Shown here in pieces: positions 1 through 64,000 of a stretch of DNA of 64,000 nucleotides (positions are counted from its first letter, which is position 1; the number at the start of each line of letters is the position of its first letter). Below the pieces are notes generated by a model that was not told where the DNA came from, did no database searches, and saw nothing but the letters and a program-made list of their open reading frames with translations. The DNA comes from Ensifer adhaerens (lineage in GTDB: Bacteria; Pseudomonadota; Alphaproteobacteria; Rhizobiales; Rhizobiaceae), in NCBI RefSeq assembly GCF_001270265.1, contig NZ_LGAP01000002.1, positions 742,001 through 806,000 on the forward strand. Reading direction: 5' to 3'. A program made the position numbers and the translations under genes.

Positions 1-137
1 AAGGTGGAGGTCAGGAATACCGGCGGCTTGACGGCCCCCTCCGACAGTTCTGGATCGTAGCCATAGTTCAGCATCAGGGTTTCGGGATGCAGCTTGTGGT
101 TTCCGATATGGGTCTTGGAGGGGTGCGGCGCGGTCAT
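1..137 (-). CDS. Cys/Met-metabolism PLP enzyme, methionine gamma-lyase-like (5' end only)
   Basis: Only the first 45 codons lie in the window. The reading begins MTAPHPSKTHIGNHK and continues to a segment with VKPPVFLTSTF, which resembles the N-terminal region of trans-sulfuration PLP enzymes of the methionine gamma-lyase / cystathionine gamma-synthase type, where this stretch precedes the substrate-facing loop. An AGGAGAAAAGCC ribosome-binding sequence sits directly before the ATG. The PLP lysine and all other catalytic residues are outside the window, so the exact reaction cannot be fixed. It is transcribed away from the Lrp-family gene that starts at 264; such divergent Lrp regulators often control the amino-acid catabolic gene beside them (inference). 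Confidence 0.6.
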   Translation of the reverse strand, partial: MTAPHPSKTHIGNHKLHPETLMLNYGYDPELSEGAVKPPVFLTST

Positions 138-263
138 GGCTTTTCTCCTGAAGCGAAACGGGTGCGGCTGACAGGCAAATTATATCAGATGCTTGGACCG
201 ATCCTTGCTATTTGCGATCACATGCCCTTGAGTTGCGCAAAGAATTGCCGGGATCAGGAAAAT

Positions 264-722
264 ATGACGCAGAAAATTGCCGACGAAACAGACCGCCGAA
301 TTCTGAAGGAATTGCTGGCCGACGCGCGCATCACCAACAACGACCTGGCAGAGCGCGTCGGGCTGTCGGCTTCGCCCTGCCTGCGGCGGCTGCGGCGGCT
401 GGAGGAAACCGGCGTCATCCGCGGCTATACCGCGCTGATCGACCCGGCGGTGGAGGGCTGGACGATGACGGCGATCGCGACCGTCCGGCTCAGTCGCCAG
501 CACGAGGACGAGATCGTCATGTTCGAGCAGGCGATCCGCGGCTGGGACGAAGTGCTCGAATGCCACCTCGTCACCGGCTCGCGCGATTACGTGCTGAAGG
601 TGATGAGTGCCGGGCTCGAGCAATACGAGCGTTTCATCAAGGAGAAGATCGCCCGGCTCAAATGCGTGGCCTCGATCGAGACGAGCTTCGTCATGAACAC
701 GATCAAGGAGCGGCGGATCTAG
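264..722 (+). CDS. Lrp/AsnC family transcriptional regulator
   Basis: A 152-residue protein of typical Lrp/AsnC size. Residues about 8-60 form the winged HTH (DRRILKELLADARITNNDL, then a recognition helix around SASPCLRRLRRLEETGVI), and residues about 70-145 form the RAM/effector-binding domain with the usual GxxDYVLKV segment. The open frame extends upstream to 87, but the ATG at 264 has AGGA just ahead and puts the HTH at the normal distance from the N-terminus. It diverges from the methionine gamma-lyase-like gene, which is its most likely target, with an amino acid as probable effector. No operator is obvious in the 126 bp between the two starts. Confidence 0.9.
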   Translation: MTQKIADETDRRILKELLADARITNNDLAERVGLSASPCLRRLRRLEETGVIRGYTALIDPAVEGWTMTAIATVRLSRQHEDEIVMFEQAIRGWDEVLECHLVTGSRDYVLKVMSAGLEQYERFIKEKIARLKCVASIETSFVMNTIKERRI

Positions 723-1076
723 CGGACTGATCTATATGGCGGAGGTCGCCTTTGCCGGTGTCCTAAAGCTTTGAAGGCATTTCGTATTTTCTGTCATGAT
801 CCGCTTTTGGGGAGATGAAATCCGTCTCGCGCGACGCCTGAAATCAATGGATTCCGACGCTACGGCATCAGGGTTTCGGGCGGCGGCTTTGAAAGTGCAA
901 AGGATGCTCTAGATTCAAAGAGAGCGTCCCTAATCACAATGATTCTCGGTCGATCGACCAAGATTATAAACGTGATCGATTCTAATGCGTCAAGGCGGGA
1001 TGCGGGCGGAAACCCACGTTTCCGCATCCCGCTCTCGTGCGCTCAGATGGACGCGTGGCGCTCGCGGAGAAAGGCG
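723..1076. other. Intergenic region with one small palindrome
   Basis: A 354-bp non-coding stretch between the Lrp gene and the mechanosensitive channel. An open frame runs upstream of the channel from 939, but it has no family-like sequence and the channel has a good start at 1077. Apart from the palindrome at 995-1032, listed separately, I see no RNA gene or clear promoter here. Confidence 0.5.
995..1032. repeat. Small intergenic palindrome (GCGGGATGCGG family)
   Basis: The left arm reads GCGGGATGCGG then GGAAAC, and the right arm reads GTTTCCGCATCCCGC. The arms pair except for a 2-nt bulge. The outer GCGGGATG/CATCCCGC arms and the inner GCGGAAA core recur in the palindrome at 8038-8087, so this belongs to a dispersed intergenic repeat family. 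It lies 45 bp upstream of the channel gene start and would form a hairpin in the 5' leader if transcribed. Confidence 0.6.
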
Positions 1077-2366
1077 ATGGATTTCGTAGAAGCGTTCGAC
1101 GCCGTCGGTTCCTGGATGCGGACCGTCCTTCTCAACGAGTGGACGTTCTTTCAACTTGCCCTGATTGTCGCCGGCTACGTGCTTTGCGGCCTTCTGGCAA
1201 GACGGATAGAGCCGGTAGTCGAAGCCCGCGCACGCACGATCAAGGGCAATCCGGACCTGCTACGCGTCATCATCGCTTTCATGCGGCGGCTGCGGTGGCT
1301 GTTCCTGATTGTATGGCTATGGATCGCCGATGCGATGCTGTTGCGCTTTGGGTGGCCTTCGTACCGATGGCTGGTGGCCACCGCGCTTACGCTTGCAGCG
1401 GCGTGGTTCGTCATCTCGGTCCTCACGCGCATCATCAGAAATCAGACGCTGGCGCGTGTTGTTGCCGTCACTGGTTGGACCTACTTTGCTGCCTATGCGG
1501 TTGGGCTGGATCGTGTGATCCTGACGACGCTTGATGGTGTAGCGTTTAATCTCGGCGCGGTTCGCCTTTCGCTGTTGCTTGTCTTGAAGGCCATCATCCT
1601 TTCCTTTGCGCTGATCTGGCTGGCCGTTCTGGTCGGCAACGTCTCGGCGCATTGGATACAGAGATCCGCGGATCTCACGCCGTCCTTCAAGGTTCTCATC
1701 AGCAAATTGGTCAAGATCGGACTGATCGGCTTCGCGGGCGTTATCGCCCTGAACGCGACCGGCGTCGACTTGACCGCATTGACGATTTTTTCGGGTGCCG
1801 TCGGCGTCGGTATCGGCTTTGGCCTGCAGAAGGTGGTCTCCAATTTCATCTCGGGGATCATCATCCTGCTCGACAAATCCATCAAACCGGGCGACACGAT
1901 TACGCTCGGCGATACCTTCGGCTCGGTCCGCGACCTGCGTTCCCGGTTCGTCTCGGTGATCACGAGAGACGGCAAGGAGTACCTCATCCCAAACGAGGAC
2001 TTCATTTCGCAACAGGTCGTGAACTGGTCGTTTTCCAGCGACTATGTTCGCATCGAGATCAACTTCGGAACGTCCTATGACAGCGATCCGCACGAGGTCG
2101 CGCGCATCGCCATCGAGACCGCCGCATCTATACCGCGGGTTGCCAGCACCTATGCCCGGCCGGTCTGCTGGATGACCGGTTTCGGTGCATCATCGCTCGA
2201 TTTCAAATTGAGGTTCTGGATTTCCGATCCGAGCAACGGGCTGACGAATATTCGCGGTCAAGTGCTCATGGCCCTATGGGATGCGTTCAAGGCGGCTGGC
2301 ATTTCGATCCCGTTCCCGCACCGTGAAATCATCATGAAGACACCTGTCGAGGTGACCCGCGCGTGA
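1077..2366 (+). CDS. MscS-family mechanosensitive ion channel
   Basis: A 429-residue inner-membrane protein. Several hydrophobic segments lie between residues about 20 and 240. They are followed by the signature pore-lining region GAVGVGIGFGLQKVVSNF (about 240-257) and the beta domain with KPGDTITLGDTFGSV, then RDGKEYLIPNEDF, as in MscS-type channels with extra N-terminal TM helices. It gates on membrane tension and releases solutes on hypo-osmotic shock. The ATG at 1077 is preceded by GGAGAAAGG, making it a better start than the upstream in-frame ATG at 939. It sits alone, with no obvious operon partner. Confidence 0.93.
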   Translation: MDFVEAFDAVGSWMRTVLLNEWTFFQLALIVAGYVLCGLLARRIEPVVEARARTIKGNPDLLRVIIAFMRRLRWLFLIVWLWIADAMLLRFGWPSYRWLVATALTLAAAWFVISVLTRIIRNQTLARVVAVTGWTYFAAYAVGLDRVILTTLDGVAFNLGAVRLSLLLVLKAIILSFALIWLAVLVGNVSAHWIQRSADLTPSFKVLISKLVKIGLIGFAGVIALNATGVDLTALTIFSGAVGVGIGFGLQKVVSNFISGIIILLDKSIKPGDTITLGDTFGSVRDLRSRFVSVITRDGKEYLIPNEDFISQQVVNWSFSSDYVRIEINFGTSYDSDPHEVARIAIETAASIPRVASTYARPVCWMTGFGASSLDFKLRFWISDPSNGLTNIRGQVLMALWDAFKAAGISIPFPHREIIMKTPVEVTRA

Positions 2367-2645
2367 AGCGGAACGCAGCTAGGCGGGTGGTATGGAGGAC
2401 GATGAACCGCCCGGCGCTGCACGTCTTCGGCTTGCAACAAGTGACGGGACAACTATGGGAGGCGACGTGGCGGCCCGCGCGTCGGTCGCCCTCGACTGGG
2501 AGACGCCCCGCATTCCAGGTGGGCGTGACAGGGCCGGCCCGCAATGTCCGCGTGTGGGTAGGAGCCGATCTCGCCTTGCCAAGAAAGCGCAGGCATTGTC
2601 TATTGCTCTCTATTCCGCACCATCCGACCCCTTGGGAGCACATCG

Positions 2646-3278
2646 ATGCCGTCTATGGAACTGCTGTTGGCCTTCCTCGCGACCACGGTGATCTTCGCCT
2701 ATATCCCCGGCCCCGCGATGCTCTATGCGGCGGCGCAGACGATGGCGCGTGGCCGCTGGTCCGGATTGATGGCGACGCTCGGCATCCACCTCGGCGGTTA
2801 TGTGCATGTTTTTGCGGCCGCTGCCGGGCTCTCCGTGCTGTTTCATGCGGTGCCGGTGCTCTACATGATCGTCAAGTTCGCCGGTGCCGCCTATCTCGTC
2901 TGGCTCGGGATTTCGCTGTTTCGCGCCAAGGCGCAAGGGACGGGCGACTTGCCCGGAATCGAGGCGAAATCCGGCCGGCGCGCCTTCTTCGAAAGCATCA
3001 CCGTCGAAGTGCTGAACCCCAAGACGGCAATCTTTTTCGTGGCCTTCCTGCCGCAGTTCATCGATGCATCCGCGGCGTTTCCGGTCTGGCTGCAGTTCGT
3101 CATCCTCGGCACGATCGTCAATCTGATGTTTTCTTCGGCCGATATTGCCTGCGTCATCCTGGCGGGCGTGCTGATCGCCCGGCTCAGGCGTTCGAGCATG
3201 GCGCAGCGCGCCATGCAACGGGTCGGCGGGGGTGGGCTCGTCGGGCTGGGCGTTCATCTGGCCTTCCAGAAGAGCTGA
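2646..3278 (+). CDS. LysE/RhtB family amino-acid exporter
   Basis: A 210-residue integral membrane protein with about six hydrophobic segments. It carries the LysE-family N-terminal signature IPGPAMLYAAAQTMARGRW (residues about 20-38), a GAAYLVWLGISLF segment, and NPKTAIFFVAFLPQFID (about 120-136), a hallmark of RhtB-type threonine/homoserine exporters. The likely role is efflux of a small amino acid or analogue; the substrate cannot be read from sequence. GGGAGCACATCG precedes the ATG. The 279 bp between it and the upstream channel gene contain no gene I can support. Confidence 0.9.
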   Translation: MPSMELLLAFLATTVIFAYIPGPAMLYAAAQTMARGRWSGLMATLGIHLGGYVHVFAAAAGLSVLFHAVPVLYMIVKFAGAAYLVWLGISLFRAKAQGTGDLPGIEAKSGRRAFFESITVEVLNPKTAIFFVAFLPQFIDASAAFPVWLQFVILGTIVNLMFSSADIACVILAGVLIARLRRSSMAQRAMQRVGGGGLVGLGVHLAFQKS

Positions 3279-3429
3279 TCCGCGCCCGCCACTTGCAACG
3301 GGTTCCGCCGCGGGGCAGCTGCACGGCCAATGCCAGGTTGCCGCCGGGGTGACGGGCGGCTATCAAGCGGGACACGCCCCAATTGAAGAGGGCGCGCCCG
3401 ACGAACGACCGTGAACAAGGAGCCAGCCA

Positions 3430-5121
3430 GTGGATCACCTTCAAGAGACGGGTCTGCGCAGGGCGAAGTGGCCCGTTCCTCAGTTCGTGTCCGGGCTTTG
3501 GGCGTCGTTTTCGACGACGGGCCTGATCGTCGGGGTGCTGTTCTTCGCCGCATCGCTGACGCCGAGCCTCATCCCGCGCCCCTATGTCATCCAGGCGGTC
3601 ATTTCAGGGCTATCGCTGTCTGCGGGCTATGCCATCGGCGTGTTCTTGCGGTGGCTGTGGTCCTATCTCGAGCTGCCGGATGTGCGGGAGAGGACAGGCC
3701 TGATCGTGAAGCTGCTTGCCGCGCTCGGCTGCAGCCTTGTCGTGCTCACCTTCCTTTGGCGCACTGCCGAATGGCAAAACACGGTGCGCACGATCATGGG
3801 GCTCGATCGCGTCGAGAGCGCCGAGCCCTTCAAGCTTGGCCTCATTGCCGCTGTCGTTTTCATCGTCATCGTCCTGTTGGCGCGCCTGTTCCGGCTGACG
3901 TTCCGCTTTCTCGCCCGACGCTTCGAATATGTGTTGACGCGGCCGCTGGCAAAGCTCGCAGCCATTGCCGCGGCCATCGCTCTCTTCTGGTCGGCTGTTG
4001 ACGGGGTGATCTTCCGCTACGCTCTGCATGCGGCCGACAGCTCGTTCCAACGGCTCGACGCGCTGATCGACCCGGACGTGGCGCCGCCGACCGACCCGAC
4101 GAAAACCGGCAGCAGCACGTCGCTGATGACCTGGGACGAACTCGGCAGGCAGGGACGCCAGTTCATCGCCTCAGGGCCGAGCGCCAAGGATATCGGCGCC
4201 TTCTTCAGCGGCGAGGCGAAGGAACCGCTTCGCGTCTATGCCGGGCTCAATTCGGCCGAGACAGCCAAGGAGCGGGCCAGACTCGCGCTCGAAGAGTTGA
4301 AGCGTGTCGGCGGGTTCGAGCGAACCAATCTGATGATCATCGTGCCGACCGGCACCGGCTGGATCGATCCGCCGGGTATCGACTCCCTCGAATACCTGCT
4401 GAAGGGCGACGTCGCCAGCGTCGCGGTGCAGTATTCCTACCTGACGAGTTGGCTGTCGCTGCTGGTCGAGCCGGAATATGGCGCCGAGACCGCCGATGCG
4501 CTGTTCGACGCGGTCTATGGGTACTGGACGACACTGCCCCGGGACAAGAGGCCCAAGCTCTATCTCTACGGCCTCAGCCTGGGCTCGATGAATTCGCAAG
4601 GTTCGGTCGACCCGTTCGACATCATCAGCGATCCGTTCCAGGGCGCGCTCTGGGTCGGCTCGCCGTTCCCGACCAAGACATGGCTGCAGATCACCCGCAA
4701 CCGCAATCCGGGTTCGCCGGAATGGCGCCCGCTCTATCGCGACGGCTCTGTCATCCGCTTCACCGGCCAGGAGAATGCGCTTGATATCCCGGGTGCAGAA
4801 TGGGGCAATGTCCGTATCGTCTACCTGCAATATGCCAGCGACCCGATCACCTTCTTCGATGCGCACTCCTTCTTCCGCGAGCCGGACTGGATGAAGGCGC
4901 CGCGCGGTCACGACGTTTCACCCGACCTTACCTGGTTCCCCGTGGTGACGATGTTCCAGCTGCTGGCCGACATGGCGATGGGCACGACGACACCGATCGG
5001 CTACGGCCATGTCTATGCGCCCGAGCACTATATCGACGCGTGGATGCAGGTGGTCGACCCGCCCGGCGTGACGGCGGACGATGCCGCCCGGCTGAAGGCG
5101 CTGCTCAAGGGGCGCTACTGA
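3430..5121 (+). CDS. Membrane-anchored alpha/beta hydrolase (Abhydrolase_9 type)
   Basis: A 563-residue protein. The first ~200 residues hold four or five hydrophobic segments, including a TPSLIPRPYVIQAVISGLS motif typical of the Abhydrolase_9 N-terminal domain. The remainder is a soluble alpha/beta-hydrolase region with a nucleophile elbow in LYLYGLSLGSM (GLSLGS) and a late histidine in GHVYAPEHYIDAW. Translation starts at GTG 3430, immediately after AAGGAGCCAGCCA; there is no competing ATG nearby. The natural substrate is unknown. The gene is convergent with the LysR gene, whose stop lies only 15 bp downstream. Confidence 0.85.
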   Translation: MDHLQETGLRRAKWPVPQFVSGLWASFSTTGLIVGVLFFAASLTPSLIPRPYVIQAVISGLSLSAGYAIGVFLRWLWSYLELPDVRERTGLIVKLLAALGCSLVVLTFLWRTAEWQNTVRTIMGLDRVESAEPFKLGLIAAVVFIVIVLLARLFRLTFRFLARRFEYVLTRPLAKLAAIAAAIALFWSAVDGVIFRYALHAADSSFQRLDALIDPDVAPPTDPTKTGSSTSLMTWDELGRQGRQFIASGPSAKDIGAFFSGEAKEPLRVYAGLNSAETAKERARLALEELKRVGGFERTNLMIIVPTGTGWIDPPGIDSLEYLLKGDVASVAVQYSYLTSWLSLLVEPEYGAETADALFDAVYGYWTTLPRDKRPKLYLYGLSLGSMNSQGSVDPFDIISDPFQGALWVGSPFPTKTWLQITRNRNPGSPEWRPLYRDGSVIRFTGQENALDIPGAEWGNVRIVYLQYASDPITFFDAHSFFREPDWMKAPRGHDVSPDLTWFPVVTMFQLLADMAMGTTTPIGYGHVYAPEHYIDAWMQVVDPPGVTADDAARLKALLKGRY

Positions 5122-5136
5122 TCGGAAATGGCCGCG

Positions 5137-6027
5137 TCAGTCGCCGCGCAGATGGACGGCGATCTGATGGGCCAGCGCCTGGATCAGCGGCTCCTCGGCC
5201 TTTTCCGTCGGGCAGAGGAGATAGTATCCCGCTGATGCCGGTATGGCCGTCGGGAACGGCTGGATCAGCCGGCCCTCCTGCAGGTAGGAGCGGGTCAGCA
5301 CATCCGAGACGAGCGCGATGCCCTGTCCCTGCAGGGCCGATGCCACGGCGACGGCGACCGAGGGCACCCGGACGCTGCGGCTGCCTTCGAGCGAAATGCG
5401 CGCGGCGGCCGACCAGCGTGTCCATTCCCGGCCGTCATCCTCGTGCAGCAATGTGACGTCGCGCAGCTTCCTGTCACGGTGCGAGCCTTCCAGCCGCGGG
5501 AACAGGAGCGGCGAGCATATGGTCCTGAGCTTGACGTCGCTGACCACCTGCCACCACAGGCGGTCGAAGGGCGGATTGTCGTAGACGATGGCCAGATCGA
5601 CATCGTCCCAGAGCACGTCGCTTGCGCGGATACAACTGCGCATGGTGAGATCGGTGAGACCGCGCGTATCGGCGAACTGCACCAGGAGGCCGGCCATCCA
5701 GGCGATCGCCAGCGCCGGCGGCAGAGCGACCGTCAGCTTTTTCCGGTGGTTTTCGAGCTGCCGCTCGGCACCGTTCTCGACTGCAACGGCGAGATTGCCG
5801 ATGGCATGGGAGACGGTCTGGGCGAAGTCGCGCCCGGCTGCGGTCAGGCGGATGTTGCGGCCCGACTTTTCCAGAAGCGTCAGCCCTGTCGTCTCAGAAA
5901 GCCGGCGCAGTTGCAGCGATACGGCACCCGGGCTGAGGCCGAGCTCGTCGGCTGCCTGGCGCACCGACCCGATCCGGGCGACGGCTTCGAAAGCCCTCAG
6001 ATAGGGCAGGAAATGCAGCGCCTTCAT
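5137..6027 (-). CDS. LysR family transcriptional regulator
   Basis: A 296-residue LysR protein. The HTH occupies residues about 5-65 (RAFEAVARIGSVRQAADEL then SPGAVSLQLRRLSETTGLTL), followed by the substrate-binding domain. The ATG at 6027 has a GGAGGT ribosome-binding site six bases upstream, so the 28-residue upstream extension of the frame is rejected. The FEAVAR/SVRQAADELGLSPGAVS pattern is that of GcvA-like members. It diverges from the cysteine-hydrolase/ABC cluster starting at 6175, with a 147-bp AT-rich gap, and is the obvious candidate to control that cluster. The ligand is unknown. Confidence 0.92.
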   Translation of the reverse strand: MKALHFLPYLRAFEAVARIGSVRQAADELGLSPGAVSLQLRRLSETTGLTLLEKSGRNIRLTAAGRDFAQTVSHAIGNLAVAVENGAERQLENHRKKLTVALPPALAIAWMAGLLVQFADTRGLTDLTMRSCIRASDVLWDDVDLAIVYDNPPFDRLWWQVVSDVKLRTICSPLLFPRLEGSHRDRKLRDVTLLHEDDGREWTRWSAAARISLEGSRSVRVPSVAVAVASALQGQGIALVSDVLTRSYLQEGRLIQPFPTAIPASAGYYLLCPTEKAEEPLIQALAHQIAVHLRGD

Positions 6028-6174
6028 TCTACCTCCGAGCCTGACCTGCCGCTGATTGCGTTGGGGTTGGAACTGCAATCGTTTAGCCAAACTAGACAAT
6101 ATCAAGCACAAAAAATCGCTATTCCCAATCGATCTTTGCTCCTATGAATCGGGTCGGAGAGAGGGAGATACACC

Positions 6175-6840
6175 ATGATCGCAGCGCAACCATTTGATTT
6201 TCCTTATGACGGCAATCTGGTTCCGTCACAGACCGCGCTGATGGTGATCGACCTTCAGATCGACTTCTGCTCGCCCAACGGCTACTTCGCTTCGATGGGC
6301 TATGATCCGGCGCCGCTCGCAGCCATCGTGCCTGCGGTCAACCGCGTCATATCAGCCGCACGGCAAGCCGGATGCCTGATCATCCATACTCGCCAGGGCT
6401 ACCGCGCCGACCTCGCCGACATGACGCCCTACGAGAAATGGCGCCGCAAGCGCTCAGGCCTGGAAAATACCCAAGTTCTGCTGCGCTCGAGCCCCGGCTT
6501 TCAGCTGCTGCCCGAACTCGATGTCGCTGACACTGACGTCATCATCGACAAGACCTGCAACAGCTCATTCACCTATACGGATCTCGAGCATGTGCTGAGG
6601 GCGCAGGGCATCACCCATATGCTGTTTACCGGCTGCACCACCGACGTCTGCGTGCACACGACGCTGCGCGAGGCTTGCGACCGCAATTTCCAGTGCCTGA
6701 CGATTTCGGATTGCTGCGCCAGCGGCGAGCAATGGGCGCATGAGGCGGCGATCAACATGATCTCGATCGAGAACGGCGTCTTCGGCACCGTCTCGACCAG
6801 CGACGCCGTCATCGCCGGCCTGGCAAAAGCCAGCCGCTAA
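6175..6840 (+). CDS. Isochorismatase-like cysteine hydrolase (biuret/carbamoyl amidase type)
   Basis: A 221-residue isochorismatase-superfamily hydrolase. The triad is visible as Asp in VIDLQIDFC (about residue 26), Lys in IIDKTCNSSF (about 125) and Cys in TGCTTDVCVHTT (about 161), with the usual non-proline cis bond before the Cys. The N-terminal PF.PYDG.L.P..TALMVIDLQ.DFC pattern and GYD residues resemble biuret hydrolases and related ureido-amidases of rhizobia, but the substrate is not proven. It heads a run with a GYD-domain gene and ABC importer parts, so the imported compound may be its amide substrate (inference). GAGAGGGAG precedes the ATG. Confidence 0.87.
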   Translation: MIAAQPFDFPYDGNLVPSQTALMVIDLQIDFCSPNGYFASMGYDPAPLAAIVPAVNRVISAARQAGCLIIHTRQGYRADLADMTPYEKWRRKRSGLENTQVLLRSSPGFQLLPELDVADTDVIIDKTCNSSFTYTDLEHVLRAQGITHMLFTGCTTDVCVHTTLREACDRNFQCLTISDCCASGEQWAHEAAINMISIENGVFGTVSTSDAVIAGLAKASR

Positions 6841-6901
6841 CACCGACACCACCACTACACCGCCGGTTCTTATGCCAACCGTTTCAACGGAATGATGCCC
6901 C

Positions 6902-7204
6902 ATGCAAAGATATATCTCGCTGATGAAACTGACGGCCAAGGGACTGGCCGAACTTGCCGACAGCGGCGCGCGGCGCAAGGTGAGCGAAGACCGCGTCTCC
7001 TCACTCGGCGGCCGCTCGGTCGCCTTCTACGCCACGCTCGGAACCTATGATTTCGTCCAGGTTTTCGAGATGCCGGACAACGCGTCGATGATGCAATACG
7101 TGCTGACGGCACGGCGCGACGGGTTCGTGGACTCGCTTATCCTTCCCGCCTTCGACAGCCAGACCTATGGCGACATCGTCGTGCGCGTTTCACCAACTCA
7201 ATGA
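6902..7204 (+). CDS. GYD-domain small protein
   Basis: A 100-residue protein with a ferredoxin-like GYD fold. It begins MQRYISLMKLTAKGLAELAD, continues with RVSSLGGRSVAFYATLGTYDFV, and the segment TLGTYDFVQVFEMPDN corresponds to the GxYD signature of the family. These proteins are of unknown function and are often found beside amidases and transporters. The gene lies 61 bp after the cysteine hydrolase and its stop overlaps a region just ahead of the binding-protein start, consistent with co-transcription. Confidence 0.85.
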   Translation: MQRYISLMKLTAKGLAELADSGARRKVSEDRVSSLGGRSVAFYATLGTYDFVQVFEMPDNASMMQYVLTARRDGFVDSLILPAFDSQTYGDIVVRVSPTQ

Positions 7205-7215
7205 GGGGAATAGAG

Positions 7216-8031
7216 ATGATCAGACTGGCATCGCATGCAACCCTTCTCGGGACCATCCTGCTGTCGGCGGGATTTGCTCACGCCGAACCGCCGGCATTCG
7301 CTAACGATGGCGACATCGGCGTGTGCACCACCGCGGCCTTTCCGCCGCTCACGTTCAAGGAAAGCCCGGCCGATGCGACCCCGACCGGCATCGATATCGA
7401 GATCGTGGAGGCGCTCGCCGGTCTCTGGAATGCCAAGGTCAATTATACCGTCACGGAGTTTGCCGGCCTCTTGCCGACGCTCGGTGCCGGGCGCTGCGAC
7501 ATGATCGTCAGCGGCATCTACATTAACGCCAAGCGCCGCGAGACCTATGACGGCGTGTCCTACATGAAATCGGCCACCGCGATGGTAACCAAGGCCGGCA
7601 GCGACACGATCAAGGCGCCGGAGGATCTGAGCGGCAAGGTGATCGCGCTTGAAGCCGGCGCCTACTACAAGGAGGAGCGGATCGAGCCCCTGAACAAGGC
7701 GTTGATCGCAAAGGGCCTGCCGCCGGTCGAGGTGCAGGAATATCCGACCCAGCAGGCGGCCTACCAGCAGGTCCTCGTCGGTCGCGTCGATGCGACGGTG
7801 ACCGAAGAGGCCGAAGGCGCCTACCGCGCCTCGCGCTCCGACGGAGAACTGCAGCTTCCCTACACCTGGGCGTCGGACTTCACCTACGGAATCTACAGTC
7901 GCCGCCAAGGCAGCGATGCCGCCGCGGTCAAGGCGGGGCTGAACACCTTGAAGGAACAGGGTTTCTTTGGTGGGCTCGCCAAGAAGTACGGCCTCGATCC
8001 GGCGCTGTTCGACGTCGATTACGACCGTTGA
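7216..8031 (+). CDS. ABC transporter substrate-binding protein, amino-acid (family 3) type
   Basis: A 271-residue periplasmic protein. The N-terminus MIRLASHATLLGTILLSAG with an AHA/EP cleavage region is a Sec signal peptide. The mature part opens GDIGVCTTAAFPPLTF and contains PTGIDIEIVEALA, matching family-3 (polar amino acid) solute-binding proteins. I place the start at 7216, after AGGGGAATAGAG, rather than at the in-frame ATG 7201, which overlaps the previous stop and would put charged residues before the signal peptide. It is followed by one permease, but no ATPase gene is adjacent. Confidence 0.9.
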   Translation: MIRLASHATLLGTILLSAGFAHAEPPAFANDGDIGVCTTAAFPPLTFKESPADATPTGIDIEIVEALAGLWNAKVNYTVTEFAGLLPTLGAGRCDMIVSGIYINAKRRETYDGVSYMKSATAMVTKAGSDTIKAPEDLSGKVIALEAGAYYKEERIEPLNKALIAKGLPPVEVQEYPTQQAAYQQVLVGRVDATVTEEAEGAYRASRSDGELQLPYTWASDFTYGIYSRRQGSDAAAVKAGLNTLKEQGFFGGLAKKYGLDPALFDVDYDR

Positions 8032-8037
8032 TGCTTG

Positions 8038-8087
8038 AGAGCGGGATGAGGAAAAGTGTGTGCGGTTTTCCGCCCGCATCCCGCTCT
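8038..8087. repeat. Intergenic palindromic repeat between binding protein and permease genes
   Basis: The outer arms AGAGCGGGATG and CATCCCGCTCT are perfect 11-bp inverted repeats. The interior holds GGAAAAGTGTGTGCGGTTTTCC, which is the reverse complement of the GGAAAACCGC..CACACTTTTCC core seen at 28826-28851 and 34774-34796. It sits inside the transport operon, where a hairpin could shape the ratio of binding protein to permease (inference). Confidence 0.7.
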
Positions 8088-8114
8088 AACTTAATCTAGG
8101 GAAGTGGGCAGGGC

Positions 8115-8786
8115 ATGAACTTCGATACGAAACTGTTTCTGGATGCCCTGAGTATGCCGGTCATGCTGCAGGGCGCGGCCATCGCCGTCCTGCTGTCCAT
8201 CCTGGTCCAGATCGCCTCGTTCCTGCTCTGCCTGCCGCTTGCCGTCGCCTTGAACTCGATGGCGACGGTGCGCCGCACGGCGGCCCAGATCTATGTCTGG
8301 CTGTTTCGCTCGGCGCCGCTGATCCTCGTGCTGCTGATCGTTTGGAACGGCGCGCCGCAGCTCTTTCCAGGCCTGACGCGGGCGCCCTGGTACACACCCT
8401 TTGCCGCCGCCTTCATCGCTTTCACGCTGGTCACGACCGCCTACATGGCCGAAGCGATGCGCGGGGCGCTGGCGGCGATCGGCCAGGGACAGACGGATGC
8501 CGCCCGCGCGCTCGGGCTCAACCGGCTGCAGACTTTCTTTCTCGTGATCCTGCCGCAGGCGCTGCGCATCGTCATGCCGGTGCTCGTCAACGAGTTCATC
8601 AACCTGATCAAGCTGACGTCGCTTGCCTATGTGATTTCGATGCGCGAGATCATGGCCGTCGTCAACGACGCGATTGCGTCGAGCTTTCGTTTCGTCGAAT
8701 GGTATTCGGCAGCGCTCGTCTACTATCTCGCGATCGTCTCCATCCTGATGTTCCTGCAGCGGCTGATCCAGCGCCGCATGGCCTAG
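8115..8786 (+). CDS. ABC transporter permease, polar amino-acid (HisM) type
   Basis: A 223-residue inner-membrane permease with about five hydrophobic segments. The family signature is present as LVTTAYMAEAMRGALAAIGQG followed by QTDAARALGLNRLQTFF and the EAA-type loop ILPQALRIVMPVLVNEF. It forms the channel for the binding protein encoded 83 bp upstream. Only one permease is present and no nucleotide-binding subunit follows; a terminator-like hairpin at 8787-8813 closes the run. The ATPase must therefore be supplied from elsewhere or have been lost. Confidence 0.92.
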   Translation: MNFDTKLFLDALSMPVMLQGAAIAVLLSILVQIASFLLCLPLAVALNSMATVRRTAAQIYVWLFRSAPLILVLLIVWNGAPQLFPGLTRAPWYTPFAAAFIAFTLVTTAYMAEAMRGALAAIGQGQTDAARALGLNRLQTFFLVILPQALRIVMPVLVNEFINLIKLTSLAYVISMREIMAVVNDAIASSFRFVEWYSAALVYYLAIVSILMFLQRLIQRRMA

Positions 8787-8813
8787 GCAAGTCGCTCGTA
8801 AGCGACTTGCTTT
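8787..8813 (+). terminator. Probable Rho-independent terminator of the hydrolase/ABC run
   Basis: GCAAGTCGCT and AGCGACTTGC form a perfect 10-bp stem with a CGTA loop, followed by TTTAGG. It begins one base after the permease stop codon. The T-run is short, so termination strength is uncertain. Confidence 0.6.
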
Positions 8814-8827
8814 AGGCTCTTATTCCT

Positions 8828-8876
8828 ATGCATGTCGTTGTCCCGAAACCGCTGCACACTTTCGGGCGACATGCAT
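8828..8876. repeat. Palindromic intergenic repeat (ATGCATGTCG family)
   Basis: ATGCATGTCG plus CCCGAAA on the left pairs with TTTCGGG plus CGACATGCAT on the right, a 17-bp stem with a 4-nt bulge. The loop ACCGCTGCACAC repeats the central motif of the other small palindromes in this window. It lies between two convergent genes and ends just before the LysR stop at 8885. Confidence 0.65.
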
Positions 8877-8884
8877 TGGTCGCG

Positions 8885-9751
8885 TCAGCCAGCGCCTTCC
8901 TCATCTGCGGAAAGCAGCGCCTGCATCGCGCCGATGATCTTGCGGTGCTGGTGGGCGTGGCGGGTGCGCAGGCTGGTGGCGGCATAGACCGTCTGTGCGA
9001 TCACCGGCGCGTCGGCGACAAGGGCGGCGCGGCCGGATTGCGTCAGCCGCCTCGCCGTTGCCGTGGTGACATAGGCGGCACCACCGAGCGAATGCAGCAG
9101 CATGGTGATCGCCAGGTTCTGGCCGGTTGCCACCGGTGCCGCGGAGAGATGCGGCAAGGCCAGCCGGTGGGCGCGATCGAAGGCGGGCGAATAGATCGCC
9201 TGGATATAGGTCTCGATCCTGATATCTGACAAGGCGGCGGCACCCGTGCTCACCATCGTGTAATGCAGATCGCCGATCCTTTCATAGTGCAGATCGGGCA
9301 GATAATGCGGAGTATAGAGCATGGCGAGGTCGAGTTCGCCGGCGCTGAGATCCCGGTTCATCTGGTTGGAATAGTCGGCCTCCATGTAGAACTCGGTCGT
9401 CGGCAGCTCGCTGCGGATAGCGGAGAGCCATTCGCCGGCAAAGGCTTCGGCCAGGTCGTGCTGGATGCCAAGCCGCATCGAGCGCTCCAGCGCGCCGGCG
9501 TTGGTGACGGCGCGGGTTGCCTCATGCCACTGGTTTTGCAGCGCTTTTGCATAATCCAGAAACCGCAGCCCGGCCGCTGTCGGCACCGTCCCACCCTTGT
9601 TGCGGGTAAAGAGTTTGCGGTTGAACTGTGCCTCCAGCGCCTTGACCCGGTGGGAAACGGTGGATTGGGTGATGTTCAGCCGCTCGGCGGTGCGGTTGAA
9701 GGAGCGCGTCTCCATCAGGTCCAGGAACGTCTCGATCAGATCCACTTGCAT
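8885..9751 (-). CDS. LysR family transcriptional regulator
   Basis: A LysR regulator of 288 residues from the chosen start. The HTH region reads LIETFLDLMETRSFNRTAER then NITQSTVSHRVKALEAQF, followed by the effector-binding domain. The frame allows an ATG at 9799, but starting at 9751 (MQVDLIETF) gives the standard short N-terminus and leaves the near-palindrome at 9794-9807 outside the coding region. It diverges from the FAD/GcvT demethylase genes at 9880 and is the likely regulator of that N-methyl-amine cluster (inference from position). Confidence 0.9.
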   Translation of the reverse strand: MQVDLIETFLDLMETRSFNRTAERLNITQSTVSHRVKALEAQFNRKLFTRNKGGTVPTAAGLRFLDYAKALQNQWHEATRAVTNAGALERSMRLGIQHDLAEAFAGEWLSAIRSELPTTEFYMEADYSNQMNRDLSAGELDLAMLYTPHYLPDLHYERIGDLHYTMVSTGAAALSDIRIETYIQAIYSPAFDRAHRLALPHLSAAPVATGQNLAITMLLHSLGGAAYVTTATARRLTQSGRAALVADAPVIAQTVYAATSLRTRHAHQHRKIIGAMQALLSADEEGAG

Positions 9752-9793
9752 CGGCTTCCCATCCGGTTTCGCATGTTCCTTCAATCTAATCGA

Positions 9794-9807
9794 ATTCATC
9801 GATCAAT
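9794..9807. promoter_or_regulatory. Candidate operator between LysR gene and demethylase genes
   Basis: ATTCATCGATCAAT is a 14-bp near-palindrome (12 of 14 bases symmetric) in the 128-bp divergent promoter region between 9751 and 9880. It is a plausible LysR recognition element, but one site alone is weak evidence. Confidence 0.3.
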
Positions 9808-9879
9808 AAAGCCTGTTTCCATCGCTTGATGGCGCTCCGTTTCAACGGCAAGAATTCCGGCAAAACGAGGGAACAGTGC

Positions 9880-12327
9880 ATGTCGAATTTGCCGTCTCAC
9901 GCGCGAGTCGTGATCATCGGTGGGGGAGCGATCGGCGCTTCTTCGCTCTACCATCTTGCCAAGGCCGGCTGGACCGACTGCGTGCTTCTGGAAAAGAACG
10001 AGCTGACGGCGGGATCGACCTGGCATGCGGCCGGCAACGTGCCGACGTTTTCGTCGTCCTGGTCGATCATGAACATGCAGCGCTACTCCGCATCGCTTTA
10101 CCGCGACCTCGGTGCGCTCGTCGATTATCCCATGAACTACCACGTCACCGGCTCTATCCGGCTCGGCCACTCCAAGGAGCGGCTGCAGGAGTTCAAGCGC
10201 GTCGTCGGCATGGGCCGCTACCAGGGCATGGATCTCGACATCCTGTCGCCCGACGAGATGCGCAGCCGCTATCCGTTTCTCGAAACCCATGAGCTCACCG
10301 GCGCGCTTTACGATCCCTATGACGGCGACATCGACCCGGCGCAGCTGACGCAGGCGCTGGCCAAGGGCGCGCGTGATATGGGCGCTAAAATCATCCGCTT
10401 CTGTCCCGTCACGGCGGCGCGCCGCGAAAACGACGAATGGGTGATCTCGACGCCGCAGGGCGAAATCCGCTGCGAATACGTCGTCAATGCCGCCGGCTAT
10501 TATGCCCGCGAGGTCGGCAAGATGTTCGGCCGTGACGTGCCGATGATGGTGATGAGTCATCAATATATCCTGTTCGACGAAATCCCGGAGCTGGCCGCCT
10601 GGTCGAAGGAGGTCGGCCACAAGCTGCCGCTGCTGCGCGATGTCGACAGCTCCTACTATCTCCGCCAGGAGAAGAACGGCATGAACCTCGGGCCCTATGA
10701 GCGCAACTGCCGGGCGCATTGGACGACGCCCGACGACCCGATGCCCGAGGACTTTTCGTTCCAGCTCTTTCCCGATGATCTCGATCGGCTGGAATGGTAC
10801 CTGAACGACGCCGTCGAGCGCGTGCCGATCCTCGGAACGGCGGGGCTGTCGCGGATCATCAACGGCCCGATCCCCTATGCGCCGGATGGCAATCCGCTGA
10901 TCGGGCCGATGCCGGGCGTGCCGAATGCCTTCGAGGCCTGCGTCTTCACCTTCGGCATCTGCCAGGCCGGCGGCGCCGGCAAGGTGCTGGCCGAATGGAT
11001 CACCGAGGGCCAGACGGAATGGGACATGTGGTCCTGCGATCCGCGCCGCTACACCGACTATACGGACCAGGACTATTGCATCGCCAAGGGCATGGAGATC
11101 TACGGCCACGAATATGCGATGCATTTCCCGAAGCACTATTGGGCGGCCGGCCGCGGTAAGAAGCTGTCGCCGATCCACGACCGGATCGCCGCACTCGGCG
11201 CGCAGTTCAAGCCCTATAACGGCTGGGAACGGGCGATGTGGTATGCCAATTCAGGTGACGACACCTCTGAAGAAGCAACGCAGACCTGGGGCCGGGCAGG
11301 GCCCTGGGCGAAGCGCATCGAGGAAGAATGCCTCGCCGTGCGCGATGCCGCCGGCATTCTCGACCTGCCGGGCTTCTCGCGCTTCCGGGTGAAGGGCGAG
11401 GGGGCGACCGAGTGGCTCTCGGGTCTGATCACCGGCCGCGTGCCGAAGCCCGGCCGCATCGGCCTTGCCTATTTCTCCGACGACAAGGGCCGCATCGTCA
11501 CGGAAATGTCCGTCATGATGCTGGACGAGGATTTCTTCTTCCTGATCACGGCGGCAACGGCGCAATGGCACGATCTCGAATGGCTGCGCAAACATCTGCC
11601 TGACGACGCCGCCTTCACGCTTGACGACGTGACGACCCAGTTTGCCTGCCAGATCCTCACCGGGCCGAAATCGCGCGCCATCCTCGCCGAGGTCAGCGAT
11701 GCCGATCTCGCCAAGGGCTGGCTCACCCACCAGACGGCGCAAATCGCCGGACGCTATTGCCAGCTGGTGCGCGTCTCCTTTGCCGGCGAACTCGGCTGGG
11801 AGATCCATACCAAGGTGGACGATACCGCCGTCATCTTCGACGCAGTCTGGGCTGCCGGTGAGAAACATGGCCTCAAACCCTTCGGCATGGAGGCGCTCGA
11901 CAGCCTGCGCATCGAGAAGGGCTACCGCGCCTGGAAGGGCGATCTTTCGACCGACTACACCGTCCTGCAGGGCGGGCTGGAGCGCTTCGTCGACTGGGCG
12001 AAGCCGGGCTTCAAGGGCAAGGCGGCGCTGGAGCGCGAGAAACAGCAGGGCGTCAGCAAGCGTTTCGTCACCCTGACGGTCGCCGCCGACGGCTGCGACG
12101 CGCCCTACATGTCGACGCTCTGGTCGGATGGCCAGGTGGTGGGCGAAACGACGTCGGGCAACTGGGGTTATCGCGTCGGCAAGTCGATCGCGCTCGGCAT
12201 GCTGCGTGCTGACCTTGCCGTGCCCGGCAACGAGATCGAGGTCGAGATTTTCGGCGATCGCTTCAAGGCGACCGTCGAGGCCGACCAGCCGCTCTGGGAT
12301 CCCTCCAATGAAAGACTGCGCGCATGA
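9880..12327 (+). CDS. FAD-dependent oxidoreductase / GcvT-domain protein (dimethylglycine or sarcosine dehydrogenase family)
   Basis: An 815-residue two-module enzyme. Residues about 8-370 are a DAO-type FAD domain with VVIIGGGAIGASSLYHLAKA and GSTWHAAGN, whose His49 aligns with the histidine that binds FAD covalently in dimethylglycine and sarcosine dehydrogenases. Residues about 430-800 are a folate-binding GcvT domain (GELGWEIH, then the C-terminal barrel). Such enzymes oxidise an N-methyl group and pass the formaldehyde unit to tetrahydrofolate. The start at 9880 follows GAGGGAAC; the upstream in-frame ATG at 9826 lacks a site. It overlaps the next gene by 4 bp (ATGA), so they are translationally coupled. 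Confidence 0.9.
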   Translation: MSNLPSHARVVIIGGGAIGASSLYHLAKAGWTDCVLLEKNELTAGSTWHAAGNVPTFSSSWSIMNMQRYSASLYRDLGALVDYPMNYHVTGSIRLGHSKERLQEFKRVVGMGRYQGMDLDILSPDEMRSRYPFLETHELTGALYDPYDGDIDPAQLTQALAKGARDMGAKIIRFCPVTAARRENDEWVISTPQGEIRCEYVVNAAGYYAREVGKMFGRDVPMMVMSHQYILFDEIPELAAWSKEVGHKLPLLRDVDSSYYLRQEKNGMNLGPYERNCRAHWTTPDDPMPEDFSFQLFPDDLDRLEWYLNDAVERVPILGTAGLSRIINGPIPYAPDGNPLIGPMPGVPNAFEACVFTFGICQAGGAGKVLAEWITEGQTEWDMWSCDPRRYTDYTDQDYCIAKGMEIYGHEYAMHFPKHYWAAGRGKKLSPIHDRIAALGAQFKPYNGWERAMWYANSGDDTSEEATQTWGRAGPWAKRIEEECLAVRDAAGILDLPGFSRFRVKGEGATEWLSGLITGRVPKPGRIGLAYFSDDKGRIVTEMSVMMLDEDFFFLITAATAQWHDLEWLRKHLPDDAAFTLDDVTTQFACQILTGPKSRAILAEVSDADLAKGWLTHQTAQIAGRYCQLVRVSFAGELGWEIHTKVDDTAVIFDAVWAAGEKHGLKPFGMEALDSLRIEKGYRAWKGDLSTDYTVLQGGLERFVDWAKPGFKGKAALEREKQQGVSKRFVTLTVAADGCDAPYMSTLWSDGQVVGETTSGNWGYRVGKSIALGMLRADLAVPGNEIEVEIFGDRFKATVEADQPLWDPSNERLRA

Positions 12328-14771
12328 CGAAGCCGATCCCCTCGAAAGCCCGGGCAGTCATCATCGGCGGTGGCGTCTCCGGCTGTTCGGTCGCCTATCA
12401 CCTCGCCAAGCTCGGCTGGACCGACGTGGTGCTGCTCGAACGCAAGCAACTGACATCGGGCACGACCTGGCATGCCGCCGGCCTGATCGGCCAGTTGCGC
12501 GCCTCGCAGAACATGACGCGGCTCGCGAAATACTCGGCCGACCTCTACGTCAAGCTGGAGGCTGAAACCGGCATCTCGACCGGCATGCGCCAGAACGGTT
12601 CAATCACCGTGGCGCTGACGGAGGAGCGCAAGGAGGAAATCTACCGCCAGGCATCGCTGGCGCGTGCCTTCAACGTCGATGTGCGTGAGATCACGCCCGA
12701 CGAGGTCAAGGCGATGTATCCGCACCTCAACACCTCGGATGTTAAGGCGGCGGTGCATCTGCCGCTCGACGGCCAGTGCGACCCGGCCAACATCGCGATG
12801 GCGCTTGCCAAGGGTGCCCGCCAGAACGGCGCGACGATCATCGAAGGCGTCAAGGTGACCTCGGTTCTGAAGAAGGACGGCCGGGTGATGGGCGTGACCT
12901 GCGAGCAGAACGGCGAGAGCTATACGATCGAGACCGACAATGTCGTCAACTGCGCCGGCATGTGGGGCAGGGAGTTCGCGCGCCAGACCGGGGTCACCGT
13001 TCCGCTGCACGCCTGCGAGCATTTCTACATTGTCACCGAGGCGATCCCGGGATTGACCCGCCTGCCGGTGCTGCGCGTGCCGGATGAATGCACCTACTAC
13101 AAGGAGGATGCCGGCAAGATGCTGGTCGGCGCCTTCGAGCTCAGGGCCAAGCCCTGGGGCATGGACGGCATCCGCGAGGATTTCTGCTTCGACCAGTTGC
13201 CCGACGATTTCGACCATTTCTCGCCGATCCTCGAGATGGCTGTTAATCGCATGCCGATGCTGGAGACGGCGGGCATCCATACCTTCTTCAACGGACCGGA
13301 GAGCTTTACGCCCGACGACCGCTATTATCTCGGCGAGGCGCCGGAGGTGAAGGGCTATTGGGTCGCCGCCGGCTACAACTCGATCGGCATCGTCTCTTCC
13401 GGCGGCGCCGGCATGGCGCTGGCGCAGTGGATGAACGACGGCGAGCCGCCCTTCGATCTCTGGGAGGTCGATATCCGTCGGGCGCAACCGTTCCAGAAGA
13501 ACCGCGCCTACCTCAAGGACCGTGTCTCCGAAACGCTCGGCCTGCTTTATGCCGACCACTTTCCCTATCGCCAGATGGCAACGGCCCGCGGCGTCCGCCG
13601 CTCGCCGCTGCACGAACACCTGAAAGCGCGCGGGGCGGTCTTCGGCGAAGTCGCCGGCTGGGAGCGCGCCAACTGGTTTGCGAATGACGGCCAGGAGCGC
13701 GAATACCGCTATTCCTGGAAACGGCAGAACTGGTTCGAGAACCAGAAGGCCGAGCACCTGGCGGTGCGAAACGGCGTCGGCCTGTTCGACATGACCTCCT
13801 TCGGCAAGATCCGGGTGGAGGGGCGCGATGCGCTTGCCTTCCTGCAGCGGCTTTGCGCCAACGAGATGAATGTCGAGGCTGGGCGTATCGTCTACACCCA
13901 GATGCTCAACGGCCGCGGCGGCATCGAAAGCGACCTGACGGTCACGCGACTTTCGGAAACCGCGTTCCTGCTGGTGGTGCCGGGCGCCACGCTTCAACGC
14001 GACCTTGCCTGGCTGCGCAAGCATGTGCGCGATGAGTTCGTCGTCATCACCGACGTCGGCGCCGGCGAAAGCGTGCTCTGCGTCATGGGGCCGAAGGCGC
14101 GCGACCTGATGCAGAAGGTAAGCCCAAACGATTTTTCGAATGCGGCGCATCCCTTCGGCACAGCGCGTGAAATCGAAATCGGCATGGGGCTCGCCCGTGC
14201 CCACCGTGTCACCTATGTCGGTGAACTCGGCTGGGAGCTCTATGTCTCGACCGATCAGGCGGCGCATGTGTTCGAGGCGCTGGAGGCGGCGGGCCAGGAT
14301 GTCGGGTTGAAGCTCTGCGGCATGCACACGCTCGACAGCTGCCGCATCGAAAAGGCCTTCCGCCATTTCGGCCACGATATCACCGACGAGGACCATGTGC
14401 TCGAAGCCGGGCTCGGCTTTGCGGTCAAACCCGACAAGGGCGATTTCATCGGCCGCGAGGCGGTGCTCGCCAAGCACAATCGCGGGCTTTCGCGCCGGCT
14501 GGTACAATTCCGACTGGCCGATCCGGAGCCGCTCATCTTCCACAACGAGGCGATCGTGCGCGACGGCAAGATCGTCGGCACCATCACCTCAGGCAATTAC
14601 GGCCACCATCTCGGCGGCGCCATCGGCCTTGGCTACGTTCCGTCGGAAGGCGAGAGCGACGCCGACGTGCTCGGCTCAAGCTTCGAGATCGAGATCGCCG
14701 GCACGCGGGTGAAGGCGGAGGCGTCGCTGAAGGCGATGTACGATCCACGTTCCGAGCGGGTGAGGATGTAG
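12324..14771 (+). CDS. FAD-dependent oxidoreductase / GcvT-domain protein, paralogue of the preceding gene
   Basis: Also 815 residues, with the same order of modules: AVIIGGGVSGCSVAYHLAKL near the N-terminus, GTTWHAAGL with His50 in the covalent-FAD position, and a GcvT/GcvT-C half from about residue 430 (GELGWELY, LDSCRIEKAFRHFG). It is closely related to its upstream neighbour but clearly diverged, especially after the TWHAAG motif (LIGQLRASQNM versus NVPTFSSSWS), which lines the substrate site. The two probably act on different methylated amines or on successive demethylation steps. Coupled by a 4-bp overlap and followed, after a 252-bp repeat-bearing gap, by a Rieske oxygenase. Confidence 0.9.
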   Translation: MTKPIPSKARAVIIGGGVSGCSVAYHLAKLGWTDVVLLERKQLTSGTTWHAAGLIGQLRASQNMTRLAKYSADLYVKLEAETGISTGMRQNGSITVALTEERKEEIYRQASLARAFNVDVREITPDEVKAMYPHLNTSDVKAAVHLPLDGQCDPANIAMALAKGARQNGATIIEGVKVTSVLKKDGRVMGVTCEQNGESYTIETDNVVNCAGMWGREFARQTGVTVPLHACEHFYIVTEAIPGLTRLPVLRVPDECTYYKEDAGKMLVGAFELRAKPWGMDGIREDFCFDQLPDDFDHFSPILEMAVNRMPMLETAGIHTFFNGPESFTPDDRYYLGEAPEVKGYWVAAGYNSIGIVSSGGAGMALAQWMNDGEPPFDLWEVDIRRAQPFQKNRAYLKDRVSETLGLLYADHFPYRQMATARGVRRSPLHEHLKARGAVFGEVAGWERANWFANDGQEREYRYSWKRQNWFENQKAEHLAVRNGVGLFDMTSFGKIRVEGRDALAFLQRLCANEMNVEAGRIVYTQMLNGRGGIESDLTVTRLSETAFLLVVPGATLQRDLAWLRKHVRDEFVVITDVGAGESVLCVMGPKARDLMQKVSPNDFSNAAHPFGTAREIEIGMGLARAHRVTYVGELGWELYVSTDQAAHVFEALEAAGQDVGLKLCGMHTLDSCRIEKAFRHFGHDITDEDHVLEAGLGFAVKPDKGDFIGREAVLAKHNRGLSRRLVQFRLADPEPLIFHNEAIVRDGKIVGTITSGNYGHHLGGAIGLGYVPSEGESDADVLGSSFEIEIAGTRVKAEASLKAMYDPRSERVRM

Positions 14772-14791
14772 CGAGCGACGTTTTGGAGGGT

Positions 14792-14944
14792 GCCCCTCAT
14801 CCGGCCTGCCGGCCACCTTCTCCCCGTTTGACGGGGAGAAGGAGACGTGTGGCGCTCTCGGCGGACTACTTCCTTGGGTGAGGCAGCGCGCGGCGGCTGG
14901 CTTTCCCTCTCCCCGCGTGCGGGGAGAGGGTCAGGGTGAGGGGC
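14792..14944. repeat. Rhizobial GCCCCTCA-bounded double-hairpin element
   Basis: Bounded by GCCCCTCA (14792) and TGAGGGGC (14937-14944) in inverted orientation. Inside are two strong hairpins: CCTTCTCCCCG/CGGGGAGAAGG and CCCTCTCCCCGC/GCGGGGAGAGGG. The same architecture recurs at 23769, 49760 and 51495. It fills most of the gap between the demethylase and Rieske genes and probably reduces read-through (inference). Confidence 0.75.
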
Positions 14945-15023
14945 GCCGCCTCAGACAGACGCGAAATAGCATGCGCGCGCCGGAACGCGGTTCTTCCGGT
15001 TCTTCTTTCGGGAGTTCAGGGCC

Positions 15024-16310
15024 ATGTTCGCATCGGACCTTTCCAATACGACTGTCGCGGGCGACCGCATCGATCAACTGGTCGCGATGCATCGGCCGGG
15101 CCATGGGCTGGTCCGGGCCTTCTACCACGACGAGGACATCTACGAGCGCGATCTCGACCGGGTGTTTCGCCGCCATTGGCACTGCGTCGCGCATGAAAGC
15201 GTGATCCCGAACCCCAATGATTTCGAAGTCTTTCGCATGGCCTCCGAGCAAGTGATCGTCACCCGCACCGCCACCGGCGCGATCCATGCGATGCTGAATG
15301 TCTGCCGCCATCGCGGCGCCGAGGTCTGCACCAAGGACAAGGGCAATGCCCGCGCCTTCGTCTGTCCCTATCACGCCTGGACCTATGGCAATGACGGCGC
15401 GCTGAAGGCGGCGCGGCTGATGCCGAAGGATTTCAAGCGCGAGGATCATGGGCTGAAGAAGCTGCACGTCCGCGTGGTCGAGGGGCTGATCTTCATCTGC
15501 TTTGCCGAACAGCCGCTCGATTTCACCGAGGTCGAGAACCTCCTGCACGCCACCTGCGGCCAATATGGCTGGGCTGGGGCCAAGGTCGCGCACCGGCAGT
15601 CCTATCCTGTTGATGCCAACTGGAAGCTCGCGGTCGAGAACTATGTCGAGTGCTATCATTGCGGTCCGGCGCATCCGGAATATTCCGAGACGCACGCGCT
15701 CGAACAGCCGCTGCACATGATCGAGGAGCTGAACGCCAAGATGGAGGCGCGCACCTGCGCGCTCGGCATCGAGGTCGGTTCCGGCGACCATTGGCAGAGC
15801 TCGGCCGGCGGCAAGGAGACCGTCCACGCCTTCCGCTACGCGCTCTATGACGGCGTCAAGACCGGCAGCAAGGACGGCCAGCCGCTCAGCACCCTGATGG
15901 GCCGGTTCAGCGATTTCGACGGCGGCGTCACCTCCATCCATCTCGGCGGTACGACATTCCTCGTCTGCTATCCCGACCACGGCATGATCTACCGCTTCAT
16001 TCCGAAGACGGCGGGTACCTGCGAGATGGAACTGATCTGGCTCGTCGACGGCAAGGCCGAGGAGGGGCAGGACTACGACCTCGAAAAGCTCACCTGGCTG
16101 TGGACGGTAACGACCGACGAGGACAAGGCGATCATCGAACACACCTCGCGTGGCGTGCGCTCGCACTATTTCGTGCCCGGGCCAATCGCGCCGATGGAGC
16201 AGAACGAGCTGCGCTACATCAACTGGTATCTCGACGAGATCAGTCGGCCGACCATCGCTTCATCGGTGGCTCTGCCACAGGGGACGAGCAGTGCCGCAAC
16301 GGCGGTGTGA
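15024..16310 (+). CDS. Rieske non-heme iron oxygenase, alpha subunit (glycine betaine/stachydrine demethylase-like)
   Basis: A 428-residue ring-hydroxylating-dioxygenase-family protein. The Rieske [2Fe-2S] ligands are in CRHRGAEVC (Cys-x-His) and CPYHAWTYG (Cys-x2-His). The mononuclear iron site is in NWKLAVENYVECYHCGPAHP, with the two histidines of the ECYHCxxxHP pattern. Members next to dimethylglycine-dehydrogenase-like genes include glycine betaine monooxygenase (GbcA) and stachydrine demethylase, which remove an N-methyl group as formaldehyde. No reductase (GbcB-like) gene is adjacent, so electrons must come from another locus. GGGAGTTCAGGGCC precedes the ATG. Substrate assignment is inference from family and neighbours. 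Confidence 0.88.
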   Translation: MFASDLSNTTVAGDRIDQLVAMHRPGHGLVRAFYHDEDIYERDLDRVFRRHWHCVAHESVIPNPNDFEVFRMASEQVIVTRTATGAIHAMLNVCRHRGAEVCTKDKGNARAFVCPYHAWTYGNDGALKAARLMPKDFKREDHGLKKLHVRVVEGLIFICFAEQPLDFTEVENLLHATCGQYGWAGAKVAHRQSYPVDANWKLAVENYVECYHCGPAHPEYSETHALEQPLHMIEELNAKMEARTCALGIEVGSGDHWQSSAGGKETVHAFRYALYDGVKTGSKDGQPLSTLMGRFSDFDGGVTSIHLGGTTFLVCYPDHGMIYRFIPKTAGTCEMELIWLVDGKAEEGQDYDLEKLTWLWTVTTDEDKAIIEHTSRGVRSHYFVPGPIAPMEQNELRYINWYLDEISRPTIASSVALPQGTSSAATAV

Positions 16311-16346
16311 AGGGACGTTGAACTCCTGATCTGACGAAATGTCACT

Positions 16347-16397
16347 GACGGCGCAGACGCGCCGTCGCTGGATCCCTGTGACAGGCACAGGGATGAA
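16347..16397. repeat. Half RIME-like element
   Basis: GACGGCGC/GCGCCGTC is an 8-bp stem with a 4-nt loop, followed by GCTGGATCCCTGTGAC and CAGGGATGAAG, in which CCCTGTG and CACAGGG are inverted. This matches the right halves of the larger elements at 48346-48494 and 62764-62905; the left half is absent. Confidence 0.7.
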
Positions 16398-16473
16398 GTG
16401 GGTATCTGTGGCGCGGTGGTGGCCCGAAGGCCGAAGGATACAACGTTTGGCGTCGTGCAGCGGCGCCGCGCGA

Positions 16474-16917
16474 TCAATCCCGTCGGTCGAAATGGGTGCG
16501 CAGCGCCACATGCGTCTGCACCGTCGCCACGCCCGATATCAGCGAGATCTGTCGGCGGATCGTGTCGAGATCGCCGTTCGAGGCGCATTCGATCAGCAGC
16601 ATCAGGTCGGTCTCGCCGGCGAGCGACCAGCAACTGACCACCGGTGGCATGCCGGCGAGATGCGGCACGATGTGGTCGCAGTTTTTGCCCGGCTGGAAGG
16701 AGACGGCGATCAGGGCGCGCACCACCGGCGCCTTGTCCTCGATGCCGATGCGGATCGTATAACCGGCGATGACGCCCTTCGTTTCAAGCCGGCGCAGACG
16801 CTCATGAGCGGCGCTGCGCGACAGGCCGGCATGGCGGGCAAGCGCCACAAGGCTCTGGCGCGAATCCTGCCGCAAGGCGGCCACCAGCAGCCGGTCCTTT
16901 TCATCGAGTTCTGTCAA
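16474..16917 (-). CDS. Lrp/AsnC family transcriptional regulator
   Basis: A 147-residue regulator from TTG 16917. The HTH lies at about residues 5-60 (DEKDRLLVAALRQDSRQSLV, then LSRSAAHERLRRLETKGVI), followed by the RAM domain. AGAAGGGCGACAGA provides a site before the TTG. The longer alternative, ATG at 16971, would encode 18 extra residues without family similarity, and its coding region would run over a perfect operator-like palindrome at 16941-16958. The TTG start is therefore preferred. It diverges from the cysteine hydrolase at 17032, its probable target besides itself. Confidence 0.85.
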   Translation of the reverse strand: MTELDEKDRLLVAALRQDSRQSLVALARHAGLSRSAAHERLRRLETKGVIAGYTIRIGIEDKAPVVRALIAVSFQPGKNCDHIVPHLAGMPPVVSCWSLAGETDLMLLIECASNGDLDTIRRQISLISGVATVQTHVALRTHFDRRD

Positions 16918-16940
16918 TCTGTCGCCCTTCTGGTCATCCA

Positions 16941-16958
16941 GCCGGACAAATGTCCGGC
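16941..16958. promoter_or_regulatory. Candidate Lrp-type operator, perfect 8-bp inverted repeat
   Basis: GCCGGACA and TGTCCGGC flank a 2-bp AA centre. A second, looser TGTCC..GGAC pair follows at 16971-16988. Both lie in the region between the Lrp-family gene (TTG 16917) and the divergent hydrolase gene (17032), where an autoregulating Lrp protein would bind. Confidence 0.6.
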
Positions 16959-17031
16959 GTCCCACCATCATGTCCAGTGAAACCGGACGATAGGACGGCT
17001 AGCTTCCTGAAGCAACCAAGGAGCGTTAGCC

Positions 17032-17616
17032 ATGACCATTCCGAGACTTCCCGACAATGCCGTCCTCATCCCGATCGATATGCAGCAGGCATTTGATGCC
17101 GCTCCTTGGCCGCCACGCTGGAATGGTAAGGTCGACGACAACGGGCGCGCCTTGCTGGCCGCCTGGCGCGCAACCGGCCGGCCGATCATCCATGTTCGGC
17201 ACGACAGCGTTGCACCGGGCTCCACCCTCGGTCCGGGTGCTCCCGGCAACGCACCGCGACCGGGCTTCGAACCCGCCGGCGACGAGCCGCTGGTCAGCAA
17301 GAGCGTCAATGCCGCCTTCATCGGCACCGACCTCGACCTTCGCCTGCGCCGGCTTGGCGTTGATACGATCGTGCTCTTCGGTATCTCGACGGATATGTGC
17401 GTCTCGACGTCCGTGCGGGTCGGGGCCAATCTCGGTTATCGGGTGATCCTGGTGGAAGATGCCTGCGACTGCTTCGACCAGCCGGACGGTTATGGCGCCG
17501 TGATCCCGGCGCGGGAAATCCATCGTGCCCATGTCGCGACGTTGCGGGCGGAATTCGCCGAGGTGACGACGACAGCCGCCATCGTTTCAGCCCTGCGGCC
17601 GGCTTCGGCGGCGTAA
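17032..17616 (+). CDS. Isochorismatase-family cysteine hydrolase
   Basis: A 194-residue hydrolase. The triad is visible as Asp in LIPIDMQQAF (about residue 16), Lys in LVSKSVNAAF (about 89) and Cys in GISTDMCVSTSVR (about 123). The W-P-P-R-W-N segment after the first strand and the short length are typical of cysteine hydrolases related to nicotinamidase and N-carbamoylsarcosine amidase; the substrate is not predictable. AAGGAG lies close to the ATG. It is divergently paired with the Lrp regulator and not in an operon with the following minus-strand gene. Confidence 0.88.
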   Translation: MTIPRLPDNAVLIPIDMQQAFDAAPWPPRWNGKVDDNGRALLAAWRATGRPIIHVRHDSVAPGSTLGPGAPGNAPRPGFEPAGDEPLVSKSVNAAFIGTDLDLRLRRLGVDTIVLFGISTDMCVSTSVRVGANLGYRVILVEDACDCFDQPDGYGAVIPAREIHRAHVATLRAEFAEVTTTAAIVSALRPASAA

Positions 17617-17691
17617 GGGCGCTGGAAAGCTTGCAACCCGCCACATCATCTTCTCCTCAAGTCGATGCCAATTGAGGAGTGATGCAGTGGC

Positions 17692-18213
17692 CTATCGGCT
17701 GGCGGCGCCGCGGACTTCCAGCACCTGGTAGGTCCATTTCGGTGCCGTCAGGCTCTCGCCCTCGCGGCTCGGGAAGGTGAGGAAGGTTTCAAAGGGTTTC
17801 GCCTGGCCGACGGGTACGCGGGCGAGAACCAGGGCGGTGTCGTCGCCGATCTTCTCGCAGGTCTCTTGCGGGCAGTCTTCGAGCGTCACTGAAAGCCGGA
17901 AATATTCGAGCGGCGTCTGGCCGTTGTTTGTGACCGTGCCGCGCAGGCGGAAGCTTCGTTCCGGCTGGCTCTGTTCGAATGTCATGCCGTCGAGGCTGAT
18001 GTTTTCGGTGGCCGGAACCGCGGGGGCTTTCGTCACCGGCTCGGGTGCGGGCGCTTTGCGCTCACCATTGTCGCTGATCCAGATGATGAAGGCAGAGAGC
18101 AGGGCGATTGCCACCGCGACGGAGAGGATGGGTTCTGCCCATTTGCGGAAGCGGCTGTAACGCGCCGCCAGATACACGATCGCCACACCGACCAACGCTA
18201 CCAACCAAAGCAT
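17692..18213 (-). CDS. Small membrane-anchored protein with extracytoplasmic domain, unknown function
   Basis: A 173-residue protein I do not recognise. It has two hydrophobic helices (about residues 1-17, LWLVALVGVAIVYLAARY, and 31-47, ILSVAVAIALLSAFIIW). A proline/alanine-rich linker (KAPAPEPVTKAPAVPA) follows, then a soluble beta-rich domain with RLRGTVTNNGQTPLEYFRL and two cysteines in DCPQETC that could form a disulfide. The VTNNG/LEYFRLSVTL pattern resembles FxLYD-like domains. The ATG at 18213 follows GGAGGAGC. It is probably a cell-envelope protein; context gives no function. Confidence 0.75.
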   Translation of the reverse strand: MLWLVALVGVAIVYLAARYSRFRKWAEPILSVAVAIALLSAFIIWISDNGERKAPAPEPVTKAPAVPATENISLDGMTFEQSQPERSFRLRGTVTNNGQTPLEYFRLSVTLEDCPQETCEKIGDDTALVLARVPVGQAKPFETFLTFPSREGESLTAPKWTYQVLEVRGAASR

Positions 18214-18502
18214 GAAGCTCCTCCTCAATCACTCTTATATAGGGTGAGGGGCGGGTGGCAACATCGTCGCGGCGCGGTCGAAGGTCCTTACCCTAGGTTT
18301 GCTTGCCTGCACCGGAAACGTTTCCTTCGGCCCCTGCGGTGCCCGTCGAGCGAGCCGTATCGGCCTGCCATTTTGCGAGGATTGCAAGGTCGGCATTCAC
18401 TGTCATCGGCCATCTGCTCTCGGTCTGGCTGCCGTGCCGAAAAGCGCGACGAGGAGGCCAGCAATACCCGGACCGCGGACCGTCTCGCGAGAAGAAGCAA
18501 GA

Positions 18503-19258
18503 CTATTGTTTGCGCTGGCTGGGAAGGGCGCAGAGGCTGCCGCAGCTGCGCACCCCGGGTAAGAGGTAGCGCAGGCAGCAGATCTTGCGCCGGCAGACCC
18601 GCGCGCCGTCCTCTTCCTCGTGGCGCAGGCAATCGAAGAACGGGTTGGGCGAACCGTCGGGCAGAGATCTGCTGCCGATGAGAGCCTCGGCCTGAGCATG
18701 AAGCGGCTCGACGCCGGCGGCGCGCAGGGCATAGTCGATGTAGACCAGCGCGTTGTTCCAGGCGAGTTTCGGGGCGATGCCGCCGGTCGACTTGAGATAG
18801 CCGACGACTTCACGCAGGTGTTCGCCCATCAGCGGTGCCAGGGTGGCAAAGACGTCGTCGTCATCGCCTTCCTGCCAGTCGCCAGCATCGGCGACACCAA
18901 AGGCGCGCGGCAGGCCGTCCTCGGCGAGCGCCACCTTCATGCGGGCGAACGAGACCGGCAATACCTGATGGTCGAGCACGCGCGCAACGAGGTAGGGAAT
19001 GGTCAAGGCCGAGAAGTAATAGAGCGACCACATGGACGCGACCGCACGGCGATCGGTGCCCCCGGACTTTTCGGCGTAGGTGTCAAGCGCCCGGTCGAAG
19101 GCGCCGGAGGCGAAGAATTCGGGCAGGGCCATGCCGTCGGAGAGATCGTCAGACAGCACCATCTTCTCGTTGCACCAGGCGTGCGGGCCGGAAAAGGCGG
19201 ATGAGAGCGCCTTTGGGCCGCCCGTCTCCATGATCGCTTCGGACGCGGCAGCAGTCAT
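18503..19258 (-). CDS. fhuF: FhuF-type siderophore-iron reductase
   Basis: A protein of about 251 residues whose C-terminus carries the FhuF cysteine motif: CCLRYLLPGVRSCGSLC, i.e. Cys-Cys-x10-Cys-x3-Cys. In E. coli FhuF the motif is Cys-Cys-x10-Cys-x2-Cys and holds an unusual [2Fe-2S] cluster used to reduce ferric hydroxamate siderophores in the cytoplasm. The body matches family landmarks such as MWSLYYFSALTIPYLVARVL. The start is ambiguous among ATGs at 19273, 19258 and 19231; 19258 follows AGGTGGCG. No siderophore transporter lies next to it. The upstream 280 bp hold an inverted repeat and the terminator of the following operon. Confidence 0.85.
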   Translation of the reverse strand: MTAAASEAIMETGGPKALSSAFSGPHAWCNEKMVLSDDLSDGMALPEFFASGAFDRALDTYAEKSGGTDRRAVASMWSLYYFSALTIPYLVARVLDHQVLPVSFARMKVALAEDGLPRAFGVADAGDWQEGDDDDVFATLAPLMGEHLREVVGYLKSTGGIAPKLAWNNALVYIDYALRAAGVEPLHAQAEALIGSRSLPDGSPNPFFDCLRHEEEDGARVCRRKICCLRYLLPGVRSCGSLCALPSQRKQ

Positions 19259-19375
19259 CGCGCCACCTGCCATGAGCAGGCGTCCAGTCGAGATACGCTT
19301 TGCCCCACATGGCGCGAGCGGGAGGCAGCGAACCTTCTTGCAAGCATGCGATACACCTTCTGAACTCTGGTCAGA

Positions 19376-19434
19376 AACTCATAAGGTGATCGTGTTACTC
19401 ATGTTTTCCTCAGGCGCAAGTCATTTTATGAGTT
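19376..19434. promoter_or_regulatory. Inverted repeat upstream of fhuF
   Basis: AACTCATAA (19376-19384) and TTATGAGTT (19426-19434) are perfect 9-bp inverted arms, with a further TTACTCATG at 19395 between them. The region is the leader/promoter side of fhuF and is AT-rich relative to its surroundings. It does not match a clear Fur or RirA box, so the role is open. Confidence 0.3.
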
Positions 19435-19478
19435 CACCGGTCATGTTTGCGATCTGTGGACGAATGACAAACAGCAAA

Positions 19479-19505
19479 GAGGCGCAGGGAATGACCCTGC
19501 GCCTC
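19479..19505 (-). terminator. Rho-independent terminator of the transport/patD operon
   Basis: On the minus strand GAGGCGCAGGG, a 5-nt loop and CCCTGCGCCTC form a perfect 11-bp GC-rich stem followed by TTTGCTGTTTG. It lies about 40 bp beyond the aldehyde dehydrogenase stop. Confidence 0.75.
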
Positions 19506-19546
19506 CGGATGTCTGCGGTGATTTATCCGGCTCGGGACGTTCCGCC

Positions 19547-20974
19547 TCAGCCGTGGTTGATCATGATGTGGCGCACGGCGGTGTAGTCTTCGAGCGCGTA
19601 GACCGACATGTCCTTGCCATAGCCCGACTGCTTGACGCCGCCATGCGGCATCTCGTTGGTCAGCATGAAATGCGTGTTGATCCAGGTGCAGCCGTATCGC
19701 AGGCGCGACGCCGCCTTCATCGCCTTGGAAATATCCTTCGTCCAGACGGAGGAGGCGAGGCCGTAGTCGCTGTCGTTCGCCCAGGCGATGGCATCGTCGT
19801 TGCCGGTGAAGCGGGTGACTGAAACCACCGGCCCGAACACTTCGCGCCGAACGATCTCGTCTTCCTGGGTCGCGCCGGCAATCACCGTCGGCTGGAAGAA
19901 GAAACCGTCGGCGCTGCCGGCACCACCGCCGGTGGTGATCTCGATGTGCTTCTGGTCGGCGGCACGCTCGACGAAGCTTGCCACCCGATCGCGCTGGCGC
20001 CGCGAGATCAGCGGGCCGATCTCGTTTTCGGTGTCGTCGGCAAGATTGTAGCGGATGGTGGAAACGGCGGAGCTCAGGTCGGCGACGAGCTTTTCGTAGA
20101 TGCCGGCTTCGGCATAGATGCGGCAGGCGGCGGTGCAATCCTGGCCGGCATTGTAGTAGCCGAAGGTGCGGATGCCGTTGACGACGGCTTCGAGGTCGGC
20201 ATCGTCATAGACGATGACCGGGGCCTTGCCGCCGAGTTCCAGATGCGTGCGCTTCACCGTCTTGGCGGCGGCCGCCAGCACCTTCTTGCCGGTGGCGATG
20301 TCGCCGGTGATCGAGACCATCGAGATCTTCGGGTGGTTGATCAGCGCATTGCCGACGGTTTCGCCACGGCCGGCGACGACGTTGACGACGCCTTCCGGCA
20401 GGATGTCGGCGAGCAGCCGGGCGAGCTTCAGCGCCGTCAGCGGCGTCTGCTCGGAGGGTTTGAAGACGACGGTGTTGCCGCCGGCAATCGCCGGCGCCAG
20501 CTTCCAGGCCATCATCATCAAAGGATAGTTCCAGGGCGCGATCGAGCCGACGATACCGACAGGATCGCGGCGGACCATGGAGGTATGCCCGGGCAGATAT
20601 TCGCCTGATGTCGGCGCATGCAGATTGCGGATGGCGCCGGCAAAGAAGCGCCAGCAGTCGATGATGGCAGGCAGTTCGTCGTTCTTCACCGCGTTGATCG
20701 GCTTGCCGCAGTTGAGCGCTTCAAGGGCTGCAAAATCGTCGGCGTTTTTCTCGATCGCGTCGGCGATCCTGAGCAGGTAGCCGGAGCGTTCGCCCGGCGT
20801 CGTCATCGACCAGGAGACGAAGGCGCGTTCCGCGGCATCCACCGCCGCTTCGACCTGCATGTGCGAGGCTTCGGCGAGGTCGATGATCTTTGCGCCGGTG
20901 CGCGGGTTCAGGATATGCTCCTCGGCCTCGGTTCCGGCCTCGAAGCGCGATCCGATCAAAAGCTGGGTGTCCAT
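19547..20974 (-). CDS. patD: Gamma-aminobutyraldehyde dehydrogenase (PatD/YdcW-like)
   Basis: A 475-residue NAD-dependent aldehyde dehydrogenase, close in length to E. coli PatD (474). The nucleotide-binding region shows [19 protein letters not shown] and [10 protein letters not shown], the catalytic glutamate is in HLELGGKAP and the nucleophile in [15 protein letters not shown]. It oxidises 4-aminobutanal to GABA in putrescine catabolism. It is the last gene of a five-gene minus-strand operon ordered binding protein, ATPase, permease, permease, dehydrogenase, the same order as ydcSTUV-patD. That context supports PatD over a betaine aldehyde dehydrogenase, which has a similar sequence. Confidence 0.88.
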
Positions 20975-20999
20975 GTCTGTTCTCCCTTGAAAGTCGAGT

Positions 21000-21815
21000 T
21001 CATTTGCCGGCGCCGGCGATCTGGTCGCCGTCGCGGGTCAGGTAATACGCGCCGAGGATCGGCAGGAAAGTGACCAGCACCACGATCATGGCGACCACAT
21101 TGGTCACCGGTCGCTGGCGCGGACGGATGAGTTCTTCGAGCATCCAGATCGGCAGAGTCGACTGCTGGCCGGCGGTAAAGGTGGTGACGATCACCTCGTC
21201 GAAGGACAGCGCAAAGGCGAGCATGCCGCCGGCCAGAAGCGCCGTGCCGATGTTGGGCAGGATGATGTAGCGGAAGGTCTGGAAACCGTCGGCGCCGAGA
21301 TCCATCGAGGCTTCGATCAGCGAGCCCGAGATGCGGCGGAAGCGGGCGACCGCATTGTTGTAGACGACGACGATGCAGAAGGTCGCGTGGCCGAGCACGA
21401 TCGTCCAGAAGGAAAACGGGATCTCCGCCATGGAGAAGGCTGAGCGCAGCGCGATGCCGGTGATGATGCCGGGCAGCGCGATCGGCAGGATGACCAGCAG
21501 CGAGATCGTCTCGCGGCCGAAGAAGCGCGTCTGGCTGACGGCGGCGGCGCAAAGCGTGCCGAGCACCAGGGCGACCGTTGTCGCGATCGAGGCGACCTTG
21601 ACCGAGAGCGTCAGCGCCGCCCAGACGTCCGGCCGGTTCCAGGCAACAGCGAGCCATTGCGTTGTCAGCCCCGGCGGCGGGAACTGGTAGCTCTTCTCCT
21701 CGGTGGTGAAGGCATAGAGGAAGATCAGCAGGATCGGCACATGCATGAAGGCGAGGCCGGCGGCAGCGGCGATCTTCAGGCCGAGGGGTGAGCGGTTGAG
21801 GCGATCAGAGCGCAT
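21000..21815 (-). CDS. ABC transporter permease, PotC/YdcV type
   Basis: A 271-residue inner-membrane protein with about six hydrophobic segments. The EAA loop is visible in [20 protein letters not shown] with [12 protein letters not shown], and FDEVIVTTF is the usual late-helix motif of PotC-like permeases. The start [12 protein letters not shown] at 21815 overlaps the end of the other permease by 11 bp; the open frame extends upstream, but only as a shadow of that gene. It forms the membrane channel with the YdcU-like subunit. Confidence 0.92.
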
Positions 21816-22755
21816 CGAAGGCCCCCATGCGTTTGGCCATCCAGAGATAGGCGCCCATGATGACGATCGGCACGACGGTGAAGGCGGCGGCAAGCGGGAT
21901 GTTGCCGGCCGTGCCCTGCTGGGCATAGACCGCCTGGCCGATGAACAGCCTGGAGGAGCCGATGATCTGCGGAATGATGTAATCGCCGAGCGTCAGCGAG
22001 AAGGTGAAGATCGAGCCGGCGACGATGCCGGGCAGCGCCAGCGGGAAAAGCACGTGGCGGAAGGTCTGGGCCGGCGTGCCGCCGAGATCTGACGAGGCCT
22101 CGATCAGGTTGGTCGGCACGCGCTCGAGCGCCGCCTGGATCGGCAGGATCATGAACGGCATCCAGACATAGACGAAGACGATGAAGGTGCCGGTGTAGCT
22201 GACCGAGAGCGAGTTGCCGCCGACCACGGGAAGCGAGAGCCAGGCATCGAGCAGCCACAGCAGATGCAGCTTCTCGAACAGCCAGGTGAGAATGCCTTCC
22301 TTGGCAAGGATCAGCTTCCAGGCGTAGATCTTGACCAGGTAGCTCGACCAGAGCGGCAGCATGACGCCGAGATAGAACAGCACCTTCCATTTTCCCTGGG
22401 CGTAACGCGCCGCGTAATAGGCGATCGGGAAGGCGATGAGCGCCGAGGCGACCGTCACGGTTGCGGCCATCGACACGGTGCGCAGGATGATGTCGAGATT
22501 GGTCTCGCTCAGAAGCTGGCGATAGGTCGCAAACGTGAACTCGTAATTGATCAGGCCCGAGAAGTCGTCGATCGAGAAGAAGCTCTGCAGCAAAAGGGCA
22601 AAGAGCGAGCCGATATAGACGACGCCCAGCCACAGCAGCGGCGGTGCCAGCAGGACCGTCAGCAGCACGTGCGGGTGCTTCCAGAAGAAGTCTGAGAGCC
22701 GGCCGGCCGGGCCGCGAGGCTCCGGAAGCATGAGTTTTTCAGCGACGGCGGTCAT
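21805..22755 (-). CDS. ABC transporter permease, PotB/YdcU type
   Basis: A 316-residue permease with six or seven hydrophobic segments. Landmarks are [19 protein letters not shown], the EAA loop [20 protein letters not shown] with [11 protein letters not shown], and [14 protein letters not shown], all typical of PotB-like subunits. Its ATG overlaps the ATPase stop by 4 bp (ATGA), so translation is coupled. It carries a longer N-terminal tail (about 30 residues) than its partner. Confidence 0.92.
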
Positions 22756-23747
22756 GCATCCTCCATCGGGTGCAGCTCGTCGGCGGCAAAGCTGATGGTG
22801 ACGGGGCTGCCGACCTTGGGCACGACGAGCGAGGCGGGGGTCGCGACCGAGATGCGCGAACCGTCGACGTCAACGACGACGCGGGTGACCGCGCCGAGGA
22901 AACTATGGGCCGACACGGTGCCGCTGAGGCTGAGCGCGCCGTCGCCCGGTGCCGACAGCACGATCGCCTCGGGCCGGAGGCTGGCAAAGGAGGATGTGAC
23001 CCCCAGCCTTTGGCACAGCTTTGCCGGCAGGACGTTGGACGAGCCGACGAAATCGGCGACGAAGCGCGTCTTCGGCTGCTTGTAGACTTCTTCGGGGCTG
23101 CCGAGCTGCTGGATGCGGCCATCGTTGAAGACGGCGATGCGGTCGGCCATCGACAGCGCTTCGCCCTGGTCATGGGTGACGAAGACGAAGGTGATGCCGA
23201 GCGATTTCTGCAGGATCTTCAGTTCCTCCTGCATCTGCTCGCGCAGTTTGAGGTCGAGCGCGCCAAGCGGCTCGTCGAGCAGCAGCACCTTCGGCTTGTT
23301 GACGAGCGCGCGGGCGAGCGCCACGCGCTGGCGTTGGCCGCCTGAGAGCTGGCCGGGGCGGCGGCTGCCATAGCCCGGCAGCTTGACCATGGCGAGTGCG
23401 TCCTCGGCGGCCCTGCGGCGTTCCTCGCGACCGACGCCCTTGACCATCAGCCCGTAGGCGACGTTGTCGAGGATCGAGAGATGCGGGAACAGGGCATAGT
23501 CCTGAAAGACGGTGTTGACGCTGCGGCGATAGGGCGGCACGCCTTCTGCCGTCTCGCCGAAGATTTCGATATGGCCGCCGGTTGGCTGTTCGAAGCCGGC
23601 CATCAGTCTCAGGCAAGTGGTCTTGCCCGAGCCGGAGGGGCCGAGCATGGCGAAGAATTCGCCCTCGGCGATCTCGAGGTTCACACCATCGACGGCGCGC
23701 ACGGCGCCGAAGTGGCGGGAAACATTGTCGAAAAGCACGGCGGTCAT
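22752..23747 (-). CDS. ABC transporter ATP-binding protein, PotA/YdcT type
   Basis: A 331-residue ATPase. Walker A is GPSGSGKTT (about residue 37), the Q-loop lies in NTVFQDYALFPHL, the ABC signature is LSGGQRQRVALARAL, Walker B is VLLLDEPLGALD and the switch histidine is in FVTHDQGEA. The last ~90 residues form a TOBE-type regulatory domain. The start MTAVLFDNVSRHFG at 23747 follows GGAG at a 9-nt spacing. It energises the two permeases encoded downstream in the putrescine-type operon. Confidence 0.93.
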   Translation of the reverse strand: MTAVLFDNVSRHFGAVRAVDGVNLEIAEGEFFAMLGPSGSGKTTCLRLMAGFEQPTGGHIEIFGETAEGVPPYRRSVNTVFQDYALFPHLSILDNVAYGLMVKGVGREERRRAAEDALAMVKLPGYGSRRPGQLSGGQRQRVALARALVNKPKVLLLDEPLGALDLKLREQMQEELKILQKSLGITFVFVTHDQGEALSMADRIAVFNDGRIQQLGSPEEVYKQPKTRFVADFVGSSNVLPAKLCQRLGVTSSFASLRPEAIVLSAPGDGALSLSGTVSAHSFLGAVTRVVVDVDGSRISVATPASLVVPKVGSPVTISFAADELHPMEDA

Positions 23748-23768
23748 AGGAATGCTCCGGAAAGTTTG

Positions 23769-23914
23769 GCCCCTCATCCGCCTGCCGGGCACCTTCTCCC
23801 CGCAGGCGGGGCGAAGGAGGTTCGCGGCTGGCATCTCACCTAAAGGACCCGGCGATAGATTTGCCAGGATCGTTCCCTCTCCCCGCTTGCGGGGAGAGGG
23901 CTAGGGTGAGGGGC
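23769..23914. repeat. Rhizobial GCCCCTCA-bounded double-hairpin element
   Basis: Bounded by inverted GCCCCTCA and TGAGGGGC. Inner hairpins are CCTTCTCCCCGC with a mismatched GCGGGGCGAAGG partner, and CCCTCTCCCCGC with GCGGGGAGAGGG. It is inserted between the binding-protein and ATPase genes of the same operon, a place where such elements can lower downstream expression. Confidence 0.75.
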
Positions 23915-23939
23915 AGAATGCTTGCGATGCGGCTGCGGC

Positions 23940-25100
23940 TTATCGCCCGCCAATAACGCCGATATAGTCGGAGACCCACCGGTGATAGGGCACGCATTCG
24001 CCCTGGCTTTTGCATTTCGAAACCGGCGTCTTCCAGAACTTGACCTTTTCGAAGTCCTCGTAGCCGTTGGTCTTGCAGCCGGCATCGGTCAGAAGTTCGT
24101 TGCCTTTGCAGGCAGCACCGACCGACGGGTTGGCGCCGAACCAGGCGGAGACGTCACCCTGGACCTTGGAGGAGAGCGAATGCTCCATCCACATATAGGC
24201 GCAGTTCGGATGCTGGCTTTCGGCGTGCAGCATGGTGGTGTCGGCCCATCCGGTGACGCCTTCTTCAGGAATGGTCGAGGCGATCGGCAGCTTTTCGGCT
24301 TCCATCAGGTTGACCTGGAACGGCCAGGAGCCGGAGGCGACGACACCTTCGTTCTTGAAGTCGTCGATCTGGATCATCGCATCGTGCCAGTAGCGGCCGA
24401 CGAGGGTGCGCTGGGTGCGTAGCAGATCGAGCGCTGCCTTGTATTGATCTTCGTTGAGTTCGTAAGGGTTCTTGATGCCGAGCTCGGGTTTGTGGGTCAT
24501 CAGGTAGTTGGCGGCGTCGGCGACGTGGATCGGGCCGTCATAGGCCTGGACGCGGCCCTTGTTGGACTTGCCATCCGGCAGGTTCATTTCCTCGAAGACG
24601 ACGTTCCAGCTCTTCGGTGCTTCGCCCTTGAAGGCGTCCTTGTTGTACATCAGCACGTTCGGCCCCCAGACATAGGGGGTGCCGTAGTGAACGCCGTTGA
24701 CGGTGTGCCAGGGCGCGCTTTGCATGCGCTCGTCGATGGTCTTCCAGCTGGGGATGAGGTCGGTATTGATCGGCTGAACGCGCTTGCCGGCGACGAGGCG
24801 CAGCGAGGCATCGCCCGAGGCGGTGACGAGGTCGAAGCCGCCTTCGTTCATCAGCGCCACCATTTCGTCCGAGGTGGCGGCGGTCTTGACGCTGACCTTG
24901 CAGCCGGTCTGTTTTTCGAAATCGGTGACCCAGTCGTAATTCTTGTCGGTCTCGCCGCGCTCGATATAGCCGGCCCAGGCGACGATCGACAATTCGCCTT
25001 CGCCCTTGCCCAGTTCCTTCAGCGGTTCCTGCGCGAAGGCGGGCGCCACGAGGCCGAGCGACAGCGTCAGCGCGGTGCAGGATTTCAGGATCTGCTTCAT
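23940..25100 (-). CDS. ABC transporter substrate-binding protein, PotD/YdcS type
   Basis: A 386-residue periplasmic protein. The start MKQILKSCTALTLSLGLVAP, followed by AFAQEP, is a Sec signal peptide, and GGGAG lies before the ATG at 25100; a 66-residue upstream extension of the frame is rejected. The mature part contains GELSIVAWAGYIERG and TSDEMVALMNEGGFDLV, typical of spermidine/putrescine-family binding proteins. As the first gene of the ydcSTUV-patD-like operon it probably binds putrescine or a related amine. It is separated from the ATPase gene by a 146-bp repeat element. Confidence 0.92.
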   Translation of the reverse strand: MKQILKSCTALTLSLGLVAPAFAQEPLKELGKGEGELSIVAWAGYIERGETDKNYDWVTDFEKQTGCKVSVKTAATSDEMVALMNEGGFDLVTASGDASLRLVAGKRVQPINTDLIPSWKTIDERMQSAPWHTVNGVHYGTPYVWGPNVLMYNKDAFKGEAPKSWNVVFEEMNLPDGKSNKGRVQAYDGPIHVADAANYLMTHKPELGIKNPYELNEDQYKAALDLLRTQRTLVGRYWHDAMIQIDDFKNEGVVASGSWPFQVNLMEAEKLPIASTIPEEGVTGWADTTMLHAESQHPNCAYMWMEHSLSSKVQGDVSAWFGANPSVGAACKGNELLTDAGCKTNGYEDFEKVKFWKTPVSKCKSQGECVPYHRWVSDYIGVIGGR

Positions 25101-25201
25101 CTGAATTCTCCCAGTTTTGAGCCGCATTTTACGGCTTCGTTCCCAGGTTGAAGCGTGCCTTGATTTCTCCGTATTCGCAAATTCATTAATCAGAATGCCG
25201 C

Positions 25202-25218
25202 TATCGGTTTTACCGATA
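25202..25218. promoter_or_regulatory. Candidate LysR box upstream of the putrescine-type operon
   Basis: TATCGGT and ACCGATA are perfect inverted arms around TTT. The inner ATCGG..CCGAT contains T-N11-A, the classical LysR recognition pattern. The site lies about 100-120 bp upstream of the binding-protein start and just downstream of a LysR gene. Confidence 0.5.
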
Positions 25219-25224
25219 TCTAAA

Positions 25225-25268
25225 GCAATTCCAGCAAAAGTGCGCAGCGGTTTTGCGTCCGGAATTGC
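25225..25268. repeat. Small intergenic palindrome (GCAATTCC..GGAATTGC)
   Basis: Outer arms GCAATTCC and GGAATTGC and inner arms GCAAAA and TTTTGC enclose GTGCGCAGCGG. On the minus strand the centre reads AAAACCGCTGCGCACTTTTG, a member of the same motif family as the repeats at 8828, 28820 and 34761. Confidence 0.65.
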
Positions 25269-25328
25269 GTTAAACAAAGGCATAGCGCGTTCCCGCAAAC
25301 GTTCTGCGTTCAGAAAGGTGTTCGAGCG

Positions 25329-26237
25329 TCAGCGCGGGCGGGCACTGCGCAGAGCTTCGGCAATGCCGACGAAATCGCGTGCCGATTGCGGCAGGCTGGA
25401 GCCCTTGCGCCAGACCATGCCGACCTGGACGACGGGCAGGGCGCCGGAGACGTCGCGGCTTTCGATGCGGTCGCCTTCAAGCGACCAGGGGCGGTAGACG
25501 AGGTCGGGCAGAAGCGCGACGCCCGCCCCTGTCGCCACCAGGCTGCGCACCGCTTCGACCGAGCGGGTGCGAAAGGCGACATGCGGCCGGGCGCCGAGGG
25601 CCGACAGGAGCTTGCCGGTGTTCTCCTCGATTTCATCGACCGTCAGCATGATCAGCGGTTCCTTGGCGATATCACTGATCGAGATGATGTCGGCACTGAC
25701 GAGCGGATGGCCGATCGGCAGCCACAGGCGATAGGGCGAGGTTTCCAGGATCTCGGCCTGCAGCGCCATGCGGTCGCGCAGGTTGGAGATGACCATGACG
25801 GCGACGTCGAGTTCGCCGCCGATCAGCAGATGTTCGAGATAGGAGCCGTTGTCCTCGATGGCACTGACGTCGACGCCGGGGCAGGCGCGGCGATAGCGGG
25901 CGAGCAGGTCCGAGAGCACGTAACCGGCTACCAGCGAGGTGACGCCGAGATTGAGTTTGCCGCCGGTTTCCTCGCGGCTGTCGGAAAAGCTGCGCCTCGC
26001 GTCGGAGACGTCGGAGAGGATCTTGGTCGCATGCCGCAGGAACTGATGGCCGTTATGGGTGATCGAAAGGCCGCGCGGATGCCGGTCGAACAGCTCGACG
26101 CCGAGGTCGCCTTCAAGCTCCTTGATCGCCTCGGTGATCGAGGATTGCGAGATCGAGAGGTTCTGTGCCGCGCGGGTGATCGAGCCCTGCTCGGCGACGG
26201 CGACGAAATACTGCAACTGTCTGAAGGTGAACGCCAT
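25329..26237 (-). CDS. LysR family transcriptional regulator
   Basis: A 302-residue LysR protein. The HTH region is FRQLQYFVAVAEQGSITRAA followed by SISQSSITEAIKELEGDLGV, with FDRHPRGLSITHNG at the wing. The effector domain follows from about residue 90. The same-strand importer/patD operon begins about 230 bp downstream of its stop, with a T-N11-A palindrome in between, so it may regulate that operon. It is also divergent from the esterase gene at 26398. Confidence 0.92.
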   Translation of the reverse strand: MAFTFRQLQYFVAVAEQGSITRAAQNLSISQSSITEAIKELEGDLGVELFDRHPRGLSITHNGHQFLRHATKILSDVSDARRSFSDSREETGGKLNLGVTSLVAGYVLSDLLARYRRACPGVDVSAIEDNGSYLEHLLIGGELDVAVMVISNLRDRMALQAEILETSPYRLWLPIGHPLVSADIISISDIAKEPLIMLTVDEIEENTGKLLSALGARPHVAFRTRSVEAVRSLVATGAGVALLPDLVYRPWSLEGDRIESRDVSGALPVVQVGMVWRKGSSLPQSARDFVGIAEALRSARPR

Positions 26238-26397
26238 CCGTGCAGTTAATCGCGGTCGTGGCGCGCTTGCAAGCGCAGGCGAGAGATCGCCCCCGACAAC
26301 GCAACTGCGGCGGGATTTCCCTGGGTATGTCGGTTTCCGGATAGAAGGCGAGCGGACCGATGCTAGACTTCTGCCGGAGAAATCAGGGAGGCGGACT

Positions 26398-27321
26398 TTG
26401 GATCAGGTTGTGTCGAAACCGATGCCGACGGAGGAGGGCATTCTCGCGTTTCACCAGCGCTGCGAAGCCTTCTATCCCGCGGATGCCGTCGATGCGTCGA
26501 TCGAGCAGCAACGCAAATGGTATGATGCGCTCTGCACCGAATTCGACGCGCCGTCGCCGGCAGGGCTTGTGCGCGAGGACGGACTTGTCGACGGTCGCAT
26601 TCCGATCCGGCGCTATCGGCCAGCGAACGTCGCGACCGAGACACGCATCTACTACATTCACGGCGGTGGCTTCGTCGTCGGCTCGCTCGACAGTCATGAT
26701 GCGATCTGCGCCGAGCTTGCCGATTTCGCCAGGGCGGAACTCGTGTCGGTCGACTATCGGCTAGCGCCCGAACATGTCTGGCCGGCGGCCTTCGAGGATT
26801 GCTATGAGGTGCTGAATTTTCTCCTCGGCGATAGCCGGCCGGTGGTGGTGGTCGGCGACAGCGCCGGCGGAAACCTGACGGCAGGCATCGTCCTGAAGGC
26901 GCGGGCGGACGGCCTGTCGGGCATCGTCGGGCAAGCGCTGATCTATCCCGGCCTTGGCGGCGACCTGGTTTCCGGTTCCTATCTGGAAATGTCCGAGGCG
27001 CCGGGGCTGACAACCGCCGACACCAGCTACTACCGAAAAATCCTGCAGGCACCGGCCGACAATCCGTTTGCGACGCCCTTGGCGGAAAAGGACCTCTCGG
27101 GCTTGCCGCCCACCTATATCACCGGCGCCTATTTCGATCCCTTGCGTGATGACGCGCGGGTCTATGCTGCCCGGCTCGCAACCGCCGGCGTCAATGTTAC
27201 CTTTCGCGAAGAGCCGCAGCTGATCCATGCCTGGCTGCGGGCCCGGCACATGAGCGAAGGCGCGCGCGAAGGCTTTCGCCGTCTGGTCGAGGGCATTGCG
27301 GTGTTTGTCGGAACCGGCTGA
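26398..27321 (+). CDS. Alpha/beta hydrolase, hormone-sensitive-lipase (HGGG) type
   Basis: A 307-residue esterase/lipase. The oxyanion motif is YIHGGGFVVGS, the nucleophile elbow is VVGDSAGGNL, the acid is in GAYFDPLRDDARVY and the histidine in LIHAWLRA, a full catalytic triad. Translation probably starts at TTG 26398, which follows CAGGGAGGCGGAC; the next ATG is eight codons later. The upstream open frame from 26059 overlaps the divergent LysR gene and lacks similarity. It likely hydrolyses small acyl esters; the natural substrate is unknown. Confidence 0.9.
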   Translation: MDQVVSKPMPTEEGILAFHQRCEAFYPADAVDASIEQQRKWYDALCTEFDAPSPAGLVREDGLVDGRIPIRRYRPANVATETRIYYIHGGGFVVGSLDSHDAICAELADFARAELVSVDYRLAPEHVWPAAFEDCYEVLNFLLGDSRPVVVVGDSAGGNLTAGIVLKARADGLSGIVGQALIYPGLGGDLVSGSYLEMSEAPGLTTADTSYYRKILQAPADNPFATPLAEKDLSGLPPTYITGAYFDPLRDDARVYAARLATAGVNVTFREEPQLIHAWLRARHMSEGAREGFRRLVEGIAVFVGTG

Positions 27322-27340
27322 GCGCTTCGGTTTTAACCGC

Positions 27341-27384
27341 AGCGCAGTTCCGGATGGAAAAACGTTTCCTTCTGGAACAGCGCT
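27341..27384. terminator. Bidirectional terminator/palindrome between convergent genes
   Basis: AGCGC..GTTCC on the left pairs with GGAAC..GCGCT on the right, with inner GGAAA/TTTCC arms, giving a long hairpin between the esterase and msrA stops. The right arm reaches the msrA stop codon. Confidence 0.55.
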
Positions 27385-28120
27385 AGCTCTTCGCCTTGAA
27401 CACCAGCACCGGGTTGGCGCGGAAGCTCTGCGGGAACAGTTTGCGCAGGCTCTCGATCTTCGGCATGTCGTTATAGACGATGTAGGGATAGGTCGGGTTG
27501 CGCGTCAGAAAATCCTGATGGTAGCCCTCGGCGACATAGAAGCCTTTCAAGGCCGCCACCTCGGTGACGATCTCGGCCGGGAAGACGCCTGATTTCCCGA
27601 GTTCAGCGATATAGGCCTCGGCGATCTTTTTCTGCTCCGGTGTGGAGACGAACAGCGCCGAGCGATACTGCGTGCCGTGATCGGGTCCCTGATAGTTCAG
27701 CTGCGTCGGGTTGTGGCCGACGGAAAAGAAGATCTGCAGCAGCTTTCCGTAAGTAACCTGGCTCGGATCGTAGGTCACTTCCACCGATTCCGCATGGCCG
27801 GTGTCGCCATTGCTGACGGCCTCGTATGAAGCTGTGTCACGGCTGCCGCCGGCATAGCCCGAGACAGCGTTGGTCACGCCCTTCACATGCTGGAACACGC
27901 CCTGGACGCCCCAGAAGCAGCCGCCGGCAAACACCGCCGTCTCCGGCCCACTTGCGGCCTTCTCATCGAGCGATGGCGGCGGAATGGACACGGCCGGTTC
28001 GGCGGCTCGGGCTGCGGACCCGATGGAAAGTGCGGCGCAGAGGGCCAGTGCCGGAACGATCAGCCGCAGATGATGGCCGATCGTCGCAGAGGACGGCGGA
28101 ATGTCGCGTGTCGAAGCCAT
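27383..28120 (-). CDS. msrA: Peptide methionine sulfoxide reductase A, exported form
   Basis: A 245-residue MsrA. Residues about 17-40 are a signal peptide (LRLIVPALALCAALSIGSA), so the enzyme acts in the periplasm. The catalytic cysteine is in VFAGGCFWGVQ (Cys68) and the family motifs SGYAGG and GDTGHAESVEV follow. No further cysteine occurs after the catalytic one, so it lacks the C-terminal resolving cysteines of E. coli MsrA and must be regenerated differently. The start at 28120 (MASTRDIPPS) follows GAGGAAA. It repairs Met-S-sulfoxide in envelope proteins. Confidence 0.93.
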   Translation of the reverse strand: MASTRDIPPSSATIGHHLRLIVPALALCAALSIGSAARAAEPAVSIPPPSLDEKAASGPETAVFAGGCFWGVQGVFQHVKGVTNAVSGYAGGSRDTASYEAVSNGDTGHAESVEVTYDPSQVTYGKLLQIFFSVGHNPTQLNYQGPDHGTQYRSALFVSTPEQKKIAEAYIAELGKSGVFPAEIVTEVAALKGFYVAEGYHQDFLTRNPTYPYIVYNDMPKIESLRKLFPQSFRANPVLVFKAKS

Positions 28121-28296
28121 GGGGTGTTTCCTCTGCCGCGGTCGGGCGGCGGCCGTGTGCTGGCCCATGTTTTTCGTGCGCCCGGCCGAAAGCAAATCGC
28201 AAGAGCGTGCTTCACGGCAATGTGACGATCCGCTACCACTGCGGTGGCGCCGCGATCTTGCAGGATGAGGATCGTGGGAGGTTCGGAGGAGGGGTG

Positions 28297-28698
28297 ATGG
28301 CTGGGGAAACGGATCTGACGAAGCTGCTGGCGACGATGGCGCCGGTGTTGTTTCCGCAAACCTATGTCTATTGCACCGTGCCTCATGACGAGGCGCAGCG
28401 CTACGCGCCGCTGGAGCCGCTTGCCACCTACCGTGAGGACGAAGGGCTGACGCTGATCCTGGAGCGGAGCGCCGCTGATGCCGCCAACCTTTCCTATGGC
28501 CCGCTACTTCGGCGCATCACACTCAACGTATATTCGGCGCTTGAAGCCGTCGGACTGACGGCGGCGGTGGCAACAGTGCTGACTCGGGAGGGCATCAGCG
28601 CCAATGTCGTGGCCGCCTATTATCACGACCATATCTTCGTGCCGGAGGCGGATGCCGAACGCGCGCTTAAGGCGTTGCGGGCGCTGAGCCCCGCCTGA
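28297..28698 (+). CDS. ACT-domain protein (ACT_3 / DUF2241-like)
   Basis: A 133-residue protein starting MAGETDLTKLLATMAPVL with GGAGGAGGGGTG before the ATG. It contains YVYCTVPHDEA and a C-terminal ACT-like half (RRITLNVYSALEAVGLTAAV, then EGISANVVAAYYHDHIFV), the pattern of short ACT-domain proteins of unknown ligand. It probably senses or binds a small amino-acid-like molecule. It stands alone between msrA and a mosaic repeat. Confidence 0.85.
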   Translation: MAGETDLTKLLATMAPVLFPQTYVYCTVPHDEAQRYAPLEPLATYREDEGLTLILERSAADAANLSYGPLLRRITLNVYSALEAVGLTAAVATVLTREGISANVVAAYYHDHIFVPEADAERALKALRALSPA

Positions 28699-28710
28699 CG
28701 CATTCCCGCT

Positions 28711-28862
28711 TACAGCGCCGCGCGCCCGTTCAGGCGCGCAAAGGTCGCTGTATCCCTTTGATCTGCTGCATAATTTTGTCCCTAAATCGATTCCGATTTA
28801 AGGAATTATGCAGTCGCATTTCCTGACGGAAAACCGCTTCACACTTTTCCTGGAAATGCTCT
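28711..28862. repeat. Mosaic intergenic element of three palindromes
   Basis: Three consecutive palindromes: (A) TACAGCG..GCGCGCC with GGCGCGC..CGCTGTA; (B) CTGCATAATT..CCTAAATCG with CGATTTAAGG..ATTATGCAG; (C) GCATTTCC..GGAAAACCGC with CACACTTTTCC..GGAAATGC. Composite palindromic mosaics of this sort are known from rhizobial genomes. It fills the gap between two convergent genes. Confidence 0.75.
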
Positions 28863-28876
28863 GGTTCCGACGAAAA

Positions 28877-29296
28877 TCACATGAAGCGGGTGTCGCGCGG
28901 CGGGTTTTCATAGTCGTCGTCGCGGCCGTTCTCGTAGACAATCGGCGCTGTGCCCAGTTCTTCGTCGCTGACGCCATCGAGGCAGGCGACGTTGACGGCG
29001 TAGAAATGGCCGAGGAAGTCCTCGAGGTAACCGCGTGAAAACGGCCGGACGCCGCAGCGGCTGCAGAAGTAGTGGTCGACGTCGCCCTCCCGCCAGTTCG
29101 ACGGCTCTGCCCGGTAACTCCTCAACGCCTCCTTGCCCTTGGTGATTGCGAACTCGTCGCGAAGCGCGAAGGATTTCTGCATGCGCGTCTTGGCGCAGAA
29201 GCTGCAGTTGCAGCGGCGAATGCCTTCGGCCAGATCAAGCTGGCACTCGAACTGCACAGCGCCGCAATGGCAGCTGCCGTGATAGAGCTTTTTCAT
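28877..29296 (-). CDS. GFA-family zinc protein (glutathione-dependent formaldehyde-activating-enzyme fold)
   Basis: A 139-residue protein with the zinc-binding cysteines of the GFA family: GSCHCGAVQFEC near the N-terminus, RRCNCSFCAKT around residue 30 and HYFCSRCGVRPF around residue 78. Founding member Gfa accelerates the formation of S-hydroxymethylglutathione, but most relatives have unknown roles. CAGGAGCCCG precedes the ATG. Formaldehyde released by the demethylases elsewhere in the window is a possible link, but nothing local proves it. Confidence 0.88.
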   Translation of the reverse strand: MKKLYHGSCHCGAVQFECQLDLAEGIRRCNCSFCAKTRMQKSFALRDEFAITKGKEALRSYRAEPSNWREGDVDHYFCSRCGVRPFSRGYLEDFLGHFYAVNVACLDGVSDEELGTAPIVYENGRDDDYENPPRDTRFM

Positions 29297-29419
29297 CGGA
29301 CGGGCTCCTGTCTTTGGCCAGACGTCGCCTGTCCCCGGTCTTTCGACCGGGGAAATGACGCTGCCGAGGCGAACGTTGCTGCGTAGGTGGACTGGCGTCC
29401 GTCGCGCGGACGCCAGTCA

Positions 29420-31015
29420 CTAGCCGGCTTTGACGGAGGCTTCCGCCTCGTCTGCGATTGCCGGATCGGTGTCGGCGCCGTCGCCGGTTGCCTTGCGCAA
29501 CAGCAGGAAAGCAATCAGCGCAGTCAGCAGCGACAGGGCCACGCAGATCGATGCCGTGAAGGCAAACGAGTTGGTGAATACGTCGTGGGCGGCAAACAGC
29601 AGCCGTTCGGACTGGTCGCCCGGAAGCTGCTCGGCAATGGCGACGGCGCCGCCCAGCGTCTGGCGTGCGGCCTCGACGGTCTCTGTGGGAAGGCCGGTCA
29701 CGATCACCGCGTCCATGCGGCTGCGATAGGCAGCCGTCAGCATGCTGCCGAGCACGGCGATGCCGAGGGCGCCGCCGAATTCGAAGCTGGTTTCCGAGAT
29801 CGCCGATGCCGCACCGGCGCGCTCCGGCGGGGCGGAACCGACGATCAGGTCCGTCGTCAGCGTGCCGACCGGCGCAAAGCCGAGGCAGAGCACGACGAGG
29901 CCGATGGTGACGAGCAGCGGGCTGCTCGTCGTTTCGACCTGGGTGCAGATGGCAAAGCCGATGGCGGTCAGCACGAAGCCGGCGGCGATCAGGTTGGAGG
30001 CGGCATAACGGGCGGCAAGTGACGGCACGAGGATCGATCCAAGCACCATGGCAACCCCCGTCGGCACCGACCACAGGCCGGCGACGAAGGGCGAAAGGCC
30101 GAGCACGAGCTGCAGATACTGCGCCACGAACAGGAAGGCGCCGAAGCCGACGAACAGGCCAAGGATGTTGACGCCGAGCGCTGCGCTGAAAGCCGGGGTC
30201 CTGAACAGCGCGAGGTCGATCAGCGGATCGGCCAGCCGGCTCTGGCGCCGGGCAAACAGAATGGCGACCGTCAGCCCGAGCAGGATGAAGAACACGGCGG
30301 TGACGTCGAGACCGTCCTCGGCGATGCGCTTCATGCCATAGATCATCGACAGTACGGCGACGAGCGACTGTCCGGCGCTGATGAGATCGAGCCGGCCGGC
30401 ATTGGGGTCGCGGAACTCCGGCAGCAGCATGGGGCCGAGGATCAGCAGCAGGATCATCACGGGGACGGCCAGCAGGAAGACCGAGCCCCACCAGAACTGC
30501 GACAGCATCAGCCCGCCGACGACGGGGCCGATCGCGCCGCCGGCGGAGAAACTGGCGATCCAGATACCGATGGCGAGCGTGCGCTGCCTGTCATCGAGGA
30601 ACATGTTGCGGATCAGCGATAGCGTCGAGGGCGCCAAAGTCGCTGCGGCGACGCCGAGGATGGCGCGGGCGAGGATCAGTGTTTCCGCACTCCAGGCGAA
30701 GGCGGCCAGCACCGAGGCGATGCCGAAGGCGATGGAGCCGATCATCAACAACCGGCGCCGGCCGATGCGGTCGCCGAGCGTGCCCATGGTGATCAACGAA
30801 CCCGCCACCATGAAGCCGTAGATGTCGACGATCCACAGAAGCTGCGAGGCCGTGGGCTTCAGCTGCTCGGTCAGTTGCGGCACCGCCAAGTTGAGGACCG
30901 TCAGGTCCATCGAGTAGAGCATGCAGGGCAGGGCAAGGACGGCAAGGCCAATCCATTCCCGCCGCGTCGCCTTTGGGCCGGGGGCGTTGCTTTCTGTGTC
31001 GATTGTCTCAGACAT
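29420..31015 (-). CDS. MFS drug/solute efflux transporter, DHA2 (14-TM) type
   Basis: A 531-residue inner-membrane protein with about 14 hydrophobic segments, matching DHA2-family pumps such as SmvA. Landmarks are LDLTV-like MDLTVLNLAVPQL in TM1, the loop motif GTLGDRIGRRRLLMIG, and the motif-C-like GAIGPVVGGLMLSQFWWG. It probably expels cationic or hydrophobic compounds by proton antiport. Its start overlaps the end of the AHSA1-domain gene by 8 bp, so the two form an operon. The charged, acidic C-terminus lies in the cytoplasm. Confidence 0.92.
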   Translation of the reverse strand: MSETIDTESNAPGPKATRREWIGLAVLALPCMLYSMDLTVLNLAVPQLTEQLKPTASQLLWIVDIYGFMVAGSLITMGTLGDRIGRRRLLMIGSIAFGIASVLAAFAWSAETLILARAILGVAAATLAPSTLSLIRNMFLDDRQRTLAIGIWIASFSAGGAIGPVVGGLMLSQFWWGSVFLLAVPVMILLLILGPMLLPEFRDPNAGRLDLISAGQSLVAVLSMIYGMKRIAEDGLDVTAVFFILLGLTVAILFARRQSRLADPLIDLALFRTPAFSAALGVNILGLFVGFGAFLFVAQYLQLVLGLSPFVAGLWSVPTGVAMVLGSILVPSLAARYAASNLIAAGFVLTAIGFAICTQVETTSSPLLVTIGLVVLCLGFAPVGTLTTDLIVGSAPPERAGAASAISETSFEFGGALGIAVLGSMLTAAYRSRMDAVIVTGLPTETVEAARQTLGGAVAIAEQLPGDQSERLLFAAHDVFTNSFAFTASICVALSLLTALIAFLLLRKATGDGADTDPAIADEAEASVKAG

Positions 31016-31475
31016 GGGAAAGATACTCCTGCAGCCTTTCGAGGCACTCGCCCCAGCCTTCCTGGTGCGAGTCGCGCTCGTCGACGCTGTCGAACGGGGT
31101 CTGGTGGAAGGTCAGGCGCGTCTTGCCGCCGACATCGACGAAGGAAACCGTGACCAGCGTGTCGGCCCCCGGCTCGCCTTCCTCGTCCCAGGCGAAAGTG
31201 AAGATGAGTTTCTCCGGCTCGATCACCTCGCGATAGACCCCGCCCATCCAATAGTCGCGCCCTTCCGGCGAACGGATGCAACCGCGCCAGGCGCCGCCGG
31301 GGCGGAAATCCATCTTCATCGAATGTGGGGTGAAATCGCGTGGGCCCCACCAGCGTAAGGCGTGCTCGGGCGTCGACCATACCCTGAACACCAAGCTGCG
31401 CGGCGCGTCGAAGACCCTGGTGATCTCGAGGCTCAGTCTGTGTTCGAGCGATGCGTTTTCACTGGTCATTGCCAT
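31008..31475 (-). CDS. SRPBCC/AHSA1-domain protein
   Basis: A 155-residue START-like protein. It has ITRVFDAPRSLVFRVWSTPE and LRWWGPRDFTPHSMKMDFRPGG-type landmarks of the AHSA1 subfamily, and a late GWGECLERLQEYL helix that closes the ligand cavity. These proteins bind hydrophobic ligands or act as co-chaperone-like factors. It is the first gene of a two-gene operon with the MFS pump (8-bp overlap). TTAAC-type inverted elements at 31522-31553 lie where its promoter should be. Confidence 0.9.
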   Translation of the reverse strand: MAMTSENASLEHRLSLEITRVFDAPRSLVFRVWSTPEHALRWWGPRDFTPHSMKMDFRPGGAWRGCIRSPEGRDYWMGGVYREVIEPEKLIFTFAWDEEGEPGADTLVTVSFVDVGGKTRLTFHQTPFDSVDERDSHQEGWGECLERLQEYLSHV

Positions 31476-31521
31476 AACGACTCCTCCCGCGGCCAGCGCA
31501 GTCGTCAGGCGTGGCCGTTCT

Positions 31522-31553
31522 TTAACTCGAAAGTTATTTAACTTATCGGTTAA
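31522..31553. promoter_or_regulatory. AT-rich inverted repeats upstream of the AHSA1/MFS operon
   Basis: TAACT/AGTTA arms at 31523-31536 and TTAAC/GTTAA arms at 31538-31553 give repeated TTAAC half-sites about 50-80 bp upstream of the AHSA1 start. They are a plausible operator for the adjacent TetR protein or an unlinked regulator. Confidence 0.35.
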
Positions 31554-31614
31554 TAACCGGGCGCACAGGGAATTGTCAAGGAGGAGCTACTGCGGGATCT
31601 GATTTTTGTCAGTT

Positions 31615-32175
31615 TTACGACGGGACGCAGCGTGCCTTGAGGCGGGCGAGCACCCGGCCGAAAGCCTGGGGATCATCGAGGCTGCGGGCAAGGATGAGGG
31701 CGCCCTGGATGCCGCCGATCACCTCTTCGGCCAGCGCCTTTCGTTCGTCCTCCGCGATGCCTTGGCGGCCGAACGCCTCGGCCAGAGCGGTCCGCCAATC
31801 GGCGAAATAGCGGTTGAGCTCGGCTGCAAAGCGATCATGGGCACCGCTGGTGGCAATGACGCCCATCAGGCACAGGCGGCGGCCCTGGCGAAAGTAGCTG
31901 TCGACGGAAGCAAGCATGTCGTCGATCGCCGCCGCCGGCGGCTCGCTGTTGCGCAGCCGGTTAAAGATGTTGGTCTGGAACCATGAGGCGATGTCGCCCA
32001 GCACCGCCTCGGCCATCTCCTCCTTCCCGCCGGGAAAGAAGTGATAGAGGCTGCCCTTGCCGAGCCCGGTCTTCTCGGTGATCAGGCTGAGGCTCGCACC
32101 GTCATAGCCGTGCTCGCGAAAGACCTCGGCAAGCATGGCGATGACATCCTGGCGTTCGGCGACGACGCGGCTCAT
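31615..32175 (-). CDS. TetR family transcriptional regulator
   Basis: A 186-residue repressor. The HTH spans about residues 8-50 (VIAMLAEVFREHGYDGASLS, then EKTGLGKGSLYHFFPGGKEE). The all-helical ligand domain contains CLMGVIATSGAHDRF, typical of the LmrA/YxaF-like subgroup. Its ATG overlaps the stop of the HPP gene by 4 bp, so it is translationally coupled to it, and a 31-bp palindrome lies just ahead of that gene. The likely picture is autoregulation of the HPP-TetR operon, possibly with control of the AHSA1/MFS operon downstream. Confidence 0.92.
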   Translation of the reverse strand: MSRVVAERQDVIAMLAEVFREHGYDGASLSLITEKTGLGKGSLYHFFPGGKEEMAEAVLGDIASWFQTNIFNRLRNSEPPAAAIDDMLASVDSYFRQGRRLCLMGVIATSGAHDRFAAELNRYFADWRTALAEAFGRQGIAEDERKALAEEVIGGIQGALILARSLDDPQAFGRVLARLKARCVPS

Positions 32176-32666
32176 GCGGGTTTCCTTAGCAGCGGATATT
32201 CAACCTTACCGAACCGATGGAACAGCGTTCCCACCCCAACCAGCACCAGCGAGCCGGTGAAAACGGGGAAGAGCAGGAATTCGAAGCCGGGATCGCTGGC
32301 AAAGACCACCAGCGGATTGGCGCCGGCCGGCGGATGGGTGATGCGCAGCGCCGCCATCAGCGCGATGGCAGCGCCGACGGCGAGGCCGACCGCCCACCAC
32401 TCATTGGGGAAGATTGCGCGCATGATGAGGCCGACCAGCGTCGCGATGAAATGCCCGCCGACGACATTTGCAGGCTGGGAAAGCGGGCTGCCGGCGACCG
32501 AGAAGATCAGCACGCAACTGGCGCCGAAGGGCGCCATCAGCAGCGGTTCGCCAACGATGTTGGTAAGCGCCCCGACGGTGGCAATGGCGACAACGCCGCC
32601 GATGCCGGCAACCAGGCCACGGCTGATATGAATGGGAGGCTGGTGACGAAAGAAGAAATGGCGCAT
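32172..32666 (-). CDS. HPP-family integral membrane protein
   Basis: A 164-residue protein with four hydrophobic segments. The family-defining H-P-P triplet occurs in RITHPPAGANPLVVF, and FGASCVLIFSVAGSPLSQPAN matches the conserved first half. A related plant protein is a plastid nitrite transporter, but most bacterial members are uncharacterised. The start MRHFFFRHQPP at 32666 is preferred: a longer version from TTG 32705 would place the operator palindrome inside the coding sequence. The Shine-Dalgarno sequence is weak. Confidence 0.85.
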   Translation of the reverse strand: MRHFFFRHQPPIHISRGLVAGIGGVVAIATVGALTNIVGEPLLMAPFGASCVLIFSVAGSPLSQPANVVGGHFIATLVGLIMRAIFPNEWWAVGLAVGAAIALMAALRITHPPAGANPLVVFASDPGFEFLLFPVFTGSLVLVGVGTLFHRFGKVEYPLLRKPA

Positions 32667-32671
32667 GACTG

Positions 32672-32702
32672 TACCGATCAGTAAATTGTTTACCGATTGG
32701 TA
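32672..32702. promoter_or_regulatory. TetR-type operator, 31-bp imperfect palindrome
   Basis: On the minus strand TACCAATCGGTAAA, CAA, TTTACTGATCGGTA: two 14-bp arms that match at 12 positions around a 3-bp centre. It lies directly before the ATG of the HPP gene, the first gene of the HPP-TetR operon. Size and symmetry fit a TetR-family dimer-of-dimers site. Confidence 0.6.
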
Positions 32703-32732
32703 CAATCCTGCGCTTATGGAGTCAAGGCGGCG

Positions 32733-34727
32733 TCACATCAGGTCGCGTGCAACCCGCTTGGCAAAGCTCTTCTCGAAGATCGCAGCGTCGTTTTCATAGG
32801 CGATGATCTCGGCCTCTGTGATCCATTCGCTGTCGGTGCAGGAAAGCGTCGACGTCGAGACCGTGCGCACCGACCAGCCGTCACGCTTGGCGATGCAGGT
32901 CCATGTCGACGTGCCGATCATCGATTGCGGGTCGTCAGGCGAGATGGACCAGGTTTCGTCGCGAATGTCCTGCGTCGCAAGCCCTGTGTCGGGATGCTCG
33001 CTGAGGCCGGTGTCCTCATAAATCCGATAATGGGTCATGCCGTGGGTCATGTCGCGCTCGACGGTGCGGCTGGTGCTGCCCGCCGTGTGCTCGATGTATT
33101 TCGGCAGCGGATCGGGATTTTCCGGCTCCGGTACGACGACCTCGCTGTGCTGGCCGAGCAGGGGAAGGGCGAGCGCCAGGCTCGATGTGTCGATGGTGAG
33201 ACCCGGATCGCTTGGCGGCGGCAGGATCATCGGCCAGTAGGAGGTCGACAAAGACAGGCGGATGCGGTGGCCGGCACGGACGCGGTAGCCGCACGCGTCG
33301 AGCACCAGCGTGATCCGGGTCCGGCGGCCCTTTTCCATCGCCCTCGGTTCGGCATTGCCGTCGCGATGCGCCAGGTTGAGCACGCCGAAGGCGATGCGCG
33401 TGGCGGTGCCATCCGTGTGCACGTCGACGATGCGCGCGACCAGATTGGCCGTGTCGGCGGCACAGGTGACGTCAACAGAGAGGCTGGGCTGGCCGAGATA
33501 ATCTACAGCCTCCAGCAGCGGCTGGGTTTCGAAGGTCAGCGCGCCGGCATCGTCGATCCGCTGGTCGCCGGCCATCTCGGCGTCAGGCTTCAGGGTGAAG
33601 TATTCGCCGGAGGCCGTGCCGCTATCGAGCGGCGATTTCAGGTAGACCTCGCCGATGCCCTTGGCTCTCGCGTCGACGGCAAGCCTGCCGTCGAGCGTGA
33701 CGCCGAGAAGCTGCATCTCGGGTTTCTGCCAGACGTCCTTGGCGACCCAGCGGCCGGGATCGTTGTCGCGCCGGACGGCCGGGCGTGGGCCGTCGAGGAT
33801 ATAGGCGCGCACCTGCGGCCCGCCCTCGGCGCCGTTCTTTTCGTCGCGCAGCCAGCGGTTCCACCAGCGGATCGCCTCGCCATGGAAATCGGCGCGCGGC
33901 TTCGGCCAGGCGAAATGCGGATATTTGTGCACCCAGGGGCCGATCAGCGCCTTGGCTTTTGCGCCGAGGCCTTCGACGGCTTTCAACGGCGTGTTGCGGT
34001 AGCCGTCGGCCCAGCCGGCGATGACGAGCGCGGGAACGTCGAAGCCATCGAAATCCTCGCAGATCGAGCCGTGCTGCCAGAAGGCATCGCGACGCTGATG
34101 TTCGAGCCACTCCTCCATGAAGTAAGGCTCGTTCTCCAGGCGCTCCAGCCACATCTCCTTCCAGCGATCGCCGACAATCGCCGGGTCGGGCGAGCGGGAC
34201 TGGTAGGCGAGCATGGTCGCGGCCCAGGAAAGCTGCGCGGAGAGGTGGCAACCGTTCTTGTAATGGATGTCGTCGTTGTAGCGGTCGACGGTCGAGGCGA
34301 TGGAGATCACCGCTTTCAGTGCCGGCGGTTTCAGCGCTGCGACCTGCAGGCAGTTGAAGCCGCCCCAGGAGATGCCCATCATGCCGACCTTGCCGTTCGA
34401 CCAGGGCTGCGCGGCGATCCATTCGATGATCTCGCAGCCGTCGGCAAGTTCGCGCGGCGTATATTCGCCGTCGATGACGCCATCGCTTTCGCCTGAACCG
34501 CGAATGTCGACACGCACGCCGGCAATGCCGGCGGCGGCAAAGACCGGATAGGTCGATTCATCGCGCAGGCTGGTGCCGCCGCGCTTGCGGTAGGGCAGGT
34601 ATTCGAGCACGGCCGGCACCGGCTCGGCATCCGTGCCGGCGGGCATCCAAATGCGGGCGGCAAGCTGGGTGCCGTCCTTCAATCGGATCCATTCGTTCTC
34701 GATCAGGGTGAATTCACGGTCTGACAT
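32733..34727 (-). CDS. CocE/NonD family hydrolase (peptidase S15 fold)
   Basis: A 664-residue protein. The N-terminal alpha/beta-hydrolase domain carries VLEYLPYRKRGGT, RVDIRGSGESDG and the nucleophile elbow GMMGISWGGFN; the histidine is probably in IGPWVHKYPHF. The C-terminal ~200 residues form a jelly-roll domain (AGHRIRLSLSTSYWP) as in cocaine esterase and X-Pro dipeptidyl peptidases. It hydrolyses ester or amide bonds; the substrate is unknown. I start at ATG 34727; a GTG six codons upstream is possible. It lies upstream-independent of the HPP gene on the same strand. Confidence 0.88.
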   Translation of the reverse strand: MSDREFTLIENEWIRLKDGTQLAARIWMPAGTDAEPVPAVLEYLPYRKRGGTSLRDESTYPVFAAAGIAGVRVDIRGSGESDGVIDGEYTPRELADGCEIIEWIAAQPWSNGKVGMMGISWGGFNCLQVAALKPPALKAVISIASTVDRYNDDIHYKNGCHLSAQLSWAATMLAYQSRSPDPAIVGDRWKEMWLERLENEPYFMEEWLEHQRRDAFWQHGSICEDFDGFDVPALVIAGWADGYRNTPLKAVEGLGAKAKALIGPWVHKYPHFAWPKPRADFHGEAIRWWNRWLRDEKNGAEGGPQVRAYILDGPRPAVRRDNDPGRWVAKDVWQKPEMQLLGVTLDGRLAVDARAKGIGEVYLKSPLDSGTASGEYFTLKPDAEMAGDQRIDDAGALTFETQPLLEAVDYLGQPSLSVDVTCAADTANLVARIVDVHTDGTATRIAFGVLNLAHRDGNAEPRAMEKGRRTRITLVLDACGYRVRAGHRIRLSLSTSYWPMILPPPSDPGLTIDTSSLALALPLLGQHSEVVVPEPENPDPLPKYIEHTAGSTSRTVERDMTHGMTHYRIYEDTGLSEHPDTGLATQDIRDETWSISPDDPQSMIGTSTWTCIAKRDGWSVRTVSTSTLSCTDSEWITEAEIIAYENDAAIFEKSFAKRVARDLM

Positions 34728-34760
34728 ATCGGTTGTTCCGCTCACTCTCTTTGTTTTTGC

Positions 34761-34804
34761 GCATTTCCTGACGCAAAACCGCTACACACTTTTGCTGGAA
34801 ACGC
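34761..34804. repeat. Small intergenic palindrome (GCATTTCC family)
   Basis: GCATTTCC and GGAAACGC arms (one mismatch) enclose GCAAAA..TTTTGC inner arms and the CCGCTACACAC centre. It is a copy of palindrome C of the mosaic at 28711-28862. A degenerate second copy may follow at about 34826-34850. Confidence 0.65.
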
Positions 34805-34849
34805 TCTATCTCATTGTTTTTACGCCATTCCGGACGCGAAACCGTGTTC

Positions 34850-36439
34850 CTAACTATCGAACCAGACGCGGCTGGCGACGTAGCCGTTCGAAAGGTCGTT
34901 GCCGATGTCGTGAACGAAGCCCTTCAGCGATGCGGAAGCCGCGTTCACATAGTCGTTGAAAACGGGAAGAATCAGGCCGCCTTCGTCGCGCACCGTCATC
35001 GCCATCGTGCGGTACATTTCCTTGCGCTTGGTCTCGTCAAGTTCCGAACGGGCCTGGAGCAGGAGCTTGTCGAAGTCTTCGCGCTTGAAGCGGGTGTCGT
35101 TCCATTCGGCGCTGGAGAGATAGGAGGTGGAGTAGCGCGAATCCTGGGTCGGCCGGCCGCCCCAATAGGAAGCGCAGAAGGGCTGGACGTTCCAGACATT
35201 GGTCCAGTAGCCATCCTCCGGCTCGCGACGAACCTCAAGTTCGATGCCGGCCTTCTTGGCGCTTTCCTGGAACAGAACCGCAGCGTCGATTGCGCCGGGG
35301 AAGGCGGCATCCGAGGTGCGCAGCAGGATCGGCCGGTCGTGGCCGGATTTCTTGAAGTGGAAGGCGGCCTTGTCAGGATCGTAGGCGCGCTGCTCGATAC
35401 CATCAGGCGCCAGCGCATAGTTCTCGTTGACCGGGTAATCATTGCCGAGCGTGCCGAAGCCGCCGACGACCCGGTCGAGGATCGCCTGCCGGTCGATCGC
35501 GTATTTCAGCGCCAGCCTCAGGTCGCCGTTGTCGAAGGGCGCCGTGTCGCAATGCATCAGGAAGCTGTAGAAGCCCTTGCCGGCGGTCCGGAGAATCTCG
35601 ACGCGCGGCGCACGCTTCAGAAGCGGCACGGTCTTCGGGTCGATGTTGTTGATGAAATGCACCTGGCCGGAGGAGAGTGCGGCGATACGCGCCGTCGTAT
35701 CGTTCATCACGATGATTTCGACGCTGTCGACGAAGCCGCGATCCTGGCGCCAGTCATTGGTGTTCTTCTCGAAGGTCGAGCGCAGGCCCGCTTCATAGCT
35801 CGCAAGCTTGTAAGGGCCGGTGCCGATGGGCGAGGCGGGATTGTCGACGCCGCCGCGCGGCTGGATGATCAGGTGGTAGTCGGTCAGAAGCAGTGGCAGA
35901 TCGGCATTGCCTTCGGTCAGCGTCAGGACCAGCGCGCCGGCCTTTTCCTCGATCGTCTTGATCGAGCGCATCAGTCCGAGCGCGCCCGACTTAGAACCTT
36001 CGTCCGAGTGGCGCTTCAGCGTGGCGATGACGTCGGCGATGGTCATCTTGCTACCGTCATGGAAGCTGACGTCGTTGCGGATCTTGAAAGTCCATTGCGA
36101 CGCGTCCGCCGAGGGCTCCCAGGATTCGGCCAGCGCCGGCAGCGGCGCGCCGGTCTTCGGGTCGGATTCGACCAGCGTATCGCCCCAGAGATGACCGATG
36201 ACGAACAAGACCGAGCCGCTATAGCCGGCGGGGTCGAGCGTATCGGTGGTGGCGCCGCCCTTGAGGCCCAGTTTCAGGTGACCGCCGCGCTTGGGCTCGT
36301 CGGCGCGCGCATCGCCCGCCACCATCGTGCCGCCAAAGCCTGCGGCCAGACCCAGGGCCGCCGTGCCCGCCAGAAAGCCGCGGCGGTTGATGCCGGCCGG
36401 CACGATCAGGCCGTCGGGACGCTTGGTGAATTCGCTCAT
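34850..36439 (-). CDS. Peptide/opine-type ABC substrate-binding protein (family 5), orphan
   Basis: A 529-residue exported protein. The N-terminus has a twin-arginine motif, GINRRGFLAGTAALGLAAG, so it is probably Tat-exported. The mature part starts KRGGHLKLGLKGG and contains PALAESWEPSADASQWTFKI, typical of family-5 oligopeptide-type binding proteins. It is a close paralogue, with the same length, of the binding protein at 43556-45145, but has no permease or ATPase of its own. GAGGGAACC precedes the ATG. It diverges from the HTH gene at 36569 across a promoter with phased repeats. Confidence 0.9.
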   Translation of the reverse strand: MSEFTKRPDGLIVPAGINRRGFLAGTAALGLAAGFGGTMVAGDARADEPKRGGHLKLGLKGGATTDTLDPAGYSGSVLFVIGHLWGDTLVESDPKTGAPLPALAESWEPSADASQWTFKIRNDVSFHDGSKMTIADVIATLKRHSDEGSKSGALGLMRSIKTIEEKAGALVLTLTEGNADLPLLLTDYHLIIQPRGGVDNPASPIGTGPYKLASYEAGLRSTFEKNTNDWRQDRGFVDSVEIIVMNDTTARIAALSSGQVHFINNIDPKTVPLLKRAPRVEILRTAGKGFYSFLMHCDTAPFDNGDLRLALKYAIDRQAILDRVVGGFGTLGNDYPVNENYALAPDGIEQRAYDPDKAAFHFKKSGHDRPILLRTSDAAFPGAIDAAVLFQESAKKAGIELEVRREPEDGYWTNVWNVQPFCASYWGGRPTQDSRYSTSYLSSAEWNDTRFKREDFDKLLLQARSELDETKRKEMYRTMAMTVRDEGGLILPVFNDYVNAASASLKGFVHDIGNDLSNGYVASRVWFDS

Positions 36440-36501
36440 ATGCAGGTTCCCTCTGATGTTTTGTTGCTAGGGAAAACCTAGCGGCTGCCACAGGTCGCAC
36501 A

Positions 36502-36541
36502 ATTTCGCGACTTGACGCGGATTTACGCGACTTTACGCTAT
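36502..36541. promoter_or_regulatory. Helically phased 10-bp tandem repeats in divergent promoter
   Basis: Units ATTTCGCGAC, TTGACGCGGA, TTTACGCGAC and TTTACGCTAT follow each other at an exact 10-bp period, so the ACGC core lies on one face of the helix. They are in the 129-bp gap between the orphan binding protein and the HTH regulator. This arrangement suits cooperative binding by that regulator. Confidence 0.5.
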
Positions 36542-36568
36542 CTAGGTTCATGCTTCGGGAGAGCAGTG

Positions 36569-37363
36569 TTGCACGACGCCGACCTATTCGCCGCCAATCT
36601 TCGTTTCGCCTGCGCCACAAGGCGCTCGATCTCGCAGATCTGCCGCGAGATCGGCATCAACCGCCAGCAATTCAACCGCTACATCAGCGGCGAAGCGCGG
36701 CCGTCGGCGCATAATGTCGCCCGCATCGCCAGCTTCTTCGGGCTGCAGGCGCAGGACTTTTCGTTGTCGCCGAAGCTGTTCGAAGCCCGAATGACCCGGC
36801 CCGATCGCGACCGGTCGGAAGCCGGGTTGCTGCTCGAAGGGTTTCCCGGCGATCTTGCCGGGCTTCGCCGCCATATCGGCTACTACCAGACCTATCACCT
36901 CTCGCCGTCGTGGCCCGGCCGCGTCGTCTGCTCCTGCGCCAGGATCCATGAGGAGAGCGGCTCGATCCGTGTGAAATCGATCGAGCGCATCCGGGACGCC
37001 GCCAACGAGATCCAGCAGTTTTCGAAATATGTCGGCCTCGTCACCTTCTGGCGTAACCGCATCTTCATCGCCGAGCGCAGCGTCGGGCGCCAGCCGATGC
37101 TGTCGCAGACGATCCTGATGCCGTTCGAGGTGCATCAGCGCGTCTATCTGCGCGGCACCACCATGGGCGTTTCCTGGCGCAAGGAAAACCTGCCTTATGC
37201 CTCGCGGATGATCTGGCGCACTCTCGGCCAGGAGCCGGATATCCGGCAGATGCTGTCGCGCTGCGGCGTGCTGGCCACAGGCTCGCGGCAGATGCCGTCG
37301 ACGGTCAGGGCCTTTTTCGAGACGCCCGAGGCCAACATTTTGACGGTGCCGACCGATTATTGA
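36569..37363 (+). CDS. XRE-like HTH transcriptional regulator with C-terminal sensor domain
   Basis: A 264-residue protein. The N-terminal HTH (about residues 10-55) reads RRSISQICREIGINRQQFNR then YISGEARPSAHNVARIASFF, an XRE-type fold. The following ~200 residues are a domain I do not recognise, with GYYQTYHLSPSWPGRVVCS and HQRVYLRGTTMGVSW. No ATG fits: TTG 36569 is 7 nt after GGGAG, with GTG 36566 as alternative. It is divergent from the orphan family-5 binding protein and likely controls it (inference). Confidence 0.8.
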   Translation: MHDADLFAANLRFACATRRSISQICREIGINRQQFNRYISGEARPSAHNVARIASFFGLQAQDFSLSPKLFEARMTRPDRDRSEAGLLLEGFPGDLAGLRRHIGYYQTYHLSPSWPGRVVCSCARIHEESGSIRVKSIERIRDAANEIQQFSKYVGLVTFWRNRIFIAERSVGRQPMLSQTILMPFEVHQRVYLRGTTMGVSWRKENLPYASRMIWRTLGQEPDIRQMLSRCGVLATGSRQMPSTVRAFFETPEANILTVPTDY

Positions 37364-37434
37364 GGTGGCGGCCTTAGCGTTGCCGCCCTAGATTGCGCCT
37401 TGTGCTAGCGACCGCATCGTTGAAGGGGAAGTCG

Positions 37435-37776
37435 ATGAAATCTGCTGTTGTCGCCGTGTCAGGGTTTCTGCTCGGTGTCTCGGCGATGCCGTCTGCGGCC
37501 GAAGACGCGCGCCCGCCAATCCCGGCTTGCGCGCTTTCCGGCTCCACCAGCGTCATGATCGGCGGCCAGCCTGCGCTCCGGCTTTCCGACGTCGCGAACT
37601 GCCCGCCGGAACTTTACGAGGTGGTGCCGAGCATCATGATCGAGGGACAGCCGGTGGTGCATTTCCGCTCCGGCAGTGGAGCTACGGGAGACTGCACAGC
37701 CAAGGCGGAATCGTCGGTGACCTTCGAAGGCGAGGCAGCGCAGCGACTGGGCGATGTGGCCTGCCGGCAGAAGTGA
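37435..37776 (+). CDS. Exported PAAR-like repeat protein, unknown function
   Basis: A 113-residue protein. The N-terminus MKSAVVAVSGFLLGVSAMPS with SAAED is a signal peptide. The mature part has three repeats of a PAAR-like pattern: GSTSVMIGGQPALRLSDVAN then Cys; PSIMIEGQPVVHF ending GDC; and SSVTFEGEAAQRLGDVAC. PAAR domains normally cap type VI secretion spikes, but a Sec signal is unusual for that role and no T6SS gene is nearby. AAGGGGAAG precedes the ATG. Function unknown; periplasmic or surface location expected. Confidence 0.75.
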   Translation: MKSAVVAVSGFLLGVSAMPSAAEDARPPIPACALSGSTSVMIGGQPALRLSDVANCPPELYEVVPSIMIEGQPVVHFRSGSGATGDCTAKAESSVTFEGEAAQRLGDVACRQK

Positions 37777-37788
37777 GCCTTTTTGGTG

Positions 37789-39225
37789 CTAATCGATCAT
37801 CGCCAGCCGTGCGCCGTCGCGCATAGCGGCGAGAGCCCGCGGATTGGTGACCGGATATCCCTTGATGAAGCGCTCGGCCGATGACAAGGGAAACTCCGCC
37901 TTGAGCCGACGTGCGCTGTCGGCCGCCTGCATGGCTTCCCCGAGCCGGGCGTGAGCCATGGCCTTGAAGATCAGGGTGCTCGGCGATTCCTGCGAGCTTC
38001 TGTCGAGGGCGGAGAGGCATTCGCGGTCGCGGCCGACGACATAGAGGATGCGGGCGCGCATGCCGAAATACCAGGGCGGCCCCAGCGGGTTGAGATAAAG
38101 TGCACGGTCGATGAGCGAGACCGCCTCTTCGGGATCGCCTGTGATCAGCGCCTTGGCGCCGGCGAGAAGCGCCAGCGTATCGGCGTGGTTCCGGCCGTAT
38201 TGGTAGGCGCGGGCATGCGCCTCGACGGCACCCGGCATGTCGCCGCGGCAGGCCCGGAGATCGCCCAGGCAGGTGTAGGCCGCGGGATCGGTCGGATCGA
38301 GCCGCAGAGCCTGCTCCAATGCTGCGCCCCAATTGTCGAGGGCCGTATCGAGATCGCTGTCAAAGCCGCTGCAGGCTTGAACGGCATAGGCATAGGCAAG
38401 CTCGCTCCAGGCTCTTGCGCGGGTGGGCTCAAGCTCCAGCGAGCGCTTGAATAACTTGATCGCCTCGACATTGCCCTCCTGGCTGAATCGGTTGTGCTGC
38501 TCGACGGCGAGCAGATAGCAATCATAGGATTGCAGGTTTCCCGGCGCCTTGTGCCGGCTCGCCTTGCGGCCGAGGGTGGCGAGCGTGCCGTAGCATCCTG
38601 CCAGAACGTTGATGACGCTCTCGGTCAGACTGTCCTGCAGTGTCAGGATATCCTCCATCGGCCGATCGTAGCGCTCGCTCCAGAGCAATTGGCCCGAACG
38701 GGGTTCCAAAAGCTGGATCGTCAGGCGAACGCGGTGGTCGTCGGCGCGCAGTTGCCCGGTGACGGCATAGGTGGCGCCGATCGCCTGGACATGGTCGTTG
38801 AAGCTTTCGGGGCGGTTGCCGAGCAGCTTCATCGTGTGGAAGGCGATAACAGGCAGGTCCGCGTAGCGGGCGAGATCGACGCAGATATCCGAGGAAAGCC
38901 CATCGGCGAAACGGTGCCAGCGCTCTTCCGCGTTGAGGCTTTCGATCGGGAAGACGGCGAGAACCGGCGGTGCCTGCTGGACGTCTGGAGCAGCGGCCGA
39001 CCGCGCGCCGGCGGAGCCGGTGACGTGGCTTGCCAGCTCGATCTTGTTGCGCACGCCAAGCTTGCCATAGATCGTGGCGAGATGGGTGCGCACGGTCGAG
39101 GGCGCGATGAACAGCGCTTGGCCGATCTCGCGATAGGTAAGGCCGGCGGCGAAACGCTCGGCCACCGCCCGTTCTCGGTCGGACAATGCCTCAGGGGCGA
39201 ACTCAGAACTTGGGATGCGGTTCAT
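37789..39225 (-). CDS. LuxR-type HTH regulator with TPR-rich C-terminus
   Basis: A 478-residue protein. A LuxR HTH lies at the N-terminus (about residues 12-70: LSDRERAVAERFAAGLTYRE, IAPSTVRTHLATIYGKLGV). Next comes a TolB/adenylate-cyclase-associated segment (VLAVFPIESLNAEERWHRFA, TYAVTGQLRADDHRVRLTIQ) and then about six TPR-like helices (AIKLFKRSLELEPTRARAWS, AVEAHARAYQYGRNHADTLA). N-terminal placement of the LuxR HTH is the reverse of most LuxR proteins. The start at 39225 follows AGGGAGCAGGC. Target genes are unknown; it is convergent with the PAAR-like gene and divergent from the DUF1127 gene. Confidence 0.85.
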   Translation of the reverse strand: MNRIPSSEFAPEALSDRERAVAERFAAGLTYREIGQALFIAPSTVRTHLATIYGKLGVRNKIELASHVTGSAGARSAAAPDVQQAPPVLAVFPIESLNAEERWHRFADGLSSDICVDLARYADLPVIAFHTMKLLGNRPESFNDHVQAIGATYAVTGQLRADDHRVRLTIQLLEPRSGQLLWSERYDRPMEDILTLQDSLTESVINVLAGCYGTLATLGRKASRHKAPGNLQSYDCYLLAVEQHNRFSQEGNVEAIKLFKRSLELEPTRARAWSELAYAYAVQACSGFDSDLDTALDNWGAALEQALRLDPTDPAAYTCLGDLRACRGDMPGAVEAHARAYQYGRNHADTLALLAGAKALITGDPEEAVSLIDRALYLNPLGPPWYFGMRARILYVVGRDRECLSALDRSSQESPSTLIFKAMAHARLGEAMQAADSARRLKAEFPLSSAERFIKGYPVTNPRALAAMRDGARLAMID

Positions 39226-39395
39226 GCCTGCTCCCTGCCATCCGCGCCGGTTGGATTCAACCAAGGCTGGAGCAAAATACTACAAATGCAGGAGAGGAAA
39301 CACAGCAGCTGCGCGATGTCGCTTTCGGGGGACGAGCCTAGAGTTCCGGTATCGCTTCAACGCCCCGAGGGGCACGGCAGATGAGGGAACCGGCG

Positions 39396-39650
39396 ATGAG
39401 CAATCTCCTGACAGGCATGTCCGAATTCTACAACGCCGTCTGGCTCGATACCCGCCAGCCGGCGAAACACTCGGGCGACGGCGCTGGCCGCTATGATCCT
39501 TTCCGTCTGCTCGCCGTCTGGGAGGAGCGCATTCGCTTTCGCCAGCAGCTCGAGCTGATGGCCAAGAACAATCCAGAATTGCTCGATGATGTCGGGCTGA
39601 CGAGAGCACAGGTCGACAGGGAAACGCGCAAGCCCTTCTGGCAGCGCTAG
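39396..39650 (+). CDS. DUF1127 small protein
   Basis: An 84-residue protein ending in a DUF1127-like arginine-rich segment: FRLLAVWEERIRFRQQLELM, then DDVGLTRAQVDRETRKPFW. Small DUF1127 proteins in alphaproteobacteria act in RNA turnover and phosphate/carbon regulation, often stress-induced. The ATG at 39396 follows AGGG at 8 nt; an in-frame ATG at 39381 is the alternative. The stop codon TAG lies within the left arm of the foldback element that follows. Confidence 0.85.
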   Translation: MSNLLTGMSEFYNAVWLDTRQPAKHSGDGAGRYDPFRLLAVWEERIRFRQQLELMAKNNPELLDDVGLTRAQVDRETRKPFWQR

Positions 39651-39920
39651 AGCGCTTCATCTTTAAACGGAAGCGATTCTGTTGGCTCAAAACGGCCGTT
39701 CCACACGAAGGATGGCGCAGGGCGATGCGGATCCATCGGGCAAGCCATCCGACACAGTGGGCGGCCGTTTTCAGCCAACCCGAAGGGCCGGATGAATTTC
39801 GGCCATTACCGGCGACGGCCGTCTCGACCGCAGCTTCTGCTGCGCTCTTCGCCAGCCGCCTTGGTCCTGGCCGAAATTCCTTCCGGCAGAATGCTTCTGT
39901 TTAAAGATGAAGCGCTCTAG
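39647..39920. mobile_element. MITE-like foldback element, 274 bp, no coding capacity
   Basis: The ends are 22-bp perfect inverted repeats (39647-39668 and 39899-39920) beginning CTAGAGCGCTTC, with imperfect pairing continuing about 12 bp further. Inside are two independent long hairpins: TTGGCTCAAAACGGCCG (39682) with CGGCCGTTTTCAGCCAA (39762-39778), and CCGGATGAATTTCGGCCA (39788) with TGGCCGAAATTCCTTCCGG (39868-39886). No transposase frame is present. It occupies nearly the whole 321-bp gap between the DUF1127 gene and the transporter ATPase gene. Confidence 0.65.
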
Positions 39921-39971
39921 GGTCTGGAGCCCGGCGAGTAATACGGCCGCCATGTGGCGGCCGTATTGTCG

Positions 39972-41624
39972 TCAGTTGCCGGCGCTTTCCATGCGCCGGG
40001 TGGCCAGCACCCGTTCCAGCCAGCCGATCTCCATCTCGGGAACCGACTTCAACAGCAGATCGGTATAGTCGTCGAAGGGTGGCGCCAGCACCTTGGACTT
40101 CGGCCCGAAGCGCACCAGTCGGCCGCGATGCATGACCGCGACGCTGTCGGCGATCGCCCGCACGATGGCGATGTCGTGGGTGATAAAGACATAGGAAACA
40201 GCGGTTTCCTCCTGAAGCTTCAGAAGCAGATTCAGGATGCCTTCGGCGACCAGCGGATCGAGGGCCGAGGTCGGTTCGTCGCAGAGGATCAGCTCCGGCT
40301 CTGCGGCAAGCGCCCGGGCGATGGCGACACGCTGCTTCTGCCCGCCGGAAAGCTCGGCCGGATAACGATCGAGGAAACGCGTTCCCATCTCGATCTGGTC
40401 GAGCAGTTCCTTGACCCGCGCCGTCTTCTTGGCGCCGTGCATGCCGAAGTAGAAGGACAGCGGGCGACCGACGATGTCGCGCACCGTCTGGCGCGGGTTC
40501 ATCGCCGTATCGGCCATCTGGTAGATCATCTGGATACGGCGCAGCTCGTCAGTGCTGCGGCCCTTCAAGGCGCGCGGCAGTTCCTTGCCTTCGAAGGTGA
40601 TGCGCCCTTCGGTCGGCGGCAGCAGGCCGGTTATGACGCGCGCCAGCGTCGACTTGCCTGAGCCGCTTTCGCCGACGATCGCCAGCGTTTGGCCCTTGGG
40701 CAGATGCATGGAAACATCGTGCAGAACCTTGAAGCCATTGCCATAGCCGGCGCTGACATGCTCGATCTTCAATTGCGTGCCGGTCTGGTCCGGCGCCTCG
40801 TCGCGTTTGGTCTGGCGCACGCTGACGAGTGCCCGGGTGTAGTCCTCCCGCGGCGCCTCGATCACTTGCTTGGTCGTGCCGTATTCCACCGTCTTGCCGT
40901 GGCGCAGCACCATGATGTCGTCGGAGATCTGGGCGACGACGGCCAGATCATGGGTGATGTAGAGCGCTGCGGTATGAGTTTCCTCGATCGCGTGCTTGAT
41001 CGCCGCAAGCACGTCGATCTGCGTGGTGACGTCGAGCGCCGTCGTCGGTTCGTCAAAAACGATCAGCTCCGGGTTGGGGCAGAGCGCCATCGCGGTCATC
41101 GCCCGCTGCAGCTGGCCGCCCGAAACCTGGTGGGGATAACGTTCGCCGAAGCTTTCCGGGTTCGGTAGGCCGAGCACCTGGAAGAGATAAAGCGCGCGTT
41201 TCTTCGCCTCCTCACGGCTCATGATGCCGTGGCGAAGGGAGGCCTCGATCACCTGATCGCCGAGCCGGTGCGCCGGGTTGAAGGCGGCGGCCGCCGATTG
41301 AGCGACGTAGCAGACGCGTGCGCCGCGGATCGAGCGGATGCCGTTCTTGTCAAGCGTCAGGATGTCCTTGCCGTCGAGCAGCACTTGGCCCCCTGTGATG
41401 CGCACGCCGCCGCGGCCATAGGCGAGCGCCGACAGGCCGATGGTCGACTTGCCGGCGCCGGATTCGCCGATCAGCCCAAGCACCTTGCCCTTTTGGAGGT
41501 CGAAGGACACGCCTTCGACCAGGGTCACGGTTTTCGGCGGTTCGCCAGGGGGATAGCTGGTCGCCTCGATTTTCAGGTTCTTGACGGAAAGAAGCGCGTT
41601 CTTTGCAGATGAAGACTCAGGCAT
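39972..41624 (-). CDS. Fused peptide-type ABC transporter ATPase (DppD-DppF type)
   Basis: A 550-residue protein with two complete ATPase halves. Half 1 has Walker [10 protein letters not shown], signature [15 protein letters not shown] and Walker [13 protein letters not shown]. Half 2 has Walker [10 protein letters not shown] (about residue 324), signature [15 protein letters not shown] and Walker [13 protein letters not shown]. This is the DppD and DppF pair joined in one chain. ATG 41624 lies 8 nt after AGGAGG, making it better than GTG 41630. It is the last gene of the binding-protein/DppB/DppC/ATPase operon that lies directly downstream of the carnitine genes. Confidence 0.94.
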
Positions 41625-42444
41625 CGCCACGCCCTCCTTTCAGGCTGGAGGTTCGTTTCATCAGCCAGTCGACCACGAGGTTGACGCAGATCGCCAACGT
41701 CGCGATCGCAGCCCCCGGGATCAGCGCTGCGGAAATGCCGAAGATGATCCCGTCCTTGTTGTCCTTGACCATGCCGCCCCAGTCGGCGGCCGGCGGCTGG
41801 ATGCCGAGACCGAGGAAGGAGAGGGTGGAGAGAAACAGGATGGAAAAGGCAAAGCGCAGGCCGAATTCGGCCAAGAGCGGCGACAGCGTGTTCGGCAGGA
41901 TCTCGCGGAAGATGATCCAGGTGCTGCCTTCGCCGCGCAGCCGTGCCGCCTCGACGAATTCCATGACCGCGACGTCGAGCGCCACGGCACGGCCGATGCG
42001 GAAGACGCGGGTGGAATCGAGCACCGCCATGACCAGGATCAGGATCCACAGATGCTGCGGCAGCACCGCCAGCACGACGAGGGCGAAGATCAGTGTCGGG
42101 ATCGCCATCATCAGATCGTTGAAGCGAGAGAAGAACTGGTCGACGAACCCGCCCATGACCGCAGCGGTGAACGAGAGGATCATGCCGAGCGAGAAGGACA
42201 GCACGGTTGCCGCCAGCGCCACGAAGATCGTGGTGCGGGCGCCATAGATCAAGCGCGAAAGCAGGTCGCGCCCGAGGTTGTCGGTGCCGAGCAGGAAATC
42301 GCCGCCGGCGGGCAGCCAAATGTCGCCAACGACATCACGTTCGCCGAAGGGGGCGATCACAGGTGCGAACAGGGCGCAGAAGATCGCGATGGCGATGCCG
42401 GCGATGCCGATCCAGGCGCTGAAGGGAATGGCTCTCAAGTTCAT
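41617..42444 (-). CDS. Peptide-type ABC transporter permease, DppC type
   Basis: A 275-residue permease with about six hydrophobic segments. The DppC signature LLGTDNLGRDLLSRLIYGAR is present near residue 50 and the EAA loop is EAARLRGEGSTWIIF followed by REILPNTLSPLL. The ATG overlaps the DppB stop by 4 bp (ATGA), and its 3' end overlaps the ATPase start by 8 bp, so the operon is tightly coupled. It pairs with the DppB-type subunit. Confidence 0.94.
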   Translation of the reverse strand: MNLRAIPFSAWIGIAGIAIAIFCALFAPVIAPFGERDVVGDIWLPAGGDFLLGTDNLGRDLLSRLIYGARTTIFVALAATVLSFSLGMILSFTAAVMGGFVDQFFSRFNDLMMAIPTLIFALVVLAVLPQHLWILILVMAVLDSTRVFRIGRAVALDVAVMEFVEAARLRGEGSTWIIFREILPNTLSPLLAEFGLRFAFSILFLSTLSFLGLGIQPPAADWGGMVKDNKDGIIFGISAALIPGAAIATLAICVNLVVDWLMKRTSSLKGGRGDA

Positions 42445-43556
42445 CGCGGGTGCCTCAGTCTCGGGTTGGCGAGAATGGCGAGAATGTCGGCCGCCATGTT
42501 GAGGAAGATGTAGAAGGCCGCGAAGATCAGGCCGCAGGCCTGCACGACCGGCATGTCGCGCACGGTCACGGCATCCACCATGTATTGCCCCATGCCGGGA
42601 TAGACGAAGACCACCTCGACCACGACGACGCCGACGACGAGATAGGCAAGGTTGAGCGCGATGACGTTGATGACGGGTGCCACGGCATTGGGCGCGGCGT
42701 GGCGGGCGATGATGCGGAACATGCCGAGGCCCTTGAGCTCGGCAGTCTCGACATAGGCCGACGACATGACGTTGAGGATCGCCGCCCTGGTCATGCGCAT
42801 CATGTGGGCGAGAACGACGAGCACGAGGGTTGCGACCGGAAGTGCGATCGCCGAAAGCCGCTCGGTGAAGCTCATGCTGTCATAGACGGTCGCGGGGAAG
42901 GTCGCGACGCCGAATTTGACCGCGAAGAACATGATCAGGAGATAGCCGACGAAAAACTCGGGCAGGGAGATGGCCGCGAGCGAGACGACGTTGATGATCT
43001 TGTCCGGCAGGCGGTTGCGGAACTGCACCGCCAGCATGCCGAGGCCGACGGCGAGCGGCACCGAGACGATCGCGGCGAAGAACGCCAGGAACAGCGAATT
43101 GCCGAGACGCTTGGCGATCTGTTCGCCGACCGAGTTCTTGCTGGCCCAGGAGGTGCCGAAGTCGCCTTGCACGGCGCCGCCGAGCCAGGAAAGATAACGC
43201 TCGCTCCAGGGGCGGTCGAGGCCGAGATCCTTGCGGATGTTCTCCACGGCCTGCGGCGTTGCCGACTGGCCGAGATAGGTGGTGGCGAAGTCGCCGGGCA
43301 GCGCTTCGATGCCGCCGAAGATCATCAGCGACACGGCAAAGAGCAGGCCGACGCTTAAGCCGAGGCGCTGAAGGATCAGCGCCGCGAGAGGGCGGCGAAA
43401 GATGAAGCGCCGCCAGAAGGTGCCGCCGAGTTCGCCCTGGGCGTCGGCGGGGTTGGGTTTTGCTGGTACACCGGAAAGATCGGCAGACCGCGGATGTGCT
43501 CCATCCGCGGTCCCATCCGTCGGAACCGGACCAGTCATCGGTCCGCTTTCCATCAT
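42441..43556 (-). CDS. Peptide-type ABC transporter permease, DppB type
   Basis: A 371-residue permease. The first ~55 residues are a hydrophilic, proline-rich cytoplasmic tail (GPVPTDGTADGAHPRSADLS) that is longer than usual for DppB. The core follows with SLMIFGGIEALPGDF, DLGLDRPWSERYLSWL and the EAA loop ETAELKGLGMFRIIARHAAP. Its ATG at 43556 shares one base with the binding-protein stop (TGATG); ATG 43538 is an alternative. The open frame continuing upstream to 44258 is a shadow of the binding-protein gene. Confidence 0.92.
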   Translation of the reverse strand: MMESGPMTGPVPTDGTADGAHPRSADLSGVPAKPNPADAQGELGGTFWRRFIFRRPLAALILQRLGLSVGLLFAVSLMIFGGIEALPGDFATTYLGQSATPQAVENIRKDLGLDRPWSERYLSWLGGAVQGDFGTSWASKNSVGEQIAKRLGNSLFLAFFAAIVSVPLAVGLGMLAVQFRNRLPDKIINVVSLAAISLPEFFVGYLLIMFFAVKFGVATFPATVYDSMSFTERLSAIALPVATLVLVVLAHMMRMTRAAILNVMSSAYVETAELKGLGMFRIIARHAAPNAVAPVINVIALNLAYLVVGVVVVEVVFVYPGMGQYMVDAVTVRDMPVVQACGLIFAAFYIFLNMAADILAILANPRLRHPR

Positions 43557-45145
43557 CAGGCGTCGAGCCAGACGCGGGTTGCGACGTAGCCGTTCGACAT
43601 GTCGTTGCCGATGTCGTGGACGTAGCCCTTCACCTGCTTGGTGGAGGCGTTCACGAAGTCGTTGAACATCGGCAGGATCAGGCCGCCTTCGTCGCGCACC
43701 ATCATCGCCATGGTACGATACATGTCCTTGCGCTTGGCCTCGTCCAGCTCGGAGCGGGCTTCGAGCAGGATCTTGTCGAAATCCTCGCGCTGGAAGCGCG
43801 TGTCGTTCCAGTCGGCACCAGAGTGGTAGGCGGTCGAGTACATCTGGTCCTGGGTCGGCCGCCCGCCCCAGTAGGAGGTCGAGAAGGGCTGGACGTTCCA
43901 GACGTTGGTCCAGTAGCCGTCGCCCGGTTCGCGCTTGACCTCGATCTCGATGCCGGCCTTCTTGGCGCTTTCCTGGTAGAGAACCGCCGCGTCCACCGCG
44001 CCCGGGAAGGCGACGTCGGAGGTGCGCAGCAGCACCGAGCCGCTGTGGCCCGACTTCTTGTAGTGGAAGGCCGCCTTGTCCGGGTCGTAGGCGCGCTGTT
44101 CGATGCCCTCGGGGAAGAGGGCATAGGTGTCGTTGATCGGGAAGTCGTTGCCGACCTTGCCGTAGCCGCCGAGGATGCGTTCGACCATGGTCTCGCGATC
44201 CATTGCGTATTTCAGCGCCAGGCGCAGGTCGTTGTTGTCGAACGGTGCGGTGTTGCAATGCATGATGAATACGTAGTGGCCGCGGCCTGACGTGTTCAGG
44301 ATCTCGACAGTGGGCGCCTTCTTCAACAGGTTGACCGTCTTCGGATCAACACGGTTGATGAAGTGCACCTGGCCGGAGGAAAGCGCGGCGATACGCGCCG
44401 TCGCATCGTTTATGGCGATGATTTCGATCGTATCCACGTAGCCGCGGTCCGTGCGCCAGTCATCGGCATTCTTTTCGAAGGTGGCGCGCACGCCCGGTTC
44501 GAAGCTGGCCACCTTGTAAGGCCCGGTGCCGATCATGGCGTCGGGATTGTCCAAGCCGCCGTTCGGCTGAATGATGAGGTGGTAGTCGGAAAGCAGCAGT
44601 GGCAGGTCGGCGTTGCCTTCCGTCAGTGCCAGCACCAGCTTGTCGCCGTCGGCCTTGATTTCCTTGATCGACTTCATCACGCCGAGTGCGCCCGATTCCG
44701 ACTTGTCATCGGTGTGACGCAGCAGGGTCTTGATCACGTCGTCGACTGTCAGTTCCTTGCCGTCATGGAACTTCACGCCCTTGCGGATGGCGAAGGTCCA
44801 GGTCGAGGCGTCGGCCGATGGCTCCCAGGATTCGGCGAGTGCCGGCACGGGTGCGCCGGTGGTCGGATGGCTTTCGACCAGCATGTCGCCCCAGTTTCTG
44901 CCGACGACGAACATGAACTGCGACAGTGCCTTGGCCGGGTCCTTCGAGTCGGTCGCGGCAGCGCCTTCGAGGCCGAGTTTCAGATGGCCGCCGCGCTTCG
45001 GCTCCTGGGCCGCGGCGCTGGTGGCAAACAGCGTGCCGGCGGTCGATGCGAGGATGCCGGCTGCAGCCGCGCGTCCGAGAAATTCACGCCGGTTCATCTT
45101 GCCGAGCATGACCTGTCGTGTGAGGTAATCCTTGTAATCGCTCAT
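43556..45145 (-). CDS. Peptide-type ABC substrate-binding protein (family 5)
   Basis: A 529-residue exported protein and first gene of a complete importer operon. The twin-arginine motif MNRREFLGRAAAAGILAST lies about 16 residues in, so Tat export is likely. The mature region begins KRGGHLKLGLEGA and has PALAESWEPSADASTWTFAI. MSDYKDYLTRQ at 45145 follows AGGGGA; the 35-residue upstream extension is rejected. Its place directly after five carnitine/butyrobetaine genes on the same strand suggests that it imports a betaine-type compound rather than peptides (inference). Confidence 0.92.
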   Translation of the reverse strand: MSDYKDYLTRQVMLGKMNRREFLGRAAAAGILASTAGTLFATSAAAQEPKRGGHLKLGLEGAAATDSKDPAKALSQFMFVVGRNWGDMLVESHPTTGAPVPALAESWEPSADASTWTFAIRKGVKFHDGKELTVDDVIKTLLRHTDDKSESGALGVMKSIKEIKADGDKLVLALTEGNADLPLLLSDYHLIIQPNGGLDNPDAMIGTGPYKVASFEPGVRATFEKNADDWRTDRGYVDTIEIIAINDATARIAALSSGQVHFINRVDPKTVNLLKKAPTVEILNTSGRGHYVFIMHCNTAPFDNNDLRLALKYAMDRETMVERILGGYGKVGNDFPINDTYALFPEGIEQRAYDPDKAAFHYKKSGHSGSVLLRTSDVAFPGAVDAAVLYQESAKKAGIEIEVKREPGDGYWTNVWNVQPFSTSYWGGRPTQDQMYSTAYHSGADWNDTRFQREDFDKILLEARSELDEAKRKDMYRTMAMMVRDEGGLILPMFNDFVNASTKQVKGYVHDIGNDMSNGYVATRVWLDA

Positions 45146-45483
45146 TCCCCTGTTCCCTTCTGTGTCGGCATTCGCCGTTCGTTGTGGTTGGTAGAGATTG
45201 CTGCGTACCGCCACCTTGTGGATGGCTTTCGGATCGGCCGTTTGGGCCATTGTTTGTCTTCGATTGCCTCGTTGCTCCTTTCTCGGGCGGACGCTGCGGG
45301 TTCAGATCAATAAGCCTAATCGCTTGGATGAACCTTGTAACGTCCTAAATTATAATTCATTTCCATAAGCTGCATTTATGAATAAGCCTCCGGCGGCGCG
45401 CGGGAACCCCCGCGCGTTCCATGACGTCGTTGCGCCGGTTCACCGGCCCGTTGTCAGTCCTGCGCCGCCCGTGGCAGCGTCTG
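45146..45483. other. AT-rich promoter region of the importer operon
   Basis: A 338-bp gap between caiD and the binding-protein gene. The stretch 45300-45385 is strongly AT-rich and contains ATTCAT (45355) and ATGAAT inverted elements around ATAAGCTGCATTT, a likely promoter/operator zone. A GC hairpin, CGCGCGGG with CCCCGCGCG, at about 45396-45416 may act as a terminator after caiD. No gene is present. Confidence 0.45.
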
Positions 45484-46266
45484 TCAGCGGCCCTTCCAGA
45501 CCGGGTCGCGCTTCTCGGCAAACGCCTTGGCGCCTTCCAGCTGGTCCTCGCTCGAATAGAGAATGTCGACGGTCTTGAACTGCCGGCGGGTGATCTTGTT
45601 CATCGTCGTCTGGAAGGTCTCGCCCTCGGCTGAGCGCACCACTTCCTTGATGGCGGCATAGACGAGCGGCGGTCCGCTTTCGAGCAGTCGAGCCAGCTCC
45701 CAGGCGCGCGCCATCAGCTTGTCGGCAGGCAGGATCTCGTTGACGAAGCCCCAGCGGTTGGCTTCGACGACGTCGAGCCAACGGCCGGTCAGGAGCATGT
45801 CCATGGCGATGTGATAGGGGATGCGCTTCGGCAGCTTGATCGAGGCGGCGTCAGCCACGGTGCCCGAGCGGATTTCCGGCAATGCAAAGGTCGCGTGTTC
45901 GGCGGCGAGAATGAGGTCGGTCGAGAGCGCGATTTCGAGACCGCCGCCACAGCAGATGCCGTTGACGGCTGATATCACAGGCTTGTTGAGGTCGCGCAGT
46001 TCCTGCATGCCGCCGAAACCGCCGATGCCGTAGTCGCCGTCGACCGCGTCGCCGTCAGCGGCTGCCTTCAGGTCCCACCCAGGACAGAAGAATTTTTCGC
46101 CAGCTCCGGTGATGATGGCGACGCGCAGCGTGTCGTCGTCGCGAAAGTCGCGGAAGATCTCGCCCATCACCCGGCTGGTTTTCAGGTCGATGGCATTCGC
46201 CTTCGGCCGGTCAATCGTGACTTCGAGAATGCTGCCTTCGCGGCGGGTAAGGATCGGTCCGGTCAT
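45484..46266 (-). CDS. caiD: Enoyl-CoA hydratase/isomerase family, carnitinyl-CoA dehydratase-like
   Basis: A 260-residue crotonase-fold protein. Landmarks are FCPGWDLKAAADGD, the oxyanion-hole segment NGICCGGGLEIALSTDLILA and LPEIRSGTVADAASIKLPKR, close to CaiD. CaiD interconverts crotonobetainyl-CoA and L-carnitinyl-CoA. It lies 4 bp after the CoA-ligase gene and near the acyl-CoA dehydrogenase, L-carnitine dehydrogenase and cleavage-enzyme genes, so a carnitine-pathway role is well supported by context. GGAGGAACTG precedes the ATG. Confidence 0.85.
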   Translation of the reverse strand: MTGPILTRREGSILEVTIDRPKANAIDLKTSRVMGEIFRDFRDDDTLRVAIITGAGEKFFCPGWDLKAAADGDAVDGDYGIGGFGGMQELRDLNKPVISAVNGICCGGGLEIALSTDLILAAEHATFALPEIRSGTVADAASIKLPKRIPYHIAMDMLLTGRWLDVVEANRWGFVNEILPADKLMARAWELARLLESGPPLVYAAIKEVVRSAEGETFQTTMNKITRRQFKTVDILYSSEDQLEGAKAFAEKRDPVWKGR

Positions 46267-46270
46267 GGCG

Positions 46271-48331
46271 TCAGTTCCTCCGGCGGATCAGGGCGTCGGC
46301 GGCGATGGCTCCATGGCCTTCCGGTAACACCATTAAAGGATTGATATCGAGTTCTTCGAGCTTTGAAGCGTTTGAAACGACATAGGATGCCGCAGCGGCG
46401 ACAGCGTCGGCAAGGGCTGCGAAATCGCCCTTCGGTCCGCCGCGATAGCCGTCGAGCAGCTTGCGGATCTTCAGGCCGTCGATCGCCTCGCGGATCAGAT
46501 CCGGCGTCGTCGGCAGCGTCAGGATTGCGGAATCATCCAAGAGTTCCACGAGGATACCGCCGGCGCCGATGGTCAGCACCGGACCGGCGACCGGATCACG
46601 CATCGCGCCGATGATCAATTCGGCGACGGGCTTTGCCACCATCTTCTCGACCAGATAACCGGAGGCGACCGAAGCCATGGCTTCCGCCGCATCAAGCACC
46701 TCCGCGCTGCTTGTCAGGTTCAGCTTGACGGCACCCGCCTCGGTCTTGTGGGCGACGCCCAGGCCCTTGAGGACGACGGGGAAGCCGAGGCTTTCGGCAG
46801 CGCTGGCGGCCTCCTGCGGTGTCGATGCGGGCTTGCCCTTTGGGATCCTGAGGCCGGAGGCGGAAAGCTCGGTCTTTGCTTCATGCTCGCTGAGCGTGAT
46901 GGCATTGCCGCCGCCGGAAACGCCGCCGTTCAAGAGCTTTGGTGGGGCGGGCCTTGCCCAGGCTGCACCGATGCCGGCCGCGGTCTCCACGGCCGCTAAG
47001 GCCTCGTCGATGCCGAAGAAGGGGATGACACCGGCCGCCATCAGCGACAGCGCCGTCTGTTCCGGCATGTTTTCGCCGAGGCTGGCGACGATGCCGGCGC
47101 GTGCGCCGGTCGCTTTCGCCGCGTCGATCACCGCATCGCAGGTCGTCACCCAGTCCGCGGCGTCGCAGCGGTCCTGGCGAGGAAAGTCGAGCACGATGAG
47201 GTTGAGCGCATAATCGCCCTTCATCATGGCGCTGAAGGCGGTCGTCTGTTTCTCGCGATGGCCCCAGACGAAGGTGTGGTAGTCGAGCGGGTTGGCGATG
47301 GTCACCATCTCGCCAAGACTTTCCTTCAGGGGCCGCCGCTGTTCCTCTCTGAGTGCCCGGAAGTTGACGCGATAGCGCACGCCAGCATCAGCCATCAGCG
47401 AGGCCTCGCCGCCGGAGCAGCTCATCGAGGAGATCTCGTTGCTTTCGAGCGGGCCGGCGACATGTAGCAGCTTCAGCGTTTCGAGCAGCGCCGGCAGCGT
47501 ATCGACGCGGCCGATGCCGAGACGGGCGAGCAGCGCCGAGGAAACCCGGTCGTTTCCGGCAAGCGAGGCCGTGTGCGAGACCGTGGCAAGCTGCGCTGCC
47601 TCCGACTTGCCGACCTTCAGCGTCACCACCGGCTTGCCGAGTTCGCGGGCGCGGGTTGCCAGCCGCTCGAGTGCGGCGATGCTGTCGAAGCCCTCGATAT
47701 GCAGGCCGACGGCGGTGACGCGCGGATCTTCGAGCACAGCGCAGGCAATGTCGGACAGGCCGGTTTGCGCCTGGTTGCCGGCGGTCATGAGATAGGCGAG
47801 CGGCAGGCCGCGCGTCTGCATCGAGATGTTGCAGGCGATGTTGGAGGATTGCGTCAGGACGGCGACGCCTTTTTCGACGCGCTGCATGCCGTGCTGGTCG
47901 GGCCAGAGCAGGGCGCCGTCGAGCATGTTGATGAAGCCGTAGCAATTGGGGCCGACGATCGGCATGTCGCCGGCAGCGGCAACCAACGCCTCCTGCATGT
48001 CGTTGCCGTCATCGAGTTCGCTTGCCGCCTCGCGAAAGCCGGAGGCATAGCAGACGGCGCCGCCGGCACCGCGTGCCGAAAGTGCCGCAATGATGTCGAT
48101 GGTCAGCTGGCGGTTGACGCCGACGAAGGAGGCGTCCGGTGCCCCCGGAAGGTCGGCGACCGAGCGGTAGCACTTGCGGCCGAGGATCTGAACCTCCCGC
48201 GGGTGCACCGGCCAGATATCGCCGGCAAAGCCCATCTTGTCGCATTGTTCGATGACCCGCCGCGCCTCCTTGCCGCCGAAGACGGCAATGGATTTTGGTC
48301 GGATCAAGCGGTCGAGCGAGCGGATGGTCAT
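46271..48331 (-). CDS. ADP-forming acyl-CoA synthetase (acetate-CoA ligase family), probably betaine-specific
   Basis: A 686-residue single-chain enzyme. A CoA-binding Rossmann domain is at about residues 5-130 (LIRPKSIAVFGGKEARRVIE, VGPNCYGFINML). Succinyl-CoA-ligase-like domains follow, with the probable phosphohistidine in VSHTASLAGND. A C-terminal ATP-grasp domain runs from about residue 470 (FPVVLKGLGVAHKTEAGAVK, DINPLMVLPEG). It would form a CoA thioester using ATP. Between caiD and an acyl-CoA dehydrogenase gene, the likely substrates are gamma-butyrobetaine, crotonobetaine or carnitine; this is inference. Confidence 0.87.
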   Translation of the reverse strand: MTIRSLDRLIRPKSIAVFGGKEARRVIEQCDKMGFAGDIWPVHPREVQILGRKCYRSVADLPGAPDASFVGVNRQLTIDIIAALSARGAGGAVCYASGFREAASELDDGNDMQEALVAAAGDMPIVGPNCYGFINMLDGALLWPDQHGMQRVEKGVAVLTQSSNIACNISMQTRGLPLAYLMTAGNQAQTGLSDIACAVLEDPRVTAVGLHIEGFDSIAALERLATRARELGKPVVTLKVGKSEAAQLATVSHTASLAGNDRVSSALLARLGIGRVDTLPALLETLKLLHVAGPLESNEISSMSCSGGEASLMADAGVRYRVNFRALREEQRRPLKESLGEMVTIANPLDYHTFVWGHREKQTTAFSAMMKGDYALNLIVLDFPRQDRCDAADWVTTCDAVIDAAKATGARAGIVASLGENMPEQTALSLMAAGVIPFFGIDEALAAVETAAGIGAAWARPAPPKLLNGGVSGGGNAITLSEHEAKTELSASGLRIPKGKPASTPQEAASAAESLGFPVVLKGLGVAHKTEAGAVKLNLTSSAEVLDAAEAMASVASGYLVEKMVAKPVAELIIGAMRDPVAGPVLTIGAGGILVELLDDSAILTLPTTPDLIREAIDGLKIRKLLDGYRGGPKGDFAALADAVAAAASYVVSNASKLEELDINPLMVLPEGHGAIAADALIRRRN

Positions 48332-48345
48332 GCTGCTTCTGACCC

Positions 48346-48494
48346 CCTCATTCCTGTGCTCGTCACAGGAATCCAGCCGGCTTGCGTCTGCAAGCCGGTG
48401 AAGCGGTTCTCTGTCTCAGATGCGGTGCTCGAAGGGTCAAGCGCGGCACGGACGTGCCGCTGCTGGATTCCCGTGACGAGCACGGGAATGAAGG
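48346..48494. repeat. RIME-like intergenic element (two large palindromes)
   Basis: Starts CCTCATTCCTGTGCTCGTCA and ends in CGTGACGAGCACGGGAATGA; these ends are inverted copies. Palindrome 1 is TTCCTGTG..CACAGGAA followed by GCCGGCTTGC/GCAAGCCGG. Palindrome 2 is GCGGCACG/CGTGCCGC followed by TTCCCGTG/CACGGGAA. It closely resembles the rhizobial intergenic mosaic element RIME. It is inserted between the acyl-CoA dehydrogenase and CoA-ligase genes of the same direction. Confidence 0.8.
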
Positions 48495-48523
48495 AGGGAG
48501 AGGAGGTGTGCTCAATCATTCCC

Positions 48524-49684
48524 TCACGCTCCCAGCGGTCGCAGCAGATCGCGGCTGATGATATGGCGCTGGATTTCGGAGGTGCCGTCCCAGATGCGCT
48601 CGACGCGGGCGTCGCGCCAGAAGCGGGCGAGCGGCAGGTCGTCCATCAGCCCCATGCCGCCGAAGATCTGGATCGCCTCGTCGGTGACGCGGGCGAGCAT
48701 TTCGGTGGCGAAGACCTTGGCCGAGGCGATCTCGCGGTTGGAGGGCAGCCCCTGGTCGAGGCGCCAGGCGGCCGACAGCGTCAGGAGATCGGCAGCGTCG
48801 ATCTCGGTGATCATGTCGGCGAGCTTGAAGGAAACGCCCTGGTTGGCGCCGATCGGCTTGCCGAACTGCTTGCGCTCGGCGGCATAGTTGAGCGCATAAT
48901 CGAAGGCGCGCCGCGCCCGGCCGACCGAGGTCGCCGCCACCGTCAGCCGCGTGGCGAACAGCCAGTCGTTGGCGACGTCGAAGCCCTTGTGCACTTCGCC
49001 GAGGATCTGGGCGGAGGGCAGGCGGCAATCGTCGAAGGTCAGGATGCAGTTGTTGTAGCCGCGATGGGAGACGGAGCTGTATCCCTTGCGGATCTCGAAG
49101 CCGGGGGTGCCGCGGTCGACAAGGAAGCAGGTGATCTTCTTCTTCGGTCCGCGCGGTGTCTCTTCCTCACCGGTGGCGATGAAGACGATGACGAAATCGG
49201 CGATGTCGGCATGGCTGATGAAATGTTTGGTGCCGTTGACGATCCAGTCGTCGCCGTCCTTGCGGGCAAGGCACTTCATGCCGCGCACGTCCGAGCCGGC
49301 ATCCGGCTCGGTCATGGCCAGCGCGTCGAACTTGTCGCCCCTGACCGCCGGCAACAGGTATCTTTCACGCTGCTCGTCGTTGCAGGCCATCAGGATGCCC
49401 GAGGGCCGGCCGAAGAAGACGGTAAGGCCCATCGAGCCGCGGCCGAGTTCGCGCTCGACCAGCGTGAAGGAGGTGTGATCAAGGCCAGCGCCGCCGACTT
49501 CCTCGGGGAAATTGCAGCCGAAGAAACCGATCTCCTTGCATTTGCGGGCGATCTCCTGGCCGAGTTCGCGCGGCACGATGCCGGTGCGCTCGACCTCGTC
49601 CTCATGCGGATAGATTTCGGTCTCGACGAAGCTGCGGACCGTGTCGACGATCATCTGCTGTTCTTCGGTCAGTGCGAAATTCAT
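48524..49684 (-). CDS. Acyl-CoA dehydrogenase, probable gamma-butyrobetainyl-CoA dehydrogenase
   Basis: A 386-residue ACAD-fold flavoprotein. Landmarks are TEPDAGSDVRGMKC and WIVNGTKHFISHADIADF in the FAD/substrate region, AAERKQFGKPIGANQGVSF, and the C-terminal WDGTSEIQRHIISRDLLRP. The position of the MCAD catalytic Glu in YEGT is Asp here (WDGT), which occurs in several ACAD subgroups, so the base may be Asp or lie elsewhere. Next to a CoA ligase and CaiD, it would oxidise gamma-butyrobetainyl-CoA to crotonobetainyl-CoA (inference). GAGGGAG precedes the ATG. Confidence 0.85.
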   Translation of the reverse strand: MNFALTEEQQMIVDTVRSFVETEIYPHEDEVERTGIVPRELGQEIARKCKEIGFFGCNFPEEVGGAGLDHTSFTLVERELGRGSMGLTVFFGRPSGILMACNDEQRERYLLPAVRGDKFDALAMTEPDAGSDVRGMKCLARKDGDDWIVNGTKHFISHADIADFVIVFIATGEEETPRGPKKKITCFLVDRGTPGFEIRKGYSSVSHRGYNNCILTFDDCRLPSAQILGEVHKGFDVANDWLFATRLTVAATSVGRARRAFDYALNYAAERKQFGKPIGANQGVSFKLADMITEIDAADLLTLSAAWRLDQGLPSNREIASAKVFATEMLARVTDEAIQIFGGMGLMDDLPLARFWRDARVERIWDGTSEIQRHIISRDLLRPLGA

Positions 49685-49759
49685 GTGTTCTCCCTCGCAA
49701 TTCTATCTGCCTGCCGGTGGCCGATCTCCCCATCGGCCCGCTGGCATGTGTGGTTGCCT

Positions 49760-49925
49760 GCCCCTCTCCTCGGGTTTAACCCGAGGACTAGCCCTCTCCC
49801 CGCAGACGGGGAGAGGGGACGCTTTTACGGCTTGCTCCCCCACGGCCTAAGTCAGCGGCGAGCGGCTGCGGCATTTCCCTTCTCCCCGTGCACGGGGAGA
49901 AGGTCGCGGCAGCGGGATGAGGGGC
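49760..49925. repeat. Rhizobial GCCCCTC-bounded double-hairpin element
   Basis: Begins GCCCCTCTCCTCGGGTTTAA with a CCTCGGG..CCCGAGG hairpin, then CCCTCTCCCCG..CGGGGAGAGGG and CCTTCTCCCCG..CGGGGAGAAGG, ending ATGAGGGGC. It lies between the L-carnitine dehydrogenase and acyl-CoA dehydrogenase genes. Confidence 0.75.
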
Positions 49926-49973
49926 GTTCGCCCGACATTGCCCGCGTTCCTTCGCAAGCCGAAGAAGCGGTCC

Positions 49974-51464
49974 TCAGCGCTTCTGGCCGACGAAGCGCCC
50001 GACACCTTCCGGTGCCGGTAGCTTCGCATGCTCTTCGGCGATGGCGCTCAGTTTGCTCAGCACGTGTTTCGGCGCAGGCACGGACTTGCCGGCCTTGCTG
50101 TCGACATGCAGCATCATCTGCTCGGCGGTGGCGACCGCTTCCTTCGTCTCGGCATTGTAGATCGTCGAGAAGAGGTGCAGGCGCTTTTCGTCCGAGGACA
50201 GAAGCTGGCAGGTCGAATAGAGCGCATCGCCGAGCTTGGCCTCGCCGAGATTGCGGATATGGGTCTCGACCGTATAGTAGCTGTGGCCGTCGCGGACATA
50301 GTCTAGGTCGACGCCGATGAGGCGCAGCAGGCCGTCGGAGGTGTCGCCGAATACCTGGAGGTAGCGGTGCTCGGTCATGTGGCCGTTATAGTCGACCCAG
50401 GCGCCGCTGACCTTGGTGTCGAGAATGTGCAGCGGTTTGACTTCGCCGAGATCGGCTTCCGGCTTCTTGGCATTGGCCCAGAGTTTCGCCTCGAAGTCGG
50501 CAAGCAGCTTGCCGGCACCCCAGCCTTCGCCGCCATTGCCTGATTTCAGCGCGTGCATGATGCCGACGAGGTTTTCGTCGCGGATGCGCTCGAGCTCGCG
50601 GATCGAGCGGCCGGCGGCCTGCGCGTCCGACTGGGCGCCGATCTTTTCGACCAGCGCATCGTCGAGATCGACGACGTCGGTGAACTTCGTCCAGGGCCAT
50701 TTGAGGCAGGGGCCGAACTGGGCGAGGAAGTGGCGCATGCCGGCTTCGCCGCCGGCGATGCGGTAGGTCTCGAACAGGCCCATCTGCGCCCAGCGCATGC
50801 CGAAGGAGTAACGCATGACGTTGTCGAGCGTCTCGGTATCGCAGATGTCGTCCTGGATCAGCCAGAGCGCCTCGCGCCAGAGCGCTTCCAGCAGGCGGTC
50901 GCCGACGAAGGCCTCGATTTCCTTGGCGATGACGACGCCCTTCATGCCGATCTGCTCGACGCCCTGCATGGCGCGTTCGATCGTTTGCTTCGTCGTCTCC
51001 TTGCCGCCGACCAGTTCGACGAGTGGCAAGAGGTAGACCGGATTATAGGGATGCGCCACGAACATGCGCTCGGGATGGCGCATCTCGGCCTGCAGGTCGG
51101 ATGGCAGCAGGCCTGAGGTTGACGAGCCGATCAGGGCATCGGGCCTTGCGGCTGCGTCGATCTCAGTGATGACGCCGCGCTTCAGCTCCAGCCGTTCCGG
51201 CACGCTTTCCTGAATCCAATCAGCGTCCTTGACCGTTTCCTCGATGCTTTTGCAGAAGGTGAGTTTTCCCTTCGGCGGCAGCGGCGCCATGGTCAGCATG
51301 GCATAGGCGCGCTCGGCATTGGCCATGACTTCGCCGATGATGCGCTCGGCTTCCGGATGCGGATCGAAGATCTTCACATCGATGCCGGCGAGCGCGAAGC
51401 GTGCGACCCAGGCGCCGCCGATGACGCCGCCGCCGACACAGGCTGCATTCTTGATTTCGGTCAT
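49974..51464 (-). CDS. lcdH: L-carnitine 3-dehydrogenase fused to betainyl-CoA thioesterase
   Basis: A 496-residue two-domain enzyme. Residues about 1-315 are a 3-hydroxyacyl-CoA-dehydrogenase-type NAD domain (CVGGGVIGGAWVARFALAG, FVAHPYNPVYLLPLVELVGG) as in L-carnitine dehydrogenases, which oxidise carnitine to 3-dehydrocarnitine. Residues about 345-480 are a hot-dog thioesterase (VDYNGHMTEHRYLQVFGDTS, YYTVETHIRNLGEAKLGD) suited to releasing glycine betaine from betainyl-CoA. The fused form is known in rhizobia. The BKACE gene just upstream supplies the cleavage step between the two activities. GAGGTGAGGA precedes the ATG. Confidence 0.92.
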   Translation of the reverse strand: MTEIKNAACVGGGVIGGAWVARFALAGIDVKIFDPHPEAERIIGEVMANAERAYAMLTMAPLPPKGKLTFCKSIEETVKDADWIQESVPERLELKRGVITEIDAAARPDALIGSSTSGLLPSDLQAEMRHPERMFVAHPYNPVYLLPLVELVGGKETTKQTIERAMQGVEQIGMKGVVIAKEIEAFVGDRLLEALWREALWLIQDDICDTETLDNVMRYSFGMRWAQMGLFETYRIAGGEAGMRHFLAQFGPCLKWPWTKFTDVVDLDDALVEKIGAQSDAQAAGRSIRELERIRDENLVGIMHALKSGNGGEGWGAGKLLADFEAKLWANAKKPEADLGEVKPLHILDTKVSGAWVDYNGHMTEHRYLQVFGDTSDGLLRLIGVDLDYVRDGHSYYTVETHIRNLGEAKLGDALYSTCQLLSSDEKRLHLFSTIYNAETKEAVATAEQMMLHVDSKAGKSVPAPKHVLSKLSAIAEEHAKLPAPEGVGRFVGQKR

Positions 51465-51494
51465 TCCTCACCTCGACTTCTTGAATTGCAAACT

Positions 51495-51624
51495 GCCCCT
51501 CTCCTCGGGTTTAACCCGAGGACTAACCCTCTCCCCGCATGCGGGGAGAGGGGACTGAATGCCCCAGGCTTGCTGCCTTCTCCCCGTCTTGCGGGGAGAA
51601 GGCGCCGGCAGGCGGATGAGGGGC
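51495..51624. repeat. Rhizobial GCCCCTC-bounded double-hairpin element
   Basis: Starts GCCCCTCTCCTCGGGTTTAA with a CTCGGGTTTAACCCGAG hairpin, contains CCCTCTCCCCGCATGCGGGG and CCTTCTCCCCG..CGGGGAGAAGG hairpins, and ends ATGAGGGGC. A near-twin of the copy at 49760-49925, it sits between the BKACE and lcdH genes of one operon. Confidence 0.75.
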
Positions 51625-51666
51625 GCTTCCCTCACCGCGCGGATGAGGGGCCGCGGCGCGACGGGC

Positions 51667-52569
51667 TCAGCGCTTCGTCAGCTTCAGTTTCTCGCGGACC
51701 TCTTTGGGTCCGATGATCTTGGCGCCCATGCCTTCGATGACGCCGACTGCCTTTTCGACGAGCTGGCCGTTGGTCGCGAGCTGGCCCTTGCCGATATAGA
51801 GGTTGTCTTCGAGGCCGACGCGGACGTTGCCGCCGGCAAGGATGGCCGCTGCCGGGTAGGCGAGCGCGTTGCGGCCGATGGAGAAGGCCGAGAAGGTCCA
51901 GTTATCAGGCACGTTGTTGACCATGGCCATGAAGGTGTTGAGATCGTCCGGCGCGCCCCACGGAATGCCCATGCAGAGCTGGATCAGCACCGGATCCTCG
52001 ATCAGGCCTTCCTCGGCGAGCTGCTTGGCGAACCAGAGATGGCCGGTGTCGAAGGCCTCGATCTCGGGGCGCACGCCGAGCGCCGTCATCTGGCGGGCCA
52101 TTTCACGCAGCATCGACGGCGTGTTGGTCATGACATAGTCGCCGAGCGAGAAGTTCATCGTGCCGCAGTCGAGCGTGCAGATCTCCGGCAGACAGTCGGC
52201 GACATGGGCGACGCGCTCGGTGGCGCCCGCCATGTCGGTGCCTTTTTCATTGACCGGGAAGGGGCTTTCGACGTTGCCGAAAACGAGGTCCCCGCCCATG
52301 CCAGCCGTCAGATTGAGCACGACGTCGACATCGGCGGAGCGAATGCGGTCGGTGACTTCGCGGTAGAGGTCGAGCCTGCGGGCCGGCGCGCCGGTCTCCG
52401 GATCGCGGACGTGGCAGTGGGCCACGGCAGCACCCGCCTTGGCGGCTTCGATGGCGGCGTCGGCAATCTGCTTCGGCGTGATCGGGACGTGGCTGGACTT
52501 TGAAACGGTGTCGCCGGCGCCGGTAACGGCACAGGTGATGAATACCTCGCGGTTCATGCTGAGCGGCAT
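51667..52569 (-). CDS. BKACE-family beta-keto acid cleavage enzyme (3-dehydrocarnitine cleavage)
   Basis: A 300-residue TIM-barrel enzyme of the DUF849/BKACE family. The zinc ligands fit AAVAHCHVRDPETG (two histidines of HxH) and the C-terminal-side EAFDTGHLWF (Glu); VLNLTAGMGGDLVF is another landmark. Members condense a beta-keto acid with acetyl-CoA. With dehydrocarnitine this gives acetoacetate and betainyl-CoA, exactly the step needed beside lcdH. The start MPLSMNREVFITC at 52569 follows GGGAGACAGCA; the upstream 37-residue extension overlaps the divergent promoter and is rejected. Confidence 0.9.
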   Translation of the reverse strand: MPLSMNREVFITCAVTGAGDTVSKSSHVPITPKQIADAAIEAAKAGAAVAHCHVRDPETGAPARRLDLYREVTDRIRSADVDVVLNLTAGMGGDLVFGNVESPFPVNEKGTDMAGATERVAHVADCLPEICTLDCGTMNFSLGDYVMTNTPSMLREMARQMTALGVRPEIEAFDTGHLWFAKQLAEEGLIEDPVLIQLCMGIPWGAPDDLNTFMAMVNNVPDNWTFSAFSIGRNALAYPAAAILAGGNVRVGLEDNLYIGKGQLATNGQLVEKAVGVIEGMGAKIIGPKEVREKLKLTKR

Positions 52570-52625
52570 TGCTGTCTCCCTTTTTATTGAGGCCATTACG
52601 AGCCAAGAACGACGGCGCTGCTTTT

Positions 52626-52655
52626 CATAATCGGTTCTGTCCTTTACATTATCGG
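52626..52655. promoter_or_regulatory. Candidate CdhR-type operator: two CATNATCGG direct repeats
   Basis: CATAATCGG (52626-52634) and CATTATCGG (52647-52655) are direct repeats exactly 21 bp apart, two helical turns, in the 109-bp divergent region between the BKACE gene and the AraC-type regulator. Paired direct repeats at this spacing are typical for AraC-family binding. Confidence 0.55.
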
Positions 52656-52678
52656 CAACGAGGCGGAGAAGTTTGCAC

Positions 52679-53716
52679 ATGGATCAAAACGTTTCGCAGG
52701 TGCAGCACGCCGACATCCTGGTGTTGCCGGAGACCAATCTGATCCTCGTTGCCTCGGTGATCGAGCCGATGCGCGCCGCCAACCGCATCGCCGGCCGGCC
52801 GCTCTACAGCTGGACGCTCTACAGCCCGGACGGCGCGCCGATCGAAACCAAGAGCGGCATTCCCATCCCGGTCTCCGGCGCCTTCCGGCCGCAGCGCGAG
52901 ACGGCGCCGCTCTTCATCCTGTCGAGCTACAACTGGCAGAGGAGCGCGACCTCGCAGCTGAAGATGATGCTGTCGCAGACGGCCCGGCATCGCGAGCTGA
53001 TGGCGGGTATCGAGTCCGGCTCCTGGCTGCTTGCTGAAACGAGCCTGCTCGACAATTCCAAGGCAACGACCCACTGGGAGGATTTCGAGGACTTCACCAC
53101 CACCTATCCGCAGGTGACGATGGTGCGCGAGCGGTTCGTCATCGACGGCAAGCGCATCACCACCGGCGGTTCGCTGCCGACTCTCGACCTGATGCTGGAG
53201 CTGATCCGCCGGGCGCACGGCTATTCGCTGGCGCTCGAAGTATCGCGGCTGTTCATCTACGAGCAGGAGCGCACCCGCGGCGACCTCTTGCAGATGCCGG
53301 CGATCGGCAATATGCGCATCCTTGACCCCCGTGTGGGTGCTGCGGTCAAGCTGATGGAGGAAACCGTCGAGGCACCGCTGACGCTTGCGCGTCTCGCCCG
53401 CCGCATCGGCGTCAGCGTTCGGCACCTGCAGGACCTGTTTCGCGATACGATGGGGGTCGGGCCGCACGAACATTACCTGGCGCTGCGCCTCAACGCGGCG
53501 CGGCGCAAGGTGATCGAGACGCGCATGGAATTCGCCGACATCGCCGCGATCTCCGGCTTCAATTCGTCGTCGTCGTTTTCACGCAGCTACCGCGCGCACT
53601 ACCGCGAGAGCCCGAGCGAGACACGGCGGCGGCTGAAGCTCGGCCATGGTGCCGAGGAGCGCAGCCGCGGCTCGGAAAATGCCATCGGCAAGGCCGAGTC
53701 GACTGGACATACCTAA
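52679..53716 (+). CDS. GlxA family (DJ-1/AraC) regulator, probable carnitine-catabolism activator (CdhR-like)
   Basis: A 345-residue protein. The N-terminal DJ-1/PfpI-like ligand domain covers about residues 10-180 (ILVLPETNLILVASVIEPMR; the usual nucleophile region reads GIESGSWLLAETSLL, without cysteine). The C-terminal AraC HTH pair is at about residues 225-320 (LARLARRIGVSVRHLQDLFR, FADIAAISGFNSSSSFSRSY). It diverges from the BKACE/lcdH operon, as CdhR does from the carnitine genes in Pseudomonas. ATG 52679 follows GGAGAAG; a TTG two codons earlier is possible. Confidence 0.88.
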   Translation: MDQNVSQVQHADILVLPETNLILVASVIEPMRAANRIAGRPLYSWTLYSPDGAPIETKSGIPIPVSGAFRPQRETAPLFILSSYNWQRSATSQLKMMLSQTARHRELMAGIESGSWLLAETSLLDNSKATTHWEDFEDFTTTYPQVTMVRERFVIDGKRITTGGSLPTLDLMLELIRRAHGYSLALEVSRLFIYEQERTRGDLLQMPAIGNMRILDPRVGAAVKLMEETVEAPLTLARLARRIGVSVRHLQDLFRDTMGVGPHEHYLALRLNAARRKVIETRMEFADIAAISGFNSSSSFSRSYRAHYRESPSETRRRLKLGHGAEERSRGSENAIGKAESTGHT

Positions 53717-53849
53717 TTTGCGCGCTGGGAAACGCAGGTTTGGAGGCACTGATTCAACAACCTCACGGGTTGATTCAACGACACGATATTGCCGAGTCGT
53801 TTCAGGCCTTTGGCGGCGAATGATGAGGAAGCGATTCCGCTGGTCGCGA

Positions 53850-55094
53850 TCATCCCGGCAAGGTTGTCGTTGCCTGCGGGCCTGCTTTCATCATGCCGAT
53901 CATCAGGTCGCCGACCTCGCTGGAAAAGGCGCCGCGCGGCCAGACGAGCGTCAGCGACTGGCGGTAGAGCGGCCCCAGCCGGATCATGGCGGGTGGTCGC
54001 TGGACGCGTGACAGCGAGGTTTCCGGCAGCACCGAGAGGTAGCCGTGATGGCTGACCAGGTTGATGATGACGGGAATGGAATCGACCTCGACCAGCGTCA
54101 CGCGGCGACGTTCCGCCTCACTGAGCGTGTCTTCGAGAAAGCGGGCGACCTCACGGCGCAGGCCGCTGCGCGCGCTCGGCACGGCGATCGGGCAGGTGGC
54201 GAGCAGCCGTGGGAGATCGCCGCCCATTTCGGACAATGCTGGCGCCGGACCGGCCAGCACCAGCGGCGTTTCGGACACGAGACGGCCGTCGAAGTCAGGC
54301 GGAATACCGGCGACATCGAGCAGGGCGGCGTCGAAGCGCCGGCTCTTGAGACCGGCCAGAAGCTCATCGGCAGTGGTGCTGGAAATAAAGAGCGATTGTC
54401 GCGGACGGGAGCGGTGCCAGGTGGCCGTCAGCGCCGCCAGCATGCGGGCGATCTCGCTTTCCGGCCCAAGCGGCATGACGGCGCCGAGGCGCCAGGTGGT
54501 GACGTCGCGACGGAACCGGTCGGCCGAGGCGCGCGTCAGCCGCATCCAGATGTCGAGCAGGCGTTCGACTTCAGGGATGATGTCGAGGCCGGCCGGCGTG
54601 CAGGCGATGCCACCGTGGGAGCGCTCAAGCAATCGGCATTGGAGATGACGTTCGAGATCGGCGATCTGCCGCGTCAGTTGCGGCTGACCGAGGCCCAGCG
54701 TGCGGGCGGCGGCCCGGATGCTGCCGGCCCGGGCGATCCGCACGAAACGATCGAGCGCGACGAGGCCGACGGGTGGGACCGCGGCGAGGCCGACGGGTGG
54801 GACCGCGGCGAGGCCGACGGGCGGGATCGCGCTCGGTGGCTCCGCATAGGCGGTGGCGAGCAGCGCCCGGATCGTGGCGCTTGCTTCGGTCACATCGGCC
54901 TGTCGCGCGCGCGCCTCCAGGGTCAGGACCATGAGGCCGCCGTCGCGGCGGAAGAGGGGAATGGAAACGGCCTGCTCGAAGCGGCGAACGGCGGCGCTGA
55001 CGCTCGACGGCGCGCGCCCGCTTGAGGTGGCGGCGCGCCTGATGCCGCCTTCGCGCATGACGGCCTCGACGAGCAGGATCGTGGCGATATCCAT
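53850..55094 (-). CDS. LysR-type regulator with two N-terminal HTH domains
   Basis: A 414-residue protein, about 110 longer than normal LysR members. A first, weaker LysR-like HTH is at residues about 1-65 (LLVEAVMREGGIRRAATSSG, SSVSAAVRRFEQAVSIPLFR). A low-complexity linker made of three PPVGLxAV-type units follows, encoded by a 24-bp tandem repeat. A second, canonical HTH is at about 110-170 (LDRFVRIARAGSIRAAARTL, GQPQLTRQIADLERHL), then the effector domain to the end. It diverges from the HAL-like/hydantoinase gene run at 55304 and is the likely regulator of it. Confidence 0.85.
   Translation of the reverse strand: MDIATILLVEAVMREGGIRRAATSSGRAPSSVSAAVRRFEQAVSIPLFRRDGGLMVLTLEARARQADVTEASATIRALLATAYAEPPSAIPPVGLAAVPPVGLAAVPPVGLVALDRFVRIARAGSIRAAARTLGLGQPQLTRQIADLERHLQCRLLERSHGGIACTPAGLDIIPEVERLLDIWMRLTRASADRFRRDVTTWRLGAVMPLGPESEIARMLAALTATWHRSRPRQSLFISSTTADELLAGLKSRRFDAALLDVAGIPPDFDGRLVSETPLVLAGPAPALSEMGGDLPRLLATCPIAVPSARSGLRREVARFLEDTLSEAERRRVTLVEVDSIPVIINLVSHHGYLSVLPETSLSRVQRPPAMIRLGPLYRQSLTLVWPRGAFSSEVGDLMIGMMKAGPQATTTLPG
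54757..54828. repeat. 24-bp minisatellite inside the double-HTH LysR gene
   Basis: Three consecutive 24-bp units of the form GCGRCGAGGCCGACGGGTGG followed by GACC (54757-54780, 54781-54804, 54805-54828). Unit 2 differs from unit 1 at one base and unit 3 from unit 2 at two. Each unit adds eight residues to the interdomain linker without a frameshift. Confidence 0.9.
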
Positions 55095-55303
55095 TCCGCA
55101 AATTCTCCGCCGGCACCATCGCCGGAACCATGTTCGGCTTTAGGCATCGGCCGTTCCGGATTTGGGATATATCACGACAGTGAACAAAACGCATAGCATG
55201 CGGGCAGACGACCCTTCATCCGAAGAGGTGGGAGCGCATCAAGTCTTTGCATCCACGCATCGTTTCGGCATCGAGGCGCGTCGCGTGGTAAGGTATTTTC
55301 GGC

Positions 55304-56842
55304 ATGCTGCAACAGATCAAGTCTATCGTTCTCTGCGGGAAACCGCTCGACTTCGCGACGCTCGAGGAAATCGGCTCGGGCGCGGCGCGGCCGGTCGCGG
55401 ACGAGGGCGGCATGGAGCGGGTCGCCGCAGCGCACAAGGTGATCGCCGATCGCATCGCGCTCGGCCTGCCGGTCTACGGCTCCAACACCGGTGTCGGTTC
55501 GATGAAGGACCGGCTCTGGACCGCGGATGATCTGGCCGAGTTCAACACCTCGCTGGTGCGCGCCCATCATTTCGGCACCGGCGAATTCTTCACGGTGCCG
55601 ATCGTGCGCAAGGCGATCGCCATCCGCTGCAACACCGCGATGCGCGGGCACACCGGCTGCAGCCCCGAGCTGATCACTGCCTTCCTGGCGCTGGTCGAGC
55701 ACGACATCATTCCGGCGGTGCGCCGCCATGGCTCGATGGGCTGCGCCGATATCGGCCTGATGGGACAGATCGCGGCTGTCCTGACCGGGGTCGGCGAAGC
55801 CTATCATCGCGGCCGGCTGGTGCCGGCTGAAACGGCGCTCGCCGATGCCGGGCTGAAACCGTTGAAGATGCAGCCGCGCGACGCACTTGCCGCGCTCAGC
55901 GTCAATGCGATTGCCTATTCGGCGGCCGCCGATGTGCTGCGCGAGGCGGCGGCGGCAATCCGCGTGCTGCTCGTCACCGGCGTGATGTCGTCGCAGGCGC
56001 TTGGCGCGTCGGCCGACCCGTGGCGGGTGGCGGCGACGCTGTCGACGCGCGGCGAAGCGCTGGTCGGCTCTTGGCTCTACGGCCAGTCCGGCGTTGCCGA
56101 CTGGCCCTTGCCGACGGCGATCCACGACCCCTTGAGCCTGCGCATGACCGCCCAGGTGTTCGGCGCCGTTGTCGATACGTTGCTGGTGGCCGCCGGCCGG
56201 CTGGTCGAGGCGACCTATCTTTCGGATGATAATCCGGTGGTGCTCGGCGGCCAGGTGCATGCGTCGGGCGCGTCGCTGCCCTTGACGACGACGCTCTATG
56301 TCGAGACGGCGCAGATCGCCTTTTCCCATGTGGCGCGCAACGTGCTCAATCGCTGTATCCTTCTGTCGAACGGCGGACGTCGCAACCTGCCGGTCAATCT
56401 GGTAGCGCCGGGCGAAATCGCCACCGGCCTCGGCCCGCTGATGAAGCTTGCGGTCGAGCTTTACATGCGCGTGCAGTCGATGGCGGTGCCGCTTTCGGCC
56501 CAGTCGATCGTCGTTGCCGGCGGGCTGGAGGAAGAGGCGACCTTCCTGCCCTTGATCGTCGAGCGCATGGAAACGCAGGTGCGCGATCTCAGGCAACTGG
56601 CGGCGATCGAGGCGATCCTGTCGTCGCAGGCGATCGATCTCGTCGGCGACGCGCCGCAGGGGATCGTCAAGCTTGCGCATGAGCGTACCCGTTCGATCAG
56701 CCCGATGTATGTCAAGGACCGGCCGCTTTCGAAGGAGATCGAGGCGCTGCAGGACGCGTTTACCTGCCATGAGCTGCTGCGCACTTTCGTCACCATGGCG
56801 CCGATGCCGGAGTTCGACGACTTCTTTGCGCTGAGCAAGTGA
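55304..56842 (+). CDS. HAL/PAL-family lyase lacking the MIO triad, ergothionase-like
   Basis: A 512-residue aromatic-amino-acid-lyase-fold protein. It keeps the HAL landmarks: the Tyr loop VYGSNTGVG (Tyr58), DPLSLRMTAQVFG and DDNPVVLGGQVHASG. But where histidine ammonia-lyase has GSVGASGDL, whose Ala-Ser-Gly cyclises into the MIO group, this protein has GSMGCADIGL (Cys147-Ala148-Asp149). MIO cannot form, so deamination of histidine is unlikely. A betaine with a trimethylammonium leaving group needs no MIO, which fits ergothionase (ergothioneine to thiourocanate and trimethylamine). First gene of a run with hydantoinase, carbamoylase, DUF917 and urocanase-like genes. Confidence 0.8.
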   Translation: MLQQIKSIVLCGKPLDFATLEEIGSGAARPVADEGGMERVAAAHKVIADRIALGLPVYGSNTGVGSMKDRLWTADDLAEFNTSLVRAHHFGTGEFFTVPIVRKAIAIRCNTAMRGHTGCSPELITAFLALVEHDIIPAVRRHGSMGCADIGLMGQIAAVLTGVGEAYHRGRLVPAETALADAGLKPLKMQPRDALAALSVNAIAYSAAADVLREAAAAIRVLLVTGVMSSQALGASADPWRVAATLSTRGEALVGSWLYGQSGVADWPLPTAIHDPLSLRMTAQVFGAVVDTLLVAAGRLVEATYLSDDNPVVLGGQVHASGASLPLTTTLYVETAQIAFSHVARNVLNRCILLSNGGRRNLPVNLVAPGEIATGLGPLMKLAVELYMRVQSMAVPLSAQSIVVAGGLEEEATFLPLIVERMETQVRDLRQLAAIEAILSSQAIDLVGDAPQGIVKLAHERTRSISPMYVKDRPLSKEIEALQDAFTCHELLRTFVTMAPMPEFDDFFALSK

Positions 56843-56884
56843 TCCAAGACTGATCCAACAACACTGATCCGGGGGGAGAACACG

Positions 56885-58264
56885 ATGTCCGATTTCGATC
56901 TTGTCCTGAAAGGCACCGTTGTTCTCCCGCACAGGATCGTCGAGGGCGGGCATGTGGCCGTGCGCGACGGCAAGGTCGTGCATGTCGGCCAGGGGACAGC
57001 ACCATCCGCCCGTGAACGCCACGATCTCGGAAACGCAATGATCCTTCCCGGCGCCATTGACGCCCAGGTGCATTCGCTGTCGCAGAAGAACCAGGAGGAT
57101 TTCGTCTGGTCGACCCGCTCGGCCGCGGCCGGCGGCGTCACCACCATCGTCGACATGCCCTATGACGAGGGCAATCTCGTCTGCTCGGCCGAGGCAGTCG
57201 GACGCAAGGTCGCCCATGCGAGCCCGCAGGCGCGCGTCGACTTCGCGCTCTACGGCACGGTCGATCCCGAGGAGGGACCGGCCCGCATCCTCGAAATGGT
57301 CGAGGCCGGGGTCGCTGCCTTCAAGTTCTCCACGTTCGGCACCGACCCCAAGCGCTTTCCGCGCATTCCCGCAGCGTTGCTCGAGGATTGCTTTCGCGCG
57401 ATTGCGCCGACGGGGCTTAGCGCCGGGGTCCACAACGAGGACGACGAGGCGGTGCGCGGCGCGATTGAAAGGGTCAAGGCCGCCGGGATCACCGACTATC
57501 GTGCCCATGGCCTTTCCCGTCCGCCGCTGACGGAGCTTTTGGCGACCAATCAGATCTACGAGACGGGTGCGGCGACGGGATGCCCAGCGCATGTGGTGCA
57601 TTGCTCGCTCGGGCGCGGCTACGAGATCGCCGCCGCCTATCGCGCCCAGGGCCATGCGGCGACGATCGAGTGCTGCATCCACTACCTGACGCTCGACGAG
57701 GAGAGCGACGTTCGCCGGCTTGGCGGCAAGGCCAAGATCAATCCGCCGATCCGGCCGCGCGCCGAGGTGGAAAAGCTCTGGCGGCATGTGGCCGACGGCA
57801 CGGTAACGATGGTTTCCACCGATCACGTCAGCTGGTCGGAGGATCGCAAGACCAACCCTGATATGCTGGCCAATGCTTCTGGTGTGCCGGGCCTCGAAGT
57901 CATGGTGCCGCTGTTCGTCAAAGGCGCGCTCGAGCGCGGCGTGTCCCTGACACGGGCGGCCGAGCTGATGACGCTGAACCCGGCGCGGCATTTCCGGCTC
58001 GACCATCAAAAGGGCGCGCTGGAGGCCGGCAAGGACGCCGACATTATCGTCATGACGCCCGAGCCCTACATCTATGACGCGGCCGAAAGCGGCAACAATG
58101 TCGTGGGATGGTCGCCCTATAACGGCATCAGGCTGCCCTGGCGGGTGTCTGCCACCTATCTGCGCGGAGCGCTTGCCTTTGACGGGCGCGCTGTCGTGGC
58201 AAGGCCTGGCACCGGTGCCTTTGTTCGCCCACTTCAGACCTTGCCGTTGCAGGAGGCCCGATGA
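56885..58264 (+). CDS. Dihydropyrimidinase/hydantoinase-like cyclic amidohydrolase
   Basis: A 459-residue amidohydrolase-superfamily protein. The metal-binding positions visible are Asp59/Gln61/His63 in PGAIDAQVHSLS (normally Asp-x-His-x-His), Lys147 in AAFKFSTFG (the carbamylated lysine), His183 in GVHNEDDEA, His239 in AHVVHCSLG and Asp313 in STDHVSW. The first HxH histidine is thus replaced by glutamine. It would open a hydantoin ring, such as hydantoin-5-propionate, to an N-carbamoyl amino acid. The strong GGGGGGAG site precedes the ATG, and its stop overlaps the carbamoylase start by 4 bp. Confidence 0.88.
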   Translation: MSDFDLVLKGTVVLPHRIVEGGHVAVRDGKVVHVGQGTAPSARERHDLGNAMILPGAIDAQVHSLSQKNQEDFVWSTRSAAAGGVTTIVDMPYDEGNLVCSAEAVGRKVAHASPQARVDFALYGTVDPEEGPARILEMVEAGVAAFKFSTFGTDPKRFPRIPAALLEDCFRAIAPTGLSAGVHNEDDEAVRGAIERVKAAGITDYRAHGLSRPPLTELLATNQIYETGAATGCPAHVVHCSLGRGYEIAAAYRAQGHAATIECCIHYLTLDEESDVRRLGGKAKINPPIRPRAEVEKLWRHVADGTVTMVSTDHVSWSEDRKTNPDMLANASGVPGLEVMVPLFVKGALERGVSLTRAAELMTLNPARHFRLDHQKGALEAGKDADIIVMTPEPYIYDAAESGNNVVGWSPYNGIRLPWRVSATYLRGALAFDGRAVVARPGTGAFVRPLQTLPLQEAR

Positions 58265-59532
58265 GCACGAGCGTCAAGACCAATCTGCCCGTGGATGCGA
58301 GCCGGATTGCCGGCATCGTCAACGGGCTTGCAGGCATCACCGAGCCGGACCGGCCGTATACCAGGCGCGCCTTCACGCCGCTGTTCCTGGAAGGCCGGGC
58401 GTTCCTCGATCGCCGCTTCCGGGCGGCGGGGCTGGAAACCCGGATCGATGCGGCCGGCAATCTCATCGGCCGTCGCAAGGGGCGGAAATCGGCGCTGGGC
58501 ACGCTGATGCTGGGTTCGCATTCCGACACGGTGCCGGAGGGCGGCCGCTTCGACGGCATTGCCGGCGTCGCCGCCGCACTTGAGGTGGCGCGCGCGCTTT
58601 CCGACGCCGGCATCGAACTCGATCACGACCTGGAGATCGTCGACTTCCTGGCCGAGGAAGTGTCGATCTTCGGCGTGTCCTGCGTCGGCAGCCGCGGCAT
58701 GGCCGGCATCCTGCCGGATGGCTGGCTGAGCCGGGTGCAGGGCGATCTCAGCCTGCGGCAGGGTATCGTCGAGGTTGGCGGCGATCCCTCGCGGCTGTCA
58801 GTGCTCAAGCGCTCCGACATCAAGGCGTTTCTGGAATTACATATCGAGCAGGGGCCGGTGCTGGAGACCGGGCGGCTGGATATCGGCGTCGTCACGGCCA
58901 TCTCCGGCATCACCCGCATCGAGATCATCGTCGAAGGCCAGGCGGACCATGCCGGCACAACACCGATGGGCCATCGGCGCGATGCGCTGGTCGCCGCCTC
59001 GCGGCTGGTGCTGGCGATCGAGACGCTGGCGACGGAATTTTCCAAAGGCGAGGGGCATTTCACGGCAACGGTCGGCGAGTTCTCGATCGAACCGAACGCG
59101 GCCAATGTCGTGCCGTCGCGGGCGCGGTTGCTGATCGATGCCCGTGCCGAGCTGCGGCCGCAGATGGAGCGGTTCATCGTCGAGCTGGGTGCGCTTGCCG
59201 AGCGCGTCGCCGGCGAAGCGGGCGTGACGATCGCGCCTGCCAATGTGCTTTCCGACAACCATCCGACTCCGGGCGACGCGCTGTTGCTTTCGACGCTCGA
59301 AGAAAGCTGCGCCGAGATCGGCGCGAAACATCGGCGCATGGCCTCCGGCGCCGGCCACGACACCGCCTGGATGGGCCGTATCACCCGCTCGGCGATGATC
59401 TTCATCCCGTGCCTCGGCGGACGCTCGCATGCACCGGAAGAATGGGCGGAAAACGATGATATCGCGCTTGGCGCGGCCGTTCTCTTCGATGCGGTGAAGA
59501 GGCTCGATAAACGATTGCAGGAGAAGGTGTGA
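58261..59532 (+). CDS. M20-family Zn hydrolase, N-carbamoyl-L-amino-acid hydrolase / allantoate amidohydrolase type
   Basis: A 423-residue metallopeptidase-fold enzyme. The di-zinc site is visible in LGSHSDTVPEGGRFDGIAGV (His, Asp), DFLAEEVSIFGVSCVGSRG (Glu-Glu) and LELHIEQGPVLE (His), with QADHAGTTPMGHRRDA from the lid domain and SGAGHDTAWMG near the C-terminus. Family members hydrolyse N-carbamoyl amino acids to amino acid, CO2 and ammonia. ATGA coupling with the hydantoinase gene strongly implies sequential action, plausibly giving glutamate from N-carbamoylglutamate. One base separates its stop from the DUF917 start codon. Confidence 0.9.
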   Translation: MSTSVKTNLPVDASRIAGIVNGLAGITEPDRPYTRRAFTPLFLEGRAFLDRRFRAAGLETRIDAAGNLIGRRKGRKSALGTLMLGSHSDTVPEGGRFDGIAGVAAALEVARALSDAGIELDHDLEIVDFLAEEVSIFGVSCVGSRGMAGILPDGWLSRVQGDLSLRQGIVEVGGDPSRLSVLKRSDIKAFLELHIEQGPVLETGRLDIGVVTAISGITRIEIIVEGQADHAGTTPMGHRRDALVAASRLVLAIETLATEFSKGEGHFTATVGEFSIEPNAANVVPSRARLLIDARAELRPQMERFIVELGALAERVAGEAGVTIAPANVLSDNHPTPGDALLLSTLEESCAEIGAKHRRMASGAGHDTAWMGRITRSAMIFIPCLGGRSHAPEEWAENDDIALGAAVLFDAVKRLDKRLQEKV

Positions 59533-59533
59533 G

Positions 59534-60628
59534 ATGGGCCGGATACTGACGGAAAAGGATGTCGAGGCAGCGGTCAAGGGCGGCTCCGTCTATGCCGCCG
59601 GCGGCGGCGGCTGGGCCGATCACGGCCGTATGCTCGGCTATGCCGCGGTCTCGATCGGCAAGCCCGAGCTGGTGTCGGTCGATGAGCTTGATGCTAACGA
59701 CTGGGTGGCGACGGCTGCCGCCATCGGCGCACCGGCCTCGACCACACCGTGGGAGATGCGCGGCGTCGACTACGTCAAGGCGGTGCAGCTGTTGCAGGAG
59801 GCGCTCGGCGAGAAGCTCTCGGGCCTGATCATCGGCCAAAACGGCAAGTCCTCGACGCTCAATGGCTGGCTGCCATCGGCGATCCTCGGCACCAAGGTGG
59901 TCGATGCGGTCGGCGACATCCGGGCGCACCCGACCGGCGACATGGGCTCGATCGGCCTTGCCGGCTCGCCCGAGCAGATGATCCAGACCGCTGTCGGCGG
60001 CAATCGCGATGAAAACCGCTATATCGAGCTGGTGGTCCGCGGAGCGACCGCCAAGGTGTCGCCGATCCTGCGCACCGCCTCCGACATGTCCGGTGGCTTC
60101 ATCGCCTCGTGCCGCAATCCGGTGCGTGCATCCTATGTCAAGGCCAATGCGGCGCTCGGCGGCATCTCGCTGGCGCTCGCGCTCGGCGAGGCGATCATCG
60201 CTGCCGAAGCCAAGGGCGGCAGCGCCATCATCGATGCGATCGTCAAGACGACGAGCGGCGCTCTGTTGGCCGAAGGCGTGATCACCGACAAGTCGGTGGT
60301 CTACACCAAGGAGGCCTTCGATATCGGCACCGTGACGCTGGGGAAGGGCGCTGACTCCAAGGTATTGCACGTGATGAACGAATACATGGCGGTTGACTCT
60401 GCGGAAGGCCGGAGGCTTGCCACCTTCCCCGACGTCATCACCACGCTGTCGCCGGAGGGCGAACCTTTGAGCGTCGGCCAATTGCAGATGGGCATGAAGA
60501 TCTTCGTATTGCATGTGCCGAAAACGGTGATCCCGCTTGCCTCCAGCGTGCTCGACCCTACCGTTTACCCCTCGGTGGAGAAGGCGATGGGTATCGAGCT
60601 CGCCCGATACGCGTTGTCGGGGAAGTAA
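59534..60628 (+). CDS. DUF917 protein, candidate (S-methyl-)thiohydantoin desulfurase
   Basis: A 364-residue DUF917-family protein: it opens GRILTEKDVEAAVKGGSVYA then AGGGGWADHG, and contains DELDANDWVATAAAIGAPAS and ADMGSIGLAG-like DMGSIGLAGSPEQM. The gene starts one base after the carbamoylase stop, with GAAGGTGTGAG as ribosome-binding sequence. DUF917 proteins often accompany hydantoin-processing genes, and to my knowledge the family has been linked to desulfuration of S-methyl-thiohydantoins. In this cluster that would be the step between the urocanase-like hydratase and the hydantoinase. The reaction is inference from family and context. Confidence 0.82.
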   Translation: MGRILTEKDVEAAVKGGSVYAAGGGGWADHGRMLGYAAVSIGKPELVSVDELDANDWVATAAAIGAPASTTPWEMRGVDYVKAVQLLQEALGEKLSGLIIGQNGKSSTLNGWLPSAILGTKVVDAVGDIRAHPTGDMGSIGLAGSPEQMIQTAVGGNRDENRYIELVVRGATAKVSPILRTASDMSGGFIASCRNPVRASYVKANAALGGISLALALGEAIIAAEAKGGSAIIDAIVKTTSGALLAEGVITDKSVVYTKEAFDIGTVTLGKGADSKVLHVMNEYMAVDSAEGRRLATFPDVITTLSPEGEPLSVGQLQMGMKIFVLHVPKTVIPLASSVLDPTVYPSVEKAMGIELARYALSGK

Positions 60629-60644
60629 CGGCGGGGGGAGAGCC

Positions 60645-60974
60645 ATGGGGGGCGGTGCGGGACTTGAGGAACTGATCAAGGACGAGATCGCCGGCCGGTC
60701 GGGGCTGTCGGAAAAGGCGATGTTCGGCGGCTGGGCGTTTCTGCTCAACGGCAATCTGCTCTGCGGTGCGCGCGAAGGGTCGATGCTGGTGCGGCTTGGC
60801 AAGGGCAATGACGGCTGGGCGCTGGCACTGCCCAGCATCGAGCTGATGGTGATGAACGGGCGTGCGATGCATGGCTGGGTGCGGGCCGGGGCGGACGCCT
60901 ATGGCGACGATGCCTTGCGCAAGCGGCTCATCGATGCGGCGATCGCCTTCGTCGAAACGTTGCCGCCGAAGTGA
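60645..60974 (+). CDS. TfoX N-terminal domain protein
   Basis: A 109-residue protein matching the TfoX_N domain: GLEELIKDEIAGRSGLSEKA, then MFGGWAFLLNGNLLCGAREG and MLVRLG. GGGGGGAGAGCC precedes the ATG. Stand-alone TfoX_N proteins are small, of unknown function, and not evidence of competence regulation. It lies 16 bp after the DUF917 stop in the same run, so it is probably co-transcribed, although its role in the pathway is unclear. Confidence 0.85.
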   Translation: MGGGAGLEELIKDEIAGRSGLSEKAMFGGWAFLLNGNLLCGAREGSMLVRLGKGNDGWALALPSIELMVMNGRAMHGWVRAGADAYGDDALRKRLIDAAIAFVETLPPK

Positions 60975-60992
60975 ATGAGCGAAGTGGCTTTG

Positions 60993-61027
60993 CCCCTCTC
61001 CTCGAGTTTAACCCGAGGAGAGGGGCA
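60993..61027. repeat. Perfect hairpin inside the catabolic gene run
   Basis: GCCCCTCTCCTCG and CGAGGAGAGGGGC form a perfect 13-bp stem with a 9-nt loop. It is the left-end hairpin of the GCCCCTC element family (copies at 49760 and 51495) without the rest. It separates the TfoX_N gene from the urocanase-like gene and could cause partial termination or mRNA processing. Confidence 0.75.
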
Positions 61028-61064
61028 GTTAGCTACCGCCGATACAAGCACAAGGAACGAGACA

Positions 61065-62723
61065 ATGCCCAAGGCCAACCCCCGTCATCCTGACTTCCCC
61101 ATCCCCGGCGGACCGGAGCTGCGCGCCAAGGGCTGGCGGCAGGAAGCCTTGCTGCGGCTGTTGGAAAACGTGCTTTCCGTCGGCGAGGACCCGGACAATC
61201 TCATCGTCTATGCGGCGCTTGGCAAGGCGGCGCGCAACTGGCCGGCGCACCGCGCCATCGTCAAGGCGCTGATCGAGATGGACGAGGACCAGACGCTGAT
61301 CATCCAGTCGGGCAAGCCGGTCGGGCTCTTGAAGACCCATGCCAAGGCGCCGCTGGTGATCATGGCCAATTGCAACATCGTCGGCCAATGGGCGAAGGCC
61401 GAAGTCTTCTACGAGCTGCAGCGCAAGGGGCTGATCTGCTGGGGCGGGCTGACGGCCGGCGCCTGGCAATATATCGGCAGCCAGGGGGTGATCCAGGGCA
61501 CTTACGAGATCTTCATGCGCATTGCCGAGCGGCGGTTCGGCGGCGACCTCTCCGGCCGCTTCGTGCTGACCGCCGGGCTCGGCGGCATGGGCGGCGCGCA
61601 GCCGCTCGCCGGCCGGATGGCGGGGGCCGCGATCCTCTGCATTGACATCGATCCCGAACGGGCGAAGACGCGCAAGCAGGTCGGCTATCTCCAGGAGATC
61701 GCGCCCGATCTCGACGCGGCGCTTGCGATGATCGATGCGGCGGTCAAAGACAAGCGCGCGCTTTCCGTCGGTCTCGTCGGCAATGCGGCCGAGATCTATC
61801 CTGAGATCGCCCGGCGCGGCATCGTGCCCGATGTGGTGACCGACCAGACCTCGGCGCACGACCTCGTCTACGGCTATGTGCCGAAAGGCATGAGTATCGA
61901 CCAAGTAAAATCGCTGCGCGACGACGGCCAGGGACAGTTGATGGCGGCAAGCCGCGCGTCGATCGTCGAACATGTGACGGCAATGCTCGACTTCCAGAGA
62001 CAAGGCGCGGAAGTCTTCGACAACGGCAACCTCATTCGCACCCAGGCGCGTGAGGGCGGCGTGGCCAACGCCTTCGACATTCCGATCTTCACCGAGGCCT
62101 ATCTGCGCCCGCTCTTTGCCCGGGCCATCGGCCCCTTCCGCTGGATGGCGCTTTCCGGCGAGGAGAGCGATATCGCCCGTATCGACGATCTGCTGCTCGA
62201 CATGTTCCCGGACAACCGGATCGTCACCAACTGGATCAGGCTTGCGCGTGAGCACATCCCGTTCGAGGGCCTGCCGGCGCGCATTGCCTGGCTGGGGCAC
62301 GGTGAGCGGACGGCGCTCGCTCGGCGCGTCAACCAGCTGGTCGCTTCAGGCGAGCTCAGGGGACCGGTCGCCTTTTCGCGCGACCATCTCGATGCCGGCG
62401 CCATGGCGCATCCCAACATCATGACCGAGCGGATGAAGGACGGATCCGACGCCATCGCCGACTGGCCGCTGCTCGATGCCATGCTGCTCTGCTCGTCGAT
62501 GGCCGACCTCGTCGTCGTGCATTCGGGCGGCGGCGGCTATGCCGGCTACATGACGAGCTGCGGCGTCACCGTGGTTGCCGACGGCACGCCTGATGCCGAC
62601 GAACGGCTCGACCATGCGCTCACCAACGACACGTCCCTCGGCGTCATCCGTTATGCCGATGCCGGCTACGACGAGAGCTTCGAGGAGATCGCCGCCAAGG
62701 GCATTGGGCATGTGAAGGTGTGA
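61065..62723 (+). CDS. Urocanase-family hydratase, candidate (S-methyl-)thiourocanate hydratase
   Basis: A 552-residue protein, close to the usual urocanase length. It keeps the NAD-binding core TAGLGGMGGAQPLA (about 169-182), VVTDQTSAHDLVYGY, QSGKPVGLLKTHAKAPLV and PFRWMALSGE. Near the active site it differs: the PARICW segment that holds the conserved cysteine of Pseudomonas urocanase is PARIAW here (Ala408), and HHGGGVGMGFSQH is HSGGGGYAGYMTS. The changes imply a substrate related to but different from urocanate. In this cluster, thiourocanate or its S-methyl form fits best. ATG 61065 follows AAGGAACG. Confidence 0.88.
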   Translation: MPKANPRHPDFPIPGGPELRAKGWRQEALLRLLENVLSVGEDPDNLIVYAALGKAARNWPAHRAIVKALIEMDEDQTLIIQSGKPVGLLKTHAKAPLVIMANCNIVGQWAKAEVFYELQRKGLICWGGLTAGAWQYIGSQGVIQGTYEIFMRIAERRFGGDLSGRFVLTAGLGGMGGAQPLAGRMAGAAILCIDIDPERAKTRKQVGYLQEIAPDLDAALAMIDAAVKDKRALSVGLVGNAAEIYPEIARRGIVPDVVTDQTSAHDLVYGYVPKGMSIDQVKSLRDDGQGQLMAASRASIVEHVTAMLDFQRQGAEVFDNGNLIRTQAREGGVANAFDIPIFTEAYLRPLFARAIGPFRWMALSGEESDIARIDDLLLDMFPDNRIVTNWIRLAREHIPFEGLPARIAWLGHGERTALARRVNQLVASGELRGPVAFSRDHLDAGAMAHPNIMTERMKDGSDAIADWPLLDAMLLCSSMADLVVVHSGGGGYAGYMTSCGVTVVADGTPDADERLDHALTNDTSLGVIRYADAGYDESFEEIAAKGIGHVKV

Positions 62724-62763
62724 GAGGCTTGGCGTGAGAGCGTAAGGTCTTTGCGCACGCCGA

Positions 62764-62905
62764 CCTCATCCCTGTGCTTGTCACAGGGATCCAGAGGCGC
62801 CGCGTCGGCGGCGCCAGGGACTCGCTCTCTTGCCCGGCTCGGTCAGAGTTATTCACGGCGCGGACGCGCCGTGGCTGGATTTCTGTGACAAGCACAGAAA
62901 TGAGG
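62764..62905. repeat. RIME-like intergenic element (two large palindromes)
   Basis: Begins CCTCATCCCTGTGCTTGTCA and ends TGTGACAAGCACAGAAATGA. Palindrome 1 has CCCTGTG..CACAGGG and GGCGCCGC/GCGGCGCC; palindrome 2 has CGGCGCGG..CGCGCCG and TTCTGTG/CACAGAA. It matches the copy at 48346-48494 in layout. It lies between the convergent urocanase-like and SDR genes. Confidence 0.8.
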
Positions 62906-62973
62906 GGAGTGAGCCGTTGCCGTACCTCCAGTCGTGGGGAGGCAGGGTCCACTGCGACCTAAATGTCTGACGG

Positions 62974-63735
62974 TCACACCACCGTCTCGCCGCCATCGAC
63001 CACCAGGATCTGGCCGGTCATGTAGGACGAGCGATCCGAGACGAGGAACAGGATCGACTCGGCGATTTCGTCGACGCTTGCCCAGCGGCCGAGCGGCACC
63101 TTTTCGCGGATATAGGCCTCGATCGCGCCGCGGCCGCCCATCTGGGCGATGAAGGGCTCGTTGAAGGGCGTATCGACCCAGCCGGGGCACAGCGCGTTGA
63201 CGCGGATGCCATGCTGGGCGTAGTCGCCGGCCATCTGCTTGGTCATGGCAATGACCGCATGTTTCGTCGTCGTATAGGCGATCATCTCGCGGTCGTAGAG
63301 CACGCCGGAAGATGAGGAGGTATTGACGATGACGCCGCGGCGGGCTGCCCTCATCGACGGCATGACCAGGCGGGCGGCCATGAAATGGGCGCGCACGTTG
63401 AGGTTCCACGAACGGTCGAAGCCGGAGACTTCGACCCCTTCGAGATCGCCGGCAACTTGTGCGCCGGCGTGGTTGTGCAGGATATCGATGCGGCCGTGGC
63501 GATAGAGGATATCGGCGATGCCGTCTGCAAGCGCTGCGTCGTCGGTGACGTCGAAGGCGACGGCTTCGGCCTTGCCGCCCGTGGCGCGAATGGTGTCGAC
63601 GGTCAGGCTGCCCGCTTCGGGGCTGCGGTCGACGATGACGACATGGGCGCCCTCGCGCGCCATGATGGCTGCGCCCGCCTGACCGATCCCGGAGCCCGCT
63701 CCGGTCACGATCGCGACCCGGTCTTTCAGGATCAT
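62974..63735 (-). CDS. Short-chain dehydrogenase/reductase (SDR), classical type
   Basis: A 253-residue SDR. The cofactor motif is IVTGAGSGIGQAG (TGxxxGIG), followed by VIVDRS with an acidic residue that favours NAD over NADP. The usual NNAG is NHAG here (ILHNHAGAQV), the serine lies in VIVNTSSSSG and the catalytic pair in AYTTTKHAV (YxxxK). The terminal VDGGETVV matches the family. It starts 4 bp after the stop of the PotC-like permease gene, so both are in one operon that extends beyond the window. Substrate unknown. Confidence 0.9.
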   Translation of the reverse strand: MILKDRVAIVTGAGSGIGQAGAAIMAREGAHVVIVDRSPEAGSLTVDTIRATGGKAEAVAFDVTDDAALADGIADILYRHGRIDILHNHAGAQVAGDLEGVEVSGFDRSWNLNVRAHFMAARLVMPSMRAARRGVIVNTSSSSGVLYDREMIAYTTTKHAVIAMTKQMAGDYAQHGIRVNALCPGWVDTPFNEPFIAQMGGRGAIEAYIREKVPLGRWASVDEIAESILFLVSDRSSYMTGQILVVDGGETVV

Positions 63736-63739
63736 CTGT

Positions 63740-64000
63740 TCACTCCCCGGATTTTGTTTTCTTTTCCCGCATCAGGATGCGGGCAGTCAGGATCAGAAGC
63801 AGCGAGGCGACGAGCACCAGCGTCGCGATCGCGTTGATCTCCGGCGTCACGCCGCGGCGGATCGAGGCGAAGACGTAGATCGGCAACGTCGTCTTCGAGC
63901 CGGCGACGAAGAAGGCGATGATGAAATCGTCGAAGGAGAAGGTGAAGGCCAGCAGGAAGCCCGCAAGGATAGACGGCAGGATCTGCGGCAGGACGATCAG
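63740..64000 (-). CDS. ABC transporter permease, PotC type (3' end only)
   Basis: The last 86 codons are present. The reading has the EAA-loop-adjacent LPQILPSILAGFLLAF, then TFSFDDFIIAFFVAGSKTTL and PIYVFASIRRGVTPEINAIA, the characteristic C-terminal part of PotC-like permeases for polyamines, opines and related compounds, ending in a basic REKKTKSGE tail. The rest of the importer lies beyond the window. It is convergent with the thiourocanate-type cluster, so a role in importing that pathway's substrate is possible but unproven. Confidence 0.88.
   Translation of the reverse strand: MIVLPQILPSILAGFLLAFTFSFDDFIIAFFVAGSKTTLPIYVFASIRRGVTPEINAIATLVLVASLLLILTARILMREKKTKSGE

Follow-up and report, generated by a model that had tools for sequence, protein, structure and literature searches.

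A putative ergothioneine catabolism operon with a divergent MIO-less lyase in Ensifer adhaerens

Ergothioneine is a diet-derived antioxidant, and its catabolism in bacteria proceeds in five steps, through ergothionase, thiourocanate hydratase, thiohydantoin desulfurase, ErtD, and ErtE. The bacterial reaction scheme from ergothioneine to glutamate is established, reportedly from the work of Beliaeva and co-workers in 2021. Bacteria that destroy ergothioneine could affect its availability in soil. A recent study that used the Burkholderia ergothionase protein as a database query concluded that few genera are known to have the enzyme, and noted that divergent homologues could escape such a search (PMC13405746, 2026). 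The 64,000-nucleotide stretch of Ensifer adhaerens DNA analyzed here (contig NZ_LGAP01000002.1, positions 742,001 to 806,000; hereafter the window) carries a gene cluster that is predicted, with a probability of roughly 0.85, to be an operon for the catabolism of imported ergothioneine, which would supply nitrogen and carbon. The pathway itself has been described before, and what stands out, judging from sequence comparison, is a divergent first enzyme, a regulator, and a small extra protein unlike those of the studied examples. A literature search combining thiourocanate hydratase and ergothioneine found no paper, one on thiohydantoin desulfurase in rhizobia gave nothing on the topic as judged by title, and none of the matches listed for thiohydantoin with ergothioneine concerned the route.

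The first-pass annotation had described a divergent regulator and six same-strand genes for a HAL-family lyase, a hydantoinase, an N-carbamoyl-amino-acid hydrolase, a DUF917 protein, a TfoX_N protein, and a diverged urocanase. Profile searches confirmed all seven genes, their positions, and their families, with small start-site corrections; the hydantoinase is ErtD, the hydrolase is the M20-type carbamoylase ErtE, the DUF917 protein belongs to the S-Me-THD family, and the urocanase homologue is a three-domain protein (Table 1). The start of ErtE overlaps the stop of ErtD by 4 bases. Since the TfoX_N open reading frame from 60537 overlaps the DUF917 gene and conservation begins only after the DUF917 stop, its true start is probably at 60645, giving 109 amino acids. 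The hydratase probably starts at the ATG at 61065, not at 60975, because the match to the thiourocanate hydratase model does not start until residue 48 of the longer open reading frame, whose upstream part contains a 35-nt dispersed repeat (60999–61033). The identical seven genes occur in identical order in all 15 same-genus relatives, and all five enzyme genes are present in 76 of the 80 named loci retrieved using the lyase; some of these loci are from the same genomes as the relatives, and the two sets are not independent. By these counts, the grouping of the genes is more than chance.

Table 1. Features of the predicted ergothioneine operon (positions in the window).
Feature	Position	Strand	Evidence
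LysR-type regulator, two N-terminal HTH and LysR substrate domain	53850..55094	-	Pfam; divergent from operon
Divergent intergenic region, likely operator/promoter	55095..55303	.	Alignment of intergenic regions
MIO-less HAL-family lyase, proposed ergothionase	55304..56842	+	Lyase_aromatic; 6s7j best PDB and fold match; signature residues
ErtD, hydantoin-5-propionate amidohydrolase	56885..58264	+	NF058538 793.9 bits, cut-off 600
ErtE, N-carbamyl-L-glutamate amidohydrolase	58261..59532	+	NF058540 597.5 bits, cut-off 520
Thiohydantoin desulfurase (DUF917 / S-Me-THD family)	59534..60628	+	NF058529 601.5 bits, cut-off 440
TfoX_N-domain protein, 109 aa, putative accessory	60645..60974	+	Pfam TfoX_N 38.7 bits, gathering cut-off 30.1 reached
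Thiourocanate hydratase	61065..62723	+	NF058530 1056.2 bits, cut-off 930

Enzyme identity was judged by the NCBI curated equivalog models and their cut-offs. Four of the five enzyme genes exceed the cut-offs for the ergothioneine-to-glutamate route, and the family identity of these last four enzymes of the pathway is established by homology. ErtE scores higher still on a general Zn-hydrolase model (689.3 bits, cut-off 486). The ErtD model is evidently not specific to ergothioneine, because an Agrobacterium gene from a different cluster, with no DUF917 gene in the fetched stretch, also exceeds it (782.8 bits, cut-off 600). The best PDB match of the hydratase is 7ned, to which it is 67% identical, compared with 50–53% to three urocanases. 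At the discriminating columns, it reads as 7ned at 58, as urocanase at 21, and as neither at 20, whereas the genome's own hutU product reads as 7ned at 8, as urocanase at 99, and as neither at 10.

The initial reading was a hut-like pathway acting on either a 2-thio- or a 2-methylthio-imidazole betaine. Of these, the 2-thio (ergothioneine) branch is supported, since the hydratase, the desulfurase, and ErtD exceed the ergothioneine-type cut-offs and miss the sister models, among them the second ErtD type (381 bits, cut-off 650). The same misses leave the S-methyl branch unsupported, and degradation of S-methyl-ergothioneine by this cluster is very improbable: the DUF917 and urocanase homologues, homologous to the enzymes of that route, do score clearly on the S-methyl models (282 and 738 bits), as expected of sister families, but they miss both by a wide margin (NF058532, 282.2 bits, cut-off 450; NF058531, 737.6 bits, cut-off 880) and exceed the thio models. 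As a point against the ergothioneine reading, in a Deinococcus cluster the hydratase (767.2 bits, cut-off 930) and the desulfurase (394.9 bits, cut-off 440) fall below both sets of cut-offs.

The lyase matches Pfam Lyase_aromatic at 259 bits, and no ergothionase model appeared among its matches in the Pfam and NCBI model searches. It was expected to lack MIO, and the alignment bears this out: the Ala-Ser-Gly MIO triad is absent, because the lyase reads SMGCA-DIGL where the Pseudomonas putida histidine ammonia-lyase reads SVGASGDLAP. It does not reach the cut-off of the MIO-dependent HutH model TIGR01225 (197.6 bits, cut-off 539). A plain second hut operon was rejected on the missing triad and on the thio-specific models exceeded by the hydratase and the desulfurase. 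Separately from the cluster, the genome carries hutH, hutG, and hutU (C45) as well as hutF (C89).

The best solved match of the lyase by sequence is the Treponema denticola ergothionase 6s7j (178 bits), which is also its best match by fold, a HAL fold. Regarding a possible grouping with MIO-independent enzymes of other substrates, the lyase has an ergothionase as its nearest solved relative, but the identity is 27%, against 26% to histidine ammonia-lyase, and the window-type lyases form a separate deep clade in the tree, of which no member was found among the solved structures searched. Identity to the lyase of the Burkholderia arboris ergothioneine-type cluster is 28%. Twenty-one columns, defined by sequence comparison and not proven catalytic, are common to the window-type lyases and the T. 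denticola ergothionase and missing from three HAL-family controls, and nine listed signature residues also occur in the B. arboris lyase (K68, R108, D193, S199, N201, D308, S321, H342, and K381). A wider test over 151 discriminating columns placed the window lyase as ergothionase at 34, as HAL at 32, and as neither at 85, whereas the C89 lyase, used as a control, gave 23, 61, and 66. Tree grouping by itself does not give lyase function, since a Sinorhizobium meliloti lyase groups with T. denticola yet carries Ala where the others have K381. Residues, sequence, and fold favour an ergothionase as the first enzyme, but with 27% identity and a clade of its own, the lyase has ergothioneine as a putative substrate only.

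It has also to be considered that the four downstream enzymes form a thiourocanate module and that the lyase produces thiourocanate from another 2-thio-imidazole amine, such as a less methylated thiohistidine. The deep lyase clade with no member found among solved structures would agree with this, as would the core without a lyase homologue in the fetched stretch at four of seven plasmid loci (L152, L153, L154, and L160). Against it stand the signature residues that the lyase has in common with ergothionases and the established chemistry of the reaction, in which a free amino group should be difficult to eliminate without MIO and trimethylamine is a good leaving group; another amine is accordingly considered unlikely. 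Ergothioneine sulfonate, the oxidised form of ergothioneine, is a still less likely substrate. A bacterial sulfonate route has been published (Yan and co-workers 2022, as cited in PMC13405746), and the Agrobacterium plasmid locus L159, which as a sulfonate route is a guess, pairs an ErtD over the cut-off with a MIO-less lyase. However, L159 has a molybdopterin S/N-oxide reductase, no DUF917 match in the fetched stretch, and a lyase from a different clade, whereas the window has a desulfurase, not needed for the sulfonate, and its genes include no reductase of this kind.

Across 297 genomes of the window's family, lyase homologues (E ≤ 1e-80) were found in 31, all of them among the 40 with a thiourocanate hydratase over its cut-off, and lay within 15 kb of the hydratase in 29 of the 31; the other nine hydratase genomes have no lyase at this threshold. 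A draw from the phylum gave 6 of 398, mostly near relatives. Self-made ergothioneine was rejected as the substrate, as EgtB over the cut-off was found in none of the 16 genus genomes, all of which gave partial matches only. No transporter gene is among the genes of the operon. An OsmF-type substrate-binding gene at C45 (81188–82093) is 77% identical to one inside the cluster of another genome (G041, locus L052) and present in all 16 genus genomes. It exceeds the cut-off of a glycine-betaine OsmF model (503.8 bits, cut-off 400) and is at most a candidate for ergothioneine uptake.

The regulator has two Pfam HTH_1 stretches (about residues 6–59 and 114–169) and a LysR_substrate domain (56.7 bits), and its N-terminal residues 1–81 and 6–59 also match LysR models. 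By its domains, it is classed as LysR-type, for which two HTH_1 stretches are unusual. Both HTH regions are covered in 57 of the 58 named loci with a match, and all four distant regulators scanned have two HTH stretches; a point against the proposed reading is a regulator homologue in genome G106, which lacks the hydratase. A literature search on tandem-HTH LysR proteins found no such regulator, and the available portion of PMC5882156 shows none. Of 49 intergenic regions measured, 18 were similar in length, and their alignment with that of the window revealed a conserved block near 55131–55201 (TTTGGGATAT, CGCATA-CAT) with no convincing palindrome; the divergent region is a likely operator/promoter.

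The TfoX_N gene lies between the desulfurase and hydratase genes in 51 of 78 named loci, and its subfamily occurs in 15 of the 40 hydratase genomes vs. none of the 257 others. Its dN/dS is 0.12–0.23 against eight relatives. A thiol role was rejected, as some members of the genus have Leu in place of the near-invariant cysteine, and a literature search for TfoX with ergothioneine returned only Vibrio engineering.

In the proposed mechanism, the lyase would convert ergothioneine to thiourocanate and trimethylamine with no MIO cofactor, and the hydratase would add water to form thiohydantoin propionate. The desulfurase would then swap sulphur for oxygen, releasing sulphide and yielding hydantoin-5-propionate, whose ring would be opened by ErtD to N-carbamyl-glutamate, from which ErtE would remove the carbamoyl group to leave glutamate. 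The divergent LysR protein with its two HTH domains probably turns the operon on when it detects a compound from early in the pathway; the regulator's signal, the uptake route of ergothioneine, and any role of the TfoX_N protein are putative, and both proteins offer testable leads on pathway control. On a broader and tentative view, to which we give somewhat less than even odds, alphaproteobacterial ergothioneine catabolism may be a swappable module, with a conserved core of the double-HTH LysR sensor and the four thiourocanate-to-glutamate enzymes, a separately evolved MIO-less ergothionase lineage, and often a dedicated TfoX_N "double-wing" protein that would act together with the pathway, possibly as a co-regulator that binds DNA. 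Certain carriers, which have no adjacent lyase, may live on the thiourocanate of their neighbours. The window lyase clade is, by its sequences, a divergent group of the kind that database searches could miss.

Compared with the canonical hut system, the lyase and hydratase are homologous to HutH and HutU, but the cluster lacks MIO, and HutI, HutF, and HutG are not the best match of any cluster protein; imidazolonepropionase and formiminoglutamase, already noted as missing, are the best-matching model of none of the seven. The lyase resembles the T. denticola ergothionase in fold, loss of the MIO triad, and signature residues, and differs in motif, with GCAD in the window clade and GEGD in T. 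denticola. The cluster as a whole is like the described five-step catabolism in its four enzymes over the NCBI models, in the MIO-less HAL-family lyase as putative first enzyme, and in the adjacency of all genes, to which the window adds the double-HTH LysR regulator, the TfoX_N gene, and a lyase from its own clade.

The cluster lies at positions 53850-62723 of the window, on a contig of the Ensifer adhaerens genome (7.46 Mb, 99 contigs; window C12:742001-806000), with the regulator gene running leftwards and six genes rightwards, and gene families were assigned by Pfam and NCBIfam scans (Table). ErtD, ErtE, the desulfurase, and the hydratase exceeded the cut-offs of ergothioneine-route models, which bears out the hut-like pathway proposed in the first-pass annotation. 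Its two proposed substrates fared differently: ergothioneine fits, as the thio models were passed, whereas S-methyl-ergothioneine does not, as the desulfurase (282.2 bits, cut-off 450) and the hydratase (737.6, cut-off 880) fell below the NCBIfam models for S-methyl thiohydantoin desulfurase and S-methyl thiourocanate hydratase. ErtD also scored below the NCBIfam model of a second ErtD type (381, cut-off 650). General models were passed as well by ErtE (NF009531, 689.3/486; TIGR01879, 335.1/204) and by the hydratase (broad hutU model, 690.5/375); for both proteins, the ergothioneine models give the narrower assignment.

Table. Genes and repeats of the cluster, its neighbours, and related loci
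Feature	Position (window unless a locus is given)	Direction	Assignment
3-hydroxyacyl-CoA dehydrogenase/thioesterase fusion	49974-51464		
35-nt sequence with inner hairpin, first copy	51488-51522		
BKACE-like protein	51667-52680		
GbdR-like regulator	52673-53716		216 bits, below cut-off 480
LysR-type regulator		leftward	two HTH_1 stretches
24-bp tandem repeat, 3.2 copies	54756-54831		codes the regulator's inter-HTH linker (Pro-Pro-Val-Gly-Leu repeats)
Lyase		rightward	Lyase_aromatic
ErtD		rightward	NF058538, 793.9 bits, cut-off 600
ErtE		rightward	NF058540, 597.5 bits, cut-off 520
Thiohydantoin desulfurase		rightward	NF058529, 601.5 bits, cut-off 440
TfoX_N protein		rightward	TfoX_N
35-nt sequence, second copy	60999-61033	opposite to first copy	between TfoX_N and hydratase
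Thiourocanate hydratase		rightward	NF058530, 1056.2 bits, cut-off 930
Second MIO-less HAL-family lyase, with its neighbours	G000:C89, L147:7568-13911		triad position GSVGY---LTH
Two adjoining DUF917-family genes, with their neighbours	G000:C30, L148:5228-9001		
S. meliloti pSymA lyase	L156:5938-7578		annotated hutH; SVGQA-DMTL, without MIO triad
Regulator homologue	G106:C2:61060-62214		41% identity, E 5e-67

Ergothioneine would enter the cell, the lyase would split off trimethylamine, the hydratase would then form thiohydantoin, the DUF917 desulfurase would take the sulphur off, and ErtD and ErtE would yield glutamate. Homology supports the lyase step (step 1) fairly and steps 2-5 strongly. 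EgtB exceeded its cut-off in none of the 16 genus genomes, so ergothioneine is probably not synthesised through EgtB in this genome.

Among solved structures, 7ned matches the hydratase best (E 9e-247) and outranks the other urocanases; the PDB listing titles it only 'Urocanate hydratase', and we take it to be the Paenibacillus thiourocanate hydratase. Identity to 7ned is 67%, versus 50-53% to three urocanases. At columns invariant in these urocanases and different in 7ned, the window hydratase is 7ned-like at 58, urocanase-like at 21, and neither at 20, and the genome's own hutU product, tested likewise against two urocanases, gave 8, 99, and 10.

The window lyase lacks the triad that forms MIO, the cofactor of histidine ammonia-lyase (HAL). 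Its closest solved structure is the T. denticola ergothionase 6s7j (178 bits; P. putida HAL, 108). An AlphaFold2 model (mean pLDDT 87, weak stretch 399-408) retrieved three 6s7j chains (E 1e-27 to 3e-26) and then Thermoplasma HAL (E 1e-25), a ranking rather than a proof because 6s7j and HAL have one common fold. At 21 columns, seven window-type lyases agree with T. denticola and three HAL-family controls differ. Nine of these were compared further (K68, R108, D193, S199, N201, D308, S321, H342, K381): the Burkholderia arboris cluster lyase has all nine, the Deinococcus one retains only K68, R108, S199, and S321, and the S. meliloti lyase lacks S321 and K381. Counting against the ergothionase reading are the overall identities (27% to T. 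denticola, 26% to HAL) and a wider column test, in which the window lyase sided with ergothionase at 34 columns, HAL at 32, and neither at 85 (control, the second lyase of this genome on contig C89: 23, 61, and 66). In the lyase tree, window-type lyases formed one clade (100/100), those of T. denticola, Burkholderia, and Sinorhizobium meliloti a second (94/92, short of the support that the tool stars), and HALs together with C89-type and Deinococcus lyases a third (95/89); being unrooted, the tree neither proves nor excludes a single ergothionase clade.

The S. meliloti pSymA lyase clusters with the T. denticola ergothionase, yet has Ala at the K381 position, and no annotated hydratase or desulfurase adjoins it. 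The C89 lyase, neighboured by a ProX-like ABC transporter, HutF (702 bits, cut-off 413), and a Ves/HutD-like gene, is 63% identical to the lyase of a plasmid locus in Agrobacterium tumefaciens (L159, pAt15955), and its substrate might be another histidine betaine, e.g., hercynine. At L159, an ErtD above cut-off (782.8/600) adjoins a molybdopterin S/N-oxide reductase, a betaine-type ABC transporter, and the MIO-less lyase, and the fetched stretch gave no DUF917 match; the locus possibly represents a related oxidised-ergothioneine route. The DUF917-family genes on contig C30, both far under the thiohydantoin desulfurase cut-offs, lie with a caprolactamase/hydantoinase-like gene and a peptide-type ABC transporter.

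The seven-gene order is retained in 15 of 15 same-genus relatives and, with TfoX_N absent, in three more distant ones (L052-L054), of which L052 has a transporter within the cluster. In L053 (G026:C189), which keeps the other genes except TfoX_N, the lyase homologue is split into two pieces that lie apart, which points to a possibly disrupted gene. Among the best 80 of 254 places confirmed in a lyase search of named genomes, 76 carry the complete set of five enzyme genes. Some of the five are missing from L079 and L123, where the contig is short or ends, and L111 and L124 miss ErtD and ErtE locally. The regulator is divergent and adjoins the lyase in 57 of these 80, and a four-gene OsmF-type ABC transporter follows the lyase in eight. 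Of the 78 loci that have both a desulfurase and a hydratase gene, 51 carry TfoX_N between the two and 27 lack it, so it is optional.

Among 297 genomes drawn from the window's family, 40 have a thiourocanate hydratase above cut-off. All 31 genomes with the lyase (E<=1e-80) fall within these 40 (29 with the lyase <=15 kb from the hydratase), as do 26 of the 27 with the regulator (E<=1e-60; 25 <=15 kb) and all 15 with the TfoX_N subfamily (all <=15 kb). The TfoX_N threshold, E<=1e-37, was chosen after the list was inspected; 54 genomes match at E<=1e-12, and the 39 outside the threshold (E no better than 2e-20) have more distant TfoX_N proteins and no hydratase. Fisher tests on co-occurrence with the hydratase gave 6e-15 or less, values that are descriptions and not probabilities because related genomes are not independent. 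G106 is the sole regulator genome without a hydratase above cut-off, and G144 has two regulator copies.

Nine of the 40 hydratase genomes have no lyase anywhere at E<=1e-80, a search that a more distant lyase would escape. Seven plasmid loci were fetched around the hydratase (L151-L155, L160, L161). Those of Paracoccus aminophilus (L152), Thalassospira marina (L153), Neorhizobium (L154), and Rhizobium CC-CFT758 (L160) carry ErtD, ErtE, desulfurase (matched in two pieces in L160), and hydratase, and no lyase homologue was found in the fetched stretches. The regulator is absent from L160 and present in the other three, with two HTH stretches in each, as in L052. In the Rhizobium plasmid locus L155, the lyase lies beyond the regulator, on its far side. 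In Burkholderia arboris (L151), a lyase of the T. denticola type is grouped with desulfurase and hydratase, and ErtD and ErtE are encoded on the opposite strand; ErtD, desulfurase, and hydratase of this locus exceed the cut-offs of the same models as in the window. Deinococcus (L161) has the full gene set, with hydratase and desulfurase below cut-offs. These lyase-less and variant-lyase loci indicate that the front end of the pathway varies and its core stays.

The 109-aa TfoX_N gene (dN/dS 0.12-0.23 against eight relatives) is under purifying selection, its ratio being higher than in the five enzymes (0.03-0.11) and similar to the regulator (0.11-0.22). A fold search with its structure model (pLDDT 89) gave no match at E<=0.001; weak matches were YjbR 2fki (E 3e-3), TfoX-like 2od0 (E 1e-2), DUF419 2a1v (E 2e-2), and the T4 MotA DNA-binding domain (E 0.5). 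With low confidence, the protein is a putative DNA-binding co-regulator.

A carnitine-type set adjoins the cluster (49974-53716). Its fusion gene presumably has the carnitine dehydrogenase layout, the next protein is by our naming BKACE-like, and BKACE and GbdR-like neighbours accompany 52 of the best 80 of 254 lyase loci. The two 35-nt copies are 91% complementary and look like a dispersed intergenic element.

That the cluster encodes the already known ergothioneine degradation pathway is thus well supported. Beyond that pathway, it holds a lyase of a clade without a solved member and two conserved companions.
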